From Allomuricauda sp. (GTDB lineage: Bacteria > Bacteroidota > Bacteroidia > Flavobacteriales > Flavobacteriaceae), in assembly GCF_002699205.1 (NCBI RefSeq), contig NZ_PABT01000037.1:1-64000 (forward strand): a stretch of DNA of 64,000 bases. The letters run 5' to 3'. Of this stretch, positions 1 through 64,000 are shown piece after piece. A program made the position numbers and the translations under genes. How positions within the stretch are numbered: position 1 is the first letter of the stretch; the number at the start of each line of letters is the position of its first letter. The notes beneath the pieces were generated by a model, which was given only the letters and a program-made list of their open reading frames with translations, did not search any database and was not told the origin of the DNA.

Positions 1-76
1 GCGTCTAATGGCTACCAATAGCTCTTGCGAGCAAGCTCGCAACGCTACTCGCCATAGCCGCGTGGCCTTTGGCCCA
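1..76. repeat. Nested imperfect palindrome, cassette-junction-like
   Basis: Three nested inverted-repeat arms share one centre: ATGGC (8-12) with GCCAT (51-55), TAGC (19-22) with GCTA (44-47), and a perfect TTGCGAGC (25-32) with GCTCGCAA (35-42) around an AA loop. The arms are separated by short bulges, so either strand could fold into a long bulged hairpin. It lies directly before a short accessory gene, as recombination sites of integron-type cassettes do. No integrase is visible, because the window starts here. Confidence 0.5.
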
Positions 77-87
77 TATTTAAAAAA

Positions 88-732
88 ATGCAATTCAACA
101 AAAGTGATATTCCAATTCTGGATTCTATATTAGATACTCTTTTAAAAGAAGAATATATTGTACCTCAAGATGTTCAAAATAAATCTCACTTTAAAGGAAT
201 GGAATGGTCGGAAATAGAAAGTGAGTTCAATCGTTTAATGTATTTCTTTGAATATTTTGGTTGTGCAAGATGCAAAACACCCGGACCTAGAGAGATAAAT
301 TCAGAAATAAGAGTCAATTCAAGAACTCAGTCTTTCAAATCAAATGGCGGATTTAAGAAGGCATTCGAGGATATTGAAAAAGAAAGTTTGCACCAAGAGA
401 AAATTCGAGAAAAAGAGATTAATGACGGACTTCTTTCTAAATGGAAAGTAAAAACTTTTTGGTGGTTGTTCATTGTTGCACTTTTAGGTTTTGGACTAAG
501 TCTTTATAATTTTATAGATAGCCTATCGCCTTCTAAAAAAGTAGAAAAACAAGAACAACGAATTGAACAATTGGAGTCGGATTTATCAAAATTACGCATC
601 TTAATTTCAAGACAAAAAAGCCGCGGTTCTTTAATTAATAATATATTAGTGTCCCAGATACCTTGTCAAATAACGGACAGAAATAAAACATGGGCTAACA
701 CAACCTATAAACAATACGGGCATAGGTTTTAA
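88..732 (+). CDS. Hypothetical single-pass membrane protein, possibly frameshifted at its C terminus
   Basis: No recognised family. The first 120 residues are soluble and mixed, with Cys-x-x-Cys at about 59-62. One hydrophobic segment follows at about 123-143 (Trp/Phe-rich), then a Lys/Glu/Gln-rich stretch at about 150-176 that should form a coiled coil. The last 16 or so residues look unnatural. The +1 frame stays open through the same region to a stop at 821-823 and ends in a basic lysine-rich tail, so a one-base indel near 690-715 may have changed the C terminus. The gene sits between two palindromic junctions in an AT-rich accessory block and has no functional partner nearby. Confidence 0.55.
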   Translation: MQFNKSDIPILDSILDTLLKEEYIVPQDVQNKSHFKGMEWSEIESEFNRLMYFFEYFGCARCKTPGPREINSEIRVNSRTQSFKSNGGFKKAFEDIEKESLHQEKIREKEINDGLLSKWKVKTFWWLFIVALLGFGLSLYNFIDSLSPSKKVEKQEQRIEQLESDLSKLRILISRQKSRGSLINNILVSQIPCQITDRNKTWANTTYKQYGHRF

Positions 733-814
733 AAGTCAAGTTCTGGTTATATTTAGAATGTCGCGAAATCTTATGGATTTAGCTTTGGAACAAAAAAAGA
801 AAAAGCAAAACAAT

Positions 815-892
815 AAGCTTTAGCTACGGTGGCAGACGGCAACGAAAAGTTTCCTTGCCTCCGCACTACGCATAGCCCAACCGTTAGCTAAC
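815..892. repeat. Bulged inverted repeat (cassette-junction-like) containing GTTAGCTAAC
   Basis: TTTAGCTACGG (about 819-829) pairs with CCGTTAGCTAA (881-891) with one extra-helical base. Inside it GCAGACGGCAA pairs with TTGCCTCCGC, again with a bulge. The perfect 10-bp palindrome GTTAGCTAAC is at 883-892 and recurs exactly at 1487-1496, on the other side of the next gene. The layout resembles attC sites, but the ends do not strictly match the integron GTTRRRY/RYYYAAC core. Confidence 0.5.
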
Positions 893-903
893 ATTTGAAA
901 AAA

Positions 904-1491
904 ATGAGAACACCAAGAATAATTCTATTATTAATTATAGTATTTACTTCTAACACAATTTTAGGACAAGCAACTGATTCGTTGAAAAACGCTATGTTGG
1001 AAAAAATAAAATCAAGTGAACGTTTTAAAGGAAATATTTATGAATTTAAAGGAAAGGAATTACCGAAATTTGAACTAGAACTTCTAAATGGAGAAAAACT
1101 GAATTCGGAATCTCTAAAAGGCAAACCAACCGTTATAAATTTTTGGTTTAGTAATTGTGCACCTTGTATAGAAGAAATGCCTCTTTTAAACAAAATCAAA
1201 TCTAAATTTGGGAATGAGGTTAATTTTATATCTATTACTTACCAAAGTCAAAATGAGGTAAATGAATTTCTAAAAACAAATGAATTTGACTTTATTCACG
1301 TTATTGAATCAAAGGAATATTTGAAAAGTTTTGGATTCTTTGGATATCCAAAAACGCTAATTTTAGACAAAAATCTGATTATAAAAGAAATTGAGAAAAT
1401 GATTCCAAAGGATGTTGAAAATGAAAAGAAAAATAAAGCGGAATTTATAACACGAATGACAAACTATTTAACTGAATTAAAAAAACGTTAG
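904..1491 (+). CDS. TlpA-like thioredoxin-fold protein, exported
   Basis: Predicted thiol-disulfide oxidoreductase of the TlpA/ResA type, acting outside the cytoplasm. A hydrophobic signal peptide ends near Gly-Gln-Ala. The fold is clear: a Gly-Lys-Pro-Thr-Val-Ile-Asn-Phe-Trp strand, then the redox motif Cys-Ala-Pro-Cys (about residues 85-88 from this start) and a Gly-Tyr-Pro cis-proline loop near residue 150. I chose the ATG at 904; a TTG at 895 would add three residues. The stop codon lies inside a GTTAGCTAAC palindrome, and an identical copy lies just before the start, so the gene forms a discrete 604-bp unit. The substrate is unknown. Confidence 0.8.
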   Translation: MRTPRIILLLIIVFTSNTILGQATDSLKNAMLEKIKSSERFKGNIYEFKGKELPKFELELLNGEKLNSESLKGKPTVINFWFSNCAPCIEEMPLLNKIKSKFGNEVNFISITYQSQNEVNEFLKTNEFDFIHVIESKEYLKSFGFFGYPKTLILDKNLIIKEIEKMIPKDVENEKKNKAEFITRMTNYLTELKKR

Positions 1492-1509
1492 CTAACAACG
1501 GTAACCGTT
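1487..1509. repeat. Double palindrome at the end of the TlpA-like gene
   Basis: GTTAGCTAAC (1487-1496) is identical to the copy at 883-892. It is followed directly by AACGGT-A-ACCGTT (1497-1509). The stop codon of the upstream gene (1489-1491) is part of the first palindrome. Confidence 0.6.
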
Positions 1510-1571
1510 GCACAACCCCTTGAACGGCCAAAAAGCGACCTCTTTTAAGCCCTTTTAGGGGCTTTTTGTTT
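1502..1571. repeat. 70-bp direct repeat, copy A, with terminator-like hairpin
   Basis: Both copies begin TAACCGTTGCACA and end GGGGCTTTTTGTTT. They are about 85% identical over 70 bp with one or two single-base gaps; the other copy is at 7541-7610. A hairpin AAGCCC/GGGCTT (1547-1564) followed by T-rich sequence could terminate the TlpA-like gene. It directly abuts the 3' end of an IS transposase remnant, so it may be the IS end or a shared insertion target. Confidence 0.7.
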
Positions 1572-1812
1572 TTAGGCCGGGCTTTGCAACTTGATCTTTG
1601 GGCGGCCCAAAAGGGCGAAGAACAGTTTGTCCATGGTTTTTTCGGCCATTTTCAAAAGACAAAGTGCCCCTGCCCCACTTTTGGAGCGTTTTTCAATGAA
1701 TTTCAGGTACTTTTTCAGGTTATAGGCCATGGCGGATAGGTGCATGCACTTGTTGGCCTGCCCAAGGCCAATGGTATTTATCTTCCGCAATCCCATGTGT
1801 AGCTTTCCCTAA
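1572..1812 (-). mobile_element. Transposase C-terminal remnant (DDE type, IS1182-like)
   Basis: About 74 residues remain, read on the minus strand (ORF 1572-1796). They contain the motif Ala-Met-Ala-Tyr-Asn-Leu-Lys-Lys-Tyr-Leu-Lys-Phe, preceded by Gln-Ala-Asn-Lys, typical of the last helix of DDE transposases of the IS1182 type. The first 300 or more residues, including the catalytic triad, are missing. The break lies at about 1800-1812, where a second, unrelated IS remnant starts on the other strand. The Met at 1796 is only the first one in the open stretch, not a real start. Confidence 0.75.
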
Positions 1813-1959
1813 AAATGGATGGAGGATTACAATACAAGGCATCCCCATTTATCCATCGGGGATATGCCACCAAGGGAATATAAGAACCGTTTCGGGGAAG
1901 AATTCTTCCCCGAAACAGACGACATTAATGATAATTTTATGAATTTAGCGATGTCCTAA
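1813..1959 (+). mobile_element. IS3-family OrfB transposase C-terminal remnant
   Basis: The frame reads Lys-Trp-Met-Glu-Asp-Tyr-Asn-Thr-Arg-His-Pro-His-Leu-Ser-Ile-Gly from 1813, then Met-Pro-Pro-Arg-Glu-Tyr, and stops at 1957-1959. The Tyr-Asn-x-x-x-Pro-His-x-Ser-Leu/Ile-Gly ... Pro-Arg-Glu-Tyr pattern is the signature end of the IS3-family rve integrase domain. Only about 48 residues survive; an in-frame stop lies at 1810-1812. A perfect 28-bp palindrome (1889-1916) inside this fragment is explained by the codons it encodes. Confidence 0.75.
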
Positions 1960-2039
1960 ATAGGGTAAACAGTCTTAAAGAATCCGATTCTAAGAACAAG
2001 TATTTTAAATGGCCCGTTTTTTAATTTATACCGTGAGAC
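1960..2039. other. Intergenic, no gene seen
   Basis: About 80 bp of AT-rich sequence between the IS3 remnant and the next gene. No clear promoter, palindrome or reading frame was found. Confidence 0.5.
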
Positions 2040-2714
2040 ATGAATGAATTGATCCTTTTTAAAAACATGGTGAACAAGCATCTAAGAGATAGGCTTAAAA
2101 AAGAAAAATGGTCTGGCGTATGTCCCGTTTTCTACAAAAACGATGTTCCCAACCTTGCCAAATGCATTGAAATAAGAGGGTCGTTGAAGGAAAACTACTT
2201 TATTTGTTGCCTGACCGTTTATTCCGATTTTAAGTTGCCCAATACCCCAAAATCAATAAAAACCAAGAAGTTCCACACCTATAAGCGAATATTTCAAGTC
2301 GGGTTGACCCCCAATAAGGTGAGCAGTTCGTTTTACCAATGGGCCTTAAAGGACGATAAGGATTTTAACATAGGGCAAATACAATTATTAGGGGAGGCCA
2401 TAAGCACCCACGGTACCGGTTTTTTCAATCGTTTCAATAATTTTCCGGAACCGTTCTTAAGCATAGAACCAGAGGATTTCGATACCAAAGAAGTGAAATT
2501 GTTCAACCAATACGATGTGTCCAATCAAGTATTCTATATGAATTTCTTAAAAGAGGTACATCTGTCCGTCGATCAGATCGAGAAAGCCACCGCATTTTCA
2601 AACCTGGCCCTAGCGCGATGTCATGATAACTTAAAAGGCAACAAAATAATACGTGACAAACCAAATGATAAATACACGAGAGAATTGGTAAGATTTTTTG
2701 AAATGCCGAAATAG
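2040..2714 (+). CDS. Hypothetical cytoplasmic protein
   Basis: 224 residues, no signal peptide and no membrane segment; no family recognised. The N-terminal part (Leu-rich helix, then a Trp-Ser-Gly-Val-Cys-Pro-Val-Phe stretch followed by a strand-rich region) faintly resembles DUF4304-type small domains, but not enough to name it. Codon use is normal and the frame is intact over its whole length, unlike the broken genes on either side, so it may still be functional. Its place among decayed cassettes would suit an orphan immunity or defence protein; that is only a guess. Confidence 0.55.
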   Translation: MNELILFKNMVNKHLRDRLKKEKWSGVCPVFYKNDVPNLAKCIEIRGSLKENYFICCLTVYSDFKLPNTPKSIKTKKFHTYKRIFQVGLTPNKVSSSFYQWALKDDKDFNIGQIQLLGEAISTHGTGFFNRFNNFPEPFLSIEPEDFDTKEVKLFNQYDVSNQVFYMNFLKEVHLSVDQIEKATAFSNLALARCHDNLKGNKIIRDKPNDKYTRELVRFFEMPK

Positions 2715-2719
2715 TAAAT

Positions 2720-2827
2720 CGTGAACGTCTTAATACAGGAGCGGCATTGTTTATTCGTAGTACCATTAAAAACGGTCATTACAAAGAACCATCAACCTAT
2801 ACACTATCAATTCGTTACGTTTTATAG
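2720..2827 (+). pseudogene. Possible gene tail remnant
   Basis: An open stretch without a start reads Arg-Glu-Arg-Leu-Asn-Thr-Gly-Ala-Ala-Leu-Phe-Ile-Arg-Ser and ends at a TAG at 2825-2827. Its composition is protein-like with alternating strand residues. It overlaps no other gene and lies among other truncated genes. The family is not recognised. Confidence 0.3.
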
Positions 2828-2894
2828 TTAAATCCTACGCAATACCCAGAAAGAGATGATAAATTAAAAGAAGAGGATTAATCTTAAAACGTAA

Positions 2895-3170
2895 ATGTCC
2901 GAATATAATAATACGGGAAAACCCCAAGGGTTCAGACCCATGTTCGGAATGGTCGAAAAGAGTATAAAAATGGAAGGCTTTGTGGTTTTTGATTTTATAA
3001 ACGAATATGACCGAGCACTTAAGCAATTGGCCGAATGGCATAATGAAAACAAACTCATATACCGGGAAACTTTGGTAGAAGGGTTTGAAAATATCCCAAC
3101 TGCCTTTATTGAACTTTTTACAGGGGAAAATATTGAAAAAAAAATGGTTAAAGTTGGAGATGTCGTATAA
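2895..3170 (+). pseudogene. C-terminal fragment of an NADP-dependent MDR oxidoreductase (CurA/YncB type)
   Basis: The 91 residues match the last quarter of medium-chain zinc-independent NADP-dependent oxidoreductases (leukotriene B4 dehydrogenase/curcumin reductase group, normally about 330-340 residues). They show Met-x-Gly-Phe-x-Val-x-Asp, then a helix with Ala-x-x-x-Leu-Ala-Glu-Trp, Tyr-Arg-Glu-Thr, Gly-Phe-Glu-Asn-Ile-Pro-x-Ala-Phe-Ile, and Leu-Phe-x-Gly-Glu-Asn. The catalytic domain and Rossmann nucleotide-binding motifs are absent. The ATG at 2895 happens to sit where homology begins, so the fragment looks intact to gene callers. It is almost certainly a truncated pseudogene left by recombination. 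Confidence 0.75.
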
Positions 3171-3199
3171 CACAAGTGCCTAAAACGTATCCCAAGAAA

Positions 3200-3345
3200 A
3201 GCCTTCGGCACAGGTAGGTTTTTAGGAACGGTTTGCGTATTTTCGACGGTACCGAACAATCTTATAAATTTAGATTTGCACAAGAAAAAAGAAAAACAAA
3301 ACCTGCCCGTACCGAACAGCACGTTGGGCACAACGGGCGATAAAC
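3200..3345. repeat. Large imperfect inverted repeat between accessory genes
   Basis: CTTCGGCACAGGTAGG near 3203-3220 pairs with CCTGCCCGTACCGAAC near 3302-3320 at 12 of 16 positions, the rest being mostly G-T type. A second pair, GCCCGT and ACGGGC, frames the sequence just before the next gene. The arrangement is like the other bulged junctions in this block. Confidence 0.4.
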
Positions 3346-3352
3346 TTAAAAA

Positions 3353-3898
3353 ATGGAACAAATAAAAATACTTTTCTTTCTCTTAACTTCCTTCTTCGCA
3401 TTTGAAGAGGGTCATATTGCCGCCGATAAAACCACTGTTACCGTATATCCCGATAAACAAAAGATTGAAATCGTTCAAGAGGGACTATTTACGGTTATTC
3501 AATCGGAAAAAGATAGTACAACGGTACTGGAACAATGGGACCAAATAGTGCATTGGAAAAAAAAGAAAACTTCGTGGGCAAAAGATTTGGATTCCTTTAC
3601 CATCAAAAATTTTGACCTTACAGATGCACAGAACACCATTAGGCCCCAAATAACACTAAAATACAAGAATAAGGAGGATCTACGGGCCTTGGGAATTTGG
3701 TATGACTCGGAAAAAAAGCAATATTCCATTACCTATATTCCCGAACAAAATATCAAAACAGAAGAAGGAAAATTAGATGGCAATTATTGGTACTTTGATA
3801 GCGATGGTCCATTTAGTTTTACAATGGAACCATTTTTACAAATGCACGAGAATTATCAAAAATCAAAAATCCCCTTAAACGAGTTATTGGCGAAATAG
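3353..3898 (+). CDS. Hypothetical exported protein
   Basis: 181 residues; family not recognised. A short hydrophobic N terminus (Leu-Phe-Phe-Leu-Leu-Thr-Ser-Phe-Phe-Ala) could be a signal peptide. The rest is strand-rich with many Lys, Thr and Trp, including a Lys-Lys-Lys-Lys run near residue 65 and a Gly-Asn-Tyr-Trp-Tyr-Phe-Asp segment near residue 144. It starts 8 bp after a palindromic junction and is followed by a gene graveyard, so it is probably a cassette-type accessory gene. Nothing nearby indicates a role. Confidence 0.5.
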   Translation: MEQIKILFFLLTSFFAFEEGHIAADKTTVTVYPDKQKIEIVQEGLFTVIQSEKDSTTVLEQWDQIVHWKKKKTSWAKDLDSFTIKNFDLTDAQNTIRPQITLKYKNKEDLRALGIWYDSEKKQYSITYIPEQNIKTEEGKLDGNYWYFDSDGPFSFTMEPFLQMHENYQKSKIPLNELLAK

Positions 3899-4352
3899 AA
3901 AAAGCCGAAGATTTAAAATTGTCTCCACTCTAAGAGGCAACAATAATATACAGAATCAAAAAATTGACACCTTAGGTGGCTATCATAAAAGTTTAAAGTT
4001 TAATTCAGATAGGTATGCGAAATTCGTAACCATAGTGAACAAAATAATTTGGTCTACAACCGTCCCCTTAACCAAGAGTTCGGAATCCATTTAAGAAAAG
4101 TTCTTGAAAAATATAGTAGAGACAGCGAATAAAAAGCTGCGCAACCAAAGCTTCCCATTGTTCCTCCGTGTTTCGCTCTGCTACCATAAGAAACCTACTT
4201 CATCTACCAGTCAAACCAAATTACCCGCCTTCGCTACTCCCATCTAAGAAAATAAAAAAAACATCAGGCAACGTTTTCAACAATAGTTACGTCTATAACA
4301 TAGAAGGAAACAAGTATTGCTTATTCCAAACTAAAAACCATTAACTCTAATT

Positions 4353-4495
4353 GTGAAACTAAAGAACCTTTATTACTCCTTATTACATTAATACTACTTT
4401 CAAGTTGTGCAAGTTCCAATATTGACAAAATTTTAAAACAGGGAAATGTGGCACAAGAAAACTTTAAAACAACGATTCCTTTTAAGAAACGATAG
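4353..4495 (+). pseudogene. Lipoprotein N-terminal stub, probably of an aspartyl-protease-like gene
   Basis: From 4367 the frame reads a hydrophobic Leu/Ile run ending in Leu-Leu-Ser-Ser-Cys-Ala-Ser, a good lipobox, then Asn-Ile-Asp-Lys-Ile-Leu-Lys-Gln-Gly and Asn-Phe-Lys-Thr-Thr-Ile-Pro-Phe, and stops at 4493-4495. From memory this start is that of flavobacterial retropepsin-like aspartic protease lipoproteins, which continue for about 350 more residues. No start codon is in frame; a GTG at 4353 followed by Lys-Leu-Lys-Asn is one base out of frame. The gene is therefore both frameshifted and cut short. Confidence 0.5.
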
Positions 4496-4612
4496 TGCTT
4501 AATTGAAACCCACCCACAACAACACATTACAGTTTTATTTTTAGAACAATAATTTTTATGGTAAAACAAAACTGTAAAGAGCTGTTTTTCCTTCCCTCGA
4601 TGAATAAAAATA

Positions 4613-4620
4613 TAAATTTG
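4613..4620 (+). promoter_or_regulatory. Candidate -7 element directly before the Crp-like gene
   Basis: TAAATTTG matches the Bacteroidota -7 consensus TAnnTTTG. It ends only 4 bp before the ATG at 4625, so transcription would start at or next to the start codon (a leaderless message). No convincing -33 TTTG lies at the right distance; a T-run at 4585-4589 is the nearest candidate. Confidence 0.35.
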
Positions 4621-4624
4621 TGAA

Positions 4625-5200
4625 ATGGATGCTTATAAAGGATATTTGGTAGAAGAAATTGGTATGACCAATAACGATGCAGACTTATTCCTTTCGGGTT
4701 TTGAAACGGTACAATATAAAAAAGGTGATTATCTACAGGTAACAGGTGATAAATGTAATGTCGTACGAATTATTCTACAAGGATGTGCCAGAGGATTTGT
4801 GATAGTAAATGGTAAAGAAGTTACAACCAACTTTTACTTTGAACATGACCATTGCTACGATTATATCAACTATTTAAAACAACAAAAAGGAAATCTAACT
4901 ATTCAAGCCTTAGATAATATCGAGGCAATAGAATTATCAATGGAAGCACTCGACTTTTTACAGTCTGAGGTAATCGGGTTTCATCGAATGAGCCATCAAA
5001 TGTTTAAAATGAATATGATTCAATCCGAATCGCAACGATTGAATTTTATAATTAAAACTCCGAAAGAAAGATACCTTACCCTACTCAAAAATAATAAACA
5101 AGTTATTTCAAGAGTACCCCAACATCAAATAGCATCGTTTATTGGCATTTCGGCAGAACATCTTAGTCGTATCCGCAAAGAAATACGTAATGCCGAATGA
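4625..5200 (+). CDS. Crp/Fnr-family transcriptional regulator
   Basis: 191 residues: a cyclic-nucleotide-binding-type beta-roll (about 20-115), a long dimerisation helix, and a C-terminal winged helix (about 145-188). The recognition helix reads Ile-Ala-Ser-Phe-Ile-Gly-Ile-Ser-Ala-Glu-His-Leu-Ser-Arg-Ile-Arg. This is the short Bacteroidota Crp type, whose ligands are mostly unknown; the residues that bind cAMP in E. coli Crp are not evident. The stop overlaps the start of the next gene (ATGA), so it is co-transcribed with the YcaQ-like gene and may control it or sense related damage. Confidence 0.85.
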   Translation: MDAYKGYLVEEIGMTNNDADLFLSGFETVQYKKGDYLQVTGDKCNVVRIILQGCARGFVIVNGKEVTTNFYFEHDHCYDYINYLKQQKGNLTIQALDNIEAIELSMEALDFLQSEVIGFHRMSHQMFKMNMIQSESQRLNFIIKTPKERYLTLLKNNKQVISRVPQHQIASFIGISAEHLSRIRKEIRNAE

Positions 5201-6384
5201 TTGAGAAACTCTCCATATCAGAAGCTCAAAAATTGGTACTATTATCTCAAAAAGTGTTTCCTGTGAAAGCAAAAGGAACATCCTTAGATAAGACATTGGC
5301 GACTATCGAACACCTTGGTTACATTCAGATAGATACCATTTCTGCCGTTCAACGTGCCCATCATCATACACTCTGGAATAGGAATCCACAATATCAGCTT
5401 TCTCATATTGATGAATTGGTTGAACAGAAAAAAGTGTTCGAATATTGGTCGCACGCAGCAGCCTACTTGCCTATAAAAGATTATCGTTACTCCCTTCCTC
5501 GCAAAAAAGCCATATACTGTGGCGATGAAAAGCATTGGTACGAAAAGGACAAAAAACTAATGAATGCCATCTTAAAGCGCATTGATAATGAAGGTGCATT
5601 AATGGCTAAAGATTTTGTACACAATGAAAAAGTTGCAGAATGGGGAAGCAAACCTGCAAAACGAGCCTTAGAAAACCTGTTTATGCAAGGAGAACTCATG
5701 ATTTCATCTCGTAAGAACTTCCATAAAGTATATGACCTTACAGAACGGGTTCTACCCAACTCTATTGATACAAGTGTCCCTACACAAAAAGAATACATTC
5801 GTTTTCTTATAACAAATTACCTAAAGGCAAACGGTATTGGACAAGACTCTGAAATAGCATATTTATTAAAGAATACAAAAAGACTTGTTACCGCTGAATT
5901 GAAAGAAATGTGTTCTAATAATGAGCTGGTTAAATTAAGTGTAAACGAGCAGTTATATTATGCTCTGCCTGAATCATTACAATTATTAAACAAAAGAATT
6001 AACCGAACTCAAGTAAAAGTACTTTCTCCTTTTGATAACTTACTCATTCAGCGAAAGCGAATAAAAAATTTGTTTGGTTTTGATTATCAATTAGAATGTT
6101 ATGTACCTGAAGCTAAACGTAAATACGGTTACTTTGCTTTACCTATACTTTGGAATGGCAAGTTTGTGGCTCGAATGGATTGCAAAGCAGAAAGAAAAAC
6201 AGCTACTTTTCATATTTTACATTTAGCTTTGGAAGATGGATTCAAGGTTAACGATGCATTTAATAATGCTTTTCTCAGGGAGTTAAACTCTTTTATGGTT
6301 TTTAACAATTGTACTACAATTCAACTACACAAAACAACCCCTTCACATTTCAAAAAGGTATTTCAAAAGACGCTTACCGAATAA
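5197..6384 (+). CDS. YcaQ/AlkX-type winged-helix DNA glycosylase (HTH_42)
   Basis: 395 residues, full length for the YcaQ (DUF1006/HTH_42) family, whose studied members unhook DNA interstrand crosslinks and other bulky alkyl adducts. Three winged-helix-like parts and a C-terminal beta region are expected. The family's catalytic Q-hydrophobic-D motif is present as Gln44-Ile45-Asp46 (Gly-Tyr-Ile-Gln-Ile-Asp), and the nearby Gln-Arg-Ala-His-His segment is also typical. It overlaps the Crp-like gene by 4 bp, so the two form one unit. In an accessory block it may protect against a DNA-alkylating natural product; that link is inference. Confidence 0.8.
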   Translation: MIEKLSISEAQKLVLLSQKVFPVKAKGTSLDKTLATIEHLGYIQIDTISAVQRAHHHTLWNRNPQYQLSHIDELVEQKKVFEYWSHAAAYLPIKDYRYSLPRKKAIYCGDEKHWYEKDKKLMNAILKRIDNEGALMAKDFVHNEKVAEWGSKPAKRALENLFMQGELMISSRKNFHKVYDLTERVLPNSIDTSVPTQKEYIRFLITNYLKANGIGQDSEIAYLLKNTKRLVTAELKEMCSNNELVKLSVNEQLYYALPESLQLLNKRINRTQVKVLSPFDNLLIQRKRIKNLFGFDYQLECYVPEAKRKYGYFALPILWNGKFVARMDCKAERKTATFHILHLALEDGFKVNDAFNNAFLRELNSFMVFNNCTTIQLHKTTPSHFKKVFQKTLTE

Positions 6385-6452
6385 AAACATTATGTCGCTC
6401 TGGTCACGCCAGTTTCTTAGCAAATATCAACGTCACAATTTTTCACGGTCTG

Positions 6453-6460
6453 TAATTTTG
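6453..6460 (+). promoter_or_regulatory. Candidate -7 element for the membrane protein gene
   Basis: TAATTTTG fits TAnnTTTG and lies 23 bp before the ATG at 6483. The -33 position has no clear TTTG, so the call is weak. Confidence 0.35.
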
Positions 6461-6482
6461 CATTGAACTTTAAATTATAGAT

Positions 6483-6926
6483 ATGGAAAACAATAAATTC
6501 AATGTAAAGCAATTTGTAATTATCACCTTAATTACAAGCATCTGGATTCATGTAGGCGAAACAGCAAGAGCCATGTTCGTAGCATTCCCCCTAATGGAAT
6601 CTTTTTTTGAAGGTAATGTGCAACTCATTGGGATGGAGCAAATGCAATTAAGCCATGCACTGGTATGGGGATTGTGGGATACCATTATTGCAGCCATTTT
6701 AGTATTTATTCTTTGGCTGTGTTCAGCCGTATTTGGAAACAACGGAAAATCAATTCTTATTTCAGGAACAGTAACTGCCTTTGCAACTATTGGTATATTT
6801 TGGATTGCCAATGTAAACTCAGGACTTGGAGAATGGGGTGCTGCATTTAAAATTTTCCCTTTGGCTTGGCTCGAACTCGTAATTGGAGCATGGATAGCTT
6901 TAAAACTATATTCAAGAAATAAATAA
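6483..6926 (+). CDS. Small four-helix integral membrane protein, unknown function
   Basis: 147 residues with about four hydrophobic segments (about 10-30, 58-82, 90-110 and 122-142) and short polar loops. No family is recognised with confidence. Charged or polar residues inside the membrane part (His-Val-Gly-Glu-Thr-Ala-Arg in helix 1, Trp-Asp after helix 2) are unusual and may be functional. The stop is one base from the next start codon, so it is co-transcribed with the TfoX-N gene. Confidence 0.6.
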   Translation: MENNKFNVKQFVIITLITSIWIHVGETARAMFVAFPLMESFFEGNVQLIGMEQMQLSHALVWGLWDTIIAAILVFILWLCSAVFGNNGKSILISGTVTAFATIGIFWIANVNSGLGEWGAAFKIFPLAWLELVIGAWIALKLYSRNK

Positions 6927-6927
6927 G

Positions 6928-7263
6928 ATGGCTGTTTCAAATGATTTTCTGCAATATGTGCTTGACCAATTATCTGGTTGGGAAAAGGTACATGTAAATA
7001 GGATGTTTGGAGGTGCAGCACTCTATCAGGAAGACTTGGCTTTTGCTATGATTGCCAACGATATTGTTTACCTAAAAGTGGACGATACAAACAAAGAAAA
7101 ATACATTGCAGCGGGTTCAACTCAGCTGAAACCGTTTAAAAACAATGCTACCGTACTTTCTTTTTATAACATTCCTGCTGATGTGCTTGAAAATGCTGAT
7201 GAATTTGTGGAATGGGCTAAAGAATCCTTAGCTATTCAGAAGAAAAGAAAAGGACAGTATTAA
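6928..7263 (+). CDS. TfoX/Sxy N-terminal domain protein
   Basis: 111 residues covering only the TfoX N-terminal domain: a helix, then Arg-Met-Phe-Gly-Gly-Ala-Ala-Leu-Tyr, Phe-Ala-Met-Ile, Val-Tyr-Leu-Lys-Val-Asp, and a C-terminal Glu-Trp-Ala-Lys-Glu-Ser-Leu helix. In gamma-proteobacteria, full TfoX proteins activate competence with CRP. Stand-alone N-domains are common in Bacteroidota, and their role is unknown. It follows the membrane protein gene with one base between. A Crp-family regulator lies upstream in the same block, which is suggestive but not evidence of a link. Confidence 0.8.
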   Translation: MAVSNDFLQYVLDQLSGWEKVHVNRMFGGAALYQEDLAFAMIANDIVYLKVDDTNKEKYIAAGSTQLKPFKNNATVLSFYNIPADVLENADEFVEWAKESLAIQKKRKGQY

Positions 7264-7282
7264 TTTATAAAAATATGGAACT

Positions 7283-7451
7283 ATGAAAAAACATATGTGT
7301 GACCAATGCAAACTAAGAGCTAAATATGATAAGTCTCCAAAATCATTTTATCGGTTGGTTCTGGCGATGGCATATTAACTTTTGTCCAGGATGGAAAGCC
7401 TATTTAAAATCATTGGATACCGAAAAAAAACTGAAATCAAAATGCAGATAA
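7283..7451 (+). pseudogene. Frameshifted small CxxC protein gene
   Basis: The first frame reads Met-Lys-Lys-His-Met-Cys-Asp-Gln-Cys-Lys-Leu-Arg-Ala-Lys-Tyr-Asp and then runs to an early stop. Shifting by one base at the T4 run (7346-7349) restores a continuous protein: Phe-Ile-Gly-Trp-Phe-Trp-Arg-Trp-His, Phe-Cys-Pro-Gly-Trp-Lys-Ala-Tyr, and stop at 7449-7451. The joined product (about 55 residues) matches, from memory, a small conserved Bacteroidota family with two cysteine pairs and a Trp-rich centre, possibly metal binding. One extra T therefore explains the break; a sequencing error is the alternative. Confidence 0.6.
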
Positions 7452-7540
7452 TCGACCCGAATTCACTCCCTAAATTAAACGCGGAATTGGAAAGACTGAA
7501 TGTAGAATGGACATAAAAAACGTTTTACAACACCAATTAA

Positions 7541-7610
7541 TAACCGTTGCACACCCCCTTTAATAGCCAAAAAAGACCTTTTTTAAGCACTTTTCAGGGG
7601 CTTTTTGTTT
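7541..7610. repeat. 70-bp direct repeat, copy B, with decayed IS end
   Basis: Partner of 1502-1571, in the same orientation. The 50 bp after it, read on the minus strand, give Phe-x-x-x-x-Gly-Gln-Pro-Lys-Leu, a worn match to the Phe-Phe-Ala-Leu-Leu-Gly-Arg-Pro-Lys-Ile end of the transposase remnant after copy A. Both repeats thus carry the same IS-end context and flank about 6 kb. The interval 7452-7660 otherwise holds no gene. Confidence 0.65.
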
Positions 7611-7660
7611 GGGTTAATTTGGGTTGGCCACAAAAATGGACGAAGCTACAAACACTCTAT

Positions 7661-9058
7661 TTAGCCTTTAATTTTTTTGGTAGGAACGGTTCCATATTTA
7701 TCAATAAGATAGACCAAGCTTGCCATGGTGGCCGCTCCCAACTCCAATTCCCGTTTGTTCACATGCTCAAAGGTGTCGTTTTCGGCGTGGTGATGATCGA
7801 AATAACGTTGGCTATCTGGGCGAAGTCCTGCCAGCACCATTCCATCATCTTTTAACGGGCCAATGTCCGCACCACTTCCCCCTTCATAAAACATATGTAT
7901 CAAATAAGGTTCAAACAAATCTTTCCATCCTTGGATCTGCTTTATGTTCTCCTCACTGGCATCTATTGAAAAACCCCGTGGTGTGAACCCTCCCGCATCG
8001 CTCTCCAGGGCAAAAATGTGCTGTTCGTTCTTTTTTCGGGCCTCTTCCGCATATTTTTTACCACCACGCAATCCATTTTCCTCATTCATGAACAATACCA
8101 CCCGTAACGTTCGTTTTGGTTTGTAACCAGTTTCTTTTAAAAGCCGTAATACGTCCATACTCTGTACACACCCGGCACCATCATCATGGGATCCATCACC
8201 CAAATCCCAAGAATCCAAATGACCGCCCACTACCATAATTTCGTTAGGGTAAGTACTCCCGGTAATTTCTCCGATCACATTGTACGATTGTACATCTTCC
8301 AACTGTTTACAGTTTTGTTTAAAGTAGAACTTGATATCAGGATTTAACTTGAGAGTGGTACTCAACAGTTCAGCTCCATTGGTACTTATGGCTGCTGCAG
8401 GTATCCGCTGATCTACCGGTGTATCGCCATATCCCATGGAACCCGCATGGGGGTAATCGTCCAAACGAAGGTTCATGGAGCGTACAATAACACCCACAGC
8501 TCCATATTTTGCCGCTTCGGCAGCACCAGAATACCGTTGGTCCACACAACCGGAATACGCCGAGAACGTATTGATCAATGTTGGGTCCATGGGGCGGTTG
8601 AAAAACACTATTTTACCTTCAATTTTATCCCTTCCCAATTTTTCCAGCTCTTCTATGCCTTGAACCTCTATCACATTGGCCTTCAATCCACCATCCGGTG
8701 TTGCAACTGAACCTCCAAGCGCACAGATGGGCACATTGGTCGTTATACCGGGTTTAGTCTCAAAATAAGCAAATTCAGGGATGCCCCTCACCCATTTAGG
8801 TACCATAACAGGCTGCAACCAAACCTTGTCCAAACCCAGCTTTTCCAATTCTGCCTTGGTATATTCTACGGCCTGCTGTGCCTGTACCGACCCGGAGAGA
8901 CGCCCTCCAATTTGGTTGGAAAGGTAGTTGAGCCAGTCATAGGCCTTGCCATTGGTTAGGGCTTCATCATAAATCGCTTTGATTTGTTTTTCATCCTCAG
9001 TCTGAGAAAAAAACGGGGTACTGACCATCAAAAAGGCCATAAATAGGACTATTCTCAT
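7661..9058 (-). CDS. Secreted M28-family zinc metallopeptidase (carboxypeptidase Q-like)
   Basis: 465 residues with a signal peptide ending near Phe-Phe-Ser-Gln (residue 19). A PA-type insert occupies about 110-250, and the M28 catalytic part starts near residue 258. Zinc and catalytic residues are visible: Gly-Gly-His280-Leu-Asp282-Ser-Trp-Asp, His-Asp-Asp293-Gly-Ala-Gly, Asn-Glu326-Glu327-Asn, Glu-Ser-Asp354, and a His-His-His-Ala-Glu-Asn segment near the C terminus. It probably trims peptides in the periplasm or outside the cell. It overlaps the PPK2 gene by 4 bp and is its downstream partner. Confidence 0.9.
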   Translation of the reverse strand: MRIVLFMAFLMVSTPFFSQTEDEKQIKAIYDEALTNGKAYDWLNYLSNQIGGRLSGSVQAQQAVEYTKAELEKLGLDKVWLQPVMVPKWVRGIPEFAYFETKPGITTNVPICALGGSVATPDGGLKANVIEVQGIEELEKLGRDKIEGKIVFFNRPMDPTLINTFSAYSGCVDQRYSGAAEAAKYGAVGVIVRSMNLRLDDYPHAGSMGYGDTPVDQRIPAAAISTNGAELLSTTLKLNPDIKFYFKQNCKQLEDVQSYNVIGEITGSTYPNEIMVVGGHLDSWDLGDGSHDDGAGCVQSMDVLRLLKETGYKPKRTLRVVLFMNEENGLRGGKKYAEEARKKNEQHIFALESDAGGFTPRGFSIDASEENIKQIQGWKDLFEPYLIHMFYEGGSGADIGPLKDDGMVLAGLRPDSQRYFDHHHAENDTFEHVNKRELELGAATMASLVYLIDKYGTVPTKKIKG

Positions 9059-9939
9059 GTGGTTTCTTTTTCCAGTTCTTGTTTAAAGGATTCTAAATTA
9101 GCTTTTATTTCGTCGTCAAGCTCAGGTTCGACTATATCTTTGTACTTTTTTAACGCTTCCAACATAATCGATGCCACAATGACCCTAGCGGCTTTCTTGT
9201 TGTCCGCTGGAACCACAAACCATGGTGCATGGTCCTTGGAGGTTCTGCGCAACGCTTCCTCATAACATACTTCGTATTTATCCCAGAGTTTTCTCTCTTT
9301 GAGATCATCTGGGGAAAATTTCCAGTTCTTCCTTCTTAAGCGAATCCTTCTCAAAAGGCGTTGTCGCTGTTCCTCTTTGGAAAGATGGAGAAAAAACTTA
9401 AAAATAATGATACCGTTTTCTGCTATGTGTTTTTCAAAATCGTTGATCTGTCGGTAGCGTTTTTCCCAAAATTCATCATCGATATCATCCAACGTTTCCA
9501 CTTGGGGGATGTTCTCCGCCAAAATATATTCCGGGTGCACCTTGGTCACCAATACATTTTCGTAATGTGTCCTATTGAAAACTGAAAACTTGCCACGCTC
9601 CGGCAGGGCAATATAATGACGCCAGAGATAATCATGTTTTTTTTCCTTGGTCGATGGCACTTTAAAACTATGGACCACCACTCCCCTCGCGTTAAAATCC
9701 TTGAACACCTCCCTGATCAAACTATCCTTTCCGGCTGTATCTATACCCTGCAAACAGACCAACACCCCATATTTGCCATGGGCATAGAGCGTATCTTGAA
9801 ATTCGCCAAGGTCTTTACGTATATTCTTTAGTTCTTTTTTGAGCTCTTTATCAGACGCATCAAAATCCTCGTAGGTACTTAGTTCGGAAAGCTTGACATT
9901 ATCGGTTATCCGATATTCTTCTGTTTTGATTTTTTTCAT
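9055..9939 (-). CDS. Polyphosphate kinase 2 family protein
   Basis: 294 residues, typical of PPK2, which transfers phosphate between polyphosphate and nucleotides. Walker A is Gly-Ile-Asp-Thr-Ala-Gly-Lys-Asp-Ser (65-73); the lid and Walker B region contain His-Asp-Tyr-Leu-Trp-Arg-His and Phe-Asn-Arg-Thr-His-Tyr-Glu-Asn-Val-Leu (121-130). The Phe-Asn-Arg-Ser/Thr-His-Tyr-Glu form and the length point to the class that phosphorylates AMP and/or ADP (class III like), but class cannot be settled by eye. It is cytoplasmic, and its 3' end overlaps the start of the M28 peptidase gene. Confidence 0.9.
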   Translation of the reverse strand: MKKIKTEEYRITDNVKLSELSTYEDFDASDKELKKELKNIRKDLGEFQDTLYAHGKYGVLVCLQGIDTAGKDSLIREVFKDFNARGVVVHSFKVPSTKEKKHDYLWRHYIALPERGKFSVFNRTHYENVLVTKVHPEYILAENIPQVETLDDIDDEFWEKRYRQINDFEKHIAENGIIIFKFFLHLSKEEQRQRLLRRIRLRRKNWKFSPDDLKERKLWDKYEVCYEEALRRTSKDHAPWFVVPADNKKAARVIVASIMLEALKKYKDIVEPELDDEIKANLESFKQELEKETT

Positions 9940-10119
9940 GGGAATGAATATAATTCTTTTTGATTATTACTTCAATATGCTTTTGTCAATGTGCATTTCA
10001 TCGATGTTTTGACCGATTATGCCCAAAGATGGTTATTTAATCGATCTATTTGCCCAACAAAACGATGAAAACGTAACTTTATGGTAATCAGTGACGCAGC
10101 GTCCCAAATCTAAAGCGTT

Positions 10120-10830
10120 ATGAAAAATAAAAACATAATCCTACTAATAGTCTTTGCTATAGGCTTGATTAGCCTGTTGCTTTTGTCTTCTTTTTCCGCA
10201 CCTTCCAACGCCTGCCAATATGCAAGTTCCAATTTGGAGTACATTAAAAGTGAAATCCAAGAAGCTGCGATGTCCAACGATCTTAATATGTCCAAATACC
10301 ACGCCTATAAAGCATTGAACGGCATTGAGAAAACAAAGGACAATTTTTTGGACTGTGGTTGTGAGGGAACAATGGAAAGTATGGAGATCACTCTTTCCCA
10401 TTTAAAAACGGCCACAAGGTCCAATGTTTTAAAAAAGGCCAAAACAGCCCTTCACAAAGCATTGGAGACCACCATTATTGGCATTAAAGTACTAAAGGAA
10501 TTCGAACACGAGACCTCCAGTGAATATGGTAGTAACGTTTTGGTACTCAATACCACGGATGTTCTGGATTTTCAGGGTGGAATGATATTGACACATGGGG
10601 CCACTGTCAAAAAACAGGTGCACCAATGTCTGTTGGGCTTTGAATCTTCCTTGGACAAAGTAGTTTCAGAGGTCGACTGCAAGGACGCCCATCGGTTCAT
10701 CTCCAATATTTATGAAGAATCTCGTTTGATATTGATGGACACCAAACTTTCAGAACATAAAAAGGAATATCACCAACGTGTCAAAACCCTGGCCAAGGCA
10801 GCACTGGAAAAGCTAGGGGACTGCGATTAG
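10120..10830 (+). CDS. Hypothetical exported helical protein
   Basis: 236 residues; family not recognised. A strong hydrophobic N terminus (about 5-25) ends at Ser-Ala-Pro-Ser-Asn-Ala-Cys and may be a signal peptide or anchor. The rest is almost all helix with conserved-looking cysteines (Cys-Gly-Cys near residue 80, Cys near 169, 182 and 235) that could form disulfides outside the cytoplasm. The region upstream has TAACTTTA near 10073, one base off the -7 consensus. It is transcribed towards the response regulator gene, with one base between their stop codons. Confidence 0.65.
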   Translation: MKNKNIILLIVFAIGLISLLLLSSFSAPSNACQYASSNLEYIKSEIQEAAMSNDLNMSKYHAYKALNGIEKTKDNFLDCGCEGTMESMEITLSHLKTATRSNVLKKAKTALHKALETTIIGIKVLKEFEHETSSEYGSNVLVLNTTDVLDFQGGMILTHGATVKKQVHQCLLGFESSLDKVVSEVDCKDAHRFISNIYEESRLILMDTKLSEHKKEYHQRVKTLAKAALEKLGDCD

Positions 10831-10831
10831 C

Positions 10832-11995
10832 TTATTTACTGGCAAATAATTTCACATCTTCTTCGGATACTTCCTTACCGCCCAATATGATCAAACGCTC
10901 CACCACGTTGCGGAGTTCCCGGACATTTCCTGTCCAATCGTAGCTTTTGAGCAGGTCAATGGCTTTCTTGGAAAAGCTCTTTTGCCCGATTCCTTGTTCC
11001 GATGCTATCTTTTTGGAGAAATGCTCTATCAATAATGGAATATCGTCTCGCCTGTCATTGAGCGCCGGGACCTTGATCAAAATTACGGCCAAACGATGGT
11101 AAAGGTCTTCACGGAATTTTCCCTCCTCTATTTCCTTTTTTAAATCTTTATTGGTCGCTGCCAACACACGGACATCCACTTTAATATCTTTATCGGAACC
11201 AACCCTGCTGATTTTGTTCTCCTGCAGGGCGCGCAAAACCTTGGCTTGGGCAGATAGGCTCATATCCCCTATCTCGTCCAAAAATATGGTCCCTTTGTTG
11301 GCAGCCTCAAATTTACCTGCCCTATCTTTCACCGCCGATGTAAATGCGCCCTTTACATGTCCGAACAGTTCACTCTCTATTAATTCGGATGGAATTGCAG
11401 CACAATTGACCTCTACGAAAGGAGCCGATGAACGCGGACTTTTTTGATGTAGCCAATGGGCCACGAGCTCTTTTCCCGTACCATTGGAACCGGTTATCAA
11501 TACCCGGGCATCGGTAGGTGCCACTTTTTCGATCATTTCCTTAATTGCCCCAATTTCCTTGCTTTCACCGATCATTTCATAATCCTTGGAGATTTTTTTC
11601 TTGAGCACCTTGTTCTCCACTACCAGTTCCTTTCGGTCCAGGGCATTTCGAACAGTAGTCAGCAGTCTATTCAAATCCGGTGGTTTGGAAATATAGTCAT
11701 AGGCCCCTAGCCTCATGGTGTTGACCGCCGTATCCAGATCACCATGACCTGAGATCATGATGAATGGTATTTCCGGTTTTATTTTTTTGGCAGCCTCCAA
11801 AACTTCCACCCCATCCATTTTGGGCATTTTGATATCACAAAGCACCAAGTCAAAATCTTCTTTTTTAATAAGGTCGATCCCTACACGGCCATCCTCGGCC
11901 TCAACCACATCATAACCATCATTTTCCTCGGCCAATATTTTCACCAACACCCTTCTAATTGCCGATTCATCCTCTATTACCAAAATTTTTGACAT
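10832..11995 (-). CDS. Sigma-54 (NtrC-type) response regulator without Fis DNA-binding helix
   Basis: 387 residues: receiver domain 1-120 with phospho-acceptor Asp54, Ser82 and Lys104; a linker; then an AAA+ sigma-54 activator domain from about 140. Walker A is Gly-Ser-Asn-Gly-Thr-Gly-Lys-Glu (169-176), the sigma-54 contact loop is Gly-Ala-Phe-Thr-Ser-Ala (216-221) instead of GAFTGA, and Walker B is Gly-Thr-Ile-Phe-Leu-Asp-Glu. The protein ends about 10 residues after the Trp-Thr-Gly-Asn-Val-Arg-Glu-Leu helix, so the usual Fis-type helix-turn-helix is missing. It may act from solution or through a partner. No histidine kinase is adjacent; it ends a minus-strand run of membrane genes. Confidence 0.9.
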   Translation of the reverse strand: MSKILVIEDESAIRRVLVKILAEENDGYDVVEAEDGRVGIDLIKKEDFDLVLCDIKMPKMDGVEVLEAAKKIKPEIPFIMISGHGDLDTAVNTMRLGAYDYISKPPDLNRLLTTVRNALDRKELVVENKVLKKKISKDYEMIGESKEIGAIKEMIEKVAPTDARVLITGSNGTGKELVAHWLHQKSPRSSAPFVEVNCAAIPSELIESELFGHVKGAFTSAVKDRAGKFEAANKGTIFLDEIGDMSLSAQAKVLRALQENKISRVGSDKDIKVDVRVLAATNKDLKKEIEEGKFREDLYHRLAVILIKVPALNDRRDDIPLLIEHFSKKIASEQGIGQKSFSKKAIDLLKSYDWTGNVRELRNVVERLIILGGKEVSEEDVKLFASK

Positions 11996-12005
11996 ATGCT
12001 ACTTT

Positions 12006-12800
12006 TTAAAAAATTCCAATTTTGAACCCAGTTCTAATATAAAAATTTGATTCGTCATTCAATAAATAAACCTTGCCTTGATCATCATTCCTCAATATTC
12101 CTTCCTGGACCACGGTTTTTCCCACCATGAGAAAAAGCGACATCCGTTTTGATATATTATATTGATACGACAAAGTTCCCAATAAAGATGTTAAAGATAT
12201 CTTTGAAGCCACCTGGCCATTTTCCAAAAGGATATCGTTTTGGAGATTTATAAAATAACCATCCAATAACAATGCCGTTTCAAATGAATGTTTTTGCCCA
12301 ATATAATATCTTAAGCTGGATTTGGGTATTCCAAAGGTAAATGACCAATTAGGATGAAACTTCCGATAATAATTGATCAATGGCAAAGGTACCGGTAGTC
12401 CAGTCGTGCTGTTATATGTCAACCCAATTACAATGCGGTATGGTCTATCAGCATCCGGACGCTCTTTCCAAAAGGTTGCTGTAGCGTTCATAAAAAAATC
12501 ATCCGTAACCGTTCCACTGATAAAATTAGATGCCAGTCGCGGTGTAAGAATCGTGACCAAGTTCCAATTTTCGTTCCATTTGGTAATGAGCCCCAGGTTC
12601 AAATCCACCACGTGAAACCGTATCAACTCACTTTTATCAAAAGGTAAACTGGCAGAATACCCCATATCAAACCGGTTGTATTCCATTCCTGTGATCAGAT
12701 AGTCTTTCTTTTCATTAAGTTTTATGGGAAGGTTAATAAGTGCCTTGTACCGCTGGGTTTTTATTCCGGTATCGTTTTCGGGAATATTGAGGTATTCCAT
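12006..12800 (-). CDS. DUF6268 outer-membrane beta-barrel-like protein; true start upstream of first ATG
   Basis: The 264 residues have alternating strand composition and the aromatic C-terminal end of an outer-membrane barrel (DUF6268 type). The first ATG (12800) is too late: the same frame continues upstream as a clear signal peptide, Trp-Arg-Trp-Phe-Thr-Phe-Ile-Val-Ile-Leu-Cys-Ser-Ser-Asn-Leu-Trp-Ala-Gln-Ser, encoded at about 12820-12880. No ATG, GTG or TTG is in frame between that stretch and the upstream mscS gene. Either a rare start (ATA/ATT) is used or a base is missing near 12885-12905. It lies between mscS and the response regulator, probably co-transcribed. Confidence 0.65.
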   Translation of the reverse strand: MEYLNIPENDTGIKTQRYKALINLPIKLNEKKDYLITGMEYNRFDMGYSASLPFDKSELIRFHVVDLNLGLITKWNENWNLVTILTPRLASNFISGTVTDDFFMNATATFWKERPDADRPYRIVIGLTYNSTTGLPVPLPLINYYRKFHPNWSFTFGIPKSSLRYYIGQKHSFETALLLDGYFINLQNDILLENGQVASKISLTSLLGTLSYQYNISKRMSLFLMVGKTVVQEGILRNDDQGKVYLLNDESNFYIRTGFKIGIF

Positions 12801-12907
12801 CCTGAAAATATCCGTGCTCTGAGCCCAAAGGTTGGAACTGCAAAGTATTACAATGAAAGTGAACCACCTCCAGATTGCATTATGGTTAACTGAGTTTTTT
12901 ATATCTT

Positions 12908-13795
12908 TTATTGTTTTGACTGAATAATATGTACATCGCGCTGTGGAAACGGTATACTAATGTTGTTCTCCTCGAACTGGGCATTGATCTTATAGCGCAT
13001 TTCACTTTTTATTCTAGGATCCCTAAAGGTATCGTTCGTGAAAAAATAAACAGAAAAAATCAAAGCGGAATCCCCAAAGTCCTCAAATAGTACAAAGGGT
13101 TTAGGATTTTTGAGCACTTGTTGCTGGTTGGCGGCTACATCTTCCAAAATTTTGGTCACCAGGTCCACATCGCTGCCATACGCCACACCAACAGTCACCT
13201 TTTCACGTGTTGTCCTGTGGTTTTGGGTATAGTTATAAACAATGTCACTGATAAATTTATGGTTGGGAAGAATCAGGACCTTATCATCACGGGTTATGGC
13301 CCTGGTCGTTCGAAGTTTAATTTCGAACACTTTACCTACCTTCCCGTCAACTTCAACTACATCACCCACTTGCAGTGATTTGTCCACGATGATAAAAATT
13401 CCTCCAAGAATATCCTTGAACAGCTCCTGCAACGCCAGACCCAAACCTACAAATAGAGCCGCGGAAGCTGTAATGATCAACGTGATGTCCACCCCGGCAG
13501 CACTCAAAGTGACCAGCACGGCAACCAGATATATAACGTAGTTTATAAACCTAAATATACTGGTAAACTTTTGCTTGTCCTCCTGCTCCATCTTTCTGGT
13601 AAAGATGTTTCGTAACCATTTGAGTATGAATTTTGTAGCTACAAGAGTCACGGTCAAAAGCAGCAACAAACCTATAGTGAGGTTGATCGAGCTTTCACCT
13701 TGGCCAATATGGAAACCAAGATCCAAAAAATCTTTTATGGATCCCCAAACATCTTCTTTGATGATTTCCTTTATGTCCTCTGTGCCTTCTTGCAT
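12908..13795 (-). CDS. MscS-family mechanosensitive channel
   Basis: 295 residues. Transmembrane segments lie at about 40-60, 80-100 and 103-130, the last being the Gly/Ala-rich pore helix (Ala-Ser-Ala-Ala-Leu-Phe-Val-Gly-Leu-Gly-Leu-Ala-Leu-Gln-Glu). The beta domain follows with Gly-Asp-Val-Val-Glu-Val-Asp-Gly and Leu-Pro-Asn-His. It would open under membrane tension and release solutes after osmotic downshock. It begins 7 bp after the ABC permease gene and belongs to the same minus-strand run. Confidence 0.9.
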   Translation of the reverse strand: MQEGTEDIKEIIKEDVWGSIKDFLDLGFHIGQGESSINLTIGLLLLLTVTLVATKFILKWLRNIFTRKMEQEDKQKFTSIFRFINYVIYLVAVLVTLSAAGVDITLIITASAALFVGLGLALQELFKDILGGIFIIVDKSLQVGDVVEVDGKVGKVFEIKLRTTRAITRDDKVLILPNHKFISDIVYNYTQNHRTTREKVTVGVAYGSDVDLVTKILEDVAANQQQVLKNPKPFVLFEDFGDSALIFSVYFFTNDTFRDPRIKSEMRYKINAQFEENNISIPFPQRDVHIIQSKQ

Positions 13796-13801
13796 TTTAT
13801 T

Positions 13802-15142
13802 TTAATATCGCAACCATTTTATCAATTCTTTGTACGTAGGCTTTTTACCGTACATCAAAATACCCGTCCTATAAATTTTGGCCGCCAATGACACAATACC
13901 GAAAAAAGTAATGATCAAAAAGAGAACCGATAGCAAAAATTGCCATAAAGGTACTCCACCTTCCCCAATTCCCCCCGGCAAGCGCATCATCATCACAATG
14001 GGAGATGTTAACGGAAACAATGAAAAACCAACCGCTATGGGCCCATGTGGATTACTGAATACCGAAAAGAACCCAACATAAATAGCCAACATTAAAGGTA
14101 AGATAATAGGGAAGATAAATTGCTGTGTATCCGTCTCATTATCCACCGCTGCACCGATTGCCGCATAAATGGAACTATAAATAAGGTATCCCAAAATAAA
14201 ATATATAAAGAACGATACGATCAGAAGACCCCATGGTATATCATAAATCTCCTTTGCATACATCATCATTTCGCTGTCCATTGCCCCCAATTGGGACATA
14301 CCGCCCATTGGAACCGGTGCCATAGCTGAATCACTGGAAAGTACGCTCAGGTCTATACCAAAAATCAACACTGCCAAAAACATTAATACAGATGCAGAAA
14401 CGATCCAAATGGAAAACTGGGTGATTCCCGCCAAAGAGTTGCCTATGATCTTTCCGAGCATCAATTGGAACGGTTTCACCGAGGAGATGATCACCTCGAT
14501 AATTCTGCTGGTTTTCTCTTCGATCACACTGCGCATTACAAAACCGCCATAAATTATGATGAACATCATGATCGCATACCCAAACCCTCCTCCAATAAAG
14601 GCCTTTATTTCGTTAATGCCCTTCATACTCTTTTCTCCCTCAAAAGTTGAAAGATTGATCTCGAAAGGTTTTTCGATACTCGAAAATTGTTGTGGCGAAA
14701 CCCCTAGCTTCTGCAAACGATCTTGTCTCAACTTCTTTTGGAACACACCCTCAAGCTCTCTGGTTACCGCAGTATTCGGGTTATCCTTCGTAAAAAGGTA
14801 TGTTGCGTTCGCTACTTCTTCCAATGTGCTCCCGTTGGGTATGTAGAGCAATCCGTAGTACTCCAAAGAATTGGTTGAATCCTTTGCTTGCTCCAGAGTC
14901 AGATCATTGAAATGCACATAGGATATGTTTTTTGATGAGTTTAGTTCATCCTGAAAAAAAGTACTCTCATTTAAAACCGAGACCACCCTTGTTTCATTAT
15001 CATTTATTTTGGCCAGATAGGCAATGAGCACAATCATGCCCACAATTAAAAGTGGACTTAAAATGGTCATCACAATAAAGGAACGGTTTCGCACCTTGGC
15101 CAAATATTCCCGTTTTACGATCAACCCAAGTTTACTTGCCAT
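13802..15142 (-). CDS. ABC-2 type permease (NatB-like)
   Basis: 446 residues with an N-terminal membrane helix (about 22-44), a large extracytoplasmic domain (about 45-180) and five to six helices in the C-terminal half. This is the NatB/ABC-2 permease layout of exporters. The start Met-Ala-Ser-Lys-Leu-Gly-Leu-Ile-Val-Lys-Arg-Glu-Tyr is typical of the family. It overlaps the ATPase gene by 11 bp, so the pair makes one exporter. The exported substrate (sodium, drug or lipid) is not shown by the sequence. Confidence 0.85.
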   Translation of the reverse strand: MASKLGLIVKREYLAKVRNRSFIVMTILSPLLIVGMIVLIAYLAKINDNETRVVSVLNESTFFQDELNSSKNISYVHFNDLTLEQAKDSTNSLEYYGLLYIPNGSTLEEVANATYLFTKDNPNTAVTRELEGVFQKKLRQDRLQKLGVSPQQFSSIEKPFEINLSTFEGEKSMKGINEIKAFIGGGFGYAIMMFIIIYGGFVMRSVIEEKTSRIIEVIISSVKPFQLMLGKIIGNSLAGITQFSIWIVSASVLMFLAVLIFGIDLSVLSSDSAMAPVPMGGMSQLGAMDSEMMMYAKEIYDIPWGLLIVSFFIYFILGYLIYSSIYAAIGAAVDNETDTQQFIFPIILPLMLAIYVGFFSVFSNPHGPIAVGFSLFPLTSPIVMMMRLPGGIGEGGVPLWQFLLSVLFLIITFFGIVSLAAKIYRTGILMYGKKPTYKELIKWLRY

Positions 15143-16070
15143 TGTCCTTACTGTTTACGGTTTGAATAAAAATATCATTGGCCGAAGGTATGGTTTCTTC
15201 GAACCTGTTGATGTTCCCAATTTTAGAAAGTTCCGTTAAAATATCCCCGGTATGCGATGTTGGTAGCTGTACTTTAAAATTCAGTTGATTTTCCTCCGCA
15301 TCGATCTTTGAAGAAAGTACATTGAACTTTTGTGCTATGGATTCTTCCAGATCCTGGATATTATTTTCCACTTGGAGCCCTATATTGAAAATATTGTTTT
15401 TATATGCTTTTTTGATTTCCGACAATTTGCCGTCCAGTATTTTTTCGGACTTATGGATCAGGGCAATGTACTCACAAAGCTCTTCCACCGATTCCATCCG
15501 ATGCGTGGAAAAAATGATAGAGGTGCCGTTTTCCTTCAACTGAAGTATCTCATCCTTGATTATGTTTGCATTTATAGGGTCAAAACCACTGAACGGCTCG
15601 TCAAAAATCAATAGTTTTGGTTCGTGGAGCACGGTGACTATAAACTGGATTTTCTGGGCCATTCCTTTGGAAAGTTCCTGTATCTTTTTGTTCCACCAAT
15701 CACCAATATCCAAACGGTCGAACCAATATTTGAGCCTGGTTTTGGCCTCACTTTTGGACAACCCTTTCAATTGTGCCAAATAGAGTGCCTGCTCCCCTAC
15801 CTTCATACTTTTATACAAACCCCTTTCCTCTGGCAAATAACCAATGGATGCAATATGTTTTGGAGCCAAAGGTTCTCCATTGAGCAAGATTTCACCGGAA
15901 TCTTGATAGGTAATTTGATTGATGATTCTTATGAACGAGGTTTTACCTGCCCCATTGGGACCCAAAAGCCCATAAATGCAATTCTTCGGAATTTGAAGCG
16001 ATATGTTGCTCAATGCGGTATAATCCCCGTAAGTCTTGGTCACATTTTCGGCAACAAGGATTTGATCCAT
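15132..16070 (-). CDS. ABC transporter ATP-binding protein (NatA-like)
   Basis: From the chosen ATG (16070; Met-Asp-Gln-Ile-Leu-Val-Ala-Glu) the protein has 312 residues. Walker A is Gly-Pro-Asn-Gly-Ala-Gly-Lys-Thr, the signature is Leu-Ser-Lys-Gly-Met-Ala-Gln-Lys, Walker B is Leu-Leu-Ile-Phe-Asp-Glu-Pro, and the switch is Ser-Thr-His-Arg-Met. A longer frame to 16121 adds 17 residues unlike the family and is not favoured. The C-terminal 90 residues are the extra domain found in NatA/DRA-type ATPases. It pairs with the downstream ABC-2 permease. Confidence 0.9.
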   Translation of the reverse strand: MDQILVAENVTKTYGDYTALSNISLQIPKNCIYGLLGPNGAGKTSFIRIINQITYQDSGEILLNGEPLAPKHIASIGYLPEERGLYKSMKVGEQALYLAQLKGLSKSEAKTRLKYWFDRLDIGDWWNKKIQELSKGMAQKIQFIVTVLHEPKLLIFDEPFSGFDPINANIIKDEILQLKENGTSIIFSTHRMESVEELCEYIALIHKSEKILDGKLSEIKKAYKNNIFNIGLQVENNIQDLEESIAQKFNVLSSKIDAEENQLNFKVQLPTSHTGDILTELSKIGNINRFEETIPSANDIFIQTVNSKDNGK

Positions 16071-16121
16071 GTAAACTATTTTTTCAAAGATATGTATTTG
16101 CAGAATACCTGCATTTTCCAT

Positions 16122-16159
16122 AAAAACAAAAACCCACCCTTAAAAACTTCAAGGATGGG
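16122..16159 (-). terminator. Rho-independent terminator after dnaJ
   Basis: On the minus strand CCCATCCTT and AAGGGTGGG form a 9-bp stem with one mismatch around a 9-base loop, followed by TTTTTGTTTTT. It lies about 90 bp after the dnaJ stop codon and before the ABC ATPase gene. Confidence 0.75.
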
Positions 16160-16250
16160 AAAAAAATTGCTATGAAAAAGAAAATTAGATATCGGTCACC
16201 CAACATCAGTTTCAAATATACGTTTTTTTTTAAACAGAAGGTTTTAAATC

Positions 16251-17372
16251 TTAAGAGAACATATCTTTTACCTTCTCAAAGAAAGATTTATCAGATTTTT
16301 CAGGCTTTGGGACAAAGTTGTCATCTCCTTGCATACGCTCAAAAAACTCCCTCTGTTCTTTATTCAAATGCTTTGGAGTCCAAACGTTTACATGAACCAA
16401 CAAATCCCCACTGCCATAACCGTTCAAACTATTGATACCCTTTCCGCGGAGCCTTAAAATTTTACCGGACTGAATTCCCGGATCCAATTTTATCCGAACC
16501 TTTCCGCCAATGGCATCAATTTCTTTGGAACAGCCAAGAACAGCCTCGGGTATACTTATGTATAGATCGTAATGTAGATTATCGCCTTCTCTTTTTAGCG
16601 TATCGTGCTCCAATGTTTCAATGGCAACCAACAAATCCCCTGCAATACCATTTCCTGGGGCATCGTTACCCTTACCTGATACTTTCAACTGCATACCATC
16701 TTCTACGCCTGGTGGAATTTTTATGGATACGGTTTCTTCTTCCACCTTAAGCCCTTGGGCATCGGCACCGGAAGGTTTTCTATCCATAATTTGCCCAGCA
16801 CCGCCACATGTTGTACAAGTAGTGGCAGTTTGCATTCTGCCCAATATGGTATTGGTTATTTTTGTGATCTGTCCGGTACCATTACATGTGGGACAGGTTT
16901 TATAGGTAACTCCTTCTGCTTGTCGTTTTCGGCGGACCTTTACTTTTTTCTCCACACCATTGGCCACTTCCTCCAATGTCAGCTTTACCCGGATACGAAG
17001 GTTACTTCCCTTGGTTCTGCGCTGTCCGCCACCAAAGCCCCCAAATCCACTGAATCCACCACTACCACCGAAGGCGCCACCAAAAATATCTCCAAATTGA
17101 CTGAAGATATCATCCATATTCATACCTCCGCCGCCAAATCCGCCACTTCCATCAAAGGCTGCATGGCCATATTGGTCATACTTTGCCCTTTTGTCCGGGT
17201 CTCCCAATACTTCATAGGCCTCGGCAGATTTTTTGAACATTTCCTCTGCCTTGGCATCACCTGGATTTTTATCGGGATGGTATTCGATGGCCTTTTTTCT
17301 ATAGGCCTTTTTTATTTCTGCGGCTGAAGCTCCTTTGGATACTCCTAATATTTCGTAATAATCCTCCTTCAT
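16251..17372 (-). CDS. dnaJ: Chaperone DnaJ with a reduced zinc-binding domain
   Basis: 373 residues: J domain (1-70) with His-Pro-Asp (Tyr-His-Pro-Asp-Lys), a Gly/Phe-rich linker (about 75-115), the substrate-binding barrels and a C-terminal dimerisation part. The central domain has only two Cys-x-x-Cys-x-Gly-x-Gly repeats (Cys-Pro-Thr-Cys-Asn-Gly-Thr-Gly and Cys-Thr-Thr-Cys-Gly-Gly-Ala-Gly) where E. coli DnaJ has four, so one zinc centre at most is possible. Flavobacterial DnaJ proteins often look like this, from memory. It works with DnaK and GrpE; grpE is 6 bp upstream. Confidence 0.95.
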
Positions 17373-17378
17373 AAAGTT

Positions 17379-17969
17379 TTAGTTTCCAACAACAACTTTT
17401 GGGTGCCTGATGATGCGGTCTCCGAGTTTGAAACCTTTTTCAACCACATCAATAATTTTTCCTTTCATTTTTTTGTCTGGAGCAGGTATCTGGGTAATGG
17501 CATCGTGCACTTCGGCATCAAATACATCCCCGGCCTTGACCTCCACTTCTTCCAATCCTTTGTTCTTCAAGGTTTCCCTGAACTTGTTGTTTATAAGTTC
17601 CACCCCTTTGAACATTTCCTTATCCTCGGATTTTGAAAGCTCCTTGAGCGCACGGTCAAAATCGTCCATAATGGGGAGCAATGCCAGCATGATCTCCTGT
17701 CCTGCCGTTTTAAACAAATCCATACGTTCTTTGGAAGTTCTGCGCTTGTAGTTTTCAAACTCCGCAAAAAGCCTTAGGAACTTTTCTTTCTCATTGGCCA
17801 AATCTTCACGCAACTTATCCTCTTCAGAGATTTCTTCTTCAGAGATTTCTTCATCATTTTCCTCCGCAGCATTGGCCTCTATATTTTCATCGTTCAGCTC
17901 GGTATTCTCTTCGGGTTGCTCTTTTGTAAGCTCACCCTCCATTTCTTCAACCTTACTTTTATCACTCAT
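17379..17969 (-). CDS. grpE: Nucleotide exchange factor GrpE
   Basis: 196 residues. The first 60 are very acidic and disordered (Glu/Asn-rich). A long helix follows (about 60-115, with Phe-Ala-Glu-Phe-Glu-Asn-Tyr-Lys-Arg-Arg), then the four-helix region and the C-terminal beta wing ending in Gly-Phe-Lys-Leu-Gly-Asp-Arg-Ile-Ile-Arg-His-Pro-Lys-Val-Val-Val. It releases ADP from DnaK. It is the first gene of the grpE-dnaJ operon. Confidence 0.95.
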   Translation of the reverse strand: MSDKSKVEEMEGELTKEQPEENTELNDENIEANAAEENDEEISEEEISEEDKLREDLANEKEKFLRLFAEFENYKRRTSKERMDLFKTAGQEIMLALLPIMDDFDRALKELSKSEDKEMFKGVELINNKFRETLKNKGLEEVEVKAGDVFDAEVHDAITQIPAPDKKMKGKIIDVVEKGFKLGDRIIRHPKVVVGN

Positions 17970-17994
17970 GTTTCAATGTTTTATTTTGAAGTGG

Positions 17995-18027
17995 CAAAAG
18001 TACTGCCAATTGTCCAAAAATGTCAAA
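17995..18027 (-). promoter_or_regulatory. Promoter of grpE-dnaJ
   Basis: On the minus strand the -33 element TTTG (18024-18027) is 21 bp from the -7 element TACTTTTG (17995-18002), fitting TTTG-N19-21-TAnnTTTG. It is 26 bp upstream of the grpE start. No CIRCE-type or other heat-shock operator was seen beside it. Confidence 0.65.
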
Positions 18028-18042
18028 ATGTCACCGCAAAAC

Positions 18043-18069
18043 ATAAAAAAAACCGCCTAAGCGGTCTTT
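18043..18069 (-). terminator. Terminator after the TIGR01777 gene
   Basis: On the minus strand GACCGC-TTA-GGCGGT is followed by a run of eight T. It ends transcription of the epimerase-like gene before the grpE promoter. Confidence 0.75.
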
Positions 18070-18109
18070 AGATATCAAAAGCGTCATGAAAAATAAAAAA
18101 TCCGTTTTA

Positions 18110-19054
18110 CTATGCTTTAACAGACTCGGGGACTTCTTCGTCATGATGGTCGTATAGACTCTTTAACGCTTGGCAAATATTGACATATTGAAAAGAAAAG
18201 CCCTCTTCTTCAATTTTTTTACTGCTCACCCTTTGGCTGGCCAAAACCAAGGTGGACATTTTGCCCAAAATTGCTTTTAAAAAAAAGGCCGGCACATTGG
18301 GCAACCAAAGGGGCATATCCATAATTTTCGCCAATTCCTTGATCATTTTTGTGTTGGTGACGGGGTTGGGTGCCACACCATTGTAAACCCCTTTAAGATT
18401 ATTTTCCACGGCAAAAACAAACATTTGCGCCAAATCCTCTATATGGATCCATGATTGCCATTGCTCCCCACTGCCCATGGGAGCACCTAAAAATTTCTTG
18501 ACAGGTTGGGCCATTTTCGGCAAAGCCCCACCATTATTGGATAACACCAATCCTATTCGGATTTTGGCCACACCTATCTTCAGTTTTTCAAAAGTATCCG
18601 CTTCGGCCTCCCATTTTTGAACCACTTCACCCAAAAAACCATCATCCATCTTCGTTTGGTTCTCGTCATAATATTCGCTAAAGGAATCTGGGTAAATACC
18701 TATGGCCGATGCGGAGATAAGACATTCTACCTCTCTGTTCCCGGATTGCTCCAATCCTTTCCTCAGGGTTCTTAAGCTGTTGATCCGACTTGAAAGTATT
18801 TTTTTTCTATAGTTCGGTGTCCACCGTTTTGCTATACTGGCCCCGGCCAAATTGATGATAGCTTGAACGTTTTCAAAACAATCCAAGTCTATTTCCCCTT
18901 TGGCAGGATTCCAATAAAAGCCTTGAAAATCTTCTGTGGAAGTAATCTTTCCTTTGCTCGTGGTCAAATAATTTACAGGAATACCTTTTTGCCTCAGTAC
19001 CTTAACAATGGCCTGCCCAACCAATCCCGTAGCTCCTGTTACCAACACCTTCAT
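18110..19054 (-). CDS. TIGR01777-family NAD(P)-dependent epimerase-like protein (YfcH type)
   Basis: 314 residues. The extended SDR Rossmann start is Val-Thr-Gly-Ala-Thr-Gly-Leu-Val-Gly, and the family mark Ser-Ala-Ser-Ala-Ile-Gly-Ile-Tyr-Pro near residue 115 replaces the normal Tyr-x-x-x-Lys surroundings. Ser-Trp-Ile-His-Ile-Glu-Asp-Leu near 205 and the DUF1731 C-terminal region (Leu-Ala-Ser-Gln-Arg-Val) are also typical. Relatives include YfcH and the plant division-linked SulA homologues; the bacterial substrate is unknown. It is a single gene with its own terminator. Confidence 0.85.
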   Translation of the reverse strand: MKVLVTGATGLVGQAIVKVLRQKGIPVNYLTTSKGKITSTEDFQGFYWNPAKGEIDLDCFENVQAIINLAGASIAKRWTPNYRKKILSSRINSLRTLRKGLEQSGNREVECLISASAIGIYPDSFSEYYDENQTKMDDGFLGEVVQKWEAEADTFEKLKIGVAKIRIGLVLSNNGGALPKMAQPVKKFLGAPMGSGEQWQSWIHIEDLAQMFVFAVENNLKGVYNGVAPNPVTNTKMIKELAKIMDMPLWLPNVPAFFLKAILGKMSTLVLASQRVSSKKIEEEGFSFQYVNICQALKSLYDHHDEEVPESVKA

Positions 19055-19178
19055 ACAATCATTTTATACAAATTTACGGGTTTAATCAACTGTTTATCAG
19101 ACCTTAATTTAGGTTTAACATATTTATCCAAACTTTAGATCTATTTATGATACCAAAAGCACTAAGCTTAACAGAAAG

Positions 19179-19850
19179 TTAGCAATTCTCAGGCTTAATG
19201 GCCCTGAGCATTTCGCGTTTGCCGGGAGGTCCGGGCAATCTTTCCACAGCAAAACCTACCGATTGCATTGCCCTTCGCACACTTCCTTTTGCAGCATATG
19301 TGACCAGCACCCCACCTTTCTTTAAGGCATGATACATCTTTAAGAAGATATCCTCTGTCCAAAGCTCGGGCTGCACCCTCGCCCCAAAGGCATCAAAATA
19401 AATGAGGTTGAAAAGATTCCGCTGCTCTATTTCTTTGAAGTCTTTTTTTTGTTTCAGGAGAGAAAAACCAGAAGTCAACGATATGCTTTCTTCCCAAGGA
19501 GCGCTATGCATCTTTAGAAATATGTCTTCTTTGTCTTCAGCGCCCAATTGTGTACAATAGTCCAATTGACCAACTTCTTCCATGGAAACCGGAAATGCCT
19601 CAACACCAACGTAGTCAATGACCAACTGTTGCCGAGGCCCCTCCAATAAAGTAATAAATGCGTTAAGTCCAGTACCAAAACCAATCTCCAAAATGCCAAT
19701 ACTTTCTTTTTGAAATAACCGAAGTCCATGCTCAATAAAAACATGATAGGCTTCTTGGACCGCTCCGTGCTTGGAGTGATACTGTTCGTCCCAATCTTCT
19801 ATCTGGATGGTCTTGGAACCATCACCTGTCGTGATTATTCTACGTTTCAA
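19179..19850 (-). CDS. mnmD: tRNA (mnm5s2U34) methyltransferase, MnmD type
   Basis: 223 residues, corresponding to the methyltransferase half of E. coli MnmC (MnmC1, DUF752) without the FAD oxidase half. SAM-binding Glu-Ile-Gly-Phe-Gly-Thr-Gly-Leu-Asn-Ala and Ile-Tyr-Phe-Asp-Ala-Phe-Gly are clear, and the start with Thr-Gly-Asp-Gly-Ser-Lys-Thr is typical. It would make the last methyl transfer of the wobble uridine modification. It overlaps the upstream DUF4920 gene by 4 bp. Confidence 0.85.
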   Translation of the reverse strand: MKRRIITTGDGSKTIQIEDWDEQYHSKHGAVQEAYHVFIEHGLRLFQKESIGILEIGFGTGLNAFITLLEGPRQQLVIDYVGVEAFPVSMEEVGQLDYCTQLGAEDKEDIFLKMHSAPWEESISLTSGFSLLKQKKDFKEIEQRNLFNLIYFDAFGARVQPELWTEDIFLKMYHALKKGGVLVTYAAKGSVRRAMQSVGFAVERLPGPPGKREMLRAIKPENC

Positions 19851-20323
19851 GGTTGATTGGCGATCAATACCCCATCAGCCTCAAAACGCAGGGTTTGTTT
19901 TGGGGCGGTTATCTGTGCCAGCTCGTCTTCAGAAGCACCTTCATCCTCTGCGTAATGTTTTTGATCCTCCACGGACATTTCTTCCAAGAAAGCCGCACCG
20001 TTCATCACAACTTTTTTGCCCGCAGCATCTTTGGGAACAAAAAAACCATAATCTTTAAAACGGACAAAGACCTCATCGTCGGATTCCAGTTTCACTTTCA
20101 TCCAGCATCCTTTGTTCTGACAAACCTCCTTGATCTCCCCTATCATTTGGATTTGCAATGAATCTGTGGCAGAAATCTTTTCAAAAGGTGCGGAAGTTTT
20201 GGCCGCTTTTCCAGATACTTCAAATTCTTGACCAAAATAATCCCCTTGAATGGTTTCCTGTTTGCACGAGACCATTAGGACTCCCAATAAAAATACAGTA
20301 GCAATTGTGTTAAAAACTTTCAT
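19847..20323 (-). CDS. DUF4920 lipoprotein
   Basis: About 158 residues from the preferred ATG at 20323 (an upstream in-frame start at 20335 adds four). The signal peptide ends in the lipobox Leu-Met-Val-Ser-Cys. The body holds a strand-rich OB-like domain with Cys-Gln-Asn-Lys-Gly-Cys-Trp-Met, a pair of cysteines followed by Trp that is characteristic of DUF4920 and may bind metal. It is probably in the periplasm or on the outer membrane. It leads a two-gene unit with mnmD; the reason for that pairing is unclear. Confidence 0.8.
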   Translation of the reverse strand: MKVFNTIATVFLLGVLMVSCKQETIQGDYFGQEFEVSGKAAKTSAPFEKISATDSLQIQMIGEIKEVCQNKGCWMKVKLESDDEVFVRFKDYGFFVPKDAAGKKVVMNGAAFLEEMSVEDQKHYAEDEGASEDELAQITAPKQTLRFEADGVLIANQP

Positions 20324-20364
20324 TTTTGATAACATTTAAGTGAATGTAGATTAAGTATAATATT

Positions 20365-20372
20365 TAGATTTG
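20365..20372 (+). promoter_or_regulatory. Candidate -7 element of ilvE
   Basis: TAGATTTG matches TAnnTTTG and lies 57 bp upstream of the ilvE start. A good -33 element is not evident. Confidence 0.4.
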
Positions 20373-20429
20373 AGAAACGCCCAAAACTAACAATAAATAG
20401 CTAATTTTAACACTATAAATGTAAGTGAT

Positions 20430-21497
20430 ATGGAAACAATGGCTAACAAAATAGCTGTAGAGAAGGCTAAATCCTCCAAAATCCAAGATGTGGATTTTGA
20501 CAATCTTTCTTTTGGAAGTGTTTATTCGGACCATATGTTGGTCTGCGACTATAAGAATGGGGAATGGAATACTCCCAAAGTGGTTCCTTACCAACCTATC
20601 ACTTTGGACCCTGCTGCCAAAATCTTCCATTATGGACAATCTATTTTTGAAGGCATGAAGGCCTACAAGGACGAAAATGGAAAAGTGTGGCTCTTTAGAC
20701 CTCTGGAAAATTTCAAACGATTGAACAAATCGGCACACAGGTTGGCCATTCCAGAAATCCCGGAAGCTTATTTCATGGAAGGGCTCAATACGCTCCTTCA
20801 GCTGGAAAAAGATTGGATCCCACAAAACCCTGGCAGTTCCCTGTACATTAGACCGTTTGTATTTGCTTCTGGAAACGGCTTCCACGCCTCTCCGGCCGAC
20901 GAATATAAATTTATAATTGCCTGTGCACCTTCCGGAGCATATTTTTCCGGAAAGGTAAAGGTATTGATAGAAGAGACCTATTCCAGAGCAGCCAACGGTG
21001 GCGTAGGTTATGCCAAAGCCGGAGGAAACTACGCAGGGCAGTTTTATCCCACACAATTAGCAGCCGAAAAAGGATACCAACAGGTAATATGGACCGATGA
21101 CAACACCCACGAGTTTATAGAGGAAGCTGGAGCTATGAATGTTTTTGTACGTATAAACGATACATTGATGACGGCCCCCACAAGCGACCGTATTTTGGAT
21201 GGGATCACAAGAAAAAGTATACTGGATATTGCCAAAGATGAGGGTATTAAGACCGAGGTTCGTAAAATATCCGTCCATGAATTGGTGAAAGCGGCAGAAG
21301 ACGGATCATTAAAAGAGATGTTCGGTGCAGGAACTGCCGCAGTGGTATCACCCATTTCGGGTTTTGGTTATCATGGGAAAGATTATGAACTACCCGATTT
21401 AGAAAACAGTTACGCTTCTTTATTAAAGAAAAGAATCACTGATATTCAATATAACCGGGCAGAAGATAAATTTGGATGGCGATATGAGGTCATCTAA
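20430..21497 (+). CDS. ilvE: Branched-chain amino acid aminotransferase
   Basis: 355 residues, class IV PLP aminotransferase of the longer (type II) branched-chain form. The PLP lysine is Lys196 in Ala-Lys-Ala-Gly-Gly-Asn-Tyr-Ala-Gly. Other marks are His-Tyr-Gly-Gln-Ser-Ile-Phe-Glu-Gly near 67-75, Tyr-Ile-Arg-Pro-Phe near 139-143, Glu-Glu-Ala-Gly-Ala-Met-Asn-Val-Phe, and Gly-Ala-Gly-Thr-Ala-Ala-Val. It transfers amino groups between glutamate and the keto acids of Leu, Ile and Val. It is a single gene closed by a strong terminator. An internal ATG three codons on is an alternative start. Confidence 0.95.
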   Translation: METMANKIAVEKAKSSKIQDVDFDNLSFGSVYSDHMLVCDYKNGEWNTPKVVPYQPITLDPAAKIFHYGQSIFEGMKAYKDENGKVWLFRPLENFKRLNKSAHRLAIPEIPEAYFMEGLNTLLQLEKDWIPQNPGSSLYIRPFVFASGNGFHASPADEYKFIIACAPSGAYFSGKVKVLIEETYSRAANGGVGYAKAGGNYAGQFYPTQLAAEKGYQQVIWTDDNTHEFIEEAGAMNVFVRINDTLMTAPTSDRILDGITRKSILDIAKDEGIKTEVRKISVHELVKAAEDGSLKEMFGAGTAAVVSPISGFGYHGKDYELPDLENSYASLLKKRITDIQYNRAEDKFGWRYEVI

Positions 21498-21498
21498 T

Positions 21499-21527
21499 AA
21501 AAAAGGCGCCCATGGGCGCCTTTTTTA
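21499..21527. terminator. Bidirectional terminator between ilvE and the MazG-like gene
   Basis: The palindrome AAAAAAGGCGCCCATG continues symmetrically as GGCGCCTTTTTT. The stem is GC-rich and flanked by A and T runs, so it can stop transcription from both converging genes. Confidence 0.9.
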
Positions 21528-21911
21528 TTTATCGATTATTGCCTCGATGTTCGGTTTAAAATAATTTGGGCCTTTCAGCACCTTTCCATCTTCGCGGTAA
21601 ATTGGTTTTCCATCCGCACCCAATTTGCTCATATTGCTACGCTGTATCTCTTCAAAAACCTCTTCGATCTTATATTGCATACCGTGTTCCAATATGGTCC
21701 CGCACAAAATATAAAGCATATCCCCCAGGGCATCCGCCACTTCCACCAGATCATCGTTGTTTGCAGCTTCCAGATATTCCCGGTTTTCTTCATCCATTAA
21801 ATCAAAACGGAGTTTGTTTTTATCCTTTCCCAGATCCGCTTTAGGCTCATGTGAGACTCCTAGACCAAAAGAATTGTGGAAAAGCTCCACGGCTTTTATT
21901 TTACTCTTCAT
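21525..21911 (-). CDS. MazG-like nucleoside triphosphate pyrophosphohydrolase
   Basis: 128 residues, all-alpha. Metal-binding acidic motifs are seen as Glu-Glu-Asn-Arg-Glu-Tyr-Leu-Glu-Ala and Asp-Leu-Val-Glu-Val-Ala-Asp-Ala-Leu-Gly-Asp-Met-Leu-Tyr, matching the E-x-x-E ... E-x-x-D pattern of the MazG/HisE superfamily. A phosphoribosyl-ATP pyrophosphohydrolase-like annotation is common for this subgroup, but no his genes are nearby, so a house-cleaning NTPase role is more likely. Its 3' end runs into the shared terminator. Confidence 0.75.
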   Translation of the reverse strand: MKSKIKAVELFHNSFGLGVSHEPKADLGKDKNKLRFDLMDEENREYLEAANNDDLVEVADALGDMLYILCGTILEHGMQYKIEEVFEEIQRSNMSKLGADGKPIYREDGKVLKGPNYFKPNIEAIIDK

Positions 21912-21950
21912 TACACTTATTTGATTTAGCTTTGCATAAAAATATGAAAT

Positions 21951-22139
21951 ATGTTCAGTACGGGACAGATAATTTTTGCAGCCCTATTCTTTATTGCCTT
22001 TGTGGTGATCATCTCTTTTTCTTATCGAAAAGATAAAAACCTGCACAAAAAGAACTATAAAGGTGTTATCTGGATTCTTATTTCATTTATATCCTTTATA
22101 ATTATTCTTTTCTTGATTAAATATTTCCTCAAAAATTAA
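21951..22139 (+). CDS. Small two-helix membrane protein
   Basis: 62 residues: a hydrophobic segment (about 6-22), a basic loop (Arg-Lys-Asp-Lys-Asn-Leu-His-Lys-Lys-Asn-Tyr-Lys), and a second segment (about 40-58). Both ends are probably on the same side of the membrane. Function unknown. It is read divergently from the MazG-like gene, with about 40 bp between the starts. Confidence 0.6.
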   Translation: MFSTGQIIFAALFFIAFVVIISFSYRKDKNLHKKNYKGVIWILISFISFIIILFLIKYFLKN

Positions 22140-22197
22140 CGGTCACATTGCCTATACCACAAAAATGGGCGGTTTTGCAACAATAGAGCGGCTTCCA

Positions 22198-22228
22198 TTT
22201 CGTTTTTATAGGAAAACCTTTACTTTTG
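22198..22228 (+). promoter_or_regulatory. Promoter for the small membrane protein and crcB
   Basis: TTTC (22198-22201), one base off TTTG, is 19 bp upstream of TACTTTTG (22221-22228), a full match to TAnnTTTG. The first start codon downstream is at 22257. No fluoride riboswitch-like fold was recognised in this leader. Confidence 0.55.
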
Positions 22229-22256
22229 TTTAACATTATTTTAGCACGCAACCTAA

Positions 22257-22436
22257 ATGACTGTATTTTTAACTATTCTTTTTGTTCTGCTTACCATTAA
22301 TGCCATTCTACTGATTTTCAGCGTCAACGGGGCCAAGGAAAGATTTATAAAGCCGATAAAAAAGTTATCGGAAACCTCAACACCCAAACTTTTCCCCAAT
22401 GAGGTTGTAAAAACTGAATACAAAGAAGCGGTTTAG
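22257..22436 (+). CDS. Small single-pass membrane protein
   Basis: 59 residues, Met-Thr-Val-Phe-Leu-Thr-Ile-Leu-Phe-Val to Glu-Ala-Val-stop. One N-terminal membrane helix (about 3-22) is followed by a basic, proline-containing tail of about 35 residues. Function unknown. It ends 16 bp before crcB, under the same promoter, so it may work with or be co-regulated with the fluoride channel. Confidence 0.6.
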   Translation: MTVFLTILFVLLTINAILLIFSVNGAKERFIKPIKKLSETSTPKLFPNEVVKTEYKEAV

Positions 22437-22452
22437 TTTGTACCTTTAGGGC

Positions 22453-22827
22453 ATGAAACAGGCCTTTCTTGTTTTTTTGGGCGGTGGATTGGGAAGTGTT
22501 CTACGCTATATGATTTCCAAGTCACTTAACCCACTTTTCCAAAATTTTTTCCTGGGCACTTTTTTTGTCAACGTAGTGGGCTGCTTTTTAATTGGTCTTT
22601 TTTTAGGCATTTCCGCGAAGGGCAATCTTCTTTCCTACAATAACACACTATTTCTTGCTACAGGGTTTTGCGGTGGGTTCACCACATTTTCTGCTTTTGC
22701 TTTTGAAAAGCACTCTTTTTTGAAGAATGGCGACTTTCTCAATTTTGCCATTTACATGACTTCCAGCATTGTTATCGGAGTTTTGGCCGTCGTTCTAGGA
22801 TTATGGCTGGCCAAACACATTCAGTAG
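22453..22827 (+). CDS. crcB: Fluoride ion channel CrcB/Fluc
   Basis: 124 residues with four membrane helices, the normal Fluc length. Family marks are Gly-Gly-Gly-Leu-Gly-Ser-Val-Leu-Arg-Tyr at the start, Gly-Thr-Phe-Phe-Val-Asn-Val-Val-Gly-Cys-Phe in helix 2 (the conserved Asn), and Gly-Phe-Cys-Gly-Gly-Phe-Thr-Thr-Phe-Ser-Ala-Phe in helix 3 (the pore-lining Phe residues). It works as a dual-topology dimer that lets fluoride leave the cell. Confidence 0.95.
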   Translation: MKQAFLVFLGGGLGSVLRYMISKSLNPLFQNFFLGTFFVNVVGCFLIGLFLGISAKGNLLSYNNTLFLATGFCGGFTTFSAFAFEKHSFLKNGDFLNFAIYMTSSIVIGVLAVVLGLWLAKHIQ

Positions 22828-22862
22828 TTATAAATTGTGTTTTTGTAGTTAAAATTTGTTAA

Positions 22863-22886
22863 AAAACAATACAATCTTATTGTTTT
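22863..22886 (+). terminator. Hairpin after crcB
   Basis: AAAACAATA and TATTGTTTT form a perfect 9-bp stem around CAATCT, 35 bp after crcB. A T-run follows after a short gap. Confidence 0.5.
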
Positions 22887-22976
22887 AAGCCTCTTTTTTG
22901 ATAAAAATTAAATTCAATCAACTTAATGTTAAGATAAAATTAACGATAAAATAATAAAACTTAACATATAATCTCA

Positions 22977-23004
22977 TACCCCTAAATTTTTAGGGGTATT
23001 TTTC
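22977..23004. terminator. Palindrome TACCCCTAAA/TTTAGGGGTA with T-run
   Basis: A near-perfect 22-bp palindrome is followed by TTTTTCTT. It lies 93 bp upstream of the PII gene. It could be a second terminator for crcB or an operator or attenuator for the nitrogen genes; position alone does not decide. Confidence 0.5.
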
Positions 23005-23065
23005 TTATACCCATAAAAATACACCCATAACCCCCTAATTTATAATGCTATATAACTAATTCATA

Positions 23066-23073
23066 TATATTTG
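23066..23073 (+). promoter_or_regulatory. Candidate -7 element of the PII-amtB unit
   Basis: TATATTTG matches TAnnTTTG and lies 23 bp before the ATG of the PII gene. No clear -33 element was found, so activation by a regulator is possible. Confidence 0.45.
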
Positions 23074-23096
23074 ATTCATCAATTAACTATTTAATT

Positions 23097-23435
23097 ATGA
23101 AAAAAGTCGAGGCAATTATTAGAAAATCAAAATTTGATGAGGTTAAAAAAGCCCTGCATCAAATTGAGGTCAACTTCTTTAGTTACTGGGATGTAACGGG
23201 AGTTGGAAATGAAAAACAAGGACATGTCTATCGTGGCGTATCGTACAGCACTAGCGATATACAGCGAAGGTATTTGGTTATCGTTGTTAGCGATGACTTT
23301 CTGGAAAAAACCGTGAATGTTTTATTGGATACGGCCAGTACGGGGAACGTTGGTGACGGGAAAATTTTCGTCTCCGATGTCATTGAAGCGTATAGGATCA
23401 GAACCAAGGAAAGCGGAAGCGCAGGAATCAACTAA
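23097..23435 (+). CDS. PII nitrogen regulatory protein (GlnK-like)
   Basis: 112 residues, standard PII fold with beta-alpha-beta repeats and the ATP-site motif Thr-Gly-Asn-Val-Gly-Asp-Gly-Lys-Ile-Phe (82-91). The T-loop is two residues shorter than in E. coli GlnB: Gly-His-Val-Tyr45-Arg-Gly replaces Gly-His-Thr-Glu-Leu-Tyr51-Arg-Gly. The uridylylation-type tyrosine is kept, but the lysines after it are changed to Arg-Arg. It is 35 bp upstream of the ammonium transporter, so it is expected to block AmtB when nitrogen is plentiful. Confidence 0.9.
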   Translation: MKKVEAIIRKSKFDEVKKALHQIEVNFFSYWDVTGVGNEKQGHVYRGVSYSTSDIQRRYLVIVVSDDFLEKTVNVLLDTASTGNVGDGKIFVSDVIEAYRIRTKESGSAGIN

Positions 23436-23470
23436 CAGTAAAACAACCAAAAAACTTAAAAACTTAGATT

Positions 23471-24751
23471 ATGATTGTACAAGAACAAGAAGCGATAGAT
23501 AAAGCTATTGAGGCCATCACTGGCGACATCGGTGCATTGTGGATTACCGTGGCCGCCATTTTGGTGTTTTTTATGCAAGCAGGGTTTACTCTTGTGGAAA
23601 TAGGGTTTACCAGAAGTAAGAACAGCGGTAACATTATTATGAAAAATGTGATGGATTTAGCCGTTGGCTCCATTATGTTTTGGGCCGTAGGTTATGCTAT
23701 TATGTATGGTAGTGACCTAGTGGGCGGTGGATTTTTTAGATCAAGTCCATCAGACCAAGGATATTTCTTTTTTAGTGCAGATGATTGGTACAACCTGTTT
23801 TTCCAAACAGTTTTTTGCGCCACAGCTGCAACCATCGTATCGGGAGCTATTGCAGGAAGGACCAAATTTTCTACCTATTTGATTTTCTCTGCTGTACTCA
23901 CCACCTTAATTTACCCCATATCCGGTAGTTGGTACTGGCCTTTTGATGATGACGCATGGCTGAACACTGCAGGATTTGTTGATTTTGCAGGCTCTTCAGT
24001 GGTACACGCCGTAGGTGGTGCCGCTGCATTGGTAGCCGCCATCTTGGTGGGCCCCAGAATAGGCAAATACGTGGATGGAAAAGCACAAGCGATACCAGGT
24101 CACAACATGGCCTTTGGAGCCCTTGGTGTATTTATTCTTTGGTTGGGGTGGTTCGGATTTAACGGTGGTTCCCAATTGGCTTGGGGTGGCGACGACACCA
24201 TCGGAGCTACAAGTGTTATCATCAACACCAACCTTGCTGCCGCCATTGGGGCCATAGGCGCATTATTCTTTACTTGGGCCAGATACGGTAAAGCAGATAT
24301 TTCCATGACATTGAACGGAGCTTTGGCCGGTTTGGTAGGTATTACCGCCGGATGTGGTTCCGTTAACGCATGGGGAGCTCTTGCCATTGGTTTAATATGC
24401 GGTATCATGGTCGTCGTATCCATTGAGTTTATTGATAAAAAACTGAAGATAGATGACCCAGTGGGAGCCATATCTGTCCACGGAGTCTGCGGTTTCATCG
24501 GAACCGTACTTATCGGCCTATTTGCACTTGATGGTGGATTGCTTTATGGGGGTGATGCCAGTTTGCTATGGGTACAGACCTATGGATCATTGGCCTACAT
24601 TGTTTGGGCAGCTGTAGCATCCTTTATCGTACTCTTTATTTTAAAGAAAACTATCGGGCTTCGTGTTTCGGAGCAAGAAGAAATTGATGGCTTGGACATG
24701 CACGAACACGGTGTGGAAGCCTATCCAGAACACATTTCACAGGACAAATAA
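23471..24751 (+). CDS. amtB: Ammonium transporter (Amt family)
   Basis: 426 residues and 11 predicted membrane helices. The signature Asp-Phe-Ala-Gly-Ser-Ser-Val-Val-His-Ala-Val-Gly-Gly includes the first of the twin pore histidines, and Ser-Val-His-Gly-Val-Cys-Gly carries the second. The cytoplasmic tail (Gly-Leu-Asp-Met-His-Glu-His-Gly-Val-Glu-Ala-Tyr) resembles tails that meet PII. The gene pair PII-amtB is a conserved unit. Start and stop are well supported. Confidence 0.95.
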   Translation: MIVQEQEAIDKAIEAITGDIGALWITVAAILVFFMQAGFTLVEIGFTRSKNSGNIIMKNVMDLAVGSIMFWAVGYAIMYGSDLVGGGFFRSSPSDQGYFFFSADDWYNLFFQTVFCATAATIVSGAIAGRTKFSTYLIFSAVLTTLIYPISGSWYWPFDDDAWLNTAGFVDFAGSSVVHAVGGAAALVAAILVGPRIGKYVDGKAQAIPGHNMAFGALGVFILWLGWFGFNGGSQLAWGGDDTIGATSVIINTNLAAAIGAIGALFFTWARYGKADISMTLNGALAGLVGITAGCGSVNAWGALAIGLICGIMVVVSIEFIDKKLKIDDPVGAISVHGVCGFIGTVLIGLFALDGGLLYGGDASLLWVQTYGSLAYIVWAAVASFIVLFILKKTIGLRVSEQEEIDGLDMHEHGVEAYPEHISQDK

Positions 24752-24787
24752 ACGGTCCCAGACTCACAAAAAGATTGAAGAAAGAAA

Positions 24788-24815
24788 AACGGAGCGTTCT
24801 GCCAAACGCTCCGTT
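24788..24815 (+). terminator. Hairpin after amtB
   Basis: AACGGAGCGTT and AACGCTCCGTT form a perfect 11-bp stem around CTGCCA. It lacks a direct T-run, so it may be a partial terminator or an mRNA-end stabiliser between amtB and the porin gene. Confidence 0.55.
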
Positions 24816-24896
24816 GGATAACCTTTTCAATCAAACTCACAATTAATTATACAACTAACCGTCCTTCATAAAAGGACAACTTAAAATGATTATGAT

Positions 24897-25937
24897 ATGA
24901 AAACGATTATAAATACAAAATTCGTAAAAATTTTGGCTATCGCCATAATTTCAATGCTAACATTTTCAGCTTCGGCACAGGAAGAAGAAACAACTTCAAC
25001 GTTCAGCCTTAGTGGATCGGTCGATGCATACTTTAGAACAACTTTCAAAGATGCGGGAGATGCGGATACCGGAACCTTCACCTCATTTGCAAACCAGACC
25101 GGTTTTGCATTGGGCATGGCAAATTTGGTCGGAACTTATGACATGGGAGATACAGGTGTTGTGGTCGACTTGGTCTTTGGGCCAAGAGGTACCGAGGCCA
25201 CCTTTAACAACGATGTGCTCAACGGCATTATCAATCAAGCTTATGTTTATTGGAACGTATCTGAAAGCACTACCTTGACCATGGGTCGATTCAATACTTT
25301 TTTGGGATATGAGGTCATCGCTCCGCAAGCAAACTTCAATTATAGTGTTTCCTACCTATTTTCCAACGGACCATTTTCACATTTGGGCGTGAAAGCAGAT
25401 TTTGCATTATCCGATGATGTAAGTCTAATGCTGGCCGTAATGAATCCATGGGATACCAATGATATAAGTGATTCCGGTGAATATTCCCTTGGTGGCCAAT
25501 TGGGTGCCTACGGTCAATTTTTGAACCTTTACTATGATAGTGGAAAAAATGGAGGCCTTGGTTTTGAAATTGATTATACCGGAGGATTTGATATTTCCGA
25601 TGATTTTTTCTTTGGAATCAATGCTGCTTTCAACGACAATTCCGAAACTGGAACCGGCTTCTATGGTGCAGCTATTTATCCACAATTGACCACATCTGAT
25701 AGCTTTGCCATTGGACTTCGTGGAGAATACATGTCATTTACTGATGATGCCCTTGATGATGATGCCCCTGTCCTTGGCCTAACTTTAACAGGTAGTTTTA
25801 CAAAGGACAACCTTATCATCAAACCTGAGGTTCGTTTGGACAGCTGGGGGAATGATTTGGAACCATATGCAGACGGTGACGGAGGTTTCACAAGCAATCA
25901 ATCTTCATTCTTGGTTGCTGCCATTTACTCCTTCTAA
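24897..25937 (+). CDS. Outer-membrane porin-like beta-barrel
   Basis: 346 residues with a signal peptide ending in Phe-Ser-Ala-Ser-Ala-Gln (about residue 28). The mature part is rich in Gly, Asp and aromatics with regularly alternating strands and ends in Ala-Ile-Tyr-Ser-Phe, the C-terminal phenylalanine used by the BAM machinery. It resembles the porin (DUF1597/beta-barrel porin-2) group. Its place after PII-amtB, 145 bp downstream, suggests a role in nitrogen-compound uptake. Substrate unknown. Confidence 0.75.
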   Translation: MKTIINTKFVKILAIAIISMLTFSASAQEEETTSTFSLSGSVDAYFRTTFKDAGDADTGTFTSFANQTGFALGMANLVGTYDMGDTGVVVDLVFGPRGTEATFNNDVLNGIINQAYVYWNVSESTTLTMGRFNTFLGYEVIAPQANFNYSVSYLFSNGPFSHLGVKADFALSDDVSLMLAVMNPWDTNDISDSGEYSLGGQLGAYGQFLNLYYDSGKNGGLGFEIDYTGGFDISDDFFFGINAAFNDNSETGTGFYGAAIYPQLTTSDSFAIGLRGEYMSFTDDALDDDAPVLGLTLTGSFTKDNLIIKPEVRLDSWGNDLEPYADGDGGFTSNQSSFLVAAIYSF

Positions 25938-25960
25938 CGCCAAACAGATATGACACGAAC

Positions 25961-25995
25961 AAAAGCCTTATCCAATAGGATTAAGGCTTTTTTTT
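25961..25995. terminator. Convergent terminator between porin and DUF1684 genes
   Basis: AAAAGCCTTA-TCC and GGA-TTAAGGCTTTT form a long stem with one bulge, followed by T-runs on both sides. It overlaps the last codons of the DUF1684 gene. Confidence 0.8.
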
Positions 25996-26631
25996 GTCCT
26001 TGTTAAAATTTTTCACTCCTGCTCTCACTTTAGTTCTCAAATAATTTTGCCTTGGCACTAGAGGGCAGGAGTACTTTTTATTGTAAACACAGTAAGGATT
26101 GTACGCTTTGTTAAAATCAATTACCAAAGTATCACCTTCCGGAATGGACAAATCGATATATCTTCCCCCTCCATAGGTTTCTTCTCCGTTGGTATTATCC
26201 AAAAAAGGTAAAAACAAATAATCTTCATATTCTTCGTCCTCAATCAAATCAAGACTTTGGTACACTTCCAATTGGTGCTCACTTCCATTCAGTGTAAAAT
26301 GTGCAATTCCATATACAACTTCTCGGGTCTTTCTATCCGTGGTAGTGGGCATAAAAAACGGCTCCGCATCCGGAGTGCGCTCAAACCTAGCTTTCACGAT
26401 ATAGGTGGTGTCCGGTTCAAAAAAATCAAGTCCTTCAAAGTCCTTGCGGTATTTGTCAGGTAAAGGAGATGTATCCGGGTCCTTGAAGCTTTCGTTCTGT
26501 TCCTTCTGGTATTTCAGGATATCTGCGACCAAATCGGATTTGGCGGTTACCATCTCTTCATCGTCATGGTACTTTTTACCTTGCCCACAGCCTATTAAGA
26601 ATAACACAGAGCATAAGATTGCATATTTCAT
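25981..26631 (-). CDS. DUF1684 lipoprotein
   Basis: About 216 residues from the ATG at 26631, chosen because it starts the signal peptide Met-Lys-Tyr-Ala-Ile-Leu ending in the lipobox Leu-Ile-Gly-Cys. A longer frame to 26679 lacks this logic. DUF1684 marks are Tyr-Gly-Gly-Gly-Arg-Tyr-Ile-Asp, Leu-Val-Ile-Asp-Phe-Asn-Lys-Ala-Tyr-Asn-Pro-Tyr-Cys, and Cys-Pro-Leu-Val-Pro-Arg-Gln-Asn. The Asn-Pro-Tyr-Cys ... Cys-Pro-x-x-Pro pair could bind metal or form a disulfide. Function unknown. Confidence 0.85.
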   Translation of the reverse strand: MKYAILCSVLFLIGCGQGKKYHDDEEMVTAKSDLVADILKYQKEQNESFKDPDTSPLPDKYRKDFEGLDFFEPDTTYIVKARFERTPDAEPFFMPTTTDRKTREVVYGIAHFTLNGSEHQLEVYQSLDLIEDEEYEDYLFLPFLDNTNGEETYGGGRYIDLSIPEGDTLVIDFNKAYNPYCVYNKKYSCPLVPRQNYLRTKVRAGVKNFNKDKKKP

Positions 26632-26694
26632 TCCGTGGATTTTGATGCAAAAATACAGTTTAAACTCGGAAGACATCAAATCTTGTTTTACCCA

Positions 26695-28116
26695 TCAATT
26701 CTCATCCACCTTAATATCGTAGCGGGCTTCCTTCAAATATTTCGACACAAGTTCGTTGAATTCAGGCGTTATCCGCAACAGCGCAGTATTTTCAAGACTA
26801 TAGAGCTTTTCTTTGTCCTTATAACCCTTTTTCAATAGTTCTTCCAAATAGAACAATGAGGTTCCAAAATCATCATTTTTGGCGCTCAGGGAAATAATTT
26901 TAAAATAAAACTCGTAATTGTCCGGCTCTAAAATAGTTTTCAGCATATACAAGAATGCCAAGGCATCCTCGTCGACCACCTCTTCTGACAGTACAATATC
27001 GATATTGTCCTCGGCCAAGGCGTTTACATACCCTTTCAATCGATGGCCCATTTGTTTTTCAAAAGGTTTGGAACCGGAAATATACTTGTCAATTTCCCCC
27101 ATTTGATAGTTCCACCACCCCAAGTTATTGAAATTATGGGTGTAAATATCTTCCTCCATATAATATTGGTAATCTTCTTTGAGCATCGACTCCTGCAAAA
27201 ACGCAGCATTTTCCGCCCTTTTTTGCACCTTGTACTCCTTGCTCCTTCTCAAGTCCCTCTGGACCGACCTTAGGGAATCCATATTCTTCAAAGCACCGTA
27301 CATGGACATCATTTCCGTCATATATTGCTCAGCCCATAATAGATCGCCTATGTTTTTTAGTTGGTTCACCTTTTCTAGATCCTCTTGATATAACTTTTCT
27401 ATATAGATGGAGTCCTTGGCCATCCATTTTCTTCCCATCGCATCCAAAGTAAATATCTGCATCCCCTTTTCTATGTATGGAATCCCGGGCCATTGTCCAT
27501 TTCCATCATAGATCAAAACCTGGTTGGGAAACTTATATCGGTCCAAAAGCTTGGCATCTGTGAGCATAAAAGGATAATTATAGTTCTCTTTGTTGACGAT
27601 GCCCACAAAATGAAAGGGCTTTTTCATATCAATGAGTTCGCTATTGGACAACGAGGCTCCAATCGACATAACTCCATTGACCCCTTTAATAAGTACGGGG
27701 ACCAAGCTGGCAAACTGTCCTCCCGTCCCCTCTCCTGCCGTGTAAATTCTATCACTGTGTATTGGCAACATACCAGTAATTTTTTTTATGGTCTCACTGG
27801 TCAATATCATATTCTTGGTCAAGGAAACAGTGTCCATCAATTTTGGGGCGGCCAAAACATATCCTTCATTTTCAGCGGCCATGACAAACATGGAAAGGGC
27901 ACTTTTCTCTTTCCCCTCCGTGTCGAAAACCATGAGCAACGGCCACTTTTTATCCATCGAAAATTTCTTGGGGACATAAATGGAATAGGTGTTTTCGGTT
28001 GAATCGTTTACTGAGAGATCTTCAATTATCTCTCCCTTTTTCAAAACCATTTGCTGTGAAAAGACGGGAAGTGTACACCAAATAGCTAAAAACGGTAACA
28101 AATAAATTTTTCTCAT
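26695..28116 (-). CDS. Secreted alpha/beta-hydrolase-like protein lacking the nucleophile serine
   Basis: 473 residues: a signal peptide (about 1-20), then an esterase/PHB-depolymerase-like domain (about 45-240) starting Tyr-Ser-Ile-Tyr-Val-Pro-Lys. At the nucleophile elbow the sequence is Ala-Gly128-Glu-Gly130-Thr-Gly-Gly, so the Ser of Gly-x-Ser-x-Gly is Gly; the protein is probably not a classical hydrolase. The second half (about 250-473) is helical, TPR-like and charged. It may be a binding or scaffold protein on the cell surface or in the periplasm. A single gene, read on the same strand as its DUF1684 neighbour. Confidence 0.7.
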   Translation of the reverse strand: MRKIYLLPFLAIWCTLPVFSQQMVLKKGEIIEDLSVNDSTENTYSIYVPKKFSMDKKWPLLMVFDTEGKEKSALSMFVMAAENEGYVLAAPKLMDTVSLTKNMILTSETIKKITGMLPIHSDRIYTAGEGTGGQFASLVPVLIKGVNGVMSIGASLSNSELIDMKKPFHFVGIVNKENYNYPFMLTDAKLLDRYKFPNQVLIYDGNGQWPGIPYIEKGMQIFTLDAMGRKWMAKDSIYIEKLYQEDLEKVNQLKNIGDLLWAEQYMTEMMSMYGALKNMDSLRSVQRDLRRSKEYKVQKRAENAAFLQESMLKEDYQYYMEEDIYTHNFNNLGWWNYQMGEIDKYISGSKPFEKQMGHRLKGYVNALAEDNIDIVLSEEVVDEDALAFLYMLKTILEPDNYEFYFKIISLSAKNDDFGTSLFYLEELLKKGYKDKEKLYSLENTALLRITPEFNELVSKYLKEARYDIKVDEN

Positions 28117-28177
28117 AATTCAATTTTATCAAAAATCTAGCCAAAGTTTGTTCAGGAACCATCAAACCATTTAACCG

Positions 28178-28636
28178 CTATTTAACCACCTTGTTTTTTT
28201 TGATGGGTGCATTTCCTACAACATTGGAAAGTACAATATGGGTTCTACATTCGCCATAAACTATGAGTTCATCGATAAATTTTTCCAAATGTGCCTGATC
28301 TCGAAGTACCACCTCCATAATAATGTTTTCATTACCCGTGATCCTATAACAGTTCACCACTTCCTGAAAAGTTTTGACCTTGTCCAAAAATGGTTTTAGT
28401 TTCCCCATAAAAGCACGCAACATAATAATGGCCTTTAACTGGTATCCCGCCTCAACATATGAAATTTGCGCACCGTAGTGCTCGATAATCCCGAGGTCTT
28501 CCATCTTTTTTACACGCTCGGCCACAGCCGGCGGTGTCAACCCAACTTTTCTGCCAATATTGGCAAAGGATTCCCTCGCATTTTGCTGAAGATGATTCAA
28601 TATTTGCCAATTCAAGTCATCTATCTTCATATCCAA
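28178..28636 (-). CDS. Lrp/AsnC-family transcriptional regulator
   Basis: 152 residues. An N-terminal winged helix (about 5-60, with Asn-Ile-Gly-Arg-Lys-Val-Gly-Leu-Thr-Pro-Pro-Ala-Val-Ala-Glu-Arg-Val) is joined to a RAM/ligand-binding domain (about 70-145, with Arg-Ile-Thr-Gly-Asn-Glu-Asn-Ile). Proteins of this type sense amino acids and form octamers. No neighbouring amino-acid gene reveals its target; it is read away from a hypothetical gene. Confidence 0.9.
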   Translation of the reverse strand: MDMKIDDLNWQILNHLQQNARESFANIGRKVGLTPPAVAERVKKMEDLGIIEHYGAQISYVEAGYQLKAIIMLRAFMGKLKPFLDKVKTFQEVVNCYRITGNENIIMEVVLRDQAHLEKFIDELIVYGECRTHIVLSNVVGNAPIKKNKVVK

Positions 28637-28752
28637 AATAATTTACACTCATTTTTTTTGCTTTCAAAAGCAAAATCGAACATTAACTTTAGTAACAAAA
28701 GTAAAAAAATTTAATTCGTCCGTAATTTTATGGAACAAAATTGCTATCAAAA

Positions 28753-29154
28753 ATGGAGAGAAACTCCCTTAATTCCTTAAGCGTTTATCGCAAATCATTG
28801 GCGCTGCGTGAAATGAGCGAAGCCGTTGCAGCTTATTTCACCCAAAACAGGGAAATACTGTCTTTTCGTAAAATTGATTCCTTTAGAGACGACCTTTCCA
28901 AATCCCTATTGATCGATGCAGATCTGATCACCAAAGAGGTAGAACAAGCTGCAATGAGCAATTGCCATTCCTCTAGAATGAGGAGCCTTTCTTATGTAAA
29001 CATCATGACCCGTAATATTTTGGCCTATTGCAATGGGCTGGAGCGAGACGGAGTCAAAGAAAAGGAATACCTCAATCTACTCCGAAAAGAGATTCGAATA
29101 TTCAGGGTCTCCTTTAAAAAATGGAGAAAATCCCTGATCAATAAGAACGACTAG
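28753..29154 (+). CDS. Hypothetical helical protein
   Basis: About 133 residues from the ATG at 28753 (Met-Glu-Arg-Asn-Ser-Leu); an in-frame TTG at 28741 would add four. It is predicted all-helical and strongly basic, with Ser-Leu-Ala-Leu-Arg-Glu-Met-Ser-Glu-Ala near the start and Phe-Lys-Lys-Trp-Arg-Lys-Ser at the end. No signal peptide or membrane segment. It could be a four-helix bundle. TAATTTTA (about 28724), one base off TAnnTTTG, lies just upstream. Function unknown. Confidence 0.6.
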   Translation: MERNSLNSLSVYRKSLALREMSEAVAAYFTQNREILSFRKIDSFRDDLSKSLLIDADLITKEVEQAAMSNCHSSRMRSLSYVNIMTRNILAYCNGLERDGVKEKEYLNLLRKEIRIFRVSFKKWRKSLINKND

Positions 29155-29161
29155 CGGATTT

Positions 29162-32100
29162 TTACATATTTCTTCGGTACTGTCCCCCTACTTGGAAGAG
29201 GGCTTGCGTAATCTGCCCCAGTGAGCAGTACTTGGTAACTTCCATCAGTTTTTCAAAAATGTTTTCGTTGTTCGTTGCCACCTGTTGCAATTCGCTCAAC
29301 TGTTTTTCTGCTTCACGTCCCTCCCTTTTATGGAGATTCCTCAATGTTTTTATTTGGTTTTCTTTTTCAGTCTCGGTAGCTCTGATCACTTCCGCCGGTA
29401 GAATTGTCGGGGACCCTTTGGAACTCAAGAATGTGTTTACCCCAATGATCGGGTACTCACCGGAATGTTTCAAAGTTTCGTAATGGAGACTTTCCTCCTG
29501 GATTTTGGAACGCTGGTACATGGTTTCCATGGCACCGAGCACACCTCCCCGTTCGGTAATCCTATCAAACTCCATCAAAACCGCTTCTTCCACCAAATCC
29601 GTTAACTCTTCAATAATAAACGAACCTTGGATCGGATTCTCGTTTTTGGCCAATCCCAATTCTTTATTGATGATCAACTGAATGGCCATGGCCCTGCGCA
29701 CAGACTCTTCGGTAGGTGTGGTGATGGCCTCATCGTATGCGTTGGTGTGCAACGAGTTGCAATTATCGTAAATGGCGTACAATGCCTGAAGTGTGGTACG
29801 GATATCGTTAAAATCAATTTCTTGGGCATGCAGACTTCTTCCAGAGGTTTGGATATGGTATTTCAACATCTGCGCCCTGGGGTTCGCGCCATATTTCTCC
29901 TTTAAGGCTTTTGACCAAATGCGTCGAGCCACACGACCGATAACGGCATATTCCGGATCCACTCCATTAGAAAAGAAGAACGAGAGGTTGGGACCGAACT
30001 TATTGATGTCCATGCCGCGACTCAAATAATATTCCACATAGGTAAACCCATTGGAAAGCGTGAACGCCAATTGTGTAATCGGGTTGGCCCCAGCTTCGGC
30101 AATGTGATAGCCCGAGATGGATACCGAATAAAAATTACGAACCTGATGCTCTATAAAATATTCTTGTACATCCCCCATCAACCTAAGCGCGAACTCGGTA
30201 GAAAAAATACAGGTGTTTTGGGCCTGGTCCTCTTTTAAGATATCGGCCTGGACAGTCCCCCTGACTTGTTTGAGGGTTTTCGCTTTTATTTCCTCGTACA
30301 CTTCTTTTGGAAGCACTTGGTCACCCGTAACCCCCAAAAGCATCAACCCAAGCCCATTGTTCCCTTCGGGAAGATCACCATAATATCGAGGTTGCTCTAT
30401 CCCCTTATCCTTGAAAATGATTTTGATTTTCTTTTCAACTTCTTCCTCAAGACCGTTTTCTTTGATGTATTTCTCACAGTTTTGATCAATGGCGGCATTC
30501 ATAAAAAAGGCCAAAATCATTGGCGCCGGACCATTTATGGTCATGCTCACCGAGGTCATCGGACTACTTAGATCAAAACCTGAATATAATTTTTTGGCAT
30601 CGTCCAAACAACAAATGGAAACCCCTGCGTTCCCTATTTTTCCATAAATATCCGGGCGATGATCTGGGTCGTTCCCATACAATGTCACAGAATCAAAAGC
30701 CGTGGACAATCGTTTTGCGGGCATATCCATGCTCACGTAGTGAAAACGTCGGTTTGTACGCTCCGGACCTCCTTCACCCGCAAACATCCGGGTCGGGTCC
30801 TCCCCTTCCCTTTTAAATGGATACAAACCAGCGGTATATGGAAATTCACCTGGTACATTTTCCTGCAAGATCCATTGTAAAATATCGCCCCAAGCCTTGT
30901 ATTTGGGCAGTGCCACTTTTGGAATTTGACTGTGTGACAGGGATTCCGTATGTGTTTTTATCTTGACCTCTTTATCCCTAACCTTAAAAGAGTATATTTC
31001 CGCCTTGTAGCGAGCAACCTTTTCCTTCCATTTTAAAATAGCTTCCCAGTGATGTGGGTTCAGGTGCATTTTCACCCTATCAAACTCCTTGACAAGAAGA
31101 TGTGCCAATTCCTTGGTATCCTTATTTTTAACATTTGAATCAATCTCCTTTTCTTTCAATCCAGATTTATCCAAAAGTAAATCCTCCGCTTTTTCTTGGT
31201 CCATCTCCAAAACAGAGGCCAACGTCAAAAAAATACCATATAGCTTTTGCGCCACCTTGGCTTCCTCCTTGGCCTTGGCATCATAACTTCTATTGCTCTC
31301 AGCTATTTCTGATAAATAACGGGTTCGAGACGGTGGAATAACATAAATTTTCTCCGTCATCTCCTGTGTCACCTCCAAGGTGGATTTCAGGTTGGAACCT
31401 GCTTTTTCCACCAAGGTGTCCATTACCTTTTTGTAAAGGTTGTTCATCCCCGGATCATTGAACTGCGAGGCGATTGTCCCAAAAATGGGCAGTTCATCTT
31501 CGTTGGTATGCCATAATCCATGATTGCGGACATATTGTTTTTTCACATCACGGAGGGCATCGAGCGCACCTCTTTTATCAAACTTGTTGATGGCAACGAT
31601 ATCGGCAAAATCCAACATATCGATTTTCTCCAATTGGGTGGCCGCTCCAAATTCGGGTGTCATCACATAAAGTGAGACATCGCTATGTTCCAATATTTCA
31701 GTATCGGATTGCCCAATTCCAGAAGTTTCCAGAACGATTAAGTCAAATTTTGCGGCCTTCAGTACCTCAACGGCTTCGGAAACATATTTGGACAGGGCCA
31801 AATTGGATTGACGCGTGGCCAAGGAACGCATATACACCCTATTGTTATTGATGGCATTCATTCGGATTCTATCTCCCAAGAGTGCACCACCAGTTTTTCT
31901 TTTCGACGGATCCACCGAAACTATCCCGATGTGCTTATCGGGAAAATCCAGCAAAAACCTACGGACCAATTCATCCACCAAACTGGATTTACCTGCTCCC
32001 CCGGTACCCGTAATTCCCAAAACAGGTACATTGCCCTGTCTTTTCTGTATTGTTGGTTGAAATTTTTCAAATTCTTCATGGCGGTTCTCTGCCAAGGAAA

Positions 32101-32620
32101 TCAATCTGGCCAAAGTATTGGGGCACTTCCCGTCCAATTCATTTTCCAAGGATTTTCCTTTTGCAAGGTGTAAATCCGGGACTGCCGTATCACACCGCTC
32201 GACCAAATCATTGATCATACCCTGAAGCCCCATTTCCCTACCATCATCTGGGGAATAAATCCGTTCGATACCATAATCCATCAGCTCTTTTATTTCCTCT
32301 GGAAGGATAACACCGCCACCGCCACCAAATATTTTGATATGCCCTGCCCCTCTTTCTTTGAGCAAATCGAACATATACCTAAAATACTCGTTGTGCCCAC
32401 CTTGGTACGAGGTCATTGCAATTGCATTGGCATCCTCTTGAATGGCACAGTCAACAACTTCGGCAACACTCCTATCGTGTCCCAAATGAATCACCTCCAC
32501 ACCAGTGGCCTGGATAATCCTTCGCATGATATTAATGGCCGCATCATGACCATCAAATAAAGAAGCAGCGGTTACAATTCTTATTTTATGTTTGGGCTTG
32601 TAGGGCTTTATTTGTTCCAT
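29162..32620 (-). CDS. icmF: Fused isobutyryl-CoA mutase IcmF (B12 domain, G-protein chaperone, mutase)
   Basis: 1152 residues from the ATG at 32620 (Met-Glu-Gln-Ile-Lys-Pro-Tyr); the longer frame to 32737 adds 39 non-conserved residues. Order: B12-binding domain (Asp-Gly-His-Asp-Ala-Ala, Gly-Gly-Gly-Gly), MeaB-like GTPase (Gly-Thr-Gly-Gly-Ala-Gly-Lys-Ser-Ser; Asn-Lys-Phe-Asp), linker, and a large TIM-barrel mutase domain. Where methylmalonyl-CoA mutases keep the carboxylate-binding Arg207 (Val-Arg-Asn-Thr), this protein has Ala-Gln-Asn-Thr, as in isobutyryl/isovaleryl-type mutases. It would interconvert isobutyryl-CoA and butyryl-CoA with adenosylcobalamin, and the G domain supports cofactor loading. 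It is divergent from purU. Confidence 0.9.
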
Positions 32621-32762
32621 CTGCAATAAAAGGTCTGATTTCGCTCTGCAATTTACAGAAAATGCAACTAAAAATTGATTTTGATTAAGATTATACAAAA
32701 AATAATAAAAGTCTGGGCTTCTTTTTTTGAATAGCATAATTTTACCCGTTCAAATGTATTCC

Positions 32763-33611
32763 ATGAAGCTGACCATACTAATAAACTGCCCGGACCAATC
32801 GGGAATTATTCGCTCCGTGACCACTTTTATCCATCAGCAAAAAGGCAACGTAGTGTATCTTGACCAACATGTGGATAAACAGGCCGGAGTATTTTTCATG
32901 CGTTTGAAAAGTGAGTTTGGGCAAGAAATTGACCTTGATTCCTTTAAAAAGGATTTTGGAAAGGAACTGGCAACGGGTTTTAAGATGGAATGGGATGCCT
33001 ACACTGATGAGTACAAACCAAAAATGGCCATTTTTGTTTCCAAATATAACCATTGCCTTTATGATCTATTGAGCAGGTACAATTCTGGGGAACTTTCGGT
33101 TGAAATTCCTTTTATATTGAGCAACCATCAAGATTTGGAATATGTGGCAGAGCAATTCAACATTCCCTTTTACCACATTCCCGTAACCAAGGACAACAAA
33201 GCGGAAGCCGAGGATAGGCAACTTGAATTATTACAAAGGTATGATGTGGATTTTATAGTATTGGCCAGATACATGCAAATAGTATCTCCAAAACTGATAG
33301 ACGTTTATCCACAGAAAATCATAAATATCCACCATTCTTTTTTACCTGCCTTTGCCGGGGCCAAGCCCTACCATGCGGCGTTCGAACGGGGGGTGAAAAT
33401 TATTGGTGCCACCAGCCATTATGTTACCGAGGATTTGGATGCTGGCCCTATCATTGTGCAAGATGTCACCGCAGTCTCGCACACCCACTCCGTAAAGGAT
33501 TTTATTGCGAAAGGAAGGGATTTGGAACGGATTGTGCTATCCCGGGCCGTTCAGCTCCACGTAGCACGAAAAACGATGGTCTATAATAATAAGACTGTGG
33601 TTTTTTCCTGA
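32763..33611 (+). CDS. purU: Formyltetrahydrofolate deformylase
   Basis: About 282 residues. An N-terminal ACT domain (Asn-Cys-Pro-Asp-Gln-Ser-Gly-Ile-Ile) is followed by a formyl-hydrolase domain with the catalytic Asn-Ile-His-His-Ser-Phe-Leu-Pro-Ala-Phe, Gly-Ala-Lys-Pro-Tyr, Gly-Ala-Thr-Ser-His-Tyr-Val, and Asp-Leu-Asp-Ala-Gly-Pro-Ile-Ile. It splits 10-formyl-THF into formate and THF, balancing one-carbon units and feeding formate to purine synthesis. ATGs at 32754 and 32763 are both possible; the second gives the tightest ACT start. A single gene. Confidence 0.9.
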   Translation: MKLTILINCPDQSGIIRSVTTFIHQQKGNVVYLDQHVDKQAGVFFMRLKSEFGQEIDLDSFKKDFGKELATGFKMEWDAYTDEYKPKMAIFVSKYNHCLYDLLSRYNSGELSVEIPFILSNHQDLEYVAEQFNIPFYHIPVTKDNKAEAEDRQLELLQRYDVDFIVLARYMQIVSPKLIDVYPQKIINIHHSFLPAFAGAKPYHAAFERGVKIIGATSHYVTEDLDAGPIIVQDVTAVSHTHSVKDFIAKGRDLERIVLSRAVQLHVARKTMVYNNKTVVFS

Positions 33612-33614
33612 TCA

Positions 33615-33643
33615 AGAAAAAAATAGGGGGCACAATGCCCCCC
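33615..33643 (-). terminator. Terminator at the end of the sus operon
   Basis: On the minus strand GGGGGCA and TGCCCCC form a perfect stem around TTG, followed by TATTTTTTTC. The 40 bases before it on that strand contain two GAGTTTAGTTA copies (see findings). It ends the susC-to-lipoprotein transcript against the convergent purU. Confidence 0.85.
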
Positions 33644-33698
33644 TCTAACTAAACTCAAATAACTAAACTCAAAACTCAACGCTTTGTTTTTTTTTGTT

Positions 33699-34406
33699 TT
33701 ATGGATTGGTCCTGAATTCAAATATTTCCGATGTTGAACTATTCCCTACATCATCGGTTGCAACCACTTGCCAATAATAAACAGTATCGGCATTTGTGGC
33801 AGTATCAAAACTTGCTGTGTCCGTTTCTCCCAAAACCGATGTAGGTGGGCTAACGGTATCCATATAAAGGATATAGGACAAAGTATCCCCGTCCAAATCC
33901 GTCGCTTCCCATTCGAGGGTAATATTCCCAGCTTCCACGGCCACCCCCATTTCCGGAGATGGTTCGTATGCCGGAAAAGGCGCATAATTCTCTATCGCCG
34001 CTCCTGCATTGTAAAAACGCCAAGTGGCACTTGAAGCGGTTTCATTGGTGCCATCCGCCTTGGACACCACGGCCCATGAATAAGCGGTTCCACGGTTCAA
34101 CGTGACCGAAACTTCAGGAATGGAAGTGCTAAATGAACTTTCCTCCCCGGTTTCCAAATTGTTCAACAAAAGGGTATAGGAATCCGTGTTCTCCGAGGAT
34201 TCCCATTGAAAAGTTACTTGACTTTCCGTTTCTGATACAATGACACCTTCGGTACACTCTTCATTGTTCTCCGGATAAATTAACGTGGCAGCAGAGGGAG
34301 CCGCAACAGTTGGTTCCGGTTCTGGTGCCGGGTCATCCCCACCACCTCCACAAGAAAATAGGGCCAAGACCAAAAAAAGAGCGAGATACTTATATACTAT
34401 TTTCAT
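33699..34406 (-). CDS. Surface lipoprotein with two FN3-like domains, last gene of the sus operon
   Basis: 235 residues. The lipobox is Leu-Phe-Ser-Cys19, followed by Gly-Gly-Gly-Gly-Asp-Asp; such an acidic stretch after the cysteine is the export signal for surface lipoproteins in Bacteroidota. Two beta-sandwich repeats follow: about 40-130 (Val-Thr-Phe-Gln-Trp ... Tyr-Ser-Trp-Ala-Val-Val) and about 145-233 (Ile-Thr-Leu-Glu-Trp ... Tyr-Tyr-Trp-Gln-Val-Val). It overlaps the amylase gene by 4 bp. A glycan-binding or assembly role at the cell surface is likely but not shown. Confidence 0.7.
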   Translation of the reverse strand: MKIVYKYLALFLVLALFSCGGGGDDPAPEPEPTVAAPSAATLIYPENNEECTEGVIVSETESQVTFQWESSENTDSYTLLLNNLETGEESSFSTSIPEVSVTLNRGTAYSWAVVSKADGTNETASSATWRFYNAGAAIENYAPFPAYEPSPEMGVAVEAGNITLEWEATDLDGDTLSYILYMDTVSPPTSVLGETDTASFDTATNADTVYYWQVVATDDVGNSSTSEIFEFRTNP

Positions 34407-37400
34407 TGTTTTATGATTTTAAATTCATGAGCTGTTCCTTCTCCCGACACTTTTACCAAGTACATCCCATTGGCATAGCCAGAAAGATCTATATCAAACT
34501 TCCCATATTGTGCCTCGGTAACTGTAGCGAGATGCAATTTTCCATTTAGGTCAAAAACCTGAACGTTCATTTTTGCATTGGTATCGAAACCGAGGTCCAC
34601 GGACACGGTACTGGCATCCATTATTGGATTTGGGTAAACGGAGGCTTTGTCCGTTAACAAAATGGTCTCCTCGAACATTCCTTGGCAATCCATATTGGTG
34701 GTAACCTTTAGTTTGTTGACCGCTTGGTCCAATTTTAGCTCAAAAGAATCCTTTGAGGCGAGATATACCTCATCATTGATCTGAATGTTATAATAATCAG
34801 CCCCCTTGAGCTGCAAGGAAAGTACATTGTTGCCTTTATCCAACGCCGAATACACTTCTAAAGATTCAGGTTCGGTAATGGTCAATGTGTAGCATTGCTG
34901 ATAATCCGATTGTCCTGACACCGTAATACACAATTGATAGTTTCCAGCTGATAAATTTTCAAAAATGGCCTCATCTTCAAAATTGGTGGACACCTCAGTA
35001 ACCCCGGACAATGTTGCGGTATAGGAAAGTGCTTCCATAGCGGTGACGGATATGCTCCCATTATTGCTTCCCCTACAGGTTTCGCTGCTGGTCATCACAC
35101 TAAAATTATCCTCTGGTAAAGAAAAAACCTCACAACCGTCAACATTCACCACGGCTCCCAAGGTGGTGTTCGGACAAAGATCATTGGAATCGACCACACC
35201 GTCGGAATCCTCATCGGGCGGATTGTCATTCGGAAAAAGACTGGTAGGATTGTTTCCGAAAATACGGTATTCCCCCGGGGCCAAAACTATGGGTTCATTG
35301 ACGTCGGTAACCACATATTTTAGATTGTTGGCCAAAAACTCGTACCAAACACCGGTTTCTTGAAATGCCGGGTCAATCTCCTGTTCTTCCACACCAAAAT
35401 TTCCGACGATGGTAACGTAACCAATATCGTCCGCCCCTGCGGATGGATCGGTAAGATGTATTGTTTTCAATCCTGTGGAACTCCCCACATCCATCGTAAA
35501 ATCGGAAGTTTCAAAAATGGGTTCCTCCACTGCCAATAAATTAAGTTTGGACCAGGTATCATAAACTGCTTTTCTATCTGCATCATCATAGTAATCCCAA
35601 AGAATAGGTTTATTGCCTGTTCTGCCATTATAGTCAACGGAATAATCGTACCCCAATTCCCCGAACTGCCAAATCATCTTTGGCCCTGGAACGGTAAAAT
35701 AAAAGGCTCCTGCCAATTCCAAACGATCTAAAGCAGTGGAAAGGGTTTGTATATTGTATCCCTCTGATGCATTGCCATAAGTCAAGTTTTTGTACATCAA
35801 CCGTTCTTCGTCATGGCTCTCCATATAGGCAATATTGGATGGGGTGCTCCAATTATGTTCTAAATAGGATACTTGTGAGAAATCGGAATTGTCATTCCAT
35901 CCCATGGTCGCTTCGCTATATACTCCATTGAGATTGTTCCATAACATTATCCCCTTGCCCTCATCCAAACGGTATTCTGCCCATTCGGTTTCTTCTTCAT
36001 TGGTTCCGAGATGCTCAAATATGATAAAGAAATCCGGATTGACCTCCCATTGATAATCGGCATATTCTTTGAGAACCGCCACCCTATCAGCTTGATAACT
36101 TCCCGTACAAGCTTCGTCGGAAGCGGAGCAGTTTTGTGTGAACCCTTTGGTCAAGTCCCATCGAAAACCGTCCAAATTATATTCGTCTATCCAATATTGG
36201 GATATGCGCTTCACATAATCCTTTGTGGCTTGTGCACTATGATCAAAATCGTTGAAAACACTATAGGCGTGCGTGGCTTCTTCGTTGAAAAACGGGTTGT
36301 CTTCACTAGCAACTCCTCCATAGCCTCCGTTATCGGTGTTCCAGAGTCGATAATATGGGTTTTGGCCTGTGGCGTGATTGAAAACCACATCCAAAATAAC
36401 TGCCATCCCCCTACCGTGGCATTCATCCACCAATTGTTTCAAGGCACTTGCATTGCCATAATATTTATCCAATGCCATATGAAATGAAGGGTTATACCCC
36501 CAGCTTTCGTTGCCATCAAACTCGGAAACGGGCATTAGCTCAATAGCGTTGACCCCCAAGGCTTGCAAATAATCCAAACGGTCACGGACGGCATCAAAAC
36601 TGTGCAGTTCATCAAAATCCCTGACCAATAGCTCATAAATCACCAAATCGGTCTTGCTCGGCAACACATAATCATTGTTCACCCAACTGAACTCAGGCTC
36701 TCCCGTGCGGAGCACGGTTACCGCATGTTCCGTTTGTCCAACAGGATATTCAGGCAGGTCGGGAAATGTGACATTGTCTATATAGGGATCATTGTCCTCG
36801 TCCAAAATAAGTGTGGAATAGGGATCGGCCACCGTAATCTCACCATCTACCACATATTGGTACATATGGTTGGCCTGTGGTGTCAATCCTGTCAATTCTA
36901 TCCAAAATCTATCTTGGCCACTATCTTTTTTGAGCAAATAGTCATCACTAAGGGTCCAATTGTTGAAATCCCCGATAAGGTGGACCACCTCCTTCCCTGG
37001 CGCATAAAAGACCAGTGTTGCCGAAGTATCGTCATCGGGATCAAGATTGATTCCATCCATCATGCCTTCGGGAACGGCCTCTTCTTCCACATTGACCACG
37101 ACCATAAAATTCTCGACCAAGGTTTTACCTCCACTTTCGGCCTCTAATGTGTACTGTGAATTTTCTGTGATGTTAATGTGGTCATAGCTATATTCGATTC
37201 CATTGGAGGTATCCACTATGTTACCGTTGATGGTCAACGTAAAATCCGCAACAATGGAACTTGTAGCGGATATGGATAGGTCTTCCCCGGGGCTTAACAA
37301 AGTTAAACTTTCGGTGGGATTGTTCAATTGAAGCTGAAAATTGCCCACATCAAAAAAGAAATCGCCACAGCCGTTGGCCTTGAACTCTTGGCTGCCCGAG

Positions 37401-37768
37401 GCGTTTCTGAACACCATTCCCATTTGTGTGGCATTGTCGGACTGTTCCCCTGTCAAGCCATAGTAGACTTCAGGGACAAAGGTGATGCTCCATGTCCCAT
37501 CTCCATTATCGGACATTTCACCCACGCCGTCGTCCTGTCCCCAGTTACCCACTACTGAGAATCCCCACGGGTCGGCATCCGTTCCTATTCCTGAATGAAG
37601 ATAGACTTTACCAGGGTTGGAAAAGCCATTGCAATCCGTATCATTGCTATTGGCATCCACAGTAATGGTAATTTCTTGATCCACCGCAAAAGGGTACGGT
37701 TCTATGATCACCTGCGACCAAGACGCTATGGTGGATAACAATAAACCAAATAGTAAAAATTTCTTCAT
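34403..37768 (-). CDS. Large secreted GH13 alpha-amylase with T9SS sorting domain
   Basis: 1121 residues: signal peptide (1-18), an N-terminal starch-module-like domain (about 20-150), an E-set/CBM48-type domain (about 245-335), and a GH13 barrel (about 370-740). Catalytic residues are nucleophile Asp538 (Phe-Arg-Trp-Asp-Leu), acid Glu585 (Ile-Phe-Glu-His) and Asp653 (Ser-His-Asp), with region I Asp-Val-Val-Phe-Asn-His. Then come an all-beta C domain, a TSP3-like Asp-rich stretch (about 850-880), a SprB-type repeat (about 898-975) and a C-terminal type A sorting domain (Tyr-Pro-Asn-Pro ... Gly-Met-Tyr-Leu-Val-Lys-Val). It would be secreted by T9SS, anchored outside, and cut starch for SusCD. 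Confidence 0.9.
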   Translation of the reverse strand: MKKFLLFGLLLSTIASWSQVIIEPYPFAVDQEITITVDANSNDTDCNGFSNPGKVYLHSGIGTDADPWGFSVVGNWGQDDGVGEMSDNGDGTWSITFVPEVYYGLTGEQSDNATQMGMVFRNASGSQEFKANGCGDFFFDVGNFQLQLNNPTESLTLLSPGEDLSISATSSIVADFTLTINGNIVDTSNGIEYSYDHINITENSQYTLEAESGGKTLVENFMVVVNVEEEAVPEGMMDGINLDPDDDTSATLVFYAPGKEVVHLIGDFNNWTLSDDYLLKKDSGQDRFWIELTGLTPQANHMYQYVVDGEITVADPYSTLILDEDNDPYIDNVTFPDLPEYPVGQTEHAVTVLRTGEPEFSWVNNDYVLPSKTDLVIYELLVRDFDELHSFDAVRDRLDYLQALGVNAIELMPVSEFDGNESWGYNPSFHMALDKYYGNASALKQLVDECHGRGMAVILDVVFNHATGQNPYYRLWNTDNGGYGGVASEDNPFFNEEATHAYSVFNDFDHSAQATKDYVKRISQYWIDEYNLDGFRWDLTKGFTQNCSASDEACTGSYQADRVAVLKEYADYQWEVNPDFFIIFEHLGTNEEETEWAEYRLDEGKGIMLWNNLNGVYSEATMGWNDNSDFSQVSYLEHNWSTPSNIAYMESHDEERLMYKNLTYGNASEGYNIQTLSTALDRLELAGAFYFTVPGPKMIWQFGELGYDYSVDYNGRTGNKPILWDYYDDADRKAVYDTWSKLNLLAVEEPIFETSDFTMDVGSSTGLKTIHLTDPSAGADDIGYVTIVGNFGVEEQEIDPAFQETGVWYEFLANNLKYVVTDVNEPIVLAPGEYRIFGNNPTSLFPNDNPPDEDSDGVVDSNDLCPNTTLGAVVNVDGCEVFSLPEDNFSVMTSSETCRGSNNGSISVTAMEALSYTATLSGVTEVSTNFEDEAIFENLSAGNYQLCITVSGQSDYQQCYTLTITEPESLEVYSALDKGNNVLSLQLKGADYYNIQINDEVYLASKDSFELKLDQAVNKLKVTTNMDCQGMFEETILLTDKASVYPNPIMDASTVSVDLGFDTNAKMNVQVFDLNGKLHLATVTEAQYGKFDIDLSGYANGMYLVKVSGEGTAHEFKIIKQ

Positions 37769-37844
37769 ATACTTTTATTTGCAAATAAAGGGAAACAGCA
37801 TAGCCATTCCCCTTTATTTTAATTATTATAAAAGGGTCTGTTAC

Positions 37845-39251
37845 CTACCTTGCAATAAGTGAATAGGTAGGTGCTCCTTCGTCTGATAGATCCAGCGTGA
37901 TCAGATAGGTACCGGCAGTAACAGCGATATTGTCACCTCCCGCATCCAAGATTCCGTCAGCTCCAGTATCCCCGTAATCGGTATCCCAAGCTTCGTTGAT
38001 CCTAAATTTGATCTCACCATCCATCAATTCAACGTTTTCAGCGACCCAAATACCAGGATTGACCTCGGTAAGCATATAGTCATTGGTTGCACCCCAATCA
38101 TTATATCCACTACCTACAACACCCCATATATCGGCAGCTTCCATGGTATAGGTTCCTGCATTGAAATCCAAAGTGATCATGTAGTATCCAGCGGTAACGG
38201 CTATGTTATCCCCTCCGGCATCCAATATTCCGTCTACACCGGTATCCCCGAAATCTGTAGCCCATTCATTGTTCATTCTAAACTTGATTTCACCATCCAT
38301 CAATTCTACACCTACTTTAAATGTATCCGTAGTGTAATCGTAGAAGAATTTGGCATCGGGGCCTGCACCTCCCCAATCGTTATAACCAGATCCCACGACA
38401 CCCCATGAGTACTCTTCCATGGTATAAGTGTTGTCGTTCAAATTCAAAGTAATCTTGTAATCTCCAGCGGTCACCGCAATATTGGCTCCCCCGGCATCCA
38501 AGGTTCCATCTGCATCGTTATCCCCGAAATCACTGTCCCAAGCATTGTTTTCCCTGAATTTGATTTCACCATCCAATAGGTTCACATAAGCTACATAAAC
38601 CCCATTTGTATCCGTGGTGTAGAACGGAGCATCCTCAAATGCGCCCCAATCATTGTATCCTGATCCAACAACGCCCCAACTGGATATTTCAATTCCTGAT
38701 GAGCTGCCGCCCTCTGATGATTTTTCAACCAAAGTAATGGTCAATGCGGCAACTTCTGATTCTGTAGAAACGGCGTCAGTTCCTTCTCCACTACCAACAA
38801 ATGCGGTTACCTTAAAGTAAACTGTCCCTGTATTGTTCGGGGCTCCCTCCTCATCTGTCGTTGCTGGATCATCATCCAACCCCAATCCTTCGGCCATGGT
38901 CAACAGTTGACTTACGGTAACACTTGCATTGGTGGTCGAAAGGGTTCCCGAATCAAATTGATATGCTCCGTCGGCATCAAAATTTTCGGAAATGGAACCT
39001 TCCAATTGATAAGAGACTTCGGTGGGCACCCCAAAATCAACAGGGTTCCATACAAAGCGTTCCGCAATGTTGTCGGAAGTTTCATCGGAGAGTAAATATT
39101 CCGATAAAAATTCGTTCTGAAATGCCACATCTTCCGAGGCCGTCTGTAGCGTAAATTCCGGTACGTGATCATCGTTTTCACACGCAGTAAAAAGAGCCAG
39201 GGCAATTATCGCCCCAAAAACTTGTGCTATAGATAATTTTATGTTTTTCAT
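37845..39251 (-). CDS. SusE/SusF-like starch-binding lipoprotein with three tandem repeats
   Basis: 468 residues. The lipobox is Leu-Phe-Thr-Ala-Cys24 followed by Glu-Asn-Asp-Asp, the surface-export type. A SusE N-terminal domain spans about 30-175. Three closely alike modules follow at 191-280, 282-373 and 375-468, each starting Trp-Gly-Val-Val-Gly-Ser-Gly-Tyr-Asn-Asp-Trp-Gly and containing Asp-Gly-Glu-Ile-Lys-Phe-Arg and Asn-Ile-Ala-Val-Thr-Ala-Gly. Such modules bind starch helices through aromatics. The near identity of the repeats points to recent internal duplication. It lies between susD and the amylase in the operon. Confidence 0.85.
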   Translation of the reverse strand: MKNIKLSIAQVFGAIIALALFTACENDDHVPEFTLQTASEDVAFQNEFLSEYLLSDETSDNIAERFVWNPVDFGVPTEVSYQLEGSISENFDADGAYQFDSGTLSTTNASVTVSQLLTMAEGLGLDDDPATTDEEGAPNNTGTVYFKVTAFVGSGEGTDAVSTESEVAALTITLVEKSSEGGSSSGIEISSWGVVGSGYNDWGAFEDAPFYTTDTNGVYVAYVNLLDGEIKFRENNAWDSDFGDNDADGTLDAGGANIAVTAGDYKITLNLNDNTYTMEEYSWGVVGSGYNDWGGAGPDAKFFYDYTTDTFKVGVELMDGEIKFRMNNEWATDFGDTGVDGILDAGGDNIAVTAGYYMITLDFNAGTYTMEAADIWGVVGSGYNDWGATNDYMLTEVNPGIWVAENVELMDGEIKFRINEAWDTDYGDTGADGILDAGGDNIAVTAGTYLITLDLSDEGAPTYSLIAR

Positions 39252-39265
39252 GAGAGTCGTTTTAA

Positions 39266-40816
39266 TTAGTATCCTGGATTTTGAGTTAGATTTTCATTAG
39301 CTTCCAATGCGGTCAATGGAATCGGGAAAAGTTTATAGGTCTCCGGAATGGAAGTACCGTTCAACGTATTCCCTTTCCAAGGCCACAGGTAGCTGTTTCC
39401 TGTGAACTTACCGAAGCGGATCAAGTCGCTTCTTCTGTGCCCCTCGAAATTGAGTTCCCTTCCTCTTTCATCCAGGATGAAATCCAAGGTTAGGTCAGAT
39501 TGTGTAACCGAACTTGCATGGGAACGGTTTCTTACTGCGTTCACATAGGTCAAGGCAGTTCCCATATCTGCTCCCGAAGCTCCCCGGACAGCACATTCGG
39601 CGTACATTAAATAGGCATCGGCCAAACGGAACAATGGAAAATCCGTACTGGAGAAAGTGGTCGGATTGGAATCACTGTAATAAAAGGTATTTCTGAATTT
39701 TACAGACGGAAAACCATCGGTCCAGGCCTTATAGTCCGTCATTTCATAATTGTGTCCCTCTGTCCAAAACAGTTTGGCCCTATCGTCAGTGCTATTTTCC
39801 AAATCTCCATCGTTGTACAGACCATACCAAGCTTTGGTGGCCCTATGTCCACTCCAACCTTCTTCAGCCCCGAAATCACTGAGGGTCATGGTCTCGGTAC
39901 CCAAACTACCATTGACAATGTACGTGGTGTTCCCATAACTCTGGCTGATATCGGCATCGGCGATCAACGGAAAAATTATTTCTGAGGACAAATAGTTATC
40001 CCCTGAGAAGATGCTTACAAAGTCTTCATCCAAAGAATAGCCCCCTTCATTTATCACCTTTGAAATAAGAGGCACGGCTTCATCAAACATTTCTGTTCCC
40101 GTGTAAACCCCGGCATTCATGTAAAGCTTTGCCATGAGCATGCGTGCCACACTTTTATTGGCCCTACCATATTCATTGGTGTCCGGCAACAAATCAATCA
40201 CCTCGGACAATTCATTTTCAACATAATTGAAGAGTTCCAGGCGATCTACTTCTGGCAATGGATCAGAGGTTCCATAATTTTCCTCAGTGGCCAAAACGCC
40301 TTTTCCAAAACAATCGATCAAGTAATAGTAGGCCAAAGCCCTTATGAAACGGACTTCCCCTTCAATCTGGTCTTTGTTCTCCAAATCGACGGCGCTCAGT
40401 ACCAAAAGCAGATTGTTTGCTTGCGGGATGGTATAGTAAATACGGTTGTAGAGATAACGGAAGAACTTGTTGTTCTCGTCCCAATCCGATGCAGTGGTCA
40501 ACTGGTCTAAACCATCATCTCCCCAGCGGTTTTTCAAAGCATCCGCGGTAAAATCCTGAAGGTTCACAATACCTCTAAGGAATGGGGATTCCCCTGCATC
40601 GTCGTCGATGTCCGAACTTCCCGCCCCATCGGGTCCAGAAAGTGCAAAAGAGGCATAAAGTCTCGATAGAATACCAGTAACGGCATCTGGATCCTGCTCT
40701 AGGAGCTCATCCAAAGTGAGCTCTACCTCTGGTTCGGTATCCAAATCTTTGGTACACCCTTGAATCATTAAGGCCAAGGGGATTACTAGAAATAATATTG
40801 ATTTTATTTTTTTCAT
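39266..40816 (-). CDS. susD: SusD/RagB-family outer-membrane lipoprotein
   Basis: 516 residues. The lipobox Met-Ile-Gln-Gly-Cys21 is followed by an N-terminal helical SusD-like part (TPR type), Arg-Phe-Ile-Arg-Ala-Leu-Ala-Tyr-Tyr-Leu-Ile-Asp near 148-160 (a SusD hallmark) and the C-terminal Arg-Gly-Arg-Glu-Leu-Asn-Phe-Glu-Gly-His-Arg-Arg-Ser-Asp-Leu-Ile-Arg-Phe. It forms the lid on the SusC transporter and binds maltodextrin. It begins 12 bp after susC; the neighbours show the substrate is starch or maltooligosaccharide. Confidence 0.95.
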   Translation of the reverse strand: MKKIKSILFLVIPLALMIQGCTKDLDTEPEVELTLDELLEQDPDAVTGILSRLYASFALSGPDGAGSSDIDDDAGESPFLRGIVNLQDFTADALKNRWGDDGLDQLTTASDWDENNKFFRYLYNRIYYTIPQANNLLLVLSAVDLENKDQIEGEVRFIRALAYYYLIDCFGKGVLATEENYGTSDPLPEVDRLELFNYVENELSEVIDLLPDTNEYGRANKSVARMLMAKLYMNAGVYTGTEMFDEAVPLISKVINEGGYSLDEDFVSIFSGDNYLSSEIIFPLIADADISQSYGNTTYIVNGSLGTETMTLSDFGAEEGWSGHRATKAWYGLYNDGDLENSTDDRAKLFWTEGHNYEMTDYKAWTDGFPSVKFRNTFYYSDSNPTTFSSTDFPLFRLADAYLMYAECAVRGASGADMGTALTYVNAVRNRSHASSVTQSDLTLDFILDERGRELNFEGHRRSDLIRFGKFTGNSYLWPWKGNTLNGTSIPETYKLFPIPLTALEANENLTQNPGY

Positions 40817-40828
40817 GTCAGCTATATC

Positions 40829-43800
40829 TTAAAAGTCCACATTTACCCCAATTGTAAAAGACCGAGGCCTTGGGTAGAAATTATTGTCTATTGCATTAAA
40901 ATTCTCAGGATCCTGTCCATCATACTTTGTAAGGATGAACGGGTTGTTCAAAGCTCCATAAAAACGCATGGAAACATTGGGAAGAGCATCGTCCAAACGA
41001 TACCCCAACACAATGTTCTCGCATCTTAGGAAGGTAGCATCTTCCAAAAAGTAATCGGAGAACGGTACGTTTCCTTGGACATTTATAAAGTTTGCATCTG
41101 CTGCCCCTGAGTAGAAATCAAGTACATTGGACAAACTATTGGAGTTGTTTGGGATAGCCTTGTCCACCCAACCAGTGGTCAATCTTCGGGAGTTGTACAC
41201 TTGCCCTCCAAATTGTCCCCTGAAACTGGAACTCAAATCAAATTTGCCATAATTGAAATTGAAACCAAAACCAAAGGTCCAGTTAGGACGCATGGAGCGG
41301 TAGTACCTATCGTCGTTGTCAACGGTTCCATCCCCATTGAAATCGGCAAAAGCACCATGGATAGGATTGCCTTCGGCATCATATAATTGTCTAAATACCC
41401 AAGCCGAATAGGGTTGGTAACCAACAGCATGATAAGCAAGGTATACACCGGTACCACTTTCAAGCCCGGATTCACTTGCGGTGATTCGGGAAACATCTTC
41501 AAGGTTGGTCACCTCTGTCCTGTTGTAGGAAGTGTTGCCATAAAATTCCAATGACATATTATCCTTTGTCAATGCCCTCACATTAAAATTGACCTCAAAA
41601 CCTTTACTTTCTGTTTCCCCTACATTTTTAACAAATGAAGAGGTCAGTGCTTGTCCCGGAGCAATTGGCACAGTCGCCAACAGATCCGATGTGGTCCTAT
41701 AAAAGATGTCGAAGGAACCAGTTAAAACATTGTTTGGGAACAATCCAAAATCAAGACCTGCGTTGAAAGTCTCCGCTTTTTCCCAAGTAAGATCAGAATT
41801 GTAAGGCTTGGCAGAATAAAGAGCGTAACCTTGAAGGTATTGACTGGTCACTGAACCGGCTTCGAACAAAGGAATGGATGGGTAATAACCAACGGCCCCG
41901 GTAATATCCTGCTGTCCTGTTCTACCCCAGCCAAGTCTCAATTTTAATGAATTAATAAATTCCACCTCTTTCATAAAGTCTTCCTCATAAACTTTCCAGG
42001 CAAAAGCTGCTGCCGGGAAATACCCCCATCTATTCTCTTTTGAAAATAACGAGGATGCATCCGCCCTAAAAGAGAGTGTCAACAGATACTTGTCATATAA
42101 ATTAATGTTACCGCGGCCAAAAAACGACTGCAAGTTGAGTTCATTAAAATATCTATTGGTAGGGTTCTGTGGATCATATACCAGAAAGCGTTCACCTGTT
42201 GACGTATCGTAATTGTACTCTTCCTTGTTTCCGTCGTTCCTGAAATTTTGATAGGAATACCCTGCTTGCACATCAAAACTGGTGATTGCTCCTTCCAAAT
42301 CCTTTTCGTAAGCCAAATAGGCTTCCAACGTCTTGTTGATGATATCTTGATTTTCCCTGTAGTTTACACCTGGATTAAATCGATAGTTATTGGCAGGATC
42401 CGTAGCGGTATCGTCCTGTTTATAGGTTGCCAAGGAGTTGTCGGTGTAGACCTCCTTGATTTTTGCTTTCGAAGCTTCGATACCTACATTGGCCACGGCA
42501 CGCAGCTCTGGCATAAAATGCATTTTGTAATCGAGCTCCATATTGGCCAAAATTTTGCTTACGCGCTCCGGACGATAACGTTGCATCAAAATAGCTACGG
42601 GGTTCCACTGTCCATCCAAGCTAACAAAATCACCATCCAATACCGTAGTTTGGTAATAGCCACCAAATCGATTATCAGCGGAATTATCATAAATTGGTTT
42701 TGTGGGGTCCATATTCACTGCCCCGCCCAAAGCGCCGCTTTCATCGATGGCATTCTTTTTGGACATGATTCCCTTTGCATTAAAATCCACTTTCAAATGA
42801 TCGTCCAAAAAACGTGGGGTAAGTTTCAAAGACCCTGTAATACGCTCATAATCACTCGTTTTCACCAAACCTTGGGTTTCAGTATATCCTAAAGACATAC
42901 GAATGGGAACAGACTTGAAAACACTTCCCCTAGCGCTAAAATTGTGATCAAACGAAATTGCGGTACGGTAAATGGCGTCTTGCCAGTCCGTATCCGATAA
43001 GATTCTACCTTCAATAACATCGGTAGTGGCCAGATCATCTTCCACAACAGTGCTGGGATCATCAATTCCCAAATAATTGGTGTATTCTGGATGATATTCC
43101 TGAATAAACCTTGTAAAGGCACTGGAATCCATCACATCTATTTTCTTACCGACCTTACTAATGGTCGTATTGGTCGAAAAGTTAAACTTAAATTCCCCGG
43201 TCAAACCCTTTTTGGTCGTAATAATGATAACCCCATTGGAGGCCCTGGAACCATAAATTGCAGTGGCAGAAGCGTCCTTTAGAATGGAAAAGCTCTCTAC
43301 ATCATTGGGATTTATCAAGGTCAATGGGTTACTGACACCCGCAGGGTTCGTATTGTCAACGGGAATACCGTCAATCACGATCAATGGATTGTTGTTCGCT
43401 GTCAGCGATGATCCTCCACGAATACGAATATTCGGTGCGGAATCTGGCTGTCCACCACTATTGGTGATTCGAACACCTGCGGTTTTACCGGTAAGGAGCT
43501 GATCGGTGGAAACAATCGCCCCCTTGTTGAAATCCTCCGTGGTAACCGAAGAAACGGAACCGGTTGCATCTTCCACTGTTGTGGTACCGTACCCGATTAT
43601 CACAACTTCATCGAGTAAGGTGGTGTCCTCATTCAGCGCTACATTAAGCGTGCTACTGGAAACGACAATCTCTTTGGTTTGAAACCCAATATAGGAAAAC
43701 ACCAATGTGTCGCCCATATTGACATCCAATAGGTAATTTCCGTCAAAGTCGGTTGCCGTCCCCCGACTTGTTCCCTTAATGATGATACTTACTCCAGGTA

Positions 43801-43912
43801 ATGGATCCTGGGTAGCTGCATCCGTAACCATCCCTTGCACAGTAATTTGAGCGTACTGTACAAAAGGAACCAAAAACATGCACCATAGCAGGTACATTCG
43901 TTTAATTCTCAT
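40829..43912 (-). CDS. susC: SusC/RagA-family TonB-dependent transporter
   Basis: 1027 residues: signal peptide (about 1-22), a carboxypeptidase-D regulatory-like domain (about 24-105, with Val-Thr-Asp-Ala-Ala-Thr-Gln-Asp-Pro-Leu-Pro-Gly-Val), a plug domain (about 115-235, with Ile-Arg-Ile-Arg-Gly-Gly-Ser-Ser-Leu and Ala-Thr-Ala-Ile-Tyr-Gly-Ser-Arg-Ala-Ser-Asn-Gly-Val-Ile), and a 22-strand barrel ending in Val-Asn-Val-Asp-Phe. It imports oligosaccharides using TonB energy. First gene of the minus-strand sus operon, divergent from the LacI regulator. Confidence 0.95.
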   Translation of the reverse strand: MRIKRMYLLWCMFLVPFVQYAQITVQGMVTDAATQDPLPGVSIIIKGTSRGTATDFDGNYLLDVNMGDTLVFSYIGFQTKEIVVSSSTLNVALNEDTTLLDEVVIIGYGTTTVEDATGSVSSVTTEDFNKGAIVSTDQLLTGKTAGVRITNSGGQPDSAPNIRIRGGSSLTANNNPLIVIDGIPVDNTNPAGVSNPLTLINPNDVESFSILKDASATAIYGSRASNGVIIITTKKGLTGEFKFNFSTNTTISKVGKKIDVMDSSAFTRFIQEYHPEYTNYLGIDDPSTVVEDDLATTDVIEGRILSDTDWQDAIYRTAISFDHNFSARGSVFKSVPIRMSLGYTETQGLVKTSDYERITGSLKLTPRFLDDHLKVDFNAKGIMSKKNAIDESGALGGAVNMDPTKPIYDNSADNRFGGYYQTTVLDGDFVSLDGQWNPVAILMQRYRPERVSKILANMELDYKMHFMPELRAVANVGIEASKAKIKEVYTDNSLATYKQDDTATDPANNYRFNPGVNYRENQDIINKTLEAYLAYEKDLEGAITSFDVQAGYSYQNFRNDGNKEEYNYDTSTGERFLVYDPQNPTNRYFNELNLQSFFGRGNINLYDKYLLTLSFRADASSLFSKENRWGYFPAAAFAWKVYEEDFMKEVEFINSLKLRLGWGRTGQQDITGAVGYYPSIPLFEAGSVTSQYLQGYALYSAKPYNSDLTWEKAETFNAGLDFGLFPNNVLTGSFDIFYRTTSDLLATVPIAPGQALTSSFVKNVGETESKGFEVNFNVRALTKDNMSLEFYGNTSYNRTEVTNLEDVSRITASESGLESGTGVYLAYHAVGYQPYSAWVFRQLYDAEGNPIHGAFADFNGDGTVDNDDRYYRSMRPNWTFGFGFNFNYGKFDLSSSFRGQFGGQVYNSRRLTTGWVDKAIPNNSNSLSNVLDFYSGAADANFINVQGNVPFSDYFLEDATFLRCENIVLGYRLDDALPNVSMRFYGALNNPFILTKYDGQDPENFNAIDNNFYPRPRSFTIGVNVDF

Positions 43913-44127
43913 ATTGAAGTTAGTTAAAGTTAATTTTTACGATTATGCTATATTTCACTTCCCAAAAGCTAAAATATGTAATTATAGACCCCATTTTTTT
44001 GACATTTGTCAGTTTTCGGCACTTACAACGTTTTCTGGTTGACAAAAAGTTTCATACCCGCTCTTAATCCGAGTATATTTGGGAGAAAATTGAACCTTTC
44101 CCCGGGTTCAATGAAAGATTACGCAGG
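43913..44127. promoter_or_regulatory. Divergent control region between susC and the LacI regulator
   Basis: 215 bp. For the LacI gene, TTTC (44050-44053) and TATATTTG (44074-44081, full -7 match) are 20 bp apart, giving a start near 44088. The sequence around 44023-44041 (CAACGTTTTCTGGTTG) has a central AACGTT and flanking CAAC/GTTG, a plausible LacI-type operator placed to affect both genes. On the minus strand TAGCTTTTG (43965-43973) is one base longer than a -7 element and could serve susC. Confidence 0.5.
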
Positions 44128-45204
44128 ATGAAACCTAAAATGACACTTAAAAAGATAGCTTCGGAGTTGGGGCTTTCCATTTCAACGGTATCAAAAGCAC
44201 TCAAGGACAATAAGGACATAAGCAAGGAGAACCGTGAAAAAGTGCAGGCATTTGCCAGATTCTACAACTATAGGCCCAATAGCATAGCCTTGAGCCTTAA
44301 AAACAAAAAAACCAAAACCATTGGCGTCATCATCCCAGAAATAGTGCACCACTATTTTGCCAAGGTCATTTCTGGTATTGAGGAAGTGGCAAACTCCAAA
44401 GAATACAACGTGATCATCGGGGTAACCAATGAATCCTACAACAAGGAGACCATCAACATGGAGATGCTCGTGAATGGCAGCATTGATGGGTTTATCATAT
44501 CACTCTCCAAACAAACCCTACAAAAAAAAGATTACAGCCACCTTCAAGAAACCATAAACCAGAACATCCCAATTGTAATGTTCGACAGGGTGGTCGACGA
44601 AATTCCAAGTGACAAAATAATTATTAACGACCGGGAAGCGGGTCGCATGGCGGTTCAAAAACTCATTGATGAAGGCCGTAGAAAAATTCTATTGCTCACC
44701 ACCAAAGACTACCTCCACATAGGCAGACTCAGAACCGAAGGCTACCGTGATGCCCTTGCCGCCAACAATATTCCATACAATGAGGAGTTGATTGTACGCA
44801 TTGGAGAACTGGGGGACTCCGATGAGGACCAAAAAATCCTGGAGGACCGAATCAATAAAATTTTTGAACACCATCCAGATATTGACGGTATATTCGGGGT
44901 AAATGAAATCTATGCCATTACGGCGTTGAATGTGGCAAGAGCAAGGGGAATCGAGGTCCCAGAACAAATTTCTGTCATCGGTTTTTCAGATGGAATACTT
45001 TCCAAATGTGCTAGGCCACACCTTACAACCATAAGTCAACATGGTTTCCAAATGGGAGCCATTGCCGCAAAAACCCTTATCAACAGATTGGAAAAAATGG
45101 ATGAGGGTGAGCAAGTAAATTATAGCACCCAAGTGGTGAAAACCGAGCTTATTCTTCGTGATTCCACCTTGAACAATATGAAATCAGAAAAGCAAACCTC
45201 ATGA
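44128..45204 (+). CDS. LacI-family transcriptional regulator of the starch locus
   Basis: 358 residues. The LacI helix-turn-helix is at the start (Thr-Leu-Lys-Lys-Ile-Ala-Ser-Glu-Leu-Gly-Leu-Ser-Ile-Ser-Thr-Val-Ser-Lys-Ala-Leu), with hinge helix Asn-Ser-Ile-Ala-Leu-Ser-Leu-Lys-Asn near 52-60 and a periplasmic-binding-protein-like sensor domain (about 64-350). It is divergent from susC and upstream of the maltose transporter, so it probably senses maltose or a phosphorolysis product and controls both arms. Whether it represses or activates is not shown by sequence. Confidence 0.9.
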   Translation: MKPKMTLKKIASELGLSISTVSKALKDNKDISKENREKVQAFARFYNYRPNSIALSLKNKKTKTIGVIIPEIVHHYFAKVISGIEEVANSKEYNVIIGVTNESYNKETINMEMLVNGSIDGFIISLSKQTLQKKDYSHLQETINQNIPIVMFDRVVDEIPSDKIIINDREAGRMAVQKLIDEGRRKILLLTTKDYLHIGRLRTEGYRDALAANNIPYNEELIVRIGELGDSDEDQKILEDRINKIFEHHPDIDGIFGVNEIYAITALNVARARGIEVPEQISVIGFSDGILSKCARPHLTTISQHGFQMGAIAAKTLINRLEKMDEGEQVNYSTQVVKTELILRDSTLNNMKSEKQTS

Positions 45205-45233
45205 TGGTTGAATGTAGTTTATGTAAAAAAATA

Positions 45234-45241
45234 TATCTTTG
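45234..45241 (+). promoter_or_regulatory. Candidate -7 element of the MFS-GH65-GH13 unit
   Basis: TATCTTTG matches TAnnTTTG, 88 bp upstream of the MFS start. The nearest upstream TTG (45208-45210) is 23 bp away, slightly long. It suggests separate transcription from the LacI gene. Confidence 0.45.
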
Positions 45242-45328
45242 CCATAGTCAACGCTTATATTTTACTTCCCGGTAAATAATTGTTGAACAGATAGCCTGTT
45301 CCAATTTTGAAATCAACACACAATTACA

Positions 45329-46681
45329 ATGTTTCAAAAGCGTCGATTAAGCTTCTGGGAAATCTGGAACCTCAGTTTTGGATTTCTTGGGATCCAAATG
45401 GGCTTTGCCCTACAGAATGCCAATGCCAGTAGAATTCTCCAAAGTTTTGGTGCCAATGTACACGAACTTTCCTGGTTCTGGATCGTGGCACCGCTCACCG
45501 GACTAATTGTACAACCCATTATTGGCTATTACAGTGATAAAACGTGGACACGGCTAGGTCGTCGACGGCCTTATTTTCTCACTGGTGCCCTACTGGCATC
45601 TTTGGGACTCATTCTTATGCCCAATGCGGATATGTTCACCGCATATTTACCCTCCCTTTGGGTCGGTGCGGGTATGCTCATGGTCATGGACGCCTCCTTC
45701 AATGTTGCCATGGAACCATTTAGAGCTTTGATTGCGGATGTATTGCCCTCAGATCAAAGAACATTGGGTTACAGTGTTCAAACCATTCTAATTGGCATAG
45801 GTGCAGTCATTGGTTCCTGGTTGCCCTACGCCCTGACAAATTGGATTGGAATCAGCAACACTGCAGCGGCGGGAGAGGGACCATTGAACCTGTTGTTATC
45901 TTTTGTAATAGGAGCTTTGGTTCTGGTAGGCAGTGTCGCCGTAACTGTTTTCACTACAAAAGAGTACACTCCAGAGGAAATGGCATTGCTAAATCAAACT
46001 GGAAAAATTAAGGAACCGGAACGCACCACGGGTGGTCTCATGGACATCTTTACCGATTTTGCCACCATGCCAAAGACCATGAAACAGTTAAGCTGGGTTC
46101 AATTTTTTTCTTGGTTTGGGCTTTTTGGCCTATGGGTATTTGCCACTCCCGCCATTGCGGAACATATTTATGGACTGGACCCCAATAACAGCCAGAGTCC
46201 CGCATATCAGGATGCTGGAGATTGGGTAGGTATCTTGTTCGGCGTGTACAACGGTGTTTCAGCTATTTTCGCCTTTTTCCTACCTGCCATTGCAAAAAAA
46301 ATGGGGCGCAAAAAAACCCACAGCATATCATTGGCCATAGGTGCACTTGGATTTTTATCCATTTATATTATGCCCAATGAAAATTGGCTTATACTCTCCA
46401 TGATCGGAATTGGAATCGCATGGGCCAGTATTTTGGCGATGCCCTATGCTATTTTGGCAGGAGCCATACCATCACAGAAAATGGGGGTTTATATGGGGAT
46501 CTTCAACTTTTTTATTGTAATCCCGCAAATTGTAAATGCCTTGATTGGTGGGCCAATAGTAAAACATCTTTATAATGGGCAGCCCATTTATGCTTTGGTA
46601 ACGAGCGGTGTGGCCTTTTTGATTGCCGCACTATTGGTATTGAAGGTAGAGGATGTTGACGATAAAGAACCCGTAATATAA
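45329..46681 (+). CDS. MFS sugar transporter (maltose/glucoside type)
   Basis: 450 residues with 12 predicted membrane helices. The first loop motif is Gly-Tyr-Tyr-Ser-Asp-Lys-Thr-Trp-Thr-Arg-Leu-Gly-Arg-Arg-Arg-Pro-Tyr, the SLC45/GPH-like form Ser-Asp-(x)6-Gly-Arg-Arg. Between the halves lies a cytoplasmic loop with Lys-Glu-Tyr-Thr-Pro-Glu-Glu. It should bring maltose or short maltodextrins across the inner membrane by proton symport. It is followed by a cytoplasmic maltose phosphorylase, which supports that substrate. Confidence 0.85.
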   Translation: MFQKRRLSFWEIWNLSFGFLGIQMGFALQNANASRILQSFGANVHELSWFWIVAPLTGLIVQPIIGYYSDKTWTRLGRRRPYFLTGALLASLGLILMPNADMFTAYLPSLWVGAGMLMVMDASFNVAMEPFRALIADVLPSDQRTLGYSVQTILIGIGAVIGSWLPYALTNWIGISNTAAAGEGPLNLLLSFVIGALVLVGSVAVTVFTTKEYTPEEMALLNQTGKIKEPERTTGGLMDIFTDFATMPKTMKQLSWVQFFSWFGLFGLWVFATPAIAEHIYGLDPNNSQSPAYQDAGDWVGILFGVYNGVSAIFAFFLPAIAKKMGRKKTHSISLAIGALGFLSIYIMPNENWLILSMIGIGIAWASILAMPYAILAGAIPSQKMGVYMGIFNFFIVIPQIVNALIGGPIVKHLYNGQPIYALVTSGVAFLIAALLVLKVEDVDDKEPVI

Positions 46682-46771
46682 TTGAATTACCTATATTCCC
46701 GACCAAGCTAACTTACAGAAAAACAAACCCATAGTATTCAAATTAACAAAAAACATCAGCAACTTTAAAAA

Positions 46772-49057
46772 ATGAATCAAGACTATATACAACCCAACCC
46801 ATGGAGCATTATAGAAGAAGGATTTGACAAAGAACGCGTCAAATCTTCCGAGAGCCTTTTTAGCATCGGAAACGGGGCAATGGGACAACGGGCAAATTTT
46901 GAAGAATCCTATTCAGGGGACACTTTTCAAGGCAGCTATATTGCAGGTGTTTATTATCCCGACAAAACCCGTGTGGGATGGTGGAAAAATGGCTATCCAG
47001 AATACTTTGCCAAAGTATTGAATGCTCCAAATTGGATCGGCATTGATGTTGGTATCAATGGAGAACCTTTGGATCTGGCTACCTGCACCAATATCAAAAA
47101 TTTTAGGCGGGAACTCAATATGAAAGAAGGCTGGTACCGTAGAAATTTTACGGCAACCCTGCCAAACCAAATTGAAATAGAGGTTGTGGCAACCCGATTT
47201 TTGAGCTTGTCCCATGATGAAGTTGGGGCGATCAAATTTGAGATCAGCCCAATCAATGCCGACGCGGAGATTCTTTTTAAACCATACATTGACTCGGGCA
47301 TCACCAATGAAGACAGCAATTGGGACGATAAATTTTGGAATACCAAAAAGGTATCATCCGACAAAAACAGGGCTTTCATCGAATCCCATACCATGAAGAC
47401 CCACTTCAACGTATGTACTTTTATGCAGGCCCATTTGGTCTACGGTGAAGATGTAGAGGTTGCACCCGATTTGGTCAGTACAAAAGAACTTTCTGTTGGT
47501 CTTGAATTCACCCAAAACGTCAAAAAAGGAGAAAAAGTAAGCCTTATCAAGTATGGAGGCTATACGGTAGACCGCAATCATGAAGCGAACAAATTGACGG
47601 ATGCTGCAAATGAGGTACTTGACCAAGTTTCCTCATTAGGTTTTGACAGACTTCTGGAAGAACAGAAAAAAGCATGGGCACAAATCTGGGAAATGAGCGA
47701 CATCAATATTGAGGGTGATGTAAAAGCACAGCAAGGCATTCGTTTCAATATCTTTCAGCTGAACCAAACCTATACCGGAACGGATTCCCGCTTAAACATT
47801 GGCCCCAAAGGATTTACCGGGGAAAAATATGGAGGAAGCACGTATTGGGATACCGAGGCGTATTGCATTCCTTTTTATATGGCAACCAAAAACCAGGAAG
47901 TAGCACGAAAATTGCTAAAGTATCGCTACAACCATTTAGAAAAAGCCATTGAGAACGCCGAAAAGTTAGGTTTTAAAAACGGTGCGGCACTCTATCCGAT
48001 GGTCACCATGAACGGTGAGGAATGCCATAACGAATGGGAAATCACTTTTGAGGAAATCCATAGAAATGGCGCAATTGCCTATGCCATTTTCAATTATACC
48101 CGGTATACCCAGGACTATACCTATATTCCAGAAATGGGATTGGAAGTCCTTATTGGAATCGCACGTTTTTGGCAACAAAGGGTCAATTGGTCCGCCCATC
48201 GCAACAAATATGTAATATTGGGCGTAACAGGACCTAATGAATATGAAAACAATGTGAACAATAACTGGTACACCAATTACATTGCCAAATGGTGTTTGGA
48301 ATATGCTCTGGAACAATTGGAACATGTGCAACAAGAATATCCAACCGATTATAAAAGAATCATAGAAAAAACCAAGCTGACAGCTAACGAGACAGACCTA
48401 TGGAAAAAGGTGGCCGACCAAATGTACTTCCCCTACTCTGAAGAACATGGTATCTATTTACAGCAAGATGGCTTTTTGGACAAAGATTTGGTTCGAGTGG
48501 CCGACCTTGACCCAAAAGAACGTCCGATCAACCAACATTGGAGCTGGGACCGCATCCTTCGCTCCCCATACATAAAACAAGCGGACACGCTACAGGGTTT
48601 TTACTTTTTTGAGGACCATTTTACCAATGAGGAACTGGAAAAACATTTTGACTTTTATGAGTCCTACACAGTTCACGAATCCTCACTTTCACCATGTGTA
48701 CATGCGATACAGGCCGCAAAATTGGACCGAATGGGCCAAGCTTATACTTTTTATTTGAGAACCTCCCGTTTGGATTTGGACGATTACAACAAAGAAGTGG
48801 AGGAAGGGCTGCATATTACCTCCATGGCAGGAACTTGGATGAGCATTGTGGAAGGTTTTGGAGGAATGCGGATAAAAGATGGAAAGCTTTGCTTTGCGCC
48901 AAAAATCCCCGAACAATGGGATATGTATTCCTTTAAAATCAATTTTAGGGACAGAATTTTAAAGGTAACTGTCACCCAAGACGGGGCTACTTTTAATATA
49001 GATCAAGGAGAACCATTGGAGATCATGGTCAATAATGAACCTGTAAACCTCAGCTGA
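46772..49057 (+). CDS. GH65 maltose phosphorylase
   Basis: 761 residues, no signal peptide, full length for GH65. Layout: N-terminal beta-sandwich (about 1-270), a helical linker, an (alpha/alpha)6 barrel (about 320-680) and a C-terminal beta part. The catalytic acid is Glu490 in Gly-Pro-Asn-Glu-Tyr-Glu-Asn-Asn-Val. Phosphate and substrate motifs include Met-Asn-Gly-Glu-Glu-Cys-His-Asn-Glu-Trp-Glu-Ile (413-424) and Thr-Tyr-Trp-Asp-Thr-Glu. It splits maltose with phosphate into beta-glucose-1-phosphate and glucose. The acceptor could in principle differ (kojibiose, trehalose); the context favours maltose. Confidence 0.88.
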   Translation: MNQDYIQPNPWSIIEEGFDKERVKSSESLFSIGNGAMGQRANFEESYSGDTFQGSYIAGVYYPDKTRVGWWKNGYPEYFAKVLNAPNWIGIDVGINGEPLDLATCTNIKNFRRELNMKEGWYRRNFTATLPNQIEIEVVATRFLSLSHDEVGAIKFEISPINADAEILFKPYIDSGITNEDSNWDDKFWNTKKVSSDKNRAFIESHTMKTHFNVCTFMQAHLVYGEDVEVAPDLVSTKELSVGLEFTQNVKKGEKVSLIKYGGYTVDRNHEANKLTDAANEVLDQVSSLGFDRLLEEQKKAWAQIWEMSDINIEGDVKAQQGIRFNIFQLNQTYTGTDSRLNIGPKGFTGEKYGGSTYWDTEAYCIPFYMATKNQEVARKLLKYRYNHLEKAIENAEKLGFKNGAALYPMVTMNGEECHNEWEITFEEIHRNGAIAYAIFNYTRYTQDYTYIPEMGLEVLIGIARFWQQRVNWSAHRNKYVILGVTGPNEYENNVNNNWYTNYIAKWCLEYALEQLEHVQQEYPTDYKRIIEKTKLTANETDLWKKVADQMYFPYSEEHGIYLQQDGFLDKDLVRVADLDPKERPINQHWSWDRILRSPYIKQADTLQGFYFFEDHFTNEELEKHFDFYESYTVHESSLSPCVHAIQAAKLDRMGQAYTFYLRTSRLDLDDYNKEVEEGLHITSMAGTWMSIVEGFGGMRIKDGKLCFAPKIPEQWDMYSFKINFRDRILKVTVTQDGATFNIDQGEPLEIMVNNEPVNLS

Positions 49058-49100
49058 ACATTCGCTACATAACACTGTTTTAACCACTAGAAAAACATCC

Positions 49101-50960
49101 ATGAAAAAATTGATGATCTTTCTTTTCTTGGCCGTAAGCGCAAATATATTTGGCCAAGTAGAACGCATTGAGCCACCATATTGGTGGGCCGGAATGAAGC
49201 AAACCGAATTGGAACTCTTGGTCTATGGGGATAACATCAGTGACCTACAACCCGAGTTTTCAGGTGACATTACCATCAAAAAGGTAGTGAAAGTGGAAAA
49301 TCCCAATTATTTATTTGTAACGGTCGATACGGATGGAACACCCCCGGGAACACAAACTTTATCCTTTAAAAAAGGACGTAAAATAGTGGACTCCTTGGAT
49401 TATGAATTCAAATCCCGCAGGGAAAATTCCGATCAGAGAAAAGGTTTTGATTCATCGGATGTCATTTATCTCTTAATGCCCGACCGATTTGCCAACGGGG
49501 ACCCCTCAAACGACAGTACTCCGGGAACCATTGAAAAAGCAAACAGGAAGCACCAAGGAGGTAGGCATGGTGGCGATATCCAAGGAATCATAGATCATCT
49601 GGACTATATCCACGAACTAGGGGCTACCACGCTCTGGAGCACACCTCTCACCTTGGACAACGAAAAAGTATATTCGTACCACGGATATGCCTGTAGCGAT
49701 CTTTATAAAATTGATCCCAGATACGGTTCCAACGAAGATTTTGCAAGACTTTCCGCGGAACTGCACAAGCGGGATATGAAGCACATAATGGATTTTGTCC
49801 CAAACCATTGGGGACTGAGCCATTGGTTGATTCAAGATTTACCATCGCAAGACTGGATACACTATTGGGAAGGTGGTGAAAACGGCTTTAAACGAAGTAA
49901 CTATATCCAAACCACCCAGTTTGACCCCTATGCTTCGGAAATTGATGCCAAAGGGTGCATGGATGGCTGGTTCGATTACACCATGCCGGACATGAACGAA
50001 AAAAACCCCATGCTTATCACCTACCTTGTCCAAAATGCGATTTGGTGGATAGAAAGCGGGGATTTGGACGGAATCCGTGTTGATACCTACCCATACAATG
50101 ATAAGGAAGGAATCACCGAATGGGTGACCCGTGTTATGGAAGAATATCCCAACTTTAATATTATGGGAGAAATTTTTATGCACGAAACAGCCCATATCGC
50201 CTATTGGCAAAAAGACAGTAAGGTTGGGGCCATTCAAGGTTTCAACTCCAATTTGCCTACGGTAATGGATTTTCCCCTCCACGATATCTTAACACAGGTT
50301 TTCAATGAGGACGAACAAAACTGGGGTGATGGCGTATATCGGATTTACGATCATTTGACCAAGGATTTCCTATACCCCAACATCAATAACCTATTGATCA
50401 AAATGGGGAACCATGACGTAAACCGAATCAATCAGGAATTCAACGGGGATATTGCAAAATATAAATTGGCCCTTACTTTGATATCCACCCTTAGGGGCAT
50501 TCCACAAATCTACTATGGTGATGAAATTGGGATGTTGGGCGACAAAAGCAAAGGTGATGGTGATATTCGTCGGGATTTCCCAGGGGGGTGGCCCGGTGAT
50601 GTTCAAAATGCCTTTACTGCCGATGGAAGGACCAACAAACAAAAGGAGTACCATGATTTCACCAAAAAGCTATTGAACTGGCGAAAAGGCAAAGAAACCG
50701 TTCATTTTGGCAAAACCCTTCATTTTTCTCCCGTGAACAATGTTTATGTATACTTTAGATATCTGCCAAACAGACCAGATCAAACCGTGATGGTGGTATT
50801 GAACAATTCCGACAAAGACCAAAAAATTGAACTTGATAGGTTTTCCGAGGGTATCCAGGGAAACAAAAAAGGATTGGAAATTATTTCCGGCATGGAATAC
50901 GATATGGATCAAACCTTGGAAATTGGGGCCAAAACCGGATTTGTTTTTGAGTTATACTAA
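49101..50960 (+). CDS. GH13 neopullulanase/cyclomaltodextrinase-like enzyme (SusA-like)
   Basis: 619 residues. Signal peptide 1-18 (ending Ile-Phe-Gly-Gln), an N-terminal cyclomaltodextrinase-type Ig domain (about 20-105) and a GH13 barrel (about 115-530). Catalytic residues are Asp328 (Gly-Ile-Arg-Val-Asp), Glu357 (Ile-Met-Gly-Glu) and Asp439 (Gly-Asn-His-Asp), with region I Asp-Phe-Val-Pro-Asn-His. It would work in the periplasm, cutting maltodextrins imported by SusCD into maltose. It starts 43 bp after the phosphorylase gene and is in the same transcription unit. Confidence 0.9.
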   Translation: MKKLMIFLFLAVSANIFGQVERIEPPYWWAGMKQTELELLVYGDNISDLQPEFSGDITIKKVVKVENPNYLFVTVDTDGTPPGTQTLSFKKGRKIVDSLDYEFKSRRENSDQRKGFDSSDVIYLLMPDRFANGDPSNDSTPGTIEKANRKHQGGRHGGDIQGIIDHLDYIHELGATTLWSTPLTLDNEKVYSYHGYACSDLYKIDPRYGSNEDFARLSAELHKRDMKHIMDFVPNHWGLSHWLIQDLPSQDWIHYWEGGENGFKRSNYIQTTQFDPYASEIDAKGCMDGWFDYTMPDMNEKNPMLITYLVQNAIWWIESGDLDGIRVDTYPYNDKEGITEWVTRVMEEYPNFNIMGEIFMHETAHIAYWQKDSKVGAIQGFNSNLPTVMDFPLHDILTQVFNEDEQNWGDGVYRIYDHLTKDFLYPNINNLLIKMGNHDVNRINQEFNGDIAKYKLALTLISTLRGIPQIYYGDEIGMLGDKSKGDGDIRRDFPGGWPGDVQNAFTADGRTNKQKEYHDFTKKLLNWRKGKETVHFGKTLHFSPVNNVYVYFRYLPNRPDQTVMVVLNNSDKDQKIELDRFSEGIQGNKKGLEIISGMEYDMDQTLEIGAKTGFVFELY

Positions 50961-51074
50961 TCCCAGTTGCGCCCGGTTATCTAAACACGCTAAGGGAATT
51001 TCAACTAATATTCCGGAAAATCCTATCTATCATAAAGTATTAGGATTAATTTTAGCCCAAACAAAAATTATATT

Positions 51075-51779
51075 ATGAAAAAATTCTTGCTATGCTTTTT
51101 AGCAATACAACTTGCAGGATGTGCGGAATTGCAACAAGTTGTAAACCAATTGCCCCAAGGAACAACAACCATAGGAAACGACCAAATCGCACAAGGATTG
51201 CGGGAGGCCCTGAACATGGGAATTGAAAAACAAGTGGAAAAACTTACCAGTGAAAACGGGTTTTATAAGAACGAACTGGTAAAGATCCTACTCCCCGAGG
51301 AACTACAAAAGGTTGATAAGACCTTACGGGACATAGGGCTGTCCAGTTTGGCGGACGAAGGTTTGAAAATAATAAACCGTGCTGCTGAAGATGCCGTAGG
51401 TGAGGCCACACCAATTTTTGTTGATGCCGTTAAAGGAATTACCTTCAACGATGCCAAACAAATCCTTTTGGGAAATGACAATGCTGCTACCCAGTATTTA
51501 GAGCAAGCCACCAAGACCCAATTATATGATAAGTTCAACCCCATCATCAAGAATTCGTTTCAAAAAGTAGGTGCCGACCAAATCTGGAGCAACATTATTA
51601 CCAAGTACAACAACCTACCCTTGACCAATGATGTGAATCCAGATTTAACCGATTACACGACCAACGAAGCTTTGGAAGGAGTTTTCACCATGATCGCTTT
51701 GGAAGAAAAGGAAATTAGGACAAAAGCTTCATCAAGGACAACAGATTTGTTAAAAAAGGTGTTCGCCCTTCAGGATTAA
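51075..51779 (+). CDS. DUF4197 lipoprotein
   Basis: 234 residues. The lipobox is Leu-Ala-Gly-Cys16. The rest is mostly helical with Gln-Gly-Leu-Arg-Glu-Ala-Leu-Asn-x-Gly-Ile-Glu-Lys-Gln-Val near 44-58, Ala-Ala-Glu-Asp-Ala-Val-Gly-Glu-Ala near 113-121, and Gly-Ile-Thr-Phe-Asn-Asp-Ala, all typical of DUF4197. Envelope-located; function unknown. It lies 114 bp after the sus enzymes and probably has its own promoter. Confidence 0.85.
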   Translation: MKKFLLCFLAIQLAGCAELQQVVNQLPQGTTTIGNDQIAQGLREALNMGIEKQVEKLTSENGFYKNELVKILLPEELQKVDKTLRDIGLSSLADEGLKIINRAAEDAVGEATPIFVDAVKGITFNDAKQILLGNDNAATQYLEQATKTQLYDKFNPIIKNSFQKVGADQIWSNIITKYNNLPLTNDVNPDLTDYTTNEALEGVFTMIALEEKEIRTKASSRTTDLLKKVFALQD

Positions 51780-52181
51780 TCATAATTTTTTGACAATACC
51801 ACAATAAGTTAAAACCTTAAACGTTATAAACTCAATAATTAAGAATAATTATAACAAAATCCTAAAGTTAAATTAACCTTGACCTGAAGGTTAAACTTGA
51901 TTTTTGTACAAGTTATCTGAGTTAGCATTTTTTTGAGTTAGTTAGTTTAAAAACCGGTGAAGTTCACCGGTTTTTGTTTTCCGCATCTTCGGTAAAGCCA
52001 TACAAACGAGATTCTTTGAGGCACGTTAATTTTGCCCTAACGAAATGTAAGGTAATTCATCAGATTAACCCGGATTCGTTAAATTTTAGATAAATAACCT
52101 GATTTATAGATGAATACCCACATCGTCGTAATCCATCAGGCCGTTTTGAACGTATCTTTGCTATAACGAATCTTGAGAGCT
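51780..52181. other. 400-bp intergenic region with possible small RNA and terminator
   Basis: No protein gene. It holds a possible promoter (TTG 51879-51881; GATTTTTG 51899-51906, seven of eight bases of the -7 consensus), then a T-rich stretch with GAGTTAGTTAG (about 51935-51945), then the terminator at 51950-51980. This could be a transcript of about 70 bases or the long 3' end of the DUF4197 message. Further on, TATCTTTG (52153-52160) matches the -7 element for the next small gene. Confidence 0.45.
51950..51980 (+). terminator. Strong rho-independent terminator
   Basis: AAAACCGGTGAA and TTCACCGGTTTT form a perfect 12-bp stem around a single G, followed by a T-rich stretch (TGTTTT). It lies 170 bp after the DUF4197 stop, unusually far. 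Confidence 0.85.
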
Positions 52182-52376
52182 ATGAACAATCAATATTGCA
52201 AAGTTGGATCAGTCACACCAATAACCGGCCTGAGTCAAGCAGCAACCGTTTTGGAGGTAATGCACAACAATTTTATGGAAAAAGCTGCCAACGTTTCTGG
52301 CAAGGATAGCCAATTAGGTGAATTCTTTAAAAGAAAAGCGCAAAATATTAAAAAGGTTTTGGAAAGTTTGTCCTAA
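52182..52376 (+). CDS. Small hypothetical protein
   Basis: 64 residues from ATG 52182 (Met-Asn-Asn-Gln-Tyr-Cys-Lys-Val-Gly). A Gly-Leu-Ser-Gln-Ala-Ala-Thr-Val-Leu-Glu-Val-Met-His segment and a Lys-rich C-terminal helix make a likely helical protein. A TATCTTTG -7 element 22 bp upstream supports expression. Family not recognised. It is transcribed towards pyrF, with three bases between the stops. Confidence 0.55.
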   Translation: MNNQYCKVGSVTPITGLSQAATVLEVMHNNFMEKAANVSGKDSQLGEFFKRKAQNIKKVLESLS

Positions 52377-52379
52377 ACT

Positions 52380-53201
52380 TTAAACAAGTTTTTCTATTTC
52401 AATTTCCATTTCCTGCTGCATTTCCTGTGCCTTTTTCGCAGCTGTTTCTGCAAAATCCATTCCCGTTGAAGCGTACAAAATACCTCTGGAGGAGTTGACC
52501 AACAAACCTACATCTTTGGTAATTCCATATTTACAGACTTCTTGCAAACTTCCGCCTTGTGCACCAACACCGGGCACCAACAAAAAACTTTCGGGGATAA
52601 TTTCCCTGATATCCTCAAGATAAGAAGCCTTTGTGGCCCCTACGACATACATCAATCTTTCAGCTCCTTTATAGGTTTTTGACACGGACAGCACTTCTTT
52701 GTACAATTCATGGCCGTCAACGTTCTTGGTCTGAAAATCAAAAGCACCTTGGTTGGAAGTCAAGGCCAATAAAATGGTATGTTTATCCTCGAATTCCAAA
52801 AAGGGTTCAACCGAATCCTTTCCCATATAAGGTGCGATGGTGATGGAATCAAACTCCAAGGTCTCAAAAAACGCCTTGGCATACCGAGTGGATGTATTGC
52901 CTATATCACCTCGTTTAGCATCCGCTATCGTGAACATTTCCGGATAATTTGCGTTCAAATATTCCATGGTCCGCTCCAAGGATTTCCAACCTTGCAGACC
53001 ATAGGCCTCATAGAAAGCGATATTAGGTTTGTAGGCCACACAAAAAGGATGTGTGGCATCGATTATGGCTTTGTTGAAGGCAAAAATAGGATCCTCTTCT
53101 TTTAGAAGATGTTCCGGAATTTTATCCAAATCCGTGTCCAGACCAACACAGAGGAACGATTTTTTTTGACGGATTTGCGCAACTAAATCTTCTATTTTCA
53201 T
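52380..53201 (-). CDS. pyrF: Orotidine-5'-phosphate decarboxylase (type 2)
   Basis: 273 residues, the longer type-2 form. The active-site motif is [12 protein letters not shown] (Asp-x-Lys-x-x-Asp), followed by Tyr-Met-Gly-Lys-Asp-Ser near 134 and [10 protein letters not shown] phosphate-binding loop. It makes UMP from OMP, the last step of pyrimidine synthesis. It begins 43 bp after prfA on the minus strand. Confidence 0.93.
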
Positions 53202-53244
53202 TTAAAATGGTTCTCGGACCTTACTCGAACTTATAACTGACCGT

Positions 53245-54321
53245 TTAAAATATCTCTGACGCTTCTTTAAGCTTTTCAGTGTTTTCCACCAACATCAATT
53301 CATCAATTATTTTTTGAATATCGCCATTCATAATATTTTGCAGATCATATAGCGTAAGGCCTATTCTGTGGTCCGTAACCCTTCCTTGCGGATAGTTGTA
53401 GGTACGGATTTTGGCCGAACGGTCGCCACTGCTTACTTGCGAATTACGCTTGGCGGCATCCTCAGCCTGTTTTTTGGCCAATTCCATATCGTACAAACGT
53501 GAACGAAGCACCTTAAAAGCCTTGTCCTTGTTCTTGTGCTGTGACTTTTCATCCTGACATTGGGCAACAATACCAGTTGGTTCGTGGGTCAAACGTACAG
53601 CAGAGTAGGTAGTGTTCACAGATTGCCCACCAGGTCCCGAGGAACAGAAATAATCTATCCGCACGTCCTTCGGGTCTATCTGAACATCAAATTCCTCCGC
53701 TTCGGGAATCACCATGACGGTAGCCGCACTGGTGTGCACCCTACCTTGGGTCTCGGTCTGTGGCACACGTTGTACCCGGTGCACCCCTGCTTCAAACTTA
53801 AGGGTCCCGTAGACATCTTCACCATTTACCTCGAAATGGATTTCCTTATAACCACCACTGGTTCCCTCGTTCAAATCGATAACATTGGTCTTCCAACCTT
53901 TGGATTCACAATATTTGGTGTACATACGGAACAAATCGCCCGCAAAAATACTGGCCTCGTCCCCTCCGGTTCCTGCCCTGATCTCCATCACCACGTTCTT
54001 TTCATCTTCGGGGTCTTTGGGAATCAACAACAATTTTATTTCTTCTTCCAATTTGGGCAAGGCACTCTTGGCCTCATCCAATTGCATCTTGGCCATTTCC
54101 AACATTTCGGTGTCGCTGCCATCGGCAATGATCTCCTCAGCTTCCTTAATATTGTTGGTAAGGGTTATATATTCGTCGCGTTTGTCGCTGAGCAATTTTA
54201 AATCCTTGTACTCCTTGTTCAGCTTCACGTACCTTTTTTGGTCCGCAATAATATCGGGTTGTATGATAAGGTCCGAAACCTCATCAAAACGCTGTTTTAC
54301 TATGTTGAGTTTGTCTAGCAT
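53245..54321 (-). CDS. prfA: Peptide chain release factor 1
   Basis: 358 residues. The codon-reading motif Pro-Gln-Thr (Pro-x-Thr type of RF1) lies in Val-Pro-Gln-Thr-Glu-Thr-Gln-Gly-Arg, and the catalytic Gly-Gly-Gln is in [10 protein letters not shown]. It ends translation at UAA and UAG. Length and domains are standard; with pyrF downstream it may form a two-gene unit. Confidence 0.95.
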
Positions 54322-54389
54322 AAATCAATCCTCCTAATGGAATGCGAATTTACGATTTTTTAGTTGGATTATTTTCCAATAAGAAAAGC

Positions 54390-55685
54390 TCAGTTACCCA
54401 CAAAAGTAGTCCCCAAGGTAACAATGAATGCATTGAGGCCATCACTACGGTCATATTGACTAAAACGGAGATTGATGGTCTTCAGTCCAAAATTAAGCAC
54501 TCTGGCACTTGTAAAAATATCTTTGTACTGTACCCCTACCCCATATTGATGGGCATTATACCCTGAAAGATCGTAGTCCGAAGTATAGAATTCATACGTG
54601 GACAGTGCCTGCTCTTTGGGGTAAAAGTAATCAGCTGCAGTCTGGGTATAGTATCGGTAACTTGGATACAGCGTAAACTTATCGGTAAGTTTAAAAGGAA
54701 CCTCCAAACTGGCGGTATGCGAACTTATTCCCCAATCGTCCCAATAAAAACGATAGTACGAACGCAACACCACCAAATCATTCAAATAGTAATTCAATCG
54801 ACCTCCAATGGGTATTTTGAACCTACTATCGGGTAATTGCTCCACATTGTCCGCCAACTGAAAATCATCGATATAGAAATCTTCGAAATCTGAAAAATAC
54901 ACTCTTTGGAACGGGGTGCTCAACAATCCGTTCTGGGAAACCACATCCATAAAAAGAGCTCCTTGTAACTTTTGGCTCAAGATCTGTGAAAAGCTTAACG
55001 AAAGGGAATAGGAATTTCGTTTTTCATCCTCAAATGCTGAAAAAATAGGGTCATACGTACCGTTTCCCGTAATTCTACTATCAAAAAAGCCATCTGTCAA
55101 TTCAATCGGGTACTGTGAGTTCCATTTATCCAAAAACACATTACCGCTCAGGGTGATTTCCGTATTCTTTTCATTGAACAATTTGGTGTAACTCCCCCCA
55201 AAACCAATAGAAAAATAATCGTACTCCGATGAAACATAAGCATTGGCGCTCCATATGGAATTACGGTCGTCGGAACTGTGCTGGTAACTTGGATTGATAT
55301 AGACCAGTAAATCTTTCCTCGATTCCCCCGAAGAAGCATCAAAAGGTGTTACATTAAGACCACCATCCAAAGGGTTCACATTACTGGAAGACGCCGATGT
55401 ATACGCTGACAGACCAACATCCACGGTCAATATATCATCTTCGTTCATGGGCATCCGCAAAACAATGCTCGAGGTGGCATCCGTTAACTCCTCGGTACCT
55501 TCTCCCCCTGTTACGGCTGCATTTTCCCCATCTTGATTGTAATAACTAAAAAGCAAATCGACCTCACTTGACTCCAAAACCCTCCGCTTGTATGAAGTAT
55601 CGTTCTGTTGGGACCAGCATAATGATGCCATAAAAATAAACAAGACTATGGAAACGAATTTTGTTGGTCTGGACAACTGGGTCAT
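54390..55685 (-). CDS. DUF3570 outer-membrane beta-barrel
   Basis: 431 residues from the ATG at 55685, chosen because it starts the signal peptide Met-Thr-Gln-Leu-Ser-Arg-Pro ending Cys-Trp-Ser-Gln. The longer frame to 55805 translates a repeat element (55737-55818). The body is strand-rich with the family start Arg-Val-Leu-Glu-Ser-Ser-Glu-Val-Asp-Leu-Leu-Phe-Ser-Tyr-Tyr and ends in Leu-Gly-Thr-Thr-Phe-Val-Gly-Asn. Predicted barrel; function unknown. It is the last gene of a minus-strand row with DUF4266, ApbE, thioredoxin and Rieske proteins, so it is probably part of their pathway. Confidence 0.85.
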   Translation of the reverse strand: MTQLSRPTKFVSIVLFIFMASLCWSQQNDTSYKRRVLESSEVDLLFSYYNQDGENAAVTGGEGTEELTDATSSIVLRMPMNEDDILTVDVGLSAYTSASSSNVNPLDGGLNVTPFDASSGESRKDLLVYINPSYQHSSDDRNSIWSANAYVSSEYDYFSIGFGGSYTKLFNEKNTEITLSGNVFLDKWNSQYPIELTDGFFDSRITGNGTYDPIFSAFEDEKRNSYSLSLSFSQILSQKLQGALFMDVVSQNGLLSTPFQRVYFSDFEDFYIDDFQLADNVEQLPDSRFKIPIGGRLNYYLNDLVVLRSYYRFYWDDWGISSHTASLEVPFKLTDKFTLYPSYRYYTQTAADYFYPKEQALSTYEFYTSDYDLSGYNAHQYGVGVQYKDIFTSARVLNFGLKTINLRFSQYDRSDGLNAFIVTLGTTFVGN

Positions 55686-55736
55686 AAGGTTTTTTAAATA
55701 TTGAATACTCGCTATCTGTAATAATCTCCTTTTGCA

Positions 55737-55818
55737 CGTCATTCCAAATTTATTTCGGAATCTCATTACACTAGTTATCAAAAGCCAAATGAGAACCTGA
55801 AACAAGTTCAGGTTGACG
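55737..55818. repeat. REP/MITE-like inverted-repeat element
   Basis: Two 31-bp arms in inverted order (55737-55767 and 55788-55818) begin and end with CGTCA and TGACG and match at about two thirds of positions. Each arm contains its own small hairpin (for example ACCTGAAAC with GTTTCAGGT-like pairing). The sequence type (CATTCC ... TTTCGGAATCTC) is, from memory, common between genes in Flavobacteriia. It lies between the DUF4266 and DUF3570 genes. Confidence 0.6.
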
Positions 55819-55882
55819 AAAATTTTGTTTATGGCAAAATCTGGACAATCATTTTTTTATATTAATCATTTGAAGTTCTCAT

Positions 55883-56092
55883 TCAATTACATCCGCATCC
55901 ACCTCCTGTTTTACCACCGTTGGCACCGGAGGAAGCCTCTCTATAAACATGAAAATTGGTTTCGAACCGCTCGCACGGCCTTGCACTCAATTGCATCTCC
56001 TCATCGTTCAGGTAAACCTTGTCGTACTCACGCACGGCAACACAAGAACTTGAAAGAATCAAAAGTAATAATAGGACAAACGCTTTTCCCAT
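55883..56092 (-). CDS. DUF4266 small lipoprotein with Gly-Cys-Gly-Cys-Asn tail
   Basis: 69 residues: a lipoprotein signal peptide with Leu-Ser-Ser-Ser-Cys17, a short body with Cys40 and the conserved-looking Met-Gln-Leu-Ser, then Ser-Ser-Gly-Ala-Asn-Gly-Gly-Lys-Thr and the final Gly-Gly-Gly-Cys-Gly-Cys-Asn. The whole mature protein has only about 52 residues, so the Gly/Cys tail must be central to its role: metal binding, a redox pair, or a modification site. Its neighbours are ApbE (12 bp upstream) and DUF3570. The mechanism is unknown. Confidence 0.85.
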   Translation of the reverse strand: MGKAFVLLLLLILSSSCVAVREYDKVYLNDEEMQLSARPCERFETNFHVYREASSGANGGKTGGGCGCN

Positions 56093-56104
56093 ACCTTAAA
56101 TGTA

Positions 56105-57100
56105 CTAATTCGTATCGAACACTATGCCCGAACTTCGGTGAACTTTGTTCTCACCATCCACCACCACGGCCTCAACACCATCAATCTGATTGATCAGATG
56201 AAGGCCGACATCCCTGCCCATGATAAAAACTGCTGTGGCCAGGGCATCACACAATTCAGCTTGTTTTGCAAAAATCGATACGCTATTTATTCCTTTGGTA
56301 GGATACCCGGTCCGAGGGTCGATAATATGTGAATATTTTTCCCCATCCAGGACGATGTATTTTTCATAATTGCCCGATGTTGCCACGGAAGACTCTATTA
56401 CGGGCAACCAACTGAACACTTTATCCTTGCTAAGCGGATTGGCAATGCCGACCAACCATTTTTCCCCTGTCACTTTGGTTCCCCAAGTGGTAAGGTCTCC
56501 AGAAGCATTGATTATTCCGCCCCGAACATCTTTGGACACCAGAAGTTCTTTGGCTTTATCCGCGGCATATCCTTTTCCAATGGCACCAAATCCTATGCAC
56601 ATCCCTTTTTCGGGCAAAAACACGGTTTGGTTCTTCTTATCCAATTGTATTTTTTGGTATCCTACTTTTGAAACGGACTTTTTGATTTTTTCTTCTGTGG
56701 GAACTTTATCCATGGTGCCATCAAATTTCCAAATCTCATCCATGGATGCATAGGTGATATCGAAAGCGCCATCGGTAATCTCAGATATTTTGATGGAACG
56801 CTCAATCAAATCGAACAACTCTTTGCTCACCTTTACAGGTTTAATGCCTGCATTTTTGTTGATCAGGGAAGTTTCGGAATCCTTGTCCCAAGACGAGATG
56901 ATTTTTTCAATACGTTCAATTTCCGAGACGGCCTCGTCTATATTTATATAGCCTATCTCCTCGTTTAGGGCCACTACGGTGATCTCAAACCGGGTCCCCA
57001 TCAGTTTTAGCGTCTTTTTCACGGTTACATAATCCTGTTTTCCCTGTCCATAGGAAAGCAAACAAAATAAACCGCACAAAAAAGACACAAACATTTTCAT
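56105..57100 (-). CDS. apbE: FAD:protein FMN transferase, ApbE family
   Basis: 331 residues with a signal peptide (about 1-18), so it acts outside the cytoplasm. Family motifs: Met-Gly-Thr-Arg-Phe-Glu-Ile, Gly-Ala-Phe-Asp-Ile-Thr, Phe-Gly-Ala-Ile-Gly-Lys-Gly-Tyr-Ala-Ala-Asp, Ile-Asn-Ala-Ser-Gly-Asp-Leu, His-Ile-Ile-Asp-Pro-Arg-Thr-Gly-Tyr-Pro, and Cys-Asp-Ala-Leu-Ala-Thr-Ala (metal site). It links FMN covalently to Thr or Ser of a target protein. No RnfG or NqrC target is nearby, so the target may be a member of this cluster. It overlaps the thioredoxin gene by 4 bp. Confidence 0.93.
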   Translation of the reverse strand: MKMFVSFLCGLFCLLSYGQGKQDYVTVKKTLKLMGTRFEITVVALNEEIGYINIDEAVSEIERIEKIISSWDKDSETSLINKNAGIKPVKVSKELFDLIERSIKISEITDGAFDITYASMDEIWKFDGTMDKVPTEEKIKKSVSKVGYQKIQLDKKNQTVFLPEKGMCIGFGAIGKGYAADKAKELLVSKDVRGGIINASGDLTTWGTKVTGEKWLVGIANPLSKDKVFSWLPVIESSVATSGNYEKYIVLDGEKYSHIIDPRTGYPTKGINSVSIFAKQAELCDALATAVFIMGRDVGLHLINQIDGVEAVVVDGENKVHRSSGIVFDTN

Positions 57101-57534
57101 TTCAGGAACTTGTTAAGCGTCTTTATATATTTCTCAGGTTTGGTACGTGCCACAAAACCTGTAGTCCCCAAGACTTGTTCATTGCTGTCCAAGACCACGA
57201 CCAAAGGAAAATAACCCTTTGGGTTATACTTTTCCGCTAAGGACTTGTTTACATTTAATTTATCTTGTGGTAGTTGATTTTTCTTTTTTCGGGGAAAATC
57301 CGCATTGTACATCACGTAATGTTCGGAAGCATAAGCTTTGAACGTTTCACTATCGAATATGTGTTTTTTTAGTCGGATACAGGGCGCGCACCAATCCGAT
57401 CCAGAAAAAACCAAAACAATGGGCTTGTCCTCAACAGTCGCCTTGGCAAGAGCATCATCAAAACTATCCTGCCATTCTTGGGCCTGGAGCATACCTGCAC
57501 AGGTAAATAACAATATGTAGACTAAATATTTCAT
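57097..57534 (-). CDS. Exported thioredoxin-like protein
   Basis: 145 residues: signal peptide ending Met-Leu-Gln-Ala-Gln, then a thioredoxin-fold domain with Phe-Ser-Gly-Ser-Asp-Trp-Cys-Ala-Pro-Cys (redox pair near 52-55) and Gly-Tyr-Phe-Pro-Leu-Val-Val-Val (cis-Pro). The Trp-Cys-x-x-Cys plus insert is like periplasmic DUF255/Thioredoxin_7 reductases. In this row it could keep the cysteines of the DUF4266 lipoprotein reduced. It overlaps apbE by 4 bp. Confidence 0.88.
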   Translation of the reverse strand: MKYLVYILLFTCAGMLQAQEWQDSFDDALAKATVEDKPIVLVFSGSDWCAPCIRLKKHIFDSETFKAYASEHYVMYNADFPRKKKNQLPQDKLNVNKSLAEKYNPKGYFPLVVVLDSNEQVLGTTGFVARTKPEKYIKTLNKFLK

Positions 57535-57553
57535 AAAATTTGGGATTCAAAAA

Positions 57554-57994
57554 CTATTCGTACACCCTTAAAATAGAACCATTGAGTTCCGTATTATAGA
57601 CTTTGAGCGCTTTTGCGGGAGTATTGTCCACTTGATTCAAGGGTGTTCCATCTTGATCAAAACGGGAACCATGTACGTCGCAATAAAAAATACCTCCGTT
57701 CTGATCCACAAAACGCACTTGGTCATAGGATTGATGACTACAGACCTGGCTGGCCGCCACATATTCCCCTTGCAGGTTTTTAGCGATAACCACCAAGTTT
57801 TTCAAAATAAACCCACCATTTTCGGAAAGATTTGACGCTTCATCAGAAGTTAGGTCGATGGTAAAGTCCACACCTGTTGGCTCCTCCACCAAGTTACCGT
57901 CCACTTCATCTTTAGAACAACCTTGTAAACAGGGAAATGTAAGGGCAAAAGCCGCCCCAGCACCTAAACTTCTTAAAAACTCTTTTCTTTCCAT
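57554..57994 (-). CDS. Rieske [2Fe-2S] lipoprotein
   Basis: 146 residues. The N terminus Arg-Lys-Glu-Phe-Leu-Arg-Ser-Leu-Gly-Ala-Gly-Ala-Ala-Phe-Ala ends in the lipobox Leu-Gln-Gly-Cys26. The Rieske ligands are Cys85-Ser-His87 and Cys105-Asp-Val-His108-Gly. The usual disulfide cysteines of cytochrome bc-type Rieske proteins are absent, so this is the ferredoxin-like, soluble type. It would carry one electron in the periplasm. First gene of the row leading to thioredoxin, ApbE, DUF4266 and DUF3570. Confidence 0.88.
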   Translation of the reverse strand: MERKEFLRSLGAGAAFALTFPCLQGCSKDEVDGNLVEEPTGVDFTIDLTSDEASNLSENGGFILKNLVVIAKNLQGEYVAASQVCSHQSYDQVRFVDQNGGIFYCDVHGSRFDQDGTPLNQVDNTPAKALKVYNTELNGSILRVYE

Positions 57995-58041
57995 AGCGTG
58001 AGGTTTATAAATAAGAACGCTATTTCAGAGTAAATCGTATG

Positions 58042-59220
58042 CTAATATTCAAACTTCCCGTACTGGCTCTCGATGGTCAATTTCTTCTTTTCAGCAGCTT
58101 CCACACGGCCGATGATCTGGGCATCTACGTCAAAACTTTTGGAGATGGCCATAATTTCATCCGCAACCCCCTCATTCACATACAATTCCATACGATGCCC
58201 ACAATTGAAAACTTGGTACATTTCCTTCCAATCGGTTCCAGATTGCTCCTGAATCAATTTGAACAAAGGTGGAATGGAAAACATATTGTCTTTTATGATA
58301 TGAAGGTCATCCACAAAATGGAGAATCTTGGTCTGGGCCCCTCCACTACAATGCACCATCCCGTGTATTTCTTCCGAAGTATATTGTTCCAACACTTTTT
58401 TAATGATGGGTGCATAGGTACGGGTAGGTGAAAGCACCAATTTTCCCGCATCAAGAGGTGAACCTGGCACTTCATCCGTTAATTTGATGTTGCCGGAATA
58501 CACCAATTCTTCGGGAACGGATGCATCAAAACTTTCCGGATACTTTGCTGCAAGATATTTGGAGAACACATCATGTCTGGCAGAGGTCAATCCGTTACTG
58601 CCCATCCCCCCGTTATATTCCGTCTCGTAACTCGCTTTTCCAAAGGAAGCAAGGCCCACGATCACATCCCCTGCTCGGATATTGGCATTGTCGATCACTT
58701 TTTTTCGTTCCATTCGAGCCGTTACGGTGGAATCGACGATAATGGTACGCACCAAATCACCGACATCTGCCGTCTCCCCACCAGTGGAACGAATGGTTAT
58801 CCCATGTTTGCCCAAATCGGAAATGAGCTCCTCGGTACCATTGATGATGGCGGATATCACTTCACCTGGAATCAAATTCTTGTTACGCCCAATGGTCGAT
58901 GAAAGCATGATGTTATCGGTAGCGCCAACGCAGATCAGATCGTCCACGTTCATAATAAGCGCATCTTGGGCTATACCTTTCCATACCGAAATATCCCCGG
59001 TCTCTTTCCAGTACATATAGGCCAATGAGGATTTGGTCCCTGCACCATCGGCGTGCATGACCAAGCAATGTTCCTCGCTACCCGTCAAATAATCGGGGAC
59101 AATTTTGCAGAACGCTTTGGGAAAAAGTCCTTTATCAATATTCTTGATGGCATTGTGCACATCTTCTTTGGAGGCCGAAACACCTCGTTGGGCATATCTT
59201 TTACTGGTATCCGATGACAT
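58042..59220 (-). CDS. purM: Phosphoribosylformylglycinamidine cyclo-ligase (AIR synthetase)
   Basis: 392 residues, the long Bacteroidota form. PurM/AIRS features: Asp-Gly-Ala-Gly-Thr-Lys near 55-60, Met-Asn-Val-Asp-Asp-Leu-Ile-Cys-Val-Gly-Ala, Gly-Gly-Glu-Thr-Ala-Asp near 147, Val-Gly-Leu-Ala-Ser-Phe-Gly, and Thr-Arg-Thr-Tyr-Ala-Pro. It makes AIR from FGAM with ATP, step five of purine synthesis. A -7-like TATTTTTG lies only 15 bp before the start on the minus strand. No other pur genes adjoin. Confidence 0.92.
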   Translation of the reverse strand: MSSDTSKRYAQRGVSASKEDVHNAIKNIDKGLFPKAFCKIVPDYLTGSEEHCLVMHADGAGTKSSLAYMYWKETGDISVWKGIAQDALIMNVDDLICVGATDNIMLSSTIGRNKNLIPGEVISAIINGTEELISDLGKHGITIRSTGGETADVGDLVRTIIVDSTVTARMERKKVIDNANIRAGDVIVGLASFGKASYETEYNGGMGSNGLTSARHDVFSKYLAAKYPESFDASVPEELVYSGNIKLTDEVPGSPLDAGKLVLSPTRTYAPIIKKVLEQYTSEEIHGMVHCSGGAQTKILHFVDDLHIIKDNMFSIPPLFKLIQEQSGTDWKEMYQVFNCGHRMELYVNEGVADEIMAISKSFDVDAQIIGRVEAAEKKKLTIESQYGKFEY

Positions 59221-59298
59221 ATGAATGGTTTGGGCAAAAATAACGGAAAGCCTTCAAATTATTGATAAGCTTTCCGTCTTTTCCTTGATGGTAAATTT

Positions 59299-61485
59299 CT
59301 ATTTGGAAAACAGCATCTCGCGATATTTGGTAAACGGCCACAATTCATCGGCAATCAACTTTTCCAATTTATCGGAATGTTCCCGAATCTTATCAAAATA
59401 CGGTTTTACATTATTACAATAGGCCTGTGCCTTTTTGTCCACCATGGACATACCATTGGCACGTTTGCGGGCATCCGTCATTTCATCGGTGAGCTTCTTA
59501 ATTTCCACTATATGTTCCCCTATTTGTTCCAAGATATTCAATTGGCTTTCCGCCACTTTTTTGTGGGCAGCTCCGTACACCTCTTTCAGCCCGTGAATAT
59601 TCTCCAATAAAACATTTTGATATTTTACCGCAGCGGGAATAATATGGTTGTACACCATTTCTCCCAAAACCCTGCCTTCTATCTGAATATGGAAGATATA
59701 GGCTCCCAACTCCACTTCTTTATGTGCCTTGAGCTCCACTTCGTTCATCACATCCATCTGCTTGAAAAGCTCAAGACTTTGTTTTGAGGTAATTACCTGA
59801 AGTGCTTCCGGTGTATTCTTATTGTAGCTCAGTTTTCGTCTTCGTGCTTCTTCTTGCCATTCAACACCATATCCATCTCCTTCAAAACGGATGCGTTTGG
59901 AGGTTTTGATATATTCTCGCAATACATTGAAAACCGCCTCATCTTTTTTCAGGCCTTTTTTGTCGATCAGGGCATCTACTTCTTTCTTAAAATCGGTAAG
60001 CTGTTTGGCCACAATGGTATTGAGGGTGGTCATGGGCTTGGCACAGTTCATCTTGGCCCCTACCCCTCTCATCTCAAACTTATTTCCAGTGAACGCAAAG
60101 GGAGATGTCCGGTTCCTATCCGTGTTGTCCAACAATATCTCCGGAATCTTGCCCACTACGTTCAGTTTGAGCTCTGTTTTTTCCTGCGGGGACAATTTTC
60201 CTTTGGAAACACCTTCCAGTTCATCCAGCACATCGCTCAATTGTTTCCCTATAAAAATGGAAATGATAGGTGGCGGTGCTTCATTGGCACCCAACCTGTG
60301 GTCGTTGCTCGCCGAAGCAATGGAGGCCCTCAATAATTCTTCATAAGTATCCACCGCCTTGATGGTATTTACAAAGAATGTCAGGAATTGAAGGTTTTTC
60401 ATTGGTGTTGTGCCCGGGCTCAATAGGTTTACCCCGGTATCCGTACACAGCGACCAATTGTTATGTTTTCCGGATCCATTGACTCCTGCAAACGGCTTTT
60501 CATGGAACAGCACCGAGAAGTTATATTTATCGGCGATCTCTTCCATGACATCCATCAACAACAAATTGTGATCTACGGAGAGATTGGCCTCCTCAAAAAC
60601 GGGGGCAAGCTCAAATTGGTTCGGGGCCACTTCATTGTGGCGGGTTTTTACCGGTATTCCCAATTTGGTACATTCCTTTTCGAGTTCGCTCATAAAACTG
60701 AGCACCCTTGCCGGTATCACCCCAAAGTAATGATCGTCCAATTGTTGTCCTTTGGCGGAAAAACTCCCAACCAATGTACGTCCCGTAACAGAAAGATCCA
60801 AACGGGAATTGACCAATGATTTGTCTATCAAAAAATACTCTTGTTCCCAGCCCAAGGTTGCGTGCACCTTTCTTACATTTTTATCAAAATATTGCGCCAC
60901 CGAAGTCGCTGCTTGGTCCACGGCCTGCAAGGCCCTCAACAAGGGAGCTTTATTGTCCAGGGCTTCCCCTGTATAGGCCACAAATATGGTGGGTATGCAA
61001 AGTGTTGTTTTATAGATAAAAGCCGGGGAAGTCGGGTCCCAGGCGGTATACCCCCTAGCCTCAAAAGTGTTTCTGATTCCGCCACTGGGAAAACTGGATG
61101 CGTCAGGTTCTTGCTGCACCAATTGGGCCCCTCCAAATTTCTCCATGGCCTTGCCGTTGGGGAGGATATCAAAAAAGGCATCATGCTTTTCCGCAGTGGC
61201 CCCTGTCAATGGCTGAAACCAATGTGTATAGTGGGTAGCACCCATGGAAAGTGCCCAGGCCTTCATCCCTTCCGCTACTTGATCGGCAATCTTGCGGTCT
61301 ATTTTTGTTCCTTGAAAAATAGCTGATTTTACCTTATCGAATGCTTCAGCGGTAAGGAACTGAAGCATTTTTTCTTCATTGAAAACATTCCTTCCGAACA
61401 GCTCGGACCTCTTACCTGTTTCATCGATATTGGCATGCACCCTATTGTGGCTCTCAGTCAACGCTTGAAATCTTGTTTTCGGCAT
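59299..61485 (-). CDS. glnN: Glutamine synthetase type III (GSIII, GlnN)
   Basis: About 728 residues from ATG 61485 (Met-Pro-Lys-Thr-Arg-Phe); a TTG at 61491 adds two. GSIII signatures: Phe-Pro-Ser-Gly-Gly-Ile-Arg-Asn-Thr-Phe-Glu-Ala-Arg-Gly-Tyr, Trp-Glu-Gln-Glu-Tyr-Phe-Leu-Ile, Asn-Glu-Val-Ala-Pro-Asn-Gln-Phe-Glu, His-Glu-Lys-Pro-Phe-Ala-Gly-Val-Asn-Gly-Ser-Gly-Lys-His-Asn-Asn-Trp, and Leu-Gly-Ala-Asn-Glu-Ala-Pro-Pro. It makes glutamine from glutamate, ammonia and ATP as a double hexamer. It is divergent from a second, type II enzyme. Confidence 0.95.
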   Translation of the reverse strand: MPKTRFQALTESHNRVHANIDETGKRSELFGRNVFNEEKMLQFLTAEAFDKVKSAIFQGTKIDRKIADQVAEGMKAWALSMGATHYTHWFQPLTGATAEKHDAFFDILPNGKAMEKFGGAQLVQQEPDASSFPSGGIRNTFEARGYTAWDPTSPAFIYKTTLCIPTIFVAYTGEALDNKAPLLRALQAVDQAATSVAQYFDKNVRKVHATLGWEQEYFLIDKSLVNSRLDLSVTGRTLVGSFSAKGQQLDDHYFGVIPARVLSFMSELEKECTKLGIPVKTRHNEVAPNQFELAPVFEEANLSVDHNLLLMDVMEEIADKYNFSVLFHEKPFAGVNGSGKHNNWSLCTDTGVNLLSPGTTPMKNLQFLTFFVNTIKAVDTYEELLRASIASASNDHRLGANEAPPPIISIFIGKQLSDVLDELEGVSKGKLSPQEKTELKLNVVGKIPEILLDNTDRNRTSPFAFTGNKFEMRGVGAKMNCAKPMTTLNTIVAKQLTDFKKEVDALIDKKGLKKDEAVFNVLREYIKTSKRIRFEGDGYGVEWQEEARRRKLSYNKNTPEALQVITSKQSLELFKQMDVMNEVELKAHKEVELGAYIFHIQIEGRVLGEMVYNHIIPAAVKYQNVLLENIHGLKEVYGAAHKKVAESQLNILEQIGEHIVEIKKLTDEMTDARKRANGMSMVDKKAQAYCNNVKPYFDKIREHSDKLEKLIADELWPFTKYREMLFSK

Positions 61486-61696
61486 ATTCAATTATATTTA
61501 ATTTTCAAATCTACAATTAAGAATTTAATAATATATACTTCAAAAATTACTTTTTTTTCAGTCAACCCTTTTCAAAATAGGGGTAATATAAATAATAACG
61601 ATAATTTTGTGATTTTACCCCCATAAAAGATTGATAGTTAAATGAAAAAACTATTTTTGTTAATCATAAAATTGAGAACGATTAACTACCGGAATT
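61486..61696. promoter_or_regulatory. Divergent control region of the two glutamine synthetases
   Basis: 211 bp, very AT-rich. For the plus-strand gene, TTG (61631-61633) and TATTTTTG (61652-61659) are 18 bp apart, a near-ideal Bacteroidota promoter. A second -7 match TAATTTTG is at 61602-61609. On the minus strand TAATTTTTG (about 61543-61551) is one base too long. No clear regulator dyad was found. Confidence 0.5.
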
Positions 61697-62710
61697 ATGA
61701 GCAAATCTAAATTAGAGTATCTATGGTTGGATGGCTATGAGCCAACAGCCAACATTAGAAGTAAGACTAGAATAGAAGAGGATTTTAGTGGTAAACTGGA
61801 AGATTGCCCGATGTGGTCTTTCGATGGTTCATCCACAAAACAGGCCGAAGGCGGCAATTCTGACTGCTTACTGAAACCTGTTGCCATTTACCCAGACCCA
61901 GCAAGAAGAAATGGTTATTTGGTTATGACCGAGGTATTGAACCCAGATGGAACACCTCACGTAAGCAATTCCAGGGCCACCATTGATGATGATGAAGATG
62001 ATGATTTCTGGTTTGGATTTGAGCAGGAATACTTTATTATGGACACCAGAACACAACTACCTCTTGGATTCCCTGTTGGTGGTTACCCTGGCCCACAAGG
62101 TCTTTACTATTGCTCCGTTGGAGGAAGAAACACATGGGGAAGAGATTTAGTTGAGGAGCATGCAGACCTTTGTTTGGATGCCGGACTTAACTTTGAAGGT
62201 ATCAACCAAGAGGTTGCTGCGGGACAGTGGGAATTCCAATTGTTTGCCAAAGGTGCCAAAAAAGCCGGTGACGAAATATGGGTAGCACGTTATTTGCTAC
62301 AGAGATTGACCGAGCACTACGGATTCTATATTGAGTTCCACCCTAAACCTATCAAAGGAGACTGGAACGGTTCCGGTATGCATGCCAACTTCTCCAACAC
62401 TTTGTTGAGAACTTGCGGATCCAAAGAAATATATGAAAAAGTATGTGAGGCCTTCCGCCCCGTGACCGATGAGCACATTGCTGTTTATGGAGAGTTTAAC
62501 GATGAACGCTTAACCGGGCTTCACGAAACAGCTCACGTATCTGATTTCTCTTATGGTGTTTCCGACAGAGGGGCTTCCATTAGAATTCCGATAATGACCG
62601 TGGAGAAAGGTTGGAAAGGCTGGTTGGAAGACAGAAGACCTGCATCCAATGCAGATCCATATAAAGTGGCCGCCAGAATCATTAAAACGGTTAAATCCGC
62701 GGACGTATAA
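61697..62710 (+). CDS. glnA: Glutamine synthetase type II (eukaryote-like)
   Basis: 337 residues, the compact GSII form with a beta-grasp N-terminal domain (Trp-Leu-Asp-Gly-Tyr ... Ile-Arg-Ser-Lys-Thr) and catalytic domain. Marks: Trp-Ser-Phe-Asp-Gly-Ser-Ser-Thr-Lys-Gln-Ala, Glu-Gln-Glu-Tyr-Phe, Asn-Gln-Glu-Val-Ala-Ala-Gly-Gln-Trp-Glu-Phe-Gln, Lys-Gly-Asp-Trp-Asn-Gly-Ser-Gly-Met-His-Ala-Asn-Phe-Ser, and Arg-Gly-Ala-Ser-Ile-Arg-Ile. No adenylylation-type segment. It works beside GSIII, perhaps under different nitrogen conditions. Confidence 0.93.
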   Translation: MSKSKLEYLWLDGYEPTANIRSKTRIEEDFSGKLEDCPMWSFDGSSTKQAEGGNSDCLLKPVAIYPDPARRNGYLVMTEVLNPDGTPHVSNSRATIDDDEDDDFWFGFEQEYFIMDTRTQLPLGFPVGGYPGPQGLYYCSVGGRNTWGRDLVEEHADLCLDAGLNFEGINQEVAAGQWEFQLFAKGAKKAGDEIWVARYLLQRLTEHYGFYIEFHPKPIKGDWNGSGMHANFSNTLLRTCGSKEIYEKVCEAFRPVTDEHIAVYGEFNDERLTGLHETAHVSDFSYGVSDRGASIRIPIMTVEKGWKGWLEDRRPASNADPYKVAARIIKTVKSADV

Positions 62711-62747
62711 GTACTCGGGTATAAATTAGTTGTTGATTATAGATAGA

Positions 62748-62780
62748 AACCGTCCCGCATATGTGGGGCGGTTTTTATTT
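62748..62780. terminator. Terminator between glnA and the antiporter
   Basis: AACCGTCCCGCAT and ATGTGGGGCGGTT pair over 13 bp with two G-T type mismatches, followed by TTTATTTT. It serves the plus-strand glnA and overlaps the end of the convergent gene. Confidence 0.8.
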
Positions 62781-63719
62781 TATGGTCATATAGATGAACG
62801 TGCCATAGAAGGCCAAAAGCACCAAGCCATCCCTCCATCCCAATCGCAACCCTTTTGGAAAGAAAACCAAGGGAAAGATCAAAAAGGAAATACCGAGCAT
62901 CCAAAAAATATCACTGGACAACAATCCTTCATCCATAACGGTTATCGGGGTGATTATGGAAGTTATTCCCAACACAGCCAATAAATTAAAAATATTGGAC
63001 CCGATCAAGTTTCCAAGGGAAATGGCTTTCTCCTTTTTAATTACGGCAATCACGGAAGCTGCCAATTCCGGCACACTGGTCCCAACCGACACGATGGTTA
63101 TACCGATAATACGGTCACTGACACCAAATGATGATGCCAGTCCCACGGCTCCATCAATGAGCAGTTCAGAGCCTCCCCAAAGTGCTGTGCCTCCGATTCC
63201 CAAAAAAAGTACAATCTTATACAAGGGCAATGGAACATCATCTTCCGGCATTTCGTCCGCAACGGCTGTTTTTTGGAACCTTAACAGATAGACCAGGAAA
63301 ATAAACAATAGGGATACGAGGATAATCCCTTCGTATCGCTGAAGTTCCCCATCAAAATATATAAAGCCACAGAACAATAGTGAAGCTATGATCATTACCG
63401 GCCAGTCCGTAGTGTAGAAACTTTTCTTCACATCAATACTGCCCATAATCAAGGTGATGGCCAAAACCAATCCCAAATTGGCAATATTGGACCCTACGAC
63501 ATTTCCCAAAGAAAGATCGGGAAAGCCTTCCAAAGCCGCTTTAATGCTCACTATAAGCTCAGGGGCCGAGGTGGCAAAAGAAACCACCGTCATACCAATA
63601 ACAATTTTGGGGATGAACAATCGCAAGGATAAGGCAACTGCAGATTTCAACAACCAATTGCCCCCTGCAATAAGGAGGGTCAATCCCAAAACAATAAAAA
63701 GTAGATTTCCCAAAAACAC
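62775..63719 (-). CDS. Calcium/sodium antiporter (CaCA family, YrbG type)
   Basis: 314 residues with about ten membrane helices in two homologous halves. The alpha-1 repeat has Ser-Phe-Ala-Thr-Ser-Ala-Pro-Glu-Leu-Ile and Gly-Asn-Val-Val-Gly-Ser-Asn-Ile-Ala-Asn; the alpha-2 repeat has Ser-Val-Gly-Thr-Ser-Val-Pro-Glu-Leu-Ala and Gly-Asn-Leu-Ile-Gly-Ser-Asn-Ile-Phe-Asn. The acidic Glu residues that bind Ca/Na are present in both. It exchanges ions across the inner membrane. Confidence 0.93.
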   Translation of the reverse strand: MFLGNLLFIVLGLTLLIAGGNWLLKSAVALSLRLFIPKIVIGMTVVSFATSAPELIVSIKAALEGFPDLSLGNVVGSNIANLGLVLAITLIMGSIDVKKSFYTTDWPVMIIASLLFCGFIYFDGELQRYEGIILVSLLFIFLVYLLRFQKTAVADEMPEDDVPLPLYKIVLFLGIGGTALWGGSELLIDGAVGLASSFGVSDRIIGITIVSVGTSVPELAASVIAVIKKEKAISLGNLIGSNIFNLLAVLGITSIITPITVMDEGLLSSDIFWMLGISFLIFPLVFFPKGLRLGWRDGLVLLAFYGTFIYMTIK

Positions 63720-63780
63720 AGTTTTCGCACAAAGATAATGGAAGTTCTATTCACTGTAGAAGGTTCTTTCAAAAAGATAA

Positions 63781-63844
63781 ACTACAAAAATAGTTAACAA
63801 ACTATAAAAATAGTTGTTTAACTATAAAATTAGTATTATGTTTG
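63781..63844 (+). promoter_or_regulatory. Promoter with three phased BlaI-type operators
   Basis: Three dyads of the form ACTA-N6-TAGT lie at 63781-63794 (ACTACAAAAATAGT), 63801-63814 (ACTATAAAAATAGT) and 63821-63834 (ACTATAAAATTAGT), exactly 20 bp apart. A promoter TTG (63814-63816), 20-bp spacer, TATGTTTG (63837-63844) overlaps the last two. The downstream gene encodes a BlaI-family repressor, so autorepression is very likely. Confidence 0.8.
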
Positions 63845-63863
63845 GACCAACAACAATTACATC

Positions 63864-64000
63864 ATGCAAAAATTAACCAACAAGGAAGAGGAAATCATGA
63901 AAATCCTCTGGGAACTGAAAAAGGCTTTTGTCAAAGAAATACTTGAGAAAATACCGGGTGAAAAACCTCATTACAACACCCTATCCACTATTGTAAGAAA
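63864..64000 (+). CDS. BlaI/MecI/CopY-family repressor (partial, cut by window end)
   Basis: 45 codons are visible: Met-Gln-Lys-Leu-Thr-Asn-Lys-Glu-Glu-Glu-Ile-Met-Lys-Ile-Leu-Trp-Glu-Leu, then Ala-Phe-Val-Lys-Glu-Ile-Leu-Glu and Tyr-Asn-Thr-Leu-Ser-Thr-Ile-Val-Arg-Lys. This is the winged-helix domain of Penicillinase_R repressors; Thr-Leu-Ser-Thr-Ile-Val-Arg is the recognition helix. Such genes in Bacteroidota are usually followed by a BlaR1/MecR1-like sensor protease, expected just past the window. Confidence 0.9.
   Translation, partial: MQKLTNKEEEIMKILWELKKAFVKEILEKIPGEKPHYNTLSTIVR

Follow-up and report, generated by a model that had tools for sequence, protein, structure and literature searches.

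A flavinylation gene cluster of Allomuricauda, extended by a Rieske lipoprotein, probably places flavins on an outer-membrane barrel

The window analysed here is a 64,000-nucleotide stretch of an Allomuricauda sp. genome, and it contains five consecutive minus-strand genes (54390..57994), each of which passes the Pfam cut-off. In order of transcription these encode a Rieske [2Fe-2S] lipoprotein (57554..57994, 146 aa, PF00355, E 7.4e-08), a Thioredoxin_7, DsbH-like protein with a signal-peptide-like start (57097..57534, 145 aa, PF13899, E 2.3e-14), the FAD:protein FMN transferase ApbE, also with a signal-peptide-like start (56105..57100, 331 aa, PF02424, E 2.5e-86), a DUF4266 mini-lipoprotein with lipid Cys17 (55883..56092, 69 aa, PF14086, E 3.1e-19), and a DUF3570 protein, a predicted outer-membrane beta-barrel and flavin carrier (54390..55685, 431 aa after correction of the start, PF12094, E 2.7e-38 for the longer, uncorrected frame). 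The thioredoxin and ApbE genes overlap by 4 bp and a 12 bp gap separates ApbE from DUF4266. Gene calls and Pfam searches agree with the original prediction on the five-gene minus-strand row, the overlap, the gap and the GGGCGCN tail of DUF4266.

The DUF3570 gene most likely starts at the ATG at 55685, not at the upstream TTG at 55805. We prefer the ATG because a signal-peptide-like stretch follows it, because the 120 bases between the two codons lie mostly inside a dispersed repeat of ~85 bp (55736..55822), and because 62 of 75 named relatives have <100 bp between DUF4266 and the DUF3570 match, leaving no room for 40 extra residues. The repeat, located between the DUF4266 and DUF3570 genes, is not part of the module and has 36 matches in its own assembly (own copy included).

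DUF4266 was found in 56 of 149 genomes of the host family and DUF3570 in exactly the same 56. Within 5 kb and on the same strand as 80 DUF4266 genes, DUF3570 was present in 80 loci, ApbE in 78 and thioredoxin in 67 (not found in the other 13), with all three together in 66. This shared distribution and the recurrence of the same neighbours argue that the row is not a chance arrangement. They bear out the proposal of one conserved extracytoplasmic redox module, for which the original prediction had called for this co-occurrence check.

ApbE, an exported thioredoxin, DUF4266 and DUF3570 form a flavinylation cluster that has already been described (Meheust 2021, eLife, PMC8238504), and that paper gives experimental evidence from Chlorobium luteolum that DUF3570 is an ApbE substrate. 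The same four genes are adjacent in the window, where DUF4266 likewise ends in a CXC motif and DsbD is likewise unlinked, as in 316 of the published clusters. We therefore assign the row by gene content to the DsbD-type ApbE-DUF3570-Trx-DUF4266 cluster, its flavinylation being only predicted. The core four-gene set is thus known, and on balance we regard the row as its Muricauda/Allomuricauda/Flagellimonas-type copy, extended by the Rieske lipoprotein. It differs from the published cluster in the Rieske gene ahead of the row, a protein family that the main text of that paper does not mention (PMC8238504), and in its flavin motifs, which are TSAS and SGES in place of the strict [S/T]GA[S/T]. 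The earlier statement that no known flavinylated carrier is present did not hold, as DUF3570 itself is a class of ApbE substrate (PMC8238504).

The Rieske protein has the ligands C85-x-H87 ... C105-x-x-H108 (residues counted from the translation), which identify it as a member of the Rieske family, and the C-x-H ... C-x-x-H pattern recurs in 14/15 module-linked copies and in 69/69 copies from named loci. The Rieske subunit of cytochrome bc1/b6f carries an extra cysteine pair (C-x-H-x-x-C ... C-x-C-H); this pair was found in 0/96 Rieske copies examined and a subunit of this type was rejected. The protein begins MERKEFLRSLG, which by eye is twin-arginine-like, and its lipid Cys26 opens the sequence C-S-K-D-E-V (57902..57919, minus strand). 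This fits C-X-K-(D/E)2-X, the optimal surface-export signal of Bacteroidetes (PMC5080379). C-x-K-(D/E)2 occurs in 34/83 Rieske copies vs 1/81 background sequences and in 0/155 DUF4266 proteins, that of the window reading C-V-A-V-R-E. At the level of sequence, the Rieske lipoprotein thus carries a putative surface-lipoprotein signal and DUF4266 does not.

The Rieske gene is a lineage-specific fifth gene, present in 15/80 DUF4266 loci and not found in the other 65 (same strand, ≤5 kb). The view that it is an equal fifth member therefore holds only in part, and in eight fetched places it accompanies ApbE without DUF4266 or DUF3570. A credible, though less probable, alternative is that it is a mere chromosomal neighbour, with the purM-prfA slot holding a Rieske-ApbE pair and DUF4266-DUF3570 working without Rieske. 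Its scarcity within 5 kb of DUF4266 is consistent with this, as are ten further Rieske places that adjoin purM without DUF4266/DUF3570 (eight of them with ApbE) and two genomes (G103 and G126) that have the Rieske-ApbE pair and no match to DUF4266 or DUF3570 anywhere. However, five loci (L015, L051, L065, L067 and L071) have Rieske in the module but not at the purM slot; in L051 it sits between thioredoxin and ApbE, and the last three loci come from two other families; two named Arenibacter loci also have Rieske in the module and no purM/prfA in view. Rieske (E up to 1e-6) was detected in 18/56 genomes with DUF4266 vs 4/93 others (Fisher p 6e-6, uncorrected for ancestry). Furthermore, ApbEs of Rieske slots that lack DUF3570 branch in the tree from among those of slots that have it, as would be expected if a five-gene ancestor had lost DUF4266/DUF3570 more than once. 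An iron-sulfur partner of the flavinylation cluster looks new.

The C-terminal Cys-Gly-Cys-Asn of DUF4266 (55886..55897, minus strand) is conserved, as anticipated: C-x-C terminates the protein in 80/80 loci and the tail is GGGCGCN in 75/75 loci from named genomes. The suggestion that the Ser-Ser-Gly-Ala-Asn of DUF4266 is a flavin target fails, since of 147 parsed tails (155 examined) 141 have Asn and 5 have Ser/Thr at the acceptor position, and the preceding Ser is replaced by Ala in 59. Nothing observed here spoke for the further suggestion that the protein itself is moved through the barrel. Mature DUF4266 is predicted to have no fold (mean pLDDT 52.8), despite which 25 of its 53 residues are invariant among 45 fairly close sequences.

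The thioredoxin has a W-C-A-P-C motif (C-A-P-C at 57379-57390, minus strand), and CxxC is present in 68/69 module thioredoxins (including L001, the window duplicate) and in 70/72 from named loci. Its best solved relative is 2ju5 (Thioredoxin Disulfide Isomerase, E 5.9e-17), which we take to be DsbH. With its CxxC motif and this relationship it resembles a DsbH/DsbD thiol relay, from which it differs in its presumed client, a lipoprotein with a CxC motif that is tied to a flavinylated barrel, and in an NCBIfam DsbH match that is below the cut-off. DsbD is not encoded in the row. One DsbD_TM match is located on another contig of the assembly (G000:C10), a DsbD gene lies in the fetched stretch of 7/80 loci by search (8 if clustering is added), and all 149 genomes, this one included, have a DsbD_TM match. 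Potentials of -167 mV for a CGC tripeptide and -229 mV for nDsbD (PMC3173608) make the thiol steps plausible.

An AlphaFold2 model of DUF3570 (mean pLDDT 80.1, pTM 0.76) has 16 strands, counted after broken strands were joined by hand. Long and short connections alternate, and with its even number of strands, closed shape, short turns on the periplasmic side and long loops on the outside the model has the features of an outer-membrane beta-barrel. Its structure matches in the PDB are outer-membrane barrels. A fold match of this kind is common to many unrelated barrels. Neither barrel nor porin is mentioned in PMC8238504, where the outer membrane appears only for another system.

Two flavin sites are predicted in this protein. 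Site 1, T96-S97-A98-S99 (55389..55400, minus strand), aligns with the first SGAS/TGAS of two-motif copies and has Ser99 as its acceptor; site 2, S119-G120-E121-S122 (55320..55331, minus strand), aligns with the second SGAS, with Glu in place of Ala and Ser122 as acceptor. Two [S/T]GA[S/T] motifs are described as conserved in DUF3570 (PMC8238504), and the window protein has no strict copy of either. Of 75 DUF3570s, 5 have the strict motif at both sites and 56 at at least one, and a redoxin fills the thioredoxin slot in the strict-motif family. The relaxed form [ST][GS]A[ST] occurs at both sites in 67/75, the window protein being excluded by its Glu. The acceptors themselves are better preserved: site 1 is Ser in 74/75, site 2 is Ser/Thr in 74/75, and both positions are Ser/Thr in 73/75, aligned across the sampled phylum. 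When the 75 Ser/Thr positions of the mature window protein are ranked by conservation, both fall in the top 6. By alignment, conservation of the acceptor serines under a relaxed flanking motif is reported here for the first time. The SGES form recurs in 38/79 named copies from Muricauda/Allomuricauda/Flagellimonas, and among 30 fetched genus loci SGES is found in 17 and TGES in 2 more. The absence of the Gly at site 1 and of the Ala at site 2 counts against flavinylation; in a review of ApbE, replacing G by A, or A by V, cuts flavinylation to about half, and A to E is absent from the section concerned (PMC12052999).

In the model, both serines are predicted to sit at the ends of a single outer loop, loop 2, which is of low confidence (pLDDT <50 at 74-76 and 93-97), and they may face the outside or the lumen. 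The likely surface position of the DUF3570 flavins looks new. As ApbE acts in the periplasm, an outer-loop site would need FMN attachment before barrel insertion. Loop 2 also bears on a doubtful alternative, that the row handles metal: the Cys-x-Cys tail would bind Cu(I)/Zn/Fe and be kept reduced by thioredoxin, the barrel would pass the metal, and the flavin would reduce it for uptake. An acidic run of at least 4 residues in loop 2, resembling a cation-binding patch, occurs in 10/75 DUF3570s, always with a third [S/T]GA[S/T]. A gene for a VIT1-family transporter lies close by in 7/72 mapped loci (6/80 by phmmer) and is reported in 25 published clusters (PMC8238504), and an HlyD/CusB-type gene lies close by in 10/72 mapped loci, one representative of each type having been checked against Pfam. 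Against this, the window row has no transporter gene, its loop 2 has only two acidic residues, the acidic run or third motif was found in 0/72 parsed named relatives, and CxC serves equally well as a disulfide motif.

The window ApbE, whose closest solved relative is 7esa (E 2e-51), groups with the module ApbEs, which part from the other sampled ApbEs at a branch with 100/100 support and two exceptions. Judged by coordinates, 16/20 of these others have an FMN_bind gene no more than 7 kb away. At least two ApbE copies are present in 54/56 genomes with the module vs 11/93 without it, as if FMN_bind carriers had an ApbE of their own. None of the five row proteins matches FMN_bind (PF04205) at E up to 1 and no FMN_bind protein was found in the host's own assembly (completeness 95.3%), so DUF3570 is the only recognised ApbE substrate there, perhaps through an assembly gap. 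FMN_bind proteins were recorded in 59/60 genus genomes searched, this one included. That Muricauda-type DUF3570 is no longer flavinylated at its SGES site, or at either site, with ApbE serving another substrate, is improbable: the TSAS and SGES motifs, the slot ApbE that persists in two related genomes without any DUF3570 and the FMN_bind proteins of the genus would fit it, whereas Ser99 and Ser122 are both invariant among 48 aligned sequences, the own assembly yielded no FMN_bind protein, and in the family most genomes that lack the module have a single ApbE, against at least two where it is present.

Taken together, the gene set probably pins flavins onto an outer-membrane barrel so that electrons can cross the cell envelope. 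We lean towards an explanation in which the DUF3570 barrel carries FMN, DsbD, thioredoxin and DUF4266 supply it, and the Rieske protein acts outside in this lineage. ApbE would attach FMN to Ser99 and Ser122 while the barrel is being assembled or earlier; the substrate class was shown in another species, and the use of these two serines is our extrapolation to the window protein. DUF3570 would form a 16-stranded barrel whose outer loop 2 has a flavin serine at each end. DUF4266 would be a lipoprotein that faces the periplasm. The DsbH-like thioredoxin, for its part reduced by a DsbD encoded elsewhere, would reduce the unstructured Cys-Gly-Cys tail of DUF4266, and the tail would pass electrons to the barrel FMN. 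The putative path, in order and direction, runs from DsbD through thioredoxin, the DUF4266 tail and the barrel FMN to an outer acceptor, with the surface-signalled Rieske lipoprotein as a possible next carrier or terminal reductase outside. Ferric iron is our leading guess for the final acceptor.

As in the NqrC/RnfG FMN_bind carriers, an exported ApbE would put FMN on a Ser/Thr of a short motif. Here, however, the carrier is a predicted barrel instead of an FMN_bind domain, and the module ApbEs stand apart, with the two exceptions noted above, from the sampled ApbEs, which mostly have an FMN_bind gene close by. MtrCAB-type outer-membrane electron conduits also differ, since the five-gene row has no cytochrome and would use flavin, thiol and [2Fe-2S] carriers. 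A bolder and only tentative reading is a haem-free outer-membrane conduit and possible metal reductase, in which ApbE would pin FMN to the loop while the barrel is still unfolded, the CGC tail would enter the 16-stranded barrel, the loop FMN would lie at the surface, and in Muricauda-like bacteria electrons would go on to the [2Fe-2S] centre of the surface-exported Rieske lipoprotein. Some more distant relatives have a third flavin motif adjoining a poly-aspartate patch, a feature that might suit a metal reductase, dissimilatory or assimilatory.

The electron-transfer function of DUF3570 was called uncertain in the paper that discovered it (PMC8238504). Predicted outer-loop flavins, a periplasm-facing thiol lipoprotein, a surface-signalled Rieske protein and surviving acceptor serines would make the cluster a testable chain with a defined order that spans the outer membrane; 56/149 sampled genomes of the host family have the module. 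Should the relaxed sites be genuine, searches with the strict [S/T]GA[S/T] motif undercount DUF3570 flavin sites, recovering both in 5 proteins where the relaxed motif recovers both in 67 of the 75.

The five genes form a row on the minus strand (57994-54390), and all five encoded proteins, a Rieske lipoprotein, an exported-looking thioredoxin, ApbE, a DUF4266 mini-lipoprotein and a DUF3570 protein, pass the Pfam cut-offs. The row is flanked by purM on the Rieske side (58042-59220) and by prfA on the DUF3570 side (53245-54321), both named from a reading of their translations. The closest named copies belong to Muricauda, Allomuricauda and Flagellimonas, with DUF3570 identities of up to 91%. 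Among 80 named loci, which are the closest relatives of the window DUF3570, 69 have the Rieske gene, and in 55 the gene order was called as exactly purM-Rieske-thioredoxin-ApbE-DUF4266-DUF3570-prfA. The interval between DUF4266 and DUF3570 contains a dispersed repeat of approximately 85 bp (55736-55822), which has 36 matches across the window's assembly, its own copy included, several of which are grouped on a single contig (C10). The most likely, predicted start of DUF3570 is at position 55685. An upstream TTG start was rejected because the longer frame crosses this repeat and because 62 of 75 named relatives have too small a gap between DUF4266 and DUF3570 to accommodate it. The match coordinates from the named-genome search are uninformative on this point, as the query itself began at the ATG.

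Among 149 family genomes, a profile search identified DUF4266 in 56, and exactly these 56 also have DUF3570 (above the curated cut-off in 55 of them). At least two ApbE copies were found in 54/56 of these genomes, compared with 11/93 of the other genomes; the window's own assembly has one ApbE only. Neighbouring genes were counted at 80 loci (fetched loci L002-L081 without L057, which has a partial DUF4266, plus the window; L001 was dropped as a duplicate of the window). DUF4266 is accompanied by DUF3570 at all 80 loci, by ApbE at 78, by thioredoxin at 67, by all three at 66 and by a Rieske gene at 15, some absences possibly reflecting contig ends. These presence counts were made separately from the clustering of neighbours, which used 72 loci, greedy gene calling having lost DUF4266 in nine. 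The phylum-wide draw contributed 24 places, four from the window's own family, 15 from other families and five from one large family (f17), which we take to be Chlorobiales, a putative assignment, because its fetched DUF3570 sequences hold the strict flavinylation motif ([S/T]GA[S/T]) twice. A redoxin is encoded at 8/80 loci; seven of these (L073, L074, L077-L081) belong to the 13 loci that lack thioredoxin. At the five f17 loci (L077-L081) it lies directly upstream of DUF4266, in the place of Thioredoxin_7 (one representative was checked against Pfam), and four of the five have a DsbD gene within the stretch fetched. Overall, DsbD genes occur in the fetched stretch of 7/80 loci (eight with clustering added) and VIT1 at 6/80 by phmmer or 7/72 by clustering. 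The window's genome has a single DsbD_TM match, on another contig.

The core of the row has been published. In their main text, Meheust et al. (2021) report on clusters that combine ApbE and DUF3570 with a PF13899 thioredoxin and a DUF4266 protein carrying CXC at its C-terminus, DsbD being present or absent (PMC8238504). Unlike the window row, the cluster is not described there with a Rieske protein and, unlike our reading of the window DUF3570, neither a barrel nor a porin is named. The same text answers a question that the original prediction had left open, the identity of the flavin target: the Chlorobium luteolum DUF3570 is an ApbE substrate, flavinylated at two motifs upon co-expression (PMC8238504). 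The prediction had suggested Ser-Ser-Gly-Ala-Asn in DUF4266 as a loosely matching flavin site, which comparison of the tails ruled out. DUF3570 is not mentioned in the main text of a structural survey of ApbE substrates from 2024 (PMC11334425) or in an ApbE review from 2025 (PMC12052999), and within the open-licence PubMed Central literature we found DUF3570 and DUF4266 in PMC8238504 alone.

In an alignment of 80 DUF3570 sequences, both strict motifs of the f17 copies line up with positions at which most other copies hold [TS]SAS and SGAS or SSAS. Among the 75 sequences of at least 300 amino acids, an acceptor serine or threonine is present at site 1 in 74, at site 2 in 74 and at both in 73 (the exceptions are L068 at site 2 and L075 at site 1). 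Both sites hold the strict motif in 5/75 and a relaxed form, [ST][GS]A[ST], in 67/75. The window DUF3570 has TSAS (Ser99) and SGES (Ser122), and neither serine varies across 48 aligned sequences. SGES is found in 38/79 named copies, chiefly from the window's genus group, and site 2 in 30 fetched genus loci (L082-L111) is SGES in 17, TGES in two and SGAS in ten. The motif given in the ApbE review is D-x-x-[S/T]-G-A-[S/T], and replacing G with A, or A with V, is reported there to leave flavinylation at about half level (PMC12052999); its aspartate is kept at site 2 of the window (D-A-S-S-G-E-S). TSAS and SGES are putative flavinylation sites of the window protein. An FMN_bind protein (an NqrC/RnfG-type target) was not found in the window's own assembly, which probably reflects an assembly gap rather than biology because 59/60 genus genomes searched have one; loss of a Na+-NQR would be a less likely alternative. 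Two DUF3570 matches were observed in 26/60 genus genomes.

An AlphaFold2 model of DUF3570 built from 48 sequences (mean pLDDT 80.1, pTM 0.76) has 16 predicted strands, counted after joining broken strands. Connections 1-2, 3-4 and onward are of about 11, 25, 2, 33, 33, 4, 27 and 5 residues, and the remaining connections of about 4, 5, 4, 4, 4, 4-8 and 10 residues. Sequence searches yielded no solved relative, with chance-level matches only (E 0.23 and above), while the best fold matches of the model at a second look were barrels (e.g., BamA, a polysaccharide secretin (4y25), PelB and BcsC). Outer-membrane barrels generally have both chain ends in the periplasm. Because both ends were taken as periplasmic, Ser99 and Ser122 are predicted to occupy opposite ends of outer loop 2. 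Should this topology hold, ApbE, as a periplasmic enzyme, would have to act before barrel insertion, which is compatible with the published flavinylation having been observed on protein from the lysis pellet (PMC8238504).

The C-x-C tail of DUF4266 is universal in the loci examined (80/80 loci and 75/75 named loci). A single model of the mature 53-residue chain predicted no fold of its own, weak evidence of disorder, yet 25/53 positions are invariant, partly through mere relatedness given identities of 72-96% between the aligned copies and the window. These two features fit a flexible arm conserved for contacts. Published potentials are -167 mV for a CGC tripeptide and -229 mV for nDsbD (PMC3173608).

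Sequence comparison shows a conserved gene order together with the thiols, acceptor serines and export signals. Electrons may pass from DsbD to thioredoxin, DUF4266, FMN and then an outer carrier, with ApbE flavinylating DUF3570, for which the evidence comes from another species. The flow could also be reversed, resulting in thiol oxidation. The case for iron as the acceptor depends on genes nearby at a minority of loci and on the acidic stretch, 4 to 13 residues long, found in loop 2 of 10/75 DUF3570 sequences (L003, L005, L010, L011, L016, L017, L018, L019, L025 and L047), each with a third [S/T]GA[S/T] in the loop, possibly a surface multi-flavin and cation-binding loop. Neither the acidic stretch nor the third motif is present in the window DUF3570 or in 72 parsed named relatives.

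The window Rieske protein has the cluster ligands and a Tat-like start, and none of 96 Rieske copies examined has the extra bc1-type cysteines. From the lipid cysteine onward it reads C-S-K-D-E-V, an optimal surface-export signal as defined for Capnocytophaga lipoproteins (PMC5080379). Of 83 Rieske copies, which are related rather than independent, 34 have C-x-K-(D/E)2, against 0/155 DUF4266 and 1/81 background sequences; for at least two acidic residues within +2 to +6, the counts are 66/83, 0/155 and 34/81, respectively. A Rieske-like protein within the module at L065 (4753-5208) probably binds no cluster because its second ligand pair (C-x-x-H) is absent. We found nothing on a Rieske-ApbE link in part of the open-licence PubMed Central literature. 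An iron-regulated Rieske of Bizionia, which its authors interpret as complex III and list together with a cytochrome c gene whose locus tag is a neighbouring one, could not be connected to the window row (PMC9478572).

In the family draw, ten Rieske genes adjoin purM without DUF4266 or DUF3570. Eight retain ApbE (three of them, L114, L117 and L120, also thioredoxin) and two (L118 and L121) have neither; a DUF4266 module is present elsewhere in six of the ten genomes and absent from four. At L112, L113, L115, L116 and L119, a Rieske-ApbE pair lies between purM and prfA without thioredoxin, DUF4266 or DUF3570, and the genomes of L116 and L119 (G103 and G126) have no DUF3570 match genome-wide.

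In a tree of 107 ApbE sequences, module copies are split from the sampled other copies by a branch with 100/100 support. The split has two exceptions: G127, a genome that lacks FMN_bind, has a second ApbE (L143) that sits among the module copies, and L020 has a second ApbE that groups with the other copies. Of the 20 sampled other copies, 16 are within 7 kb of an FMN_bind gene, two are approximately 13 kb away, one is on another contig and one is L143. The eight Rieske-slot ApbE sequences without DUF3570 nest among those of Rieske modules with at least four forced changes, which points to probable repeated loss of DUF4266 and DUF3570. The original prediction of a single five-gene pathway holds as regards a conserved core module, but these losses weaken the idea that all five genes work as a unit in every case. 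Our verdict is that the row is a real, conserved module with a published core, in a variant that has a Rieske partner and relaxed flavin motifs.
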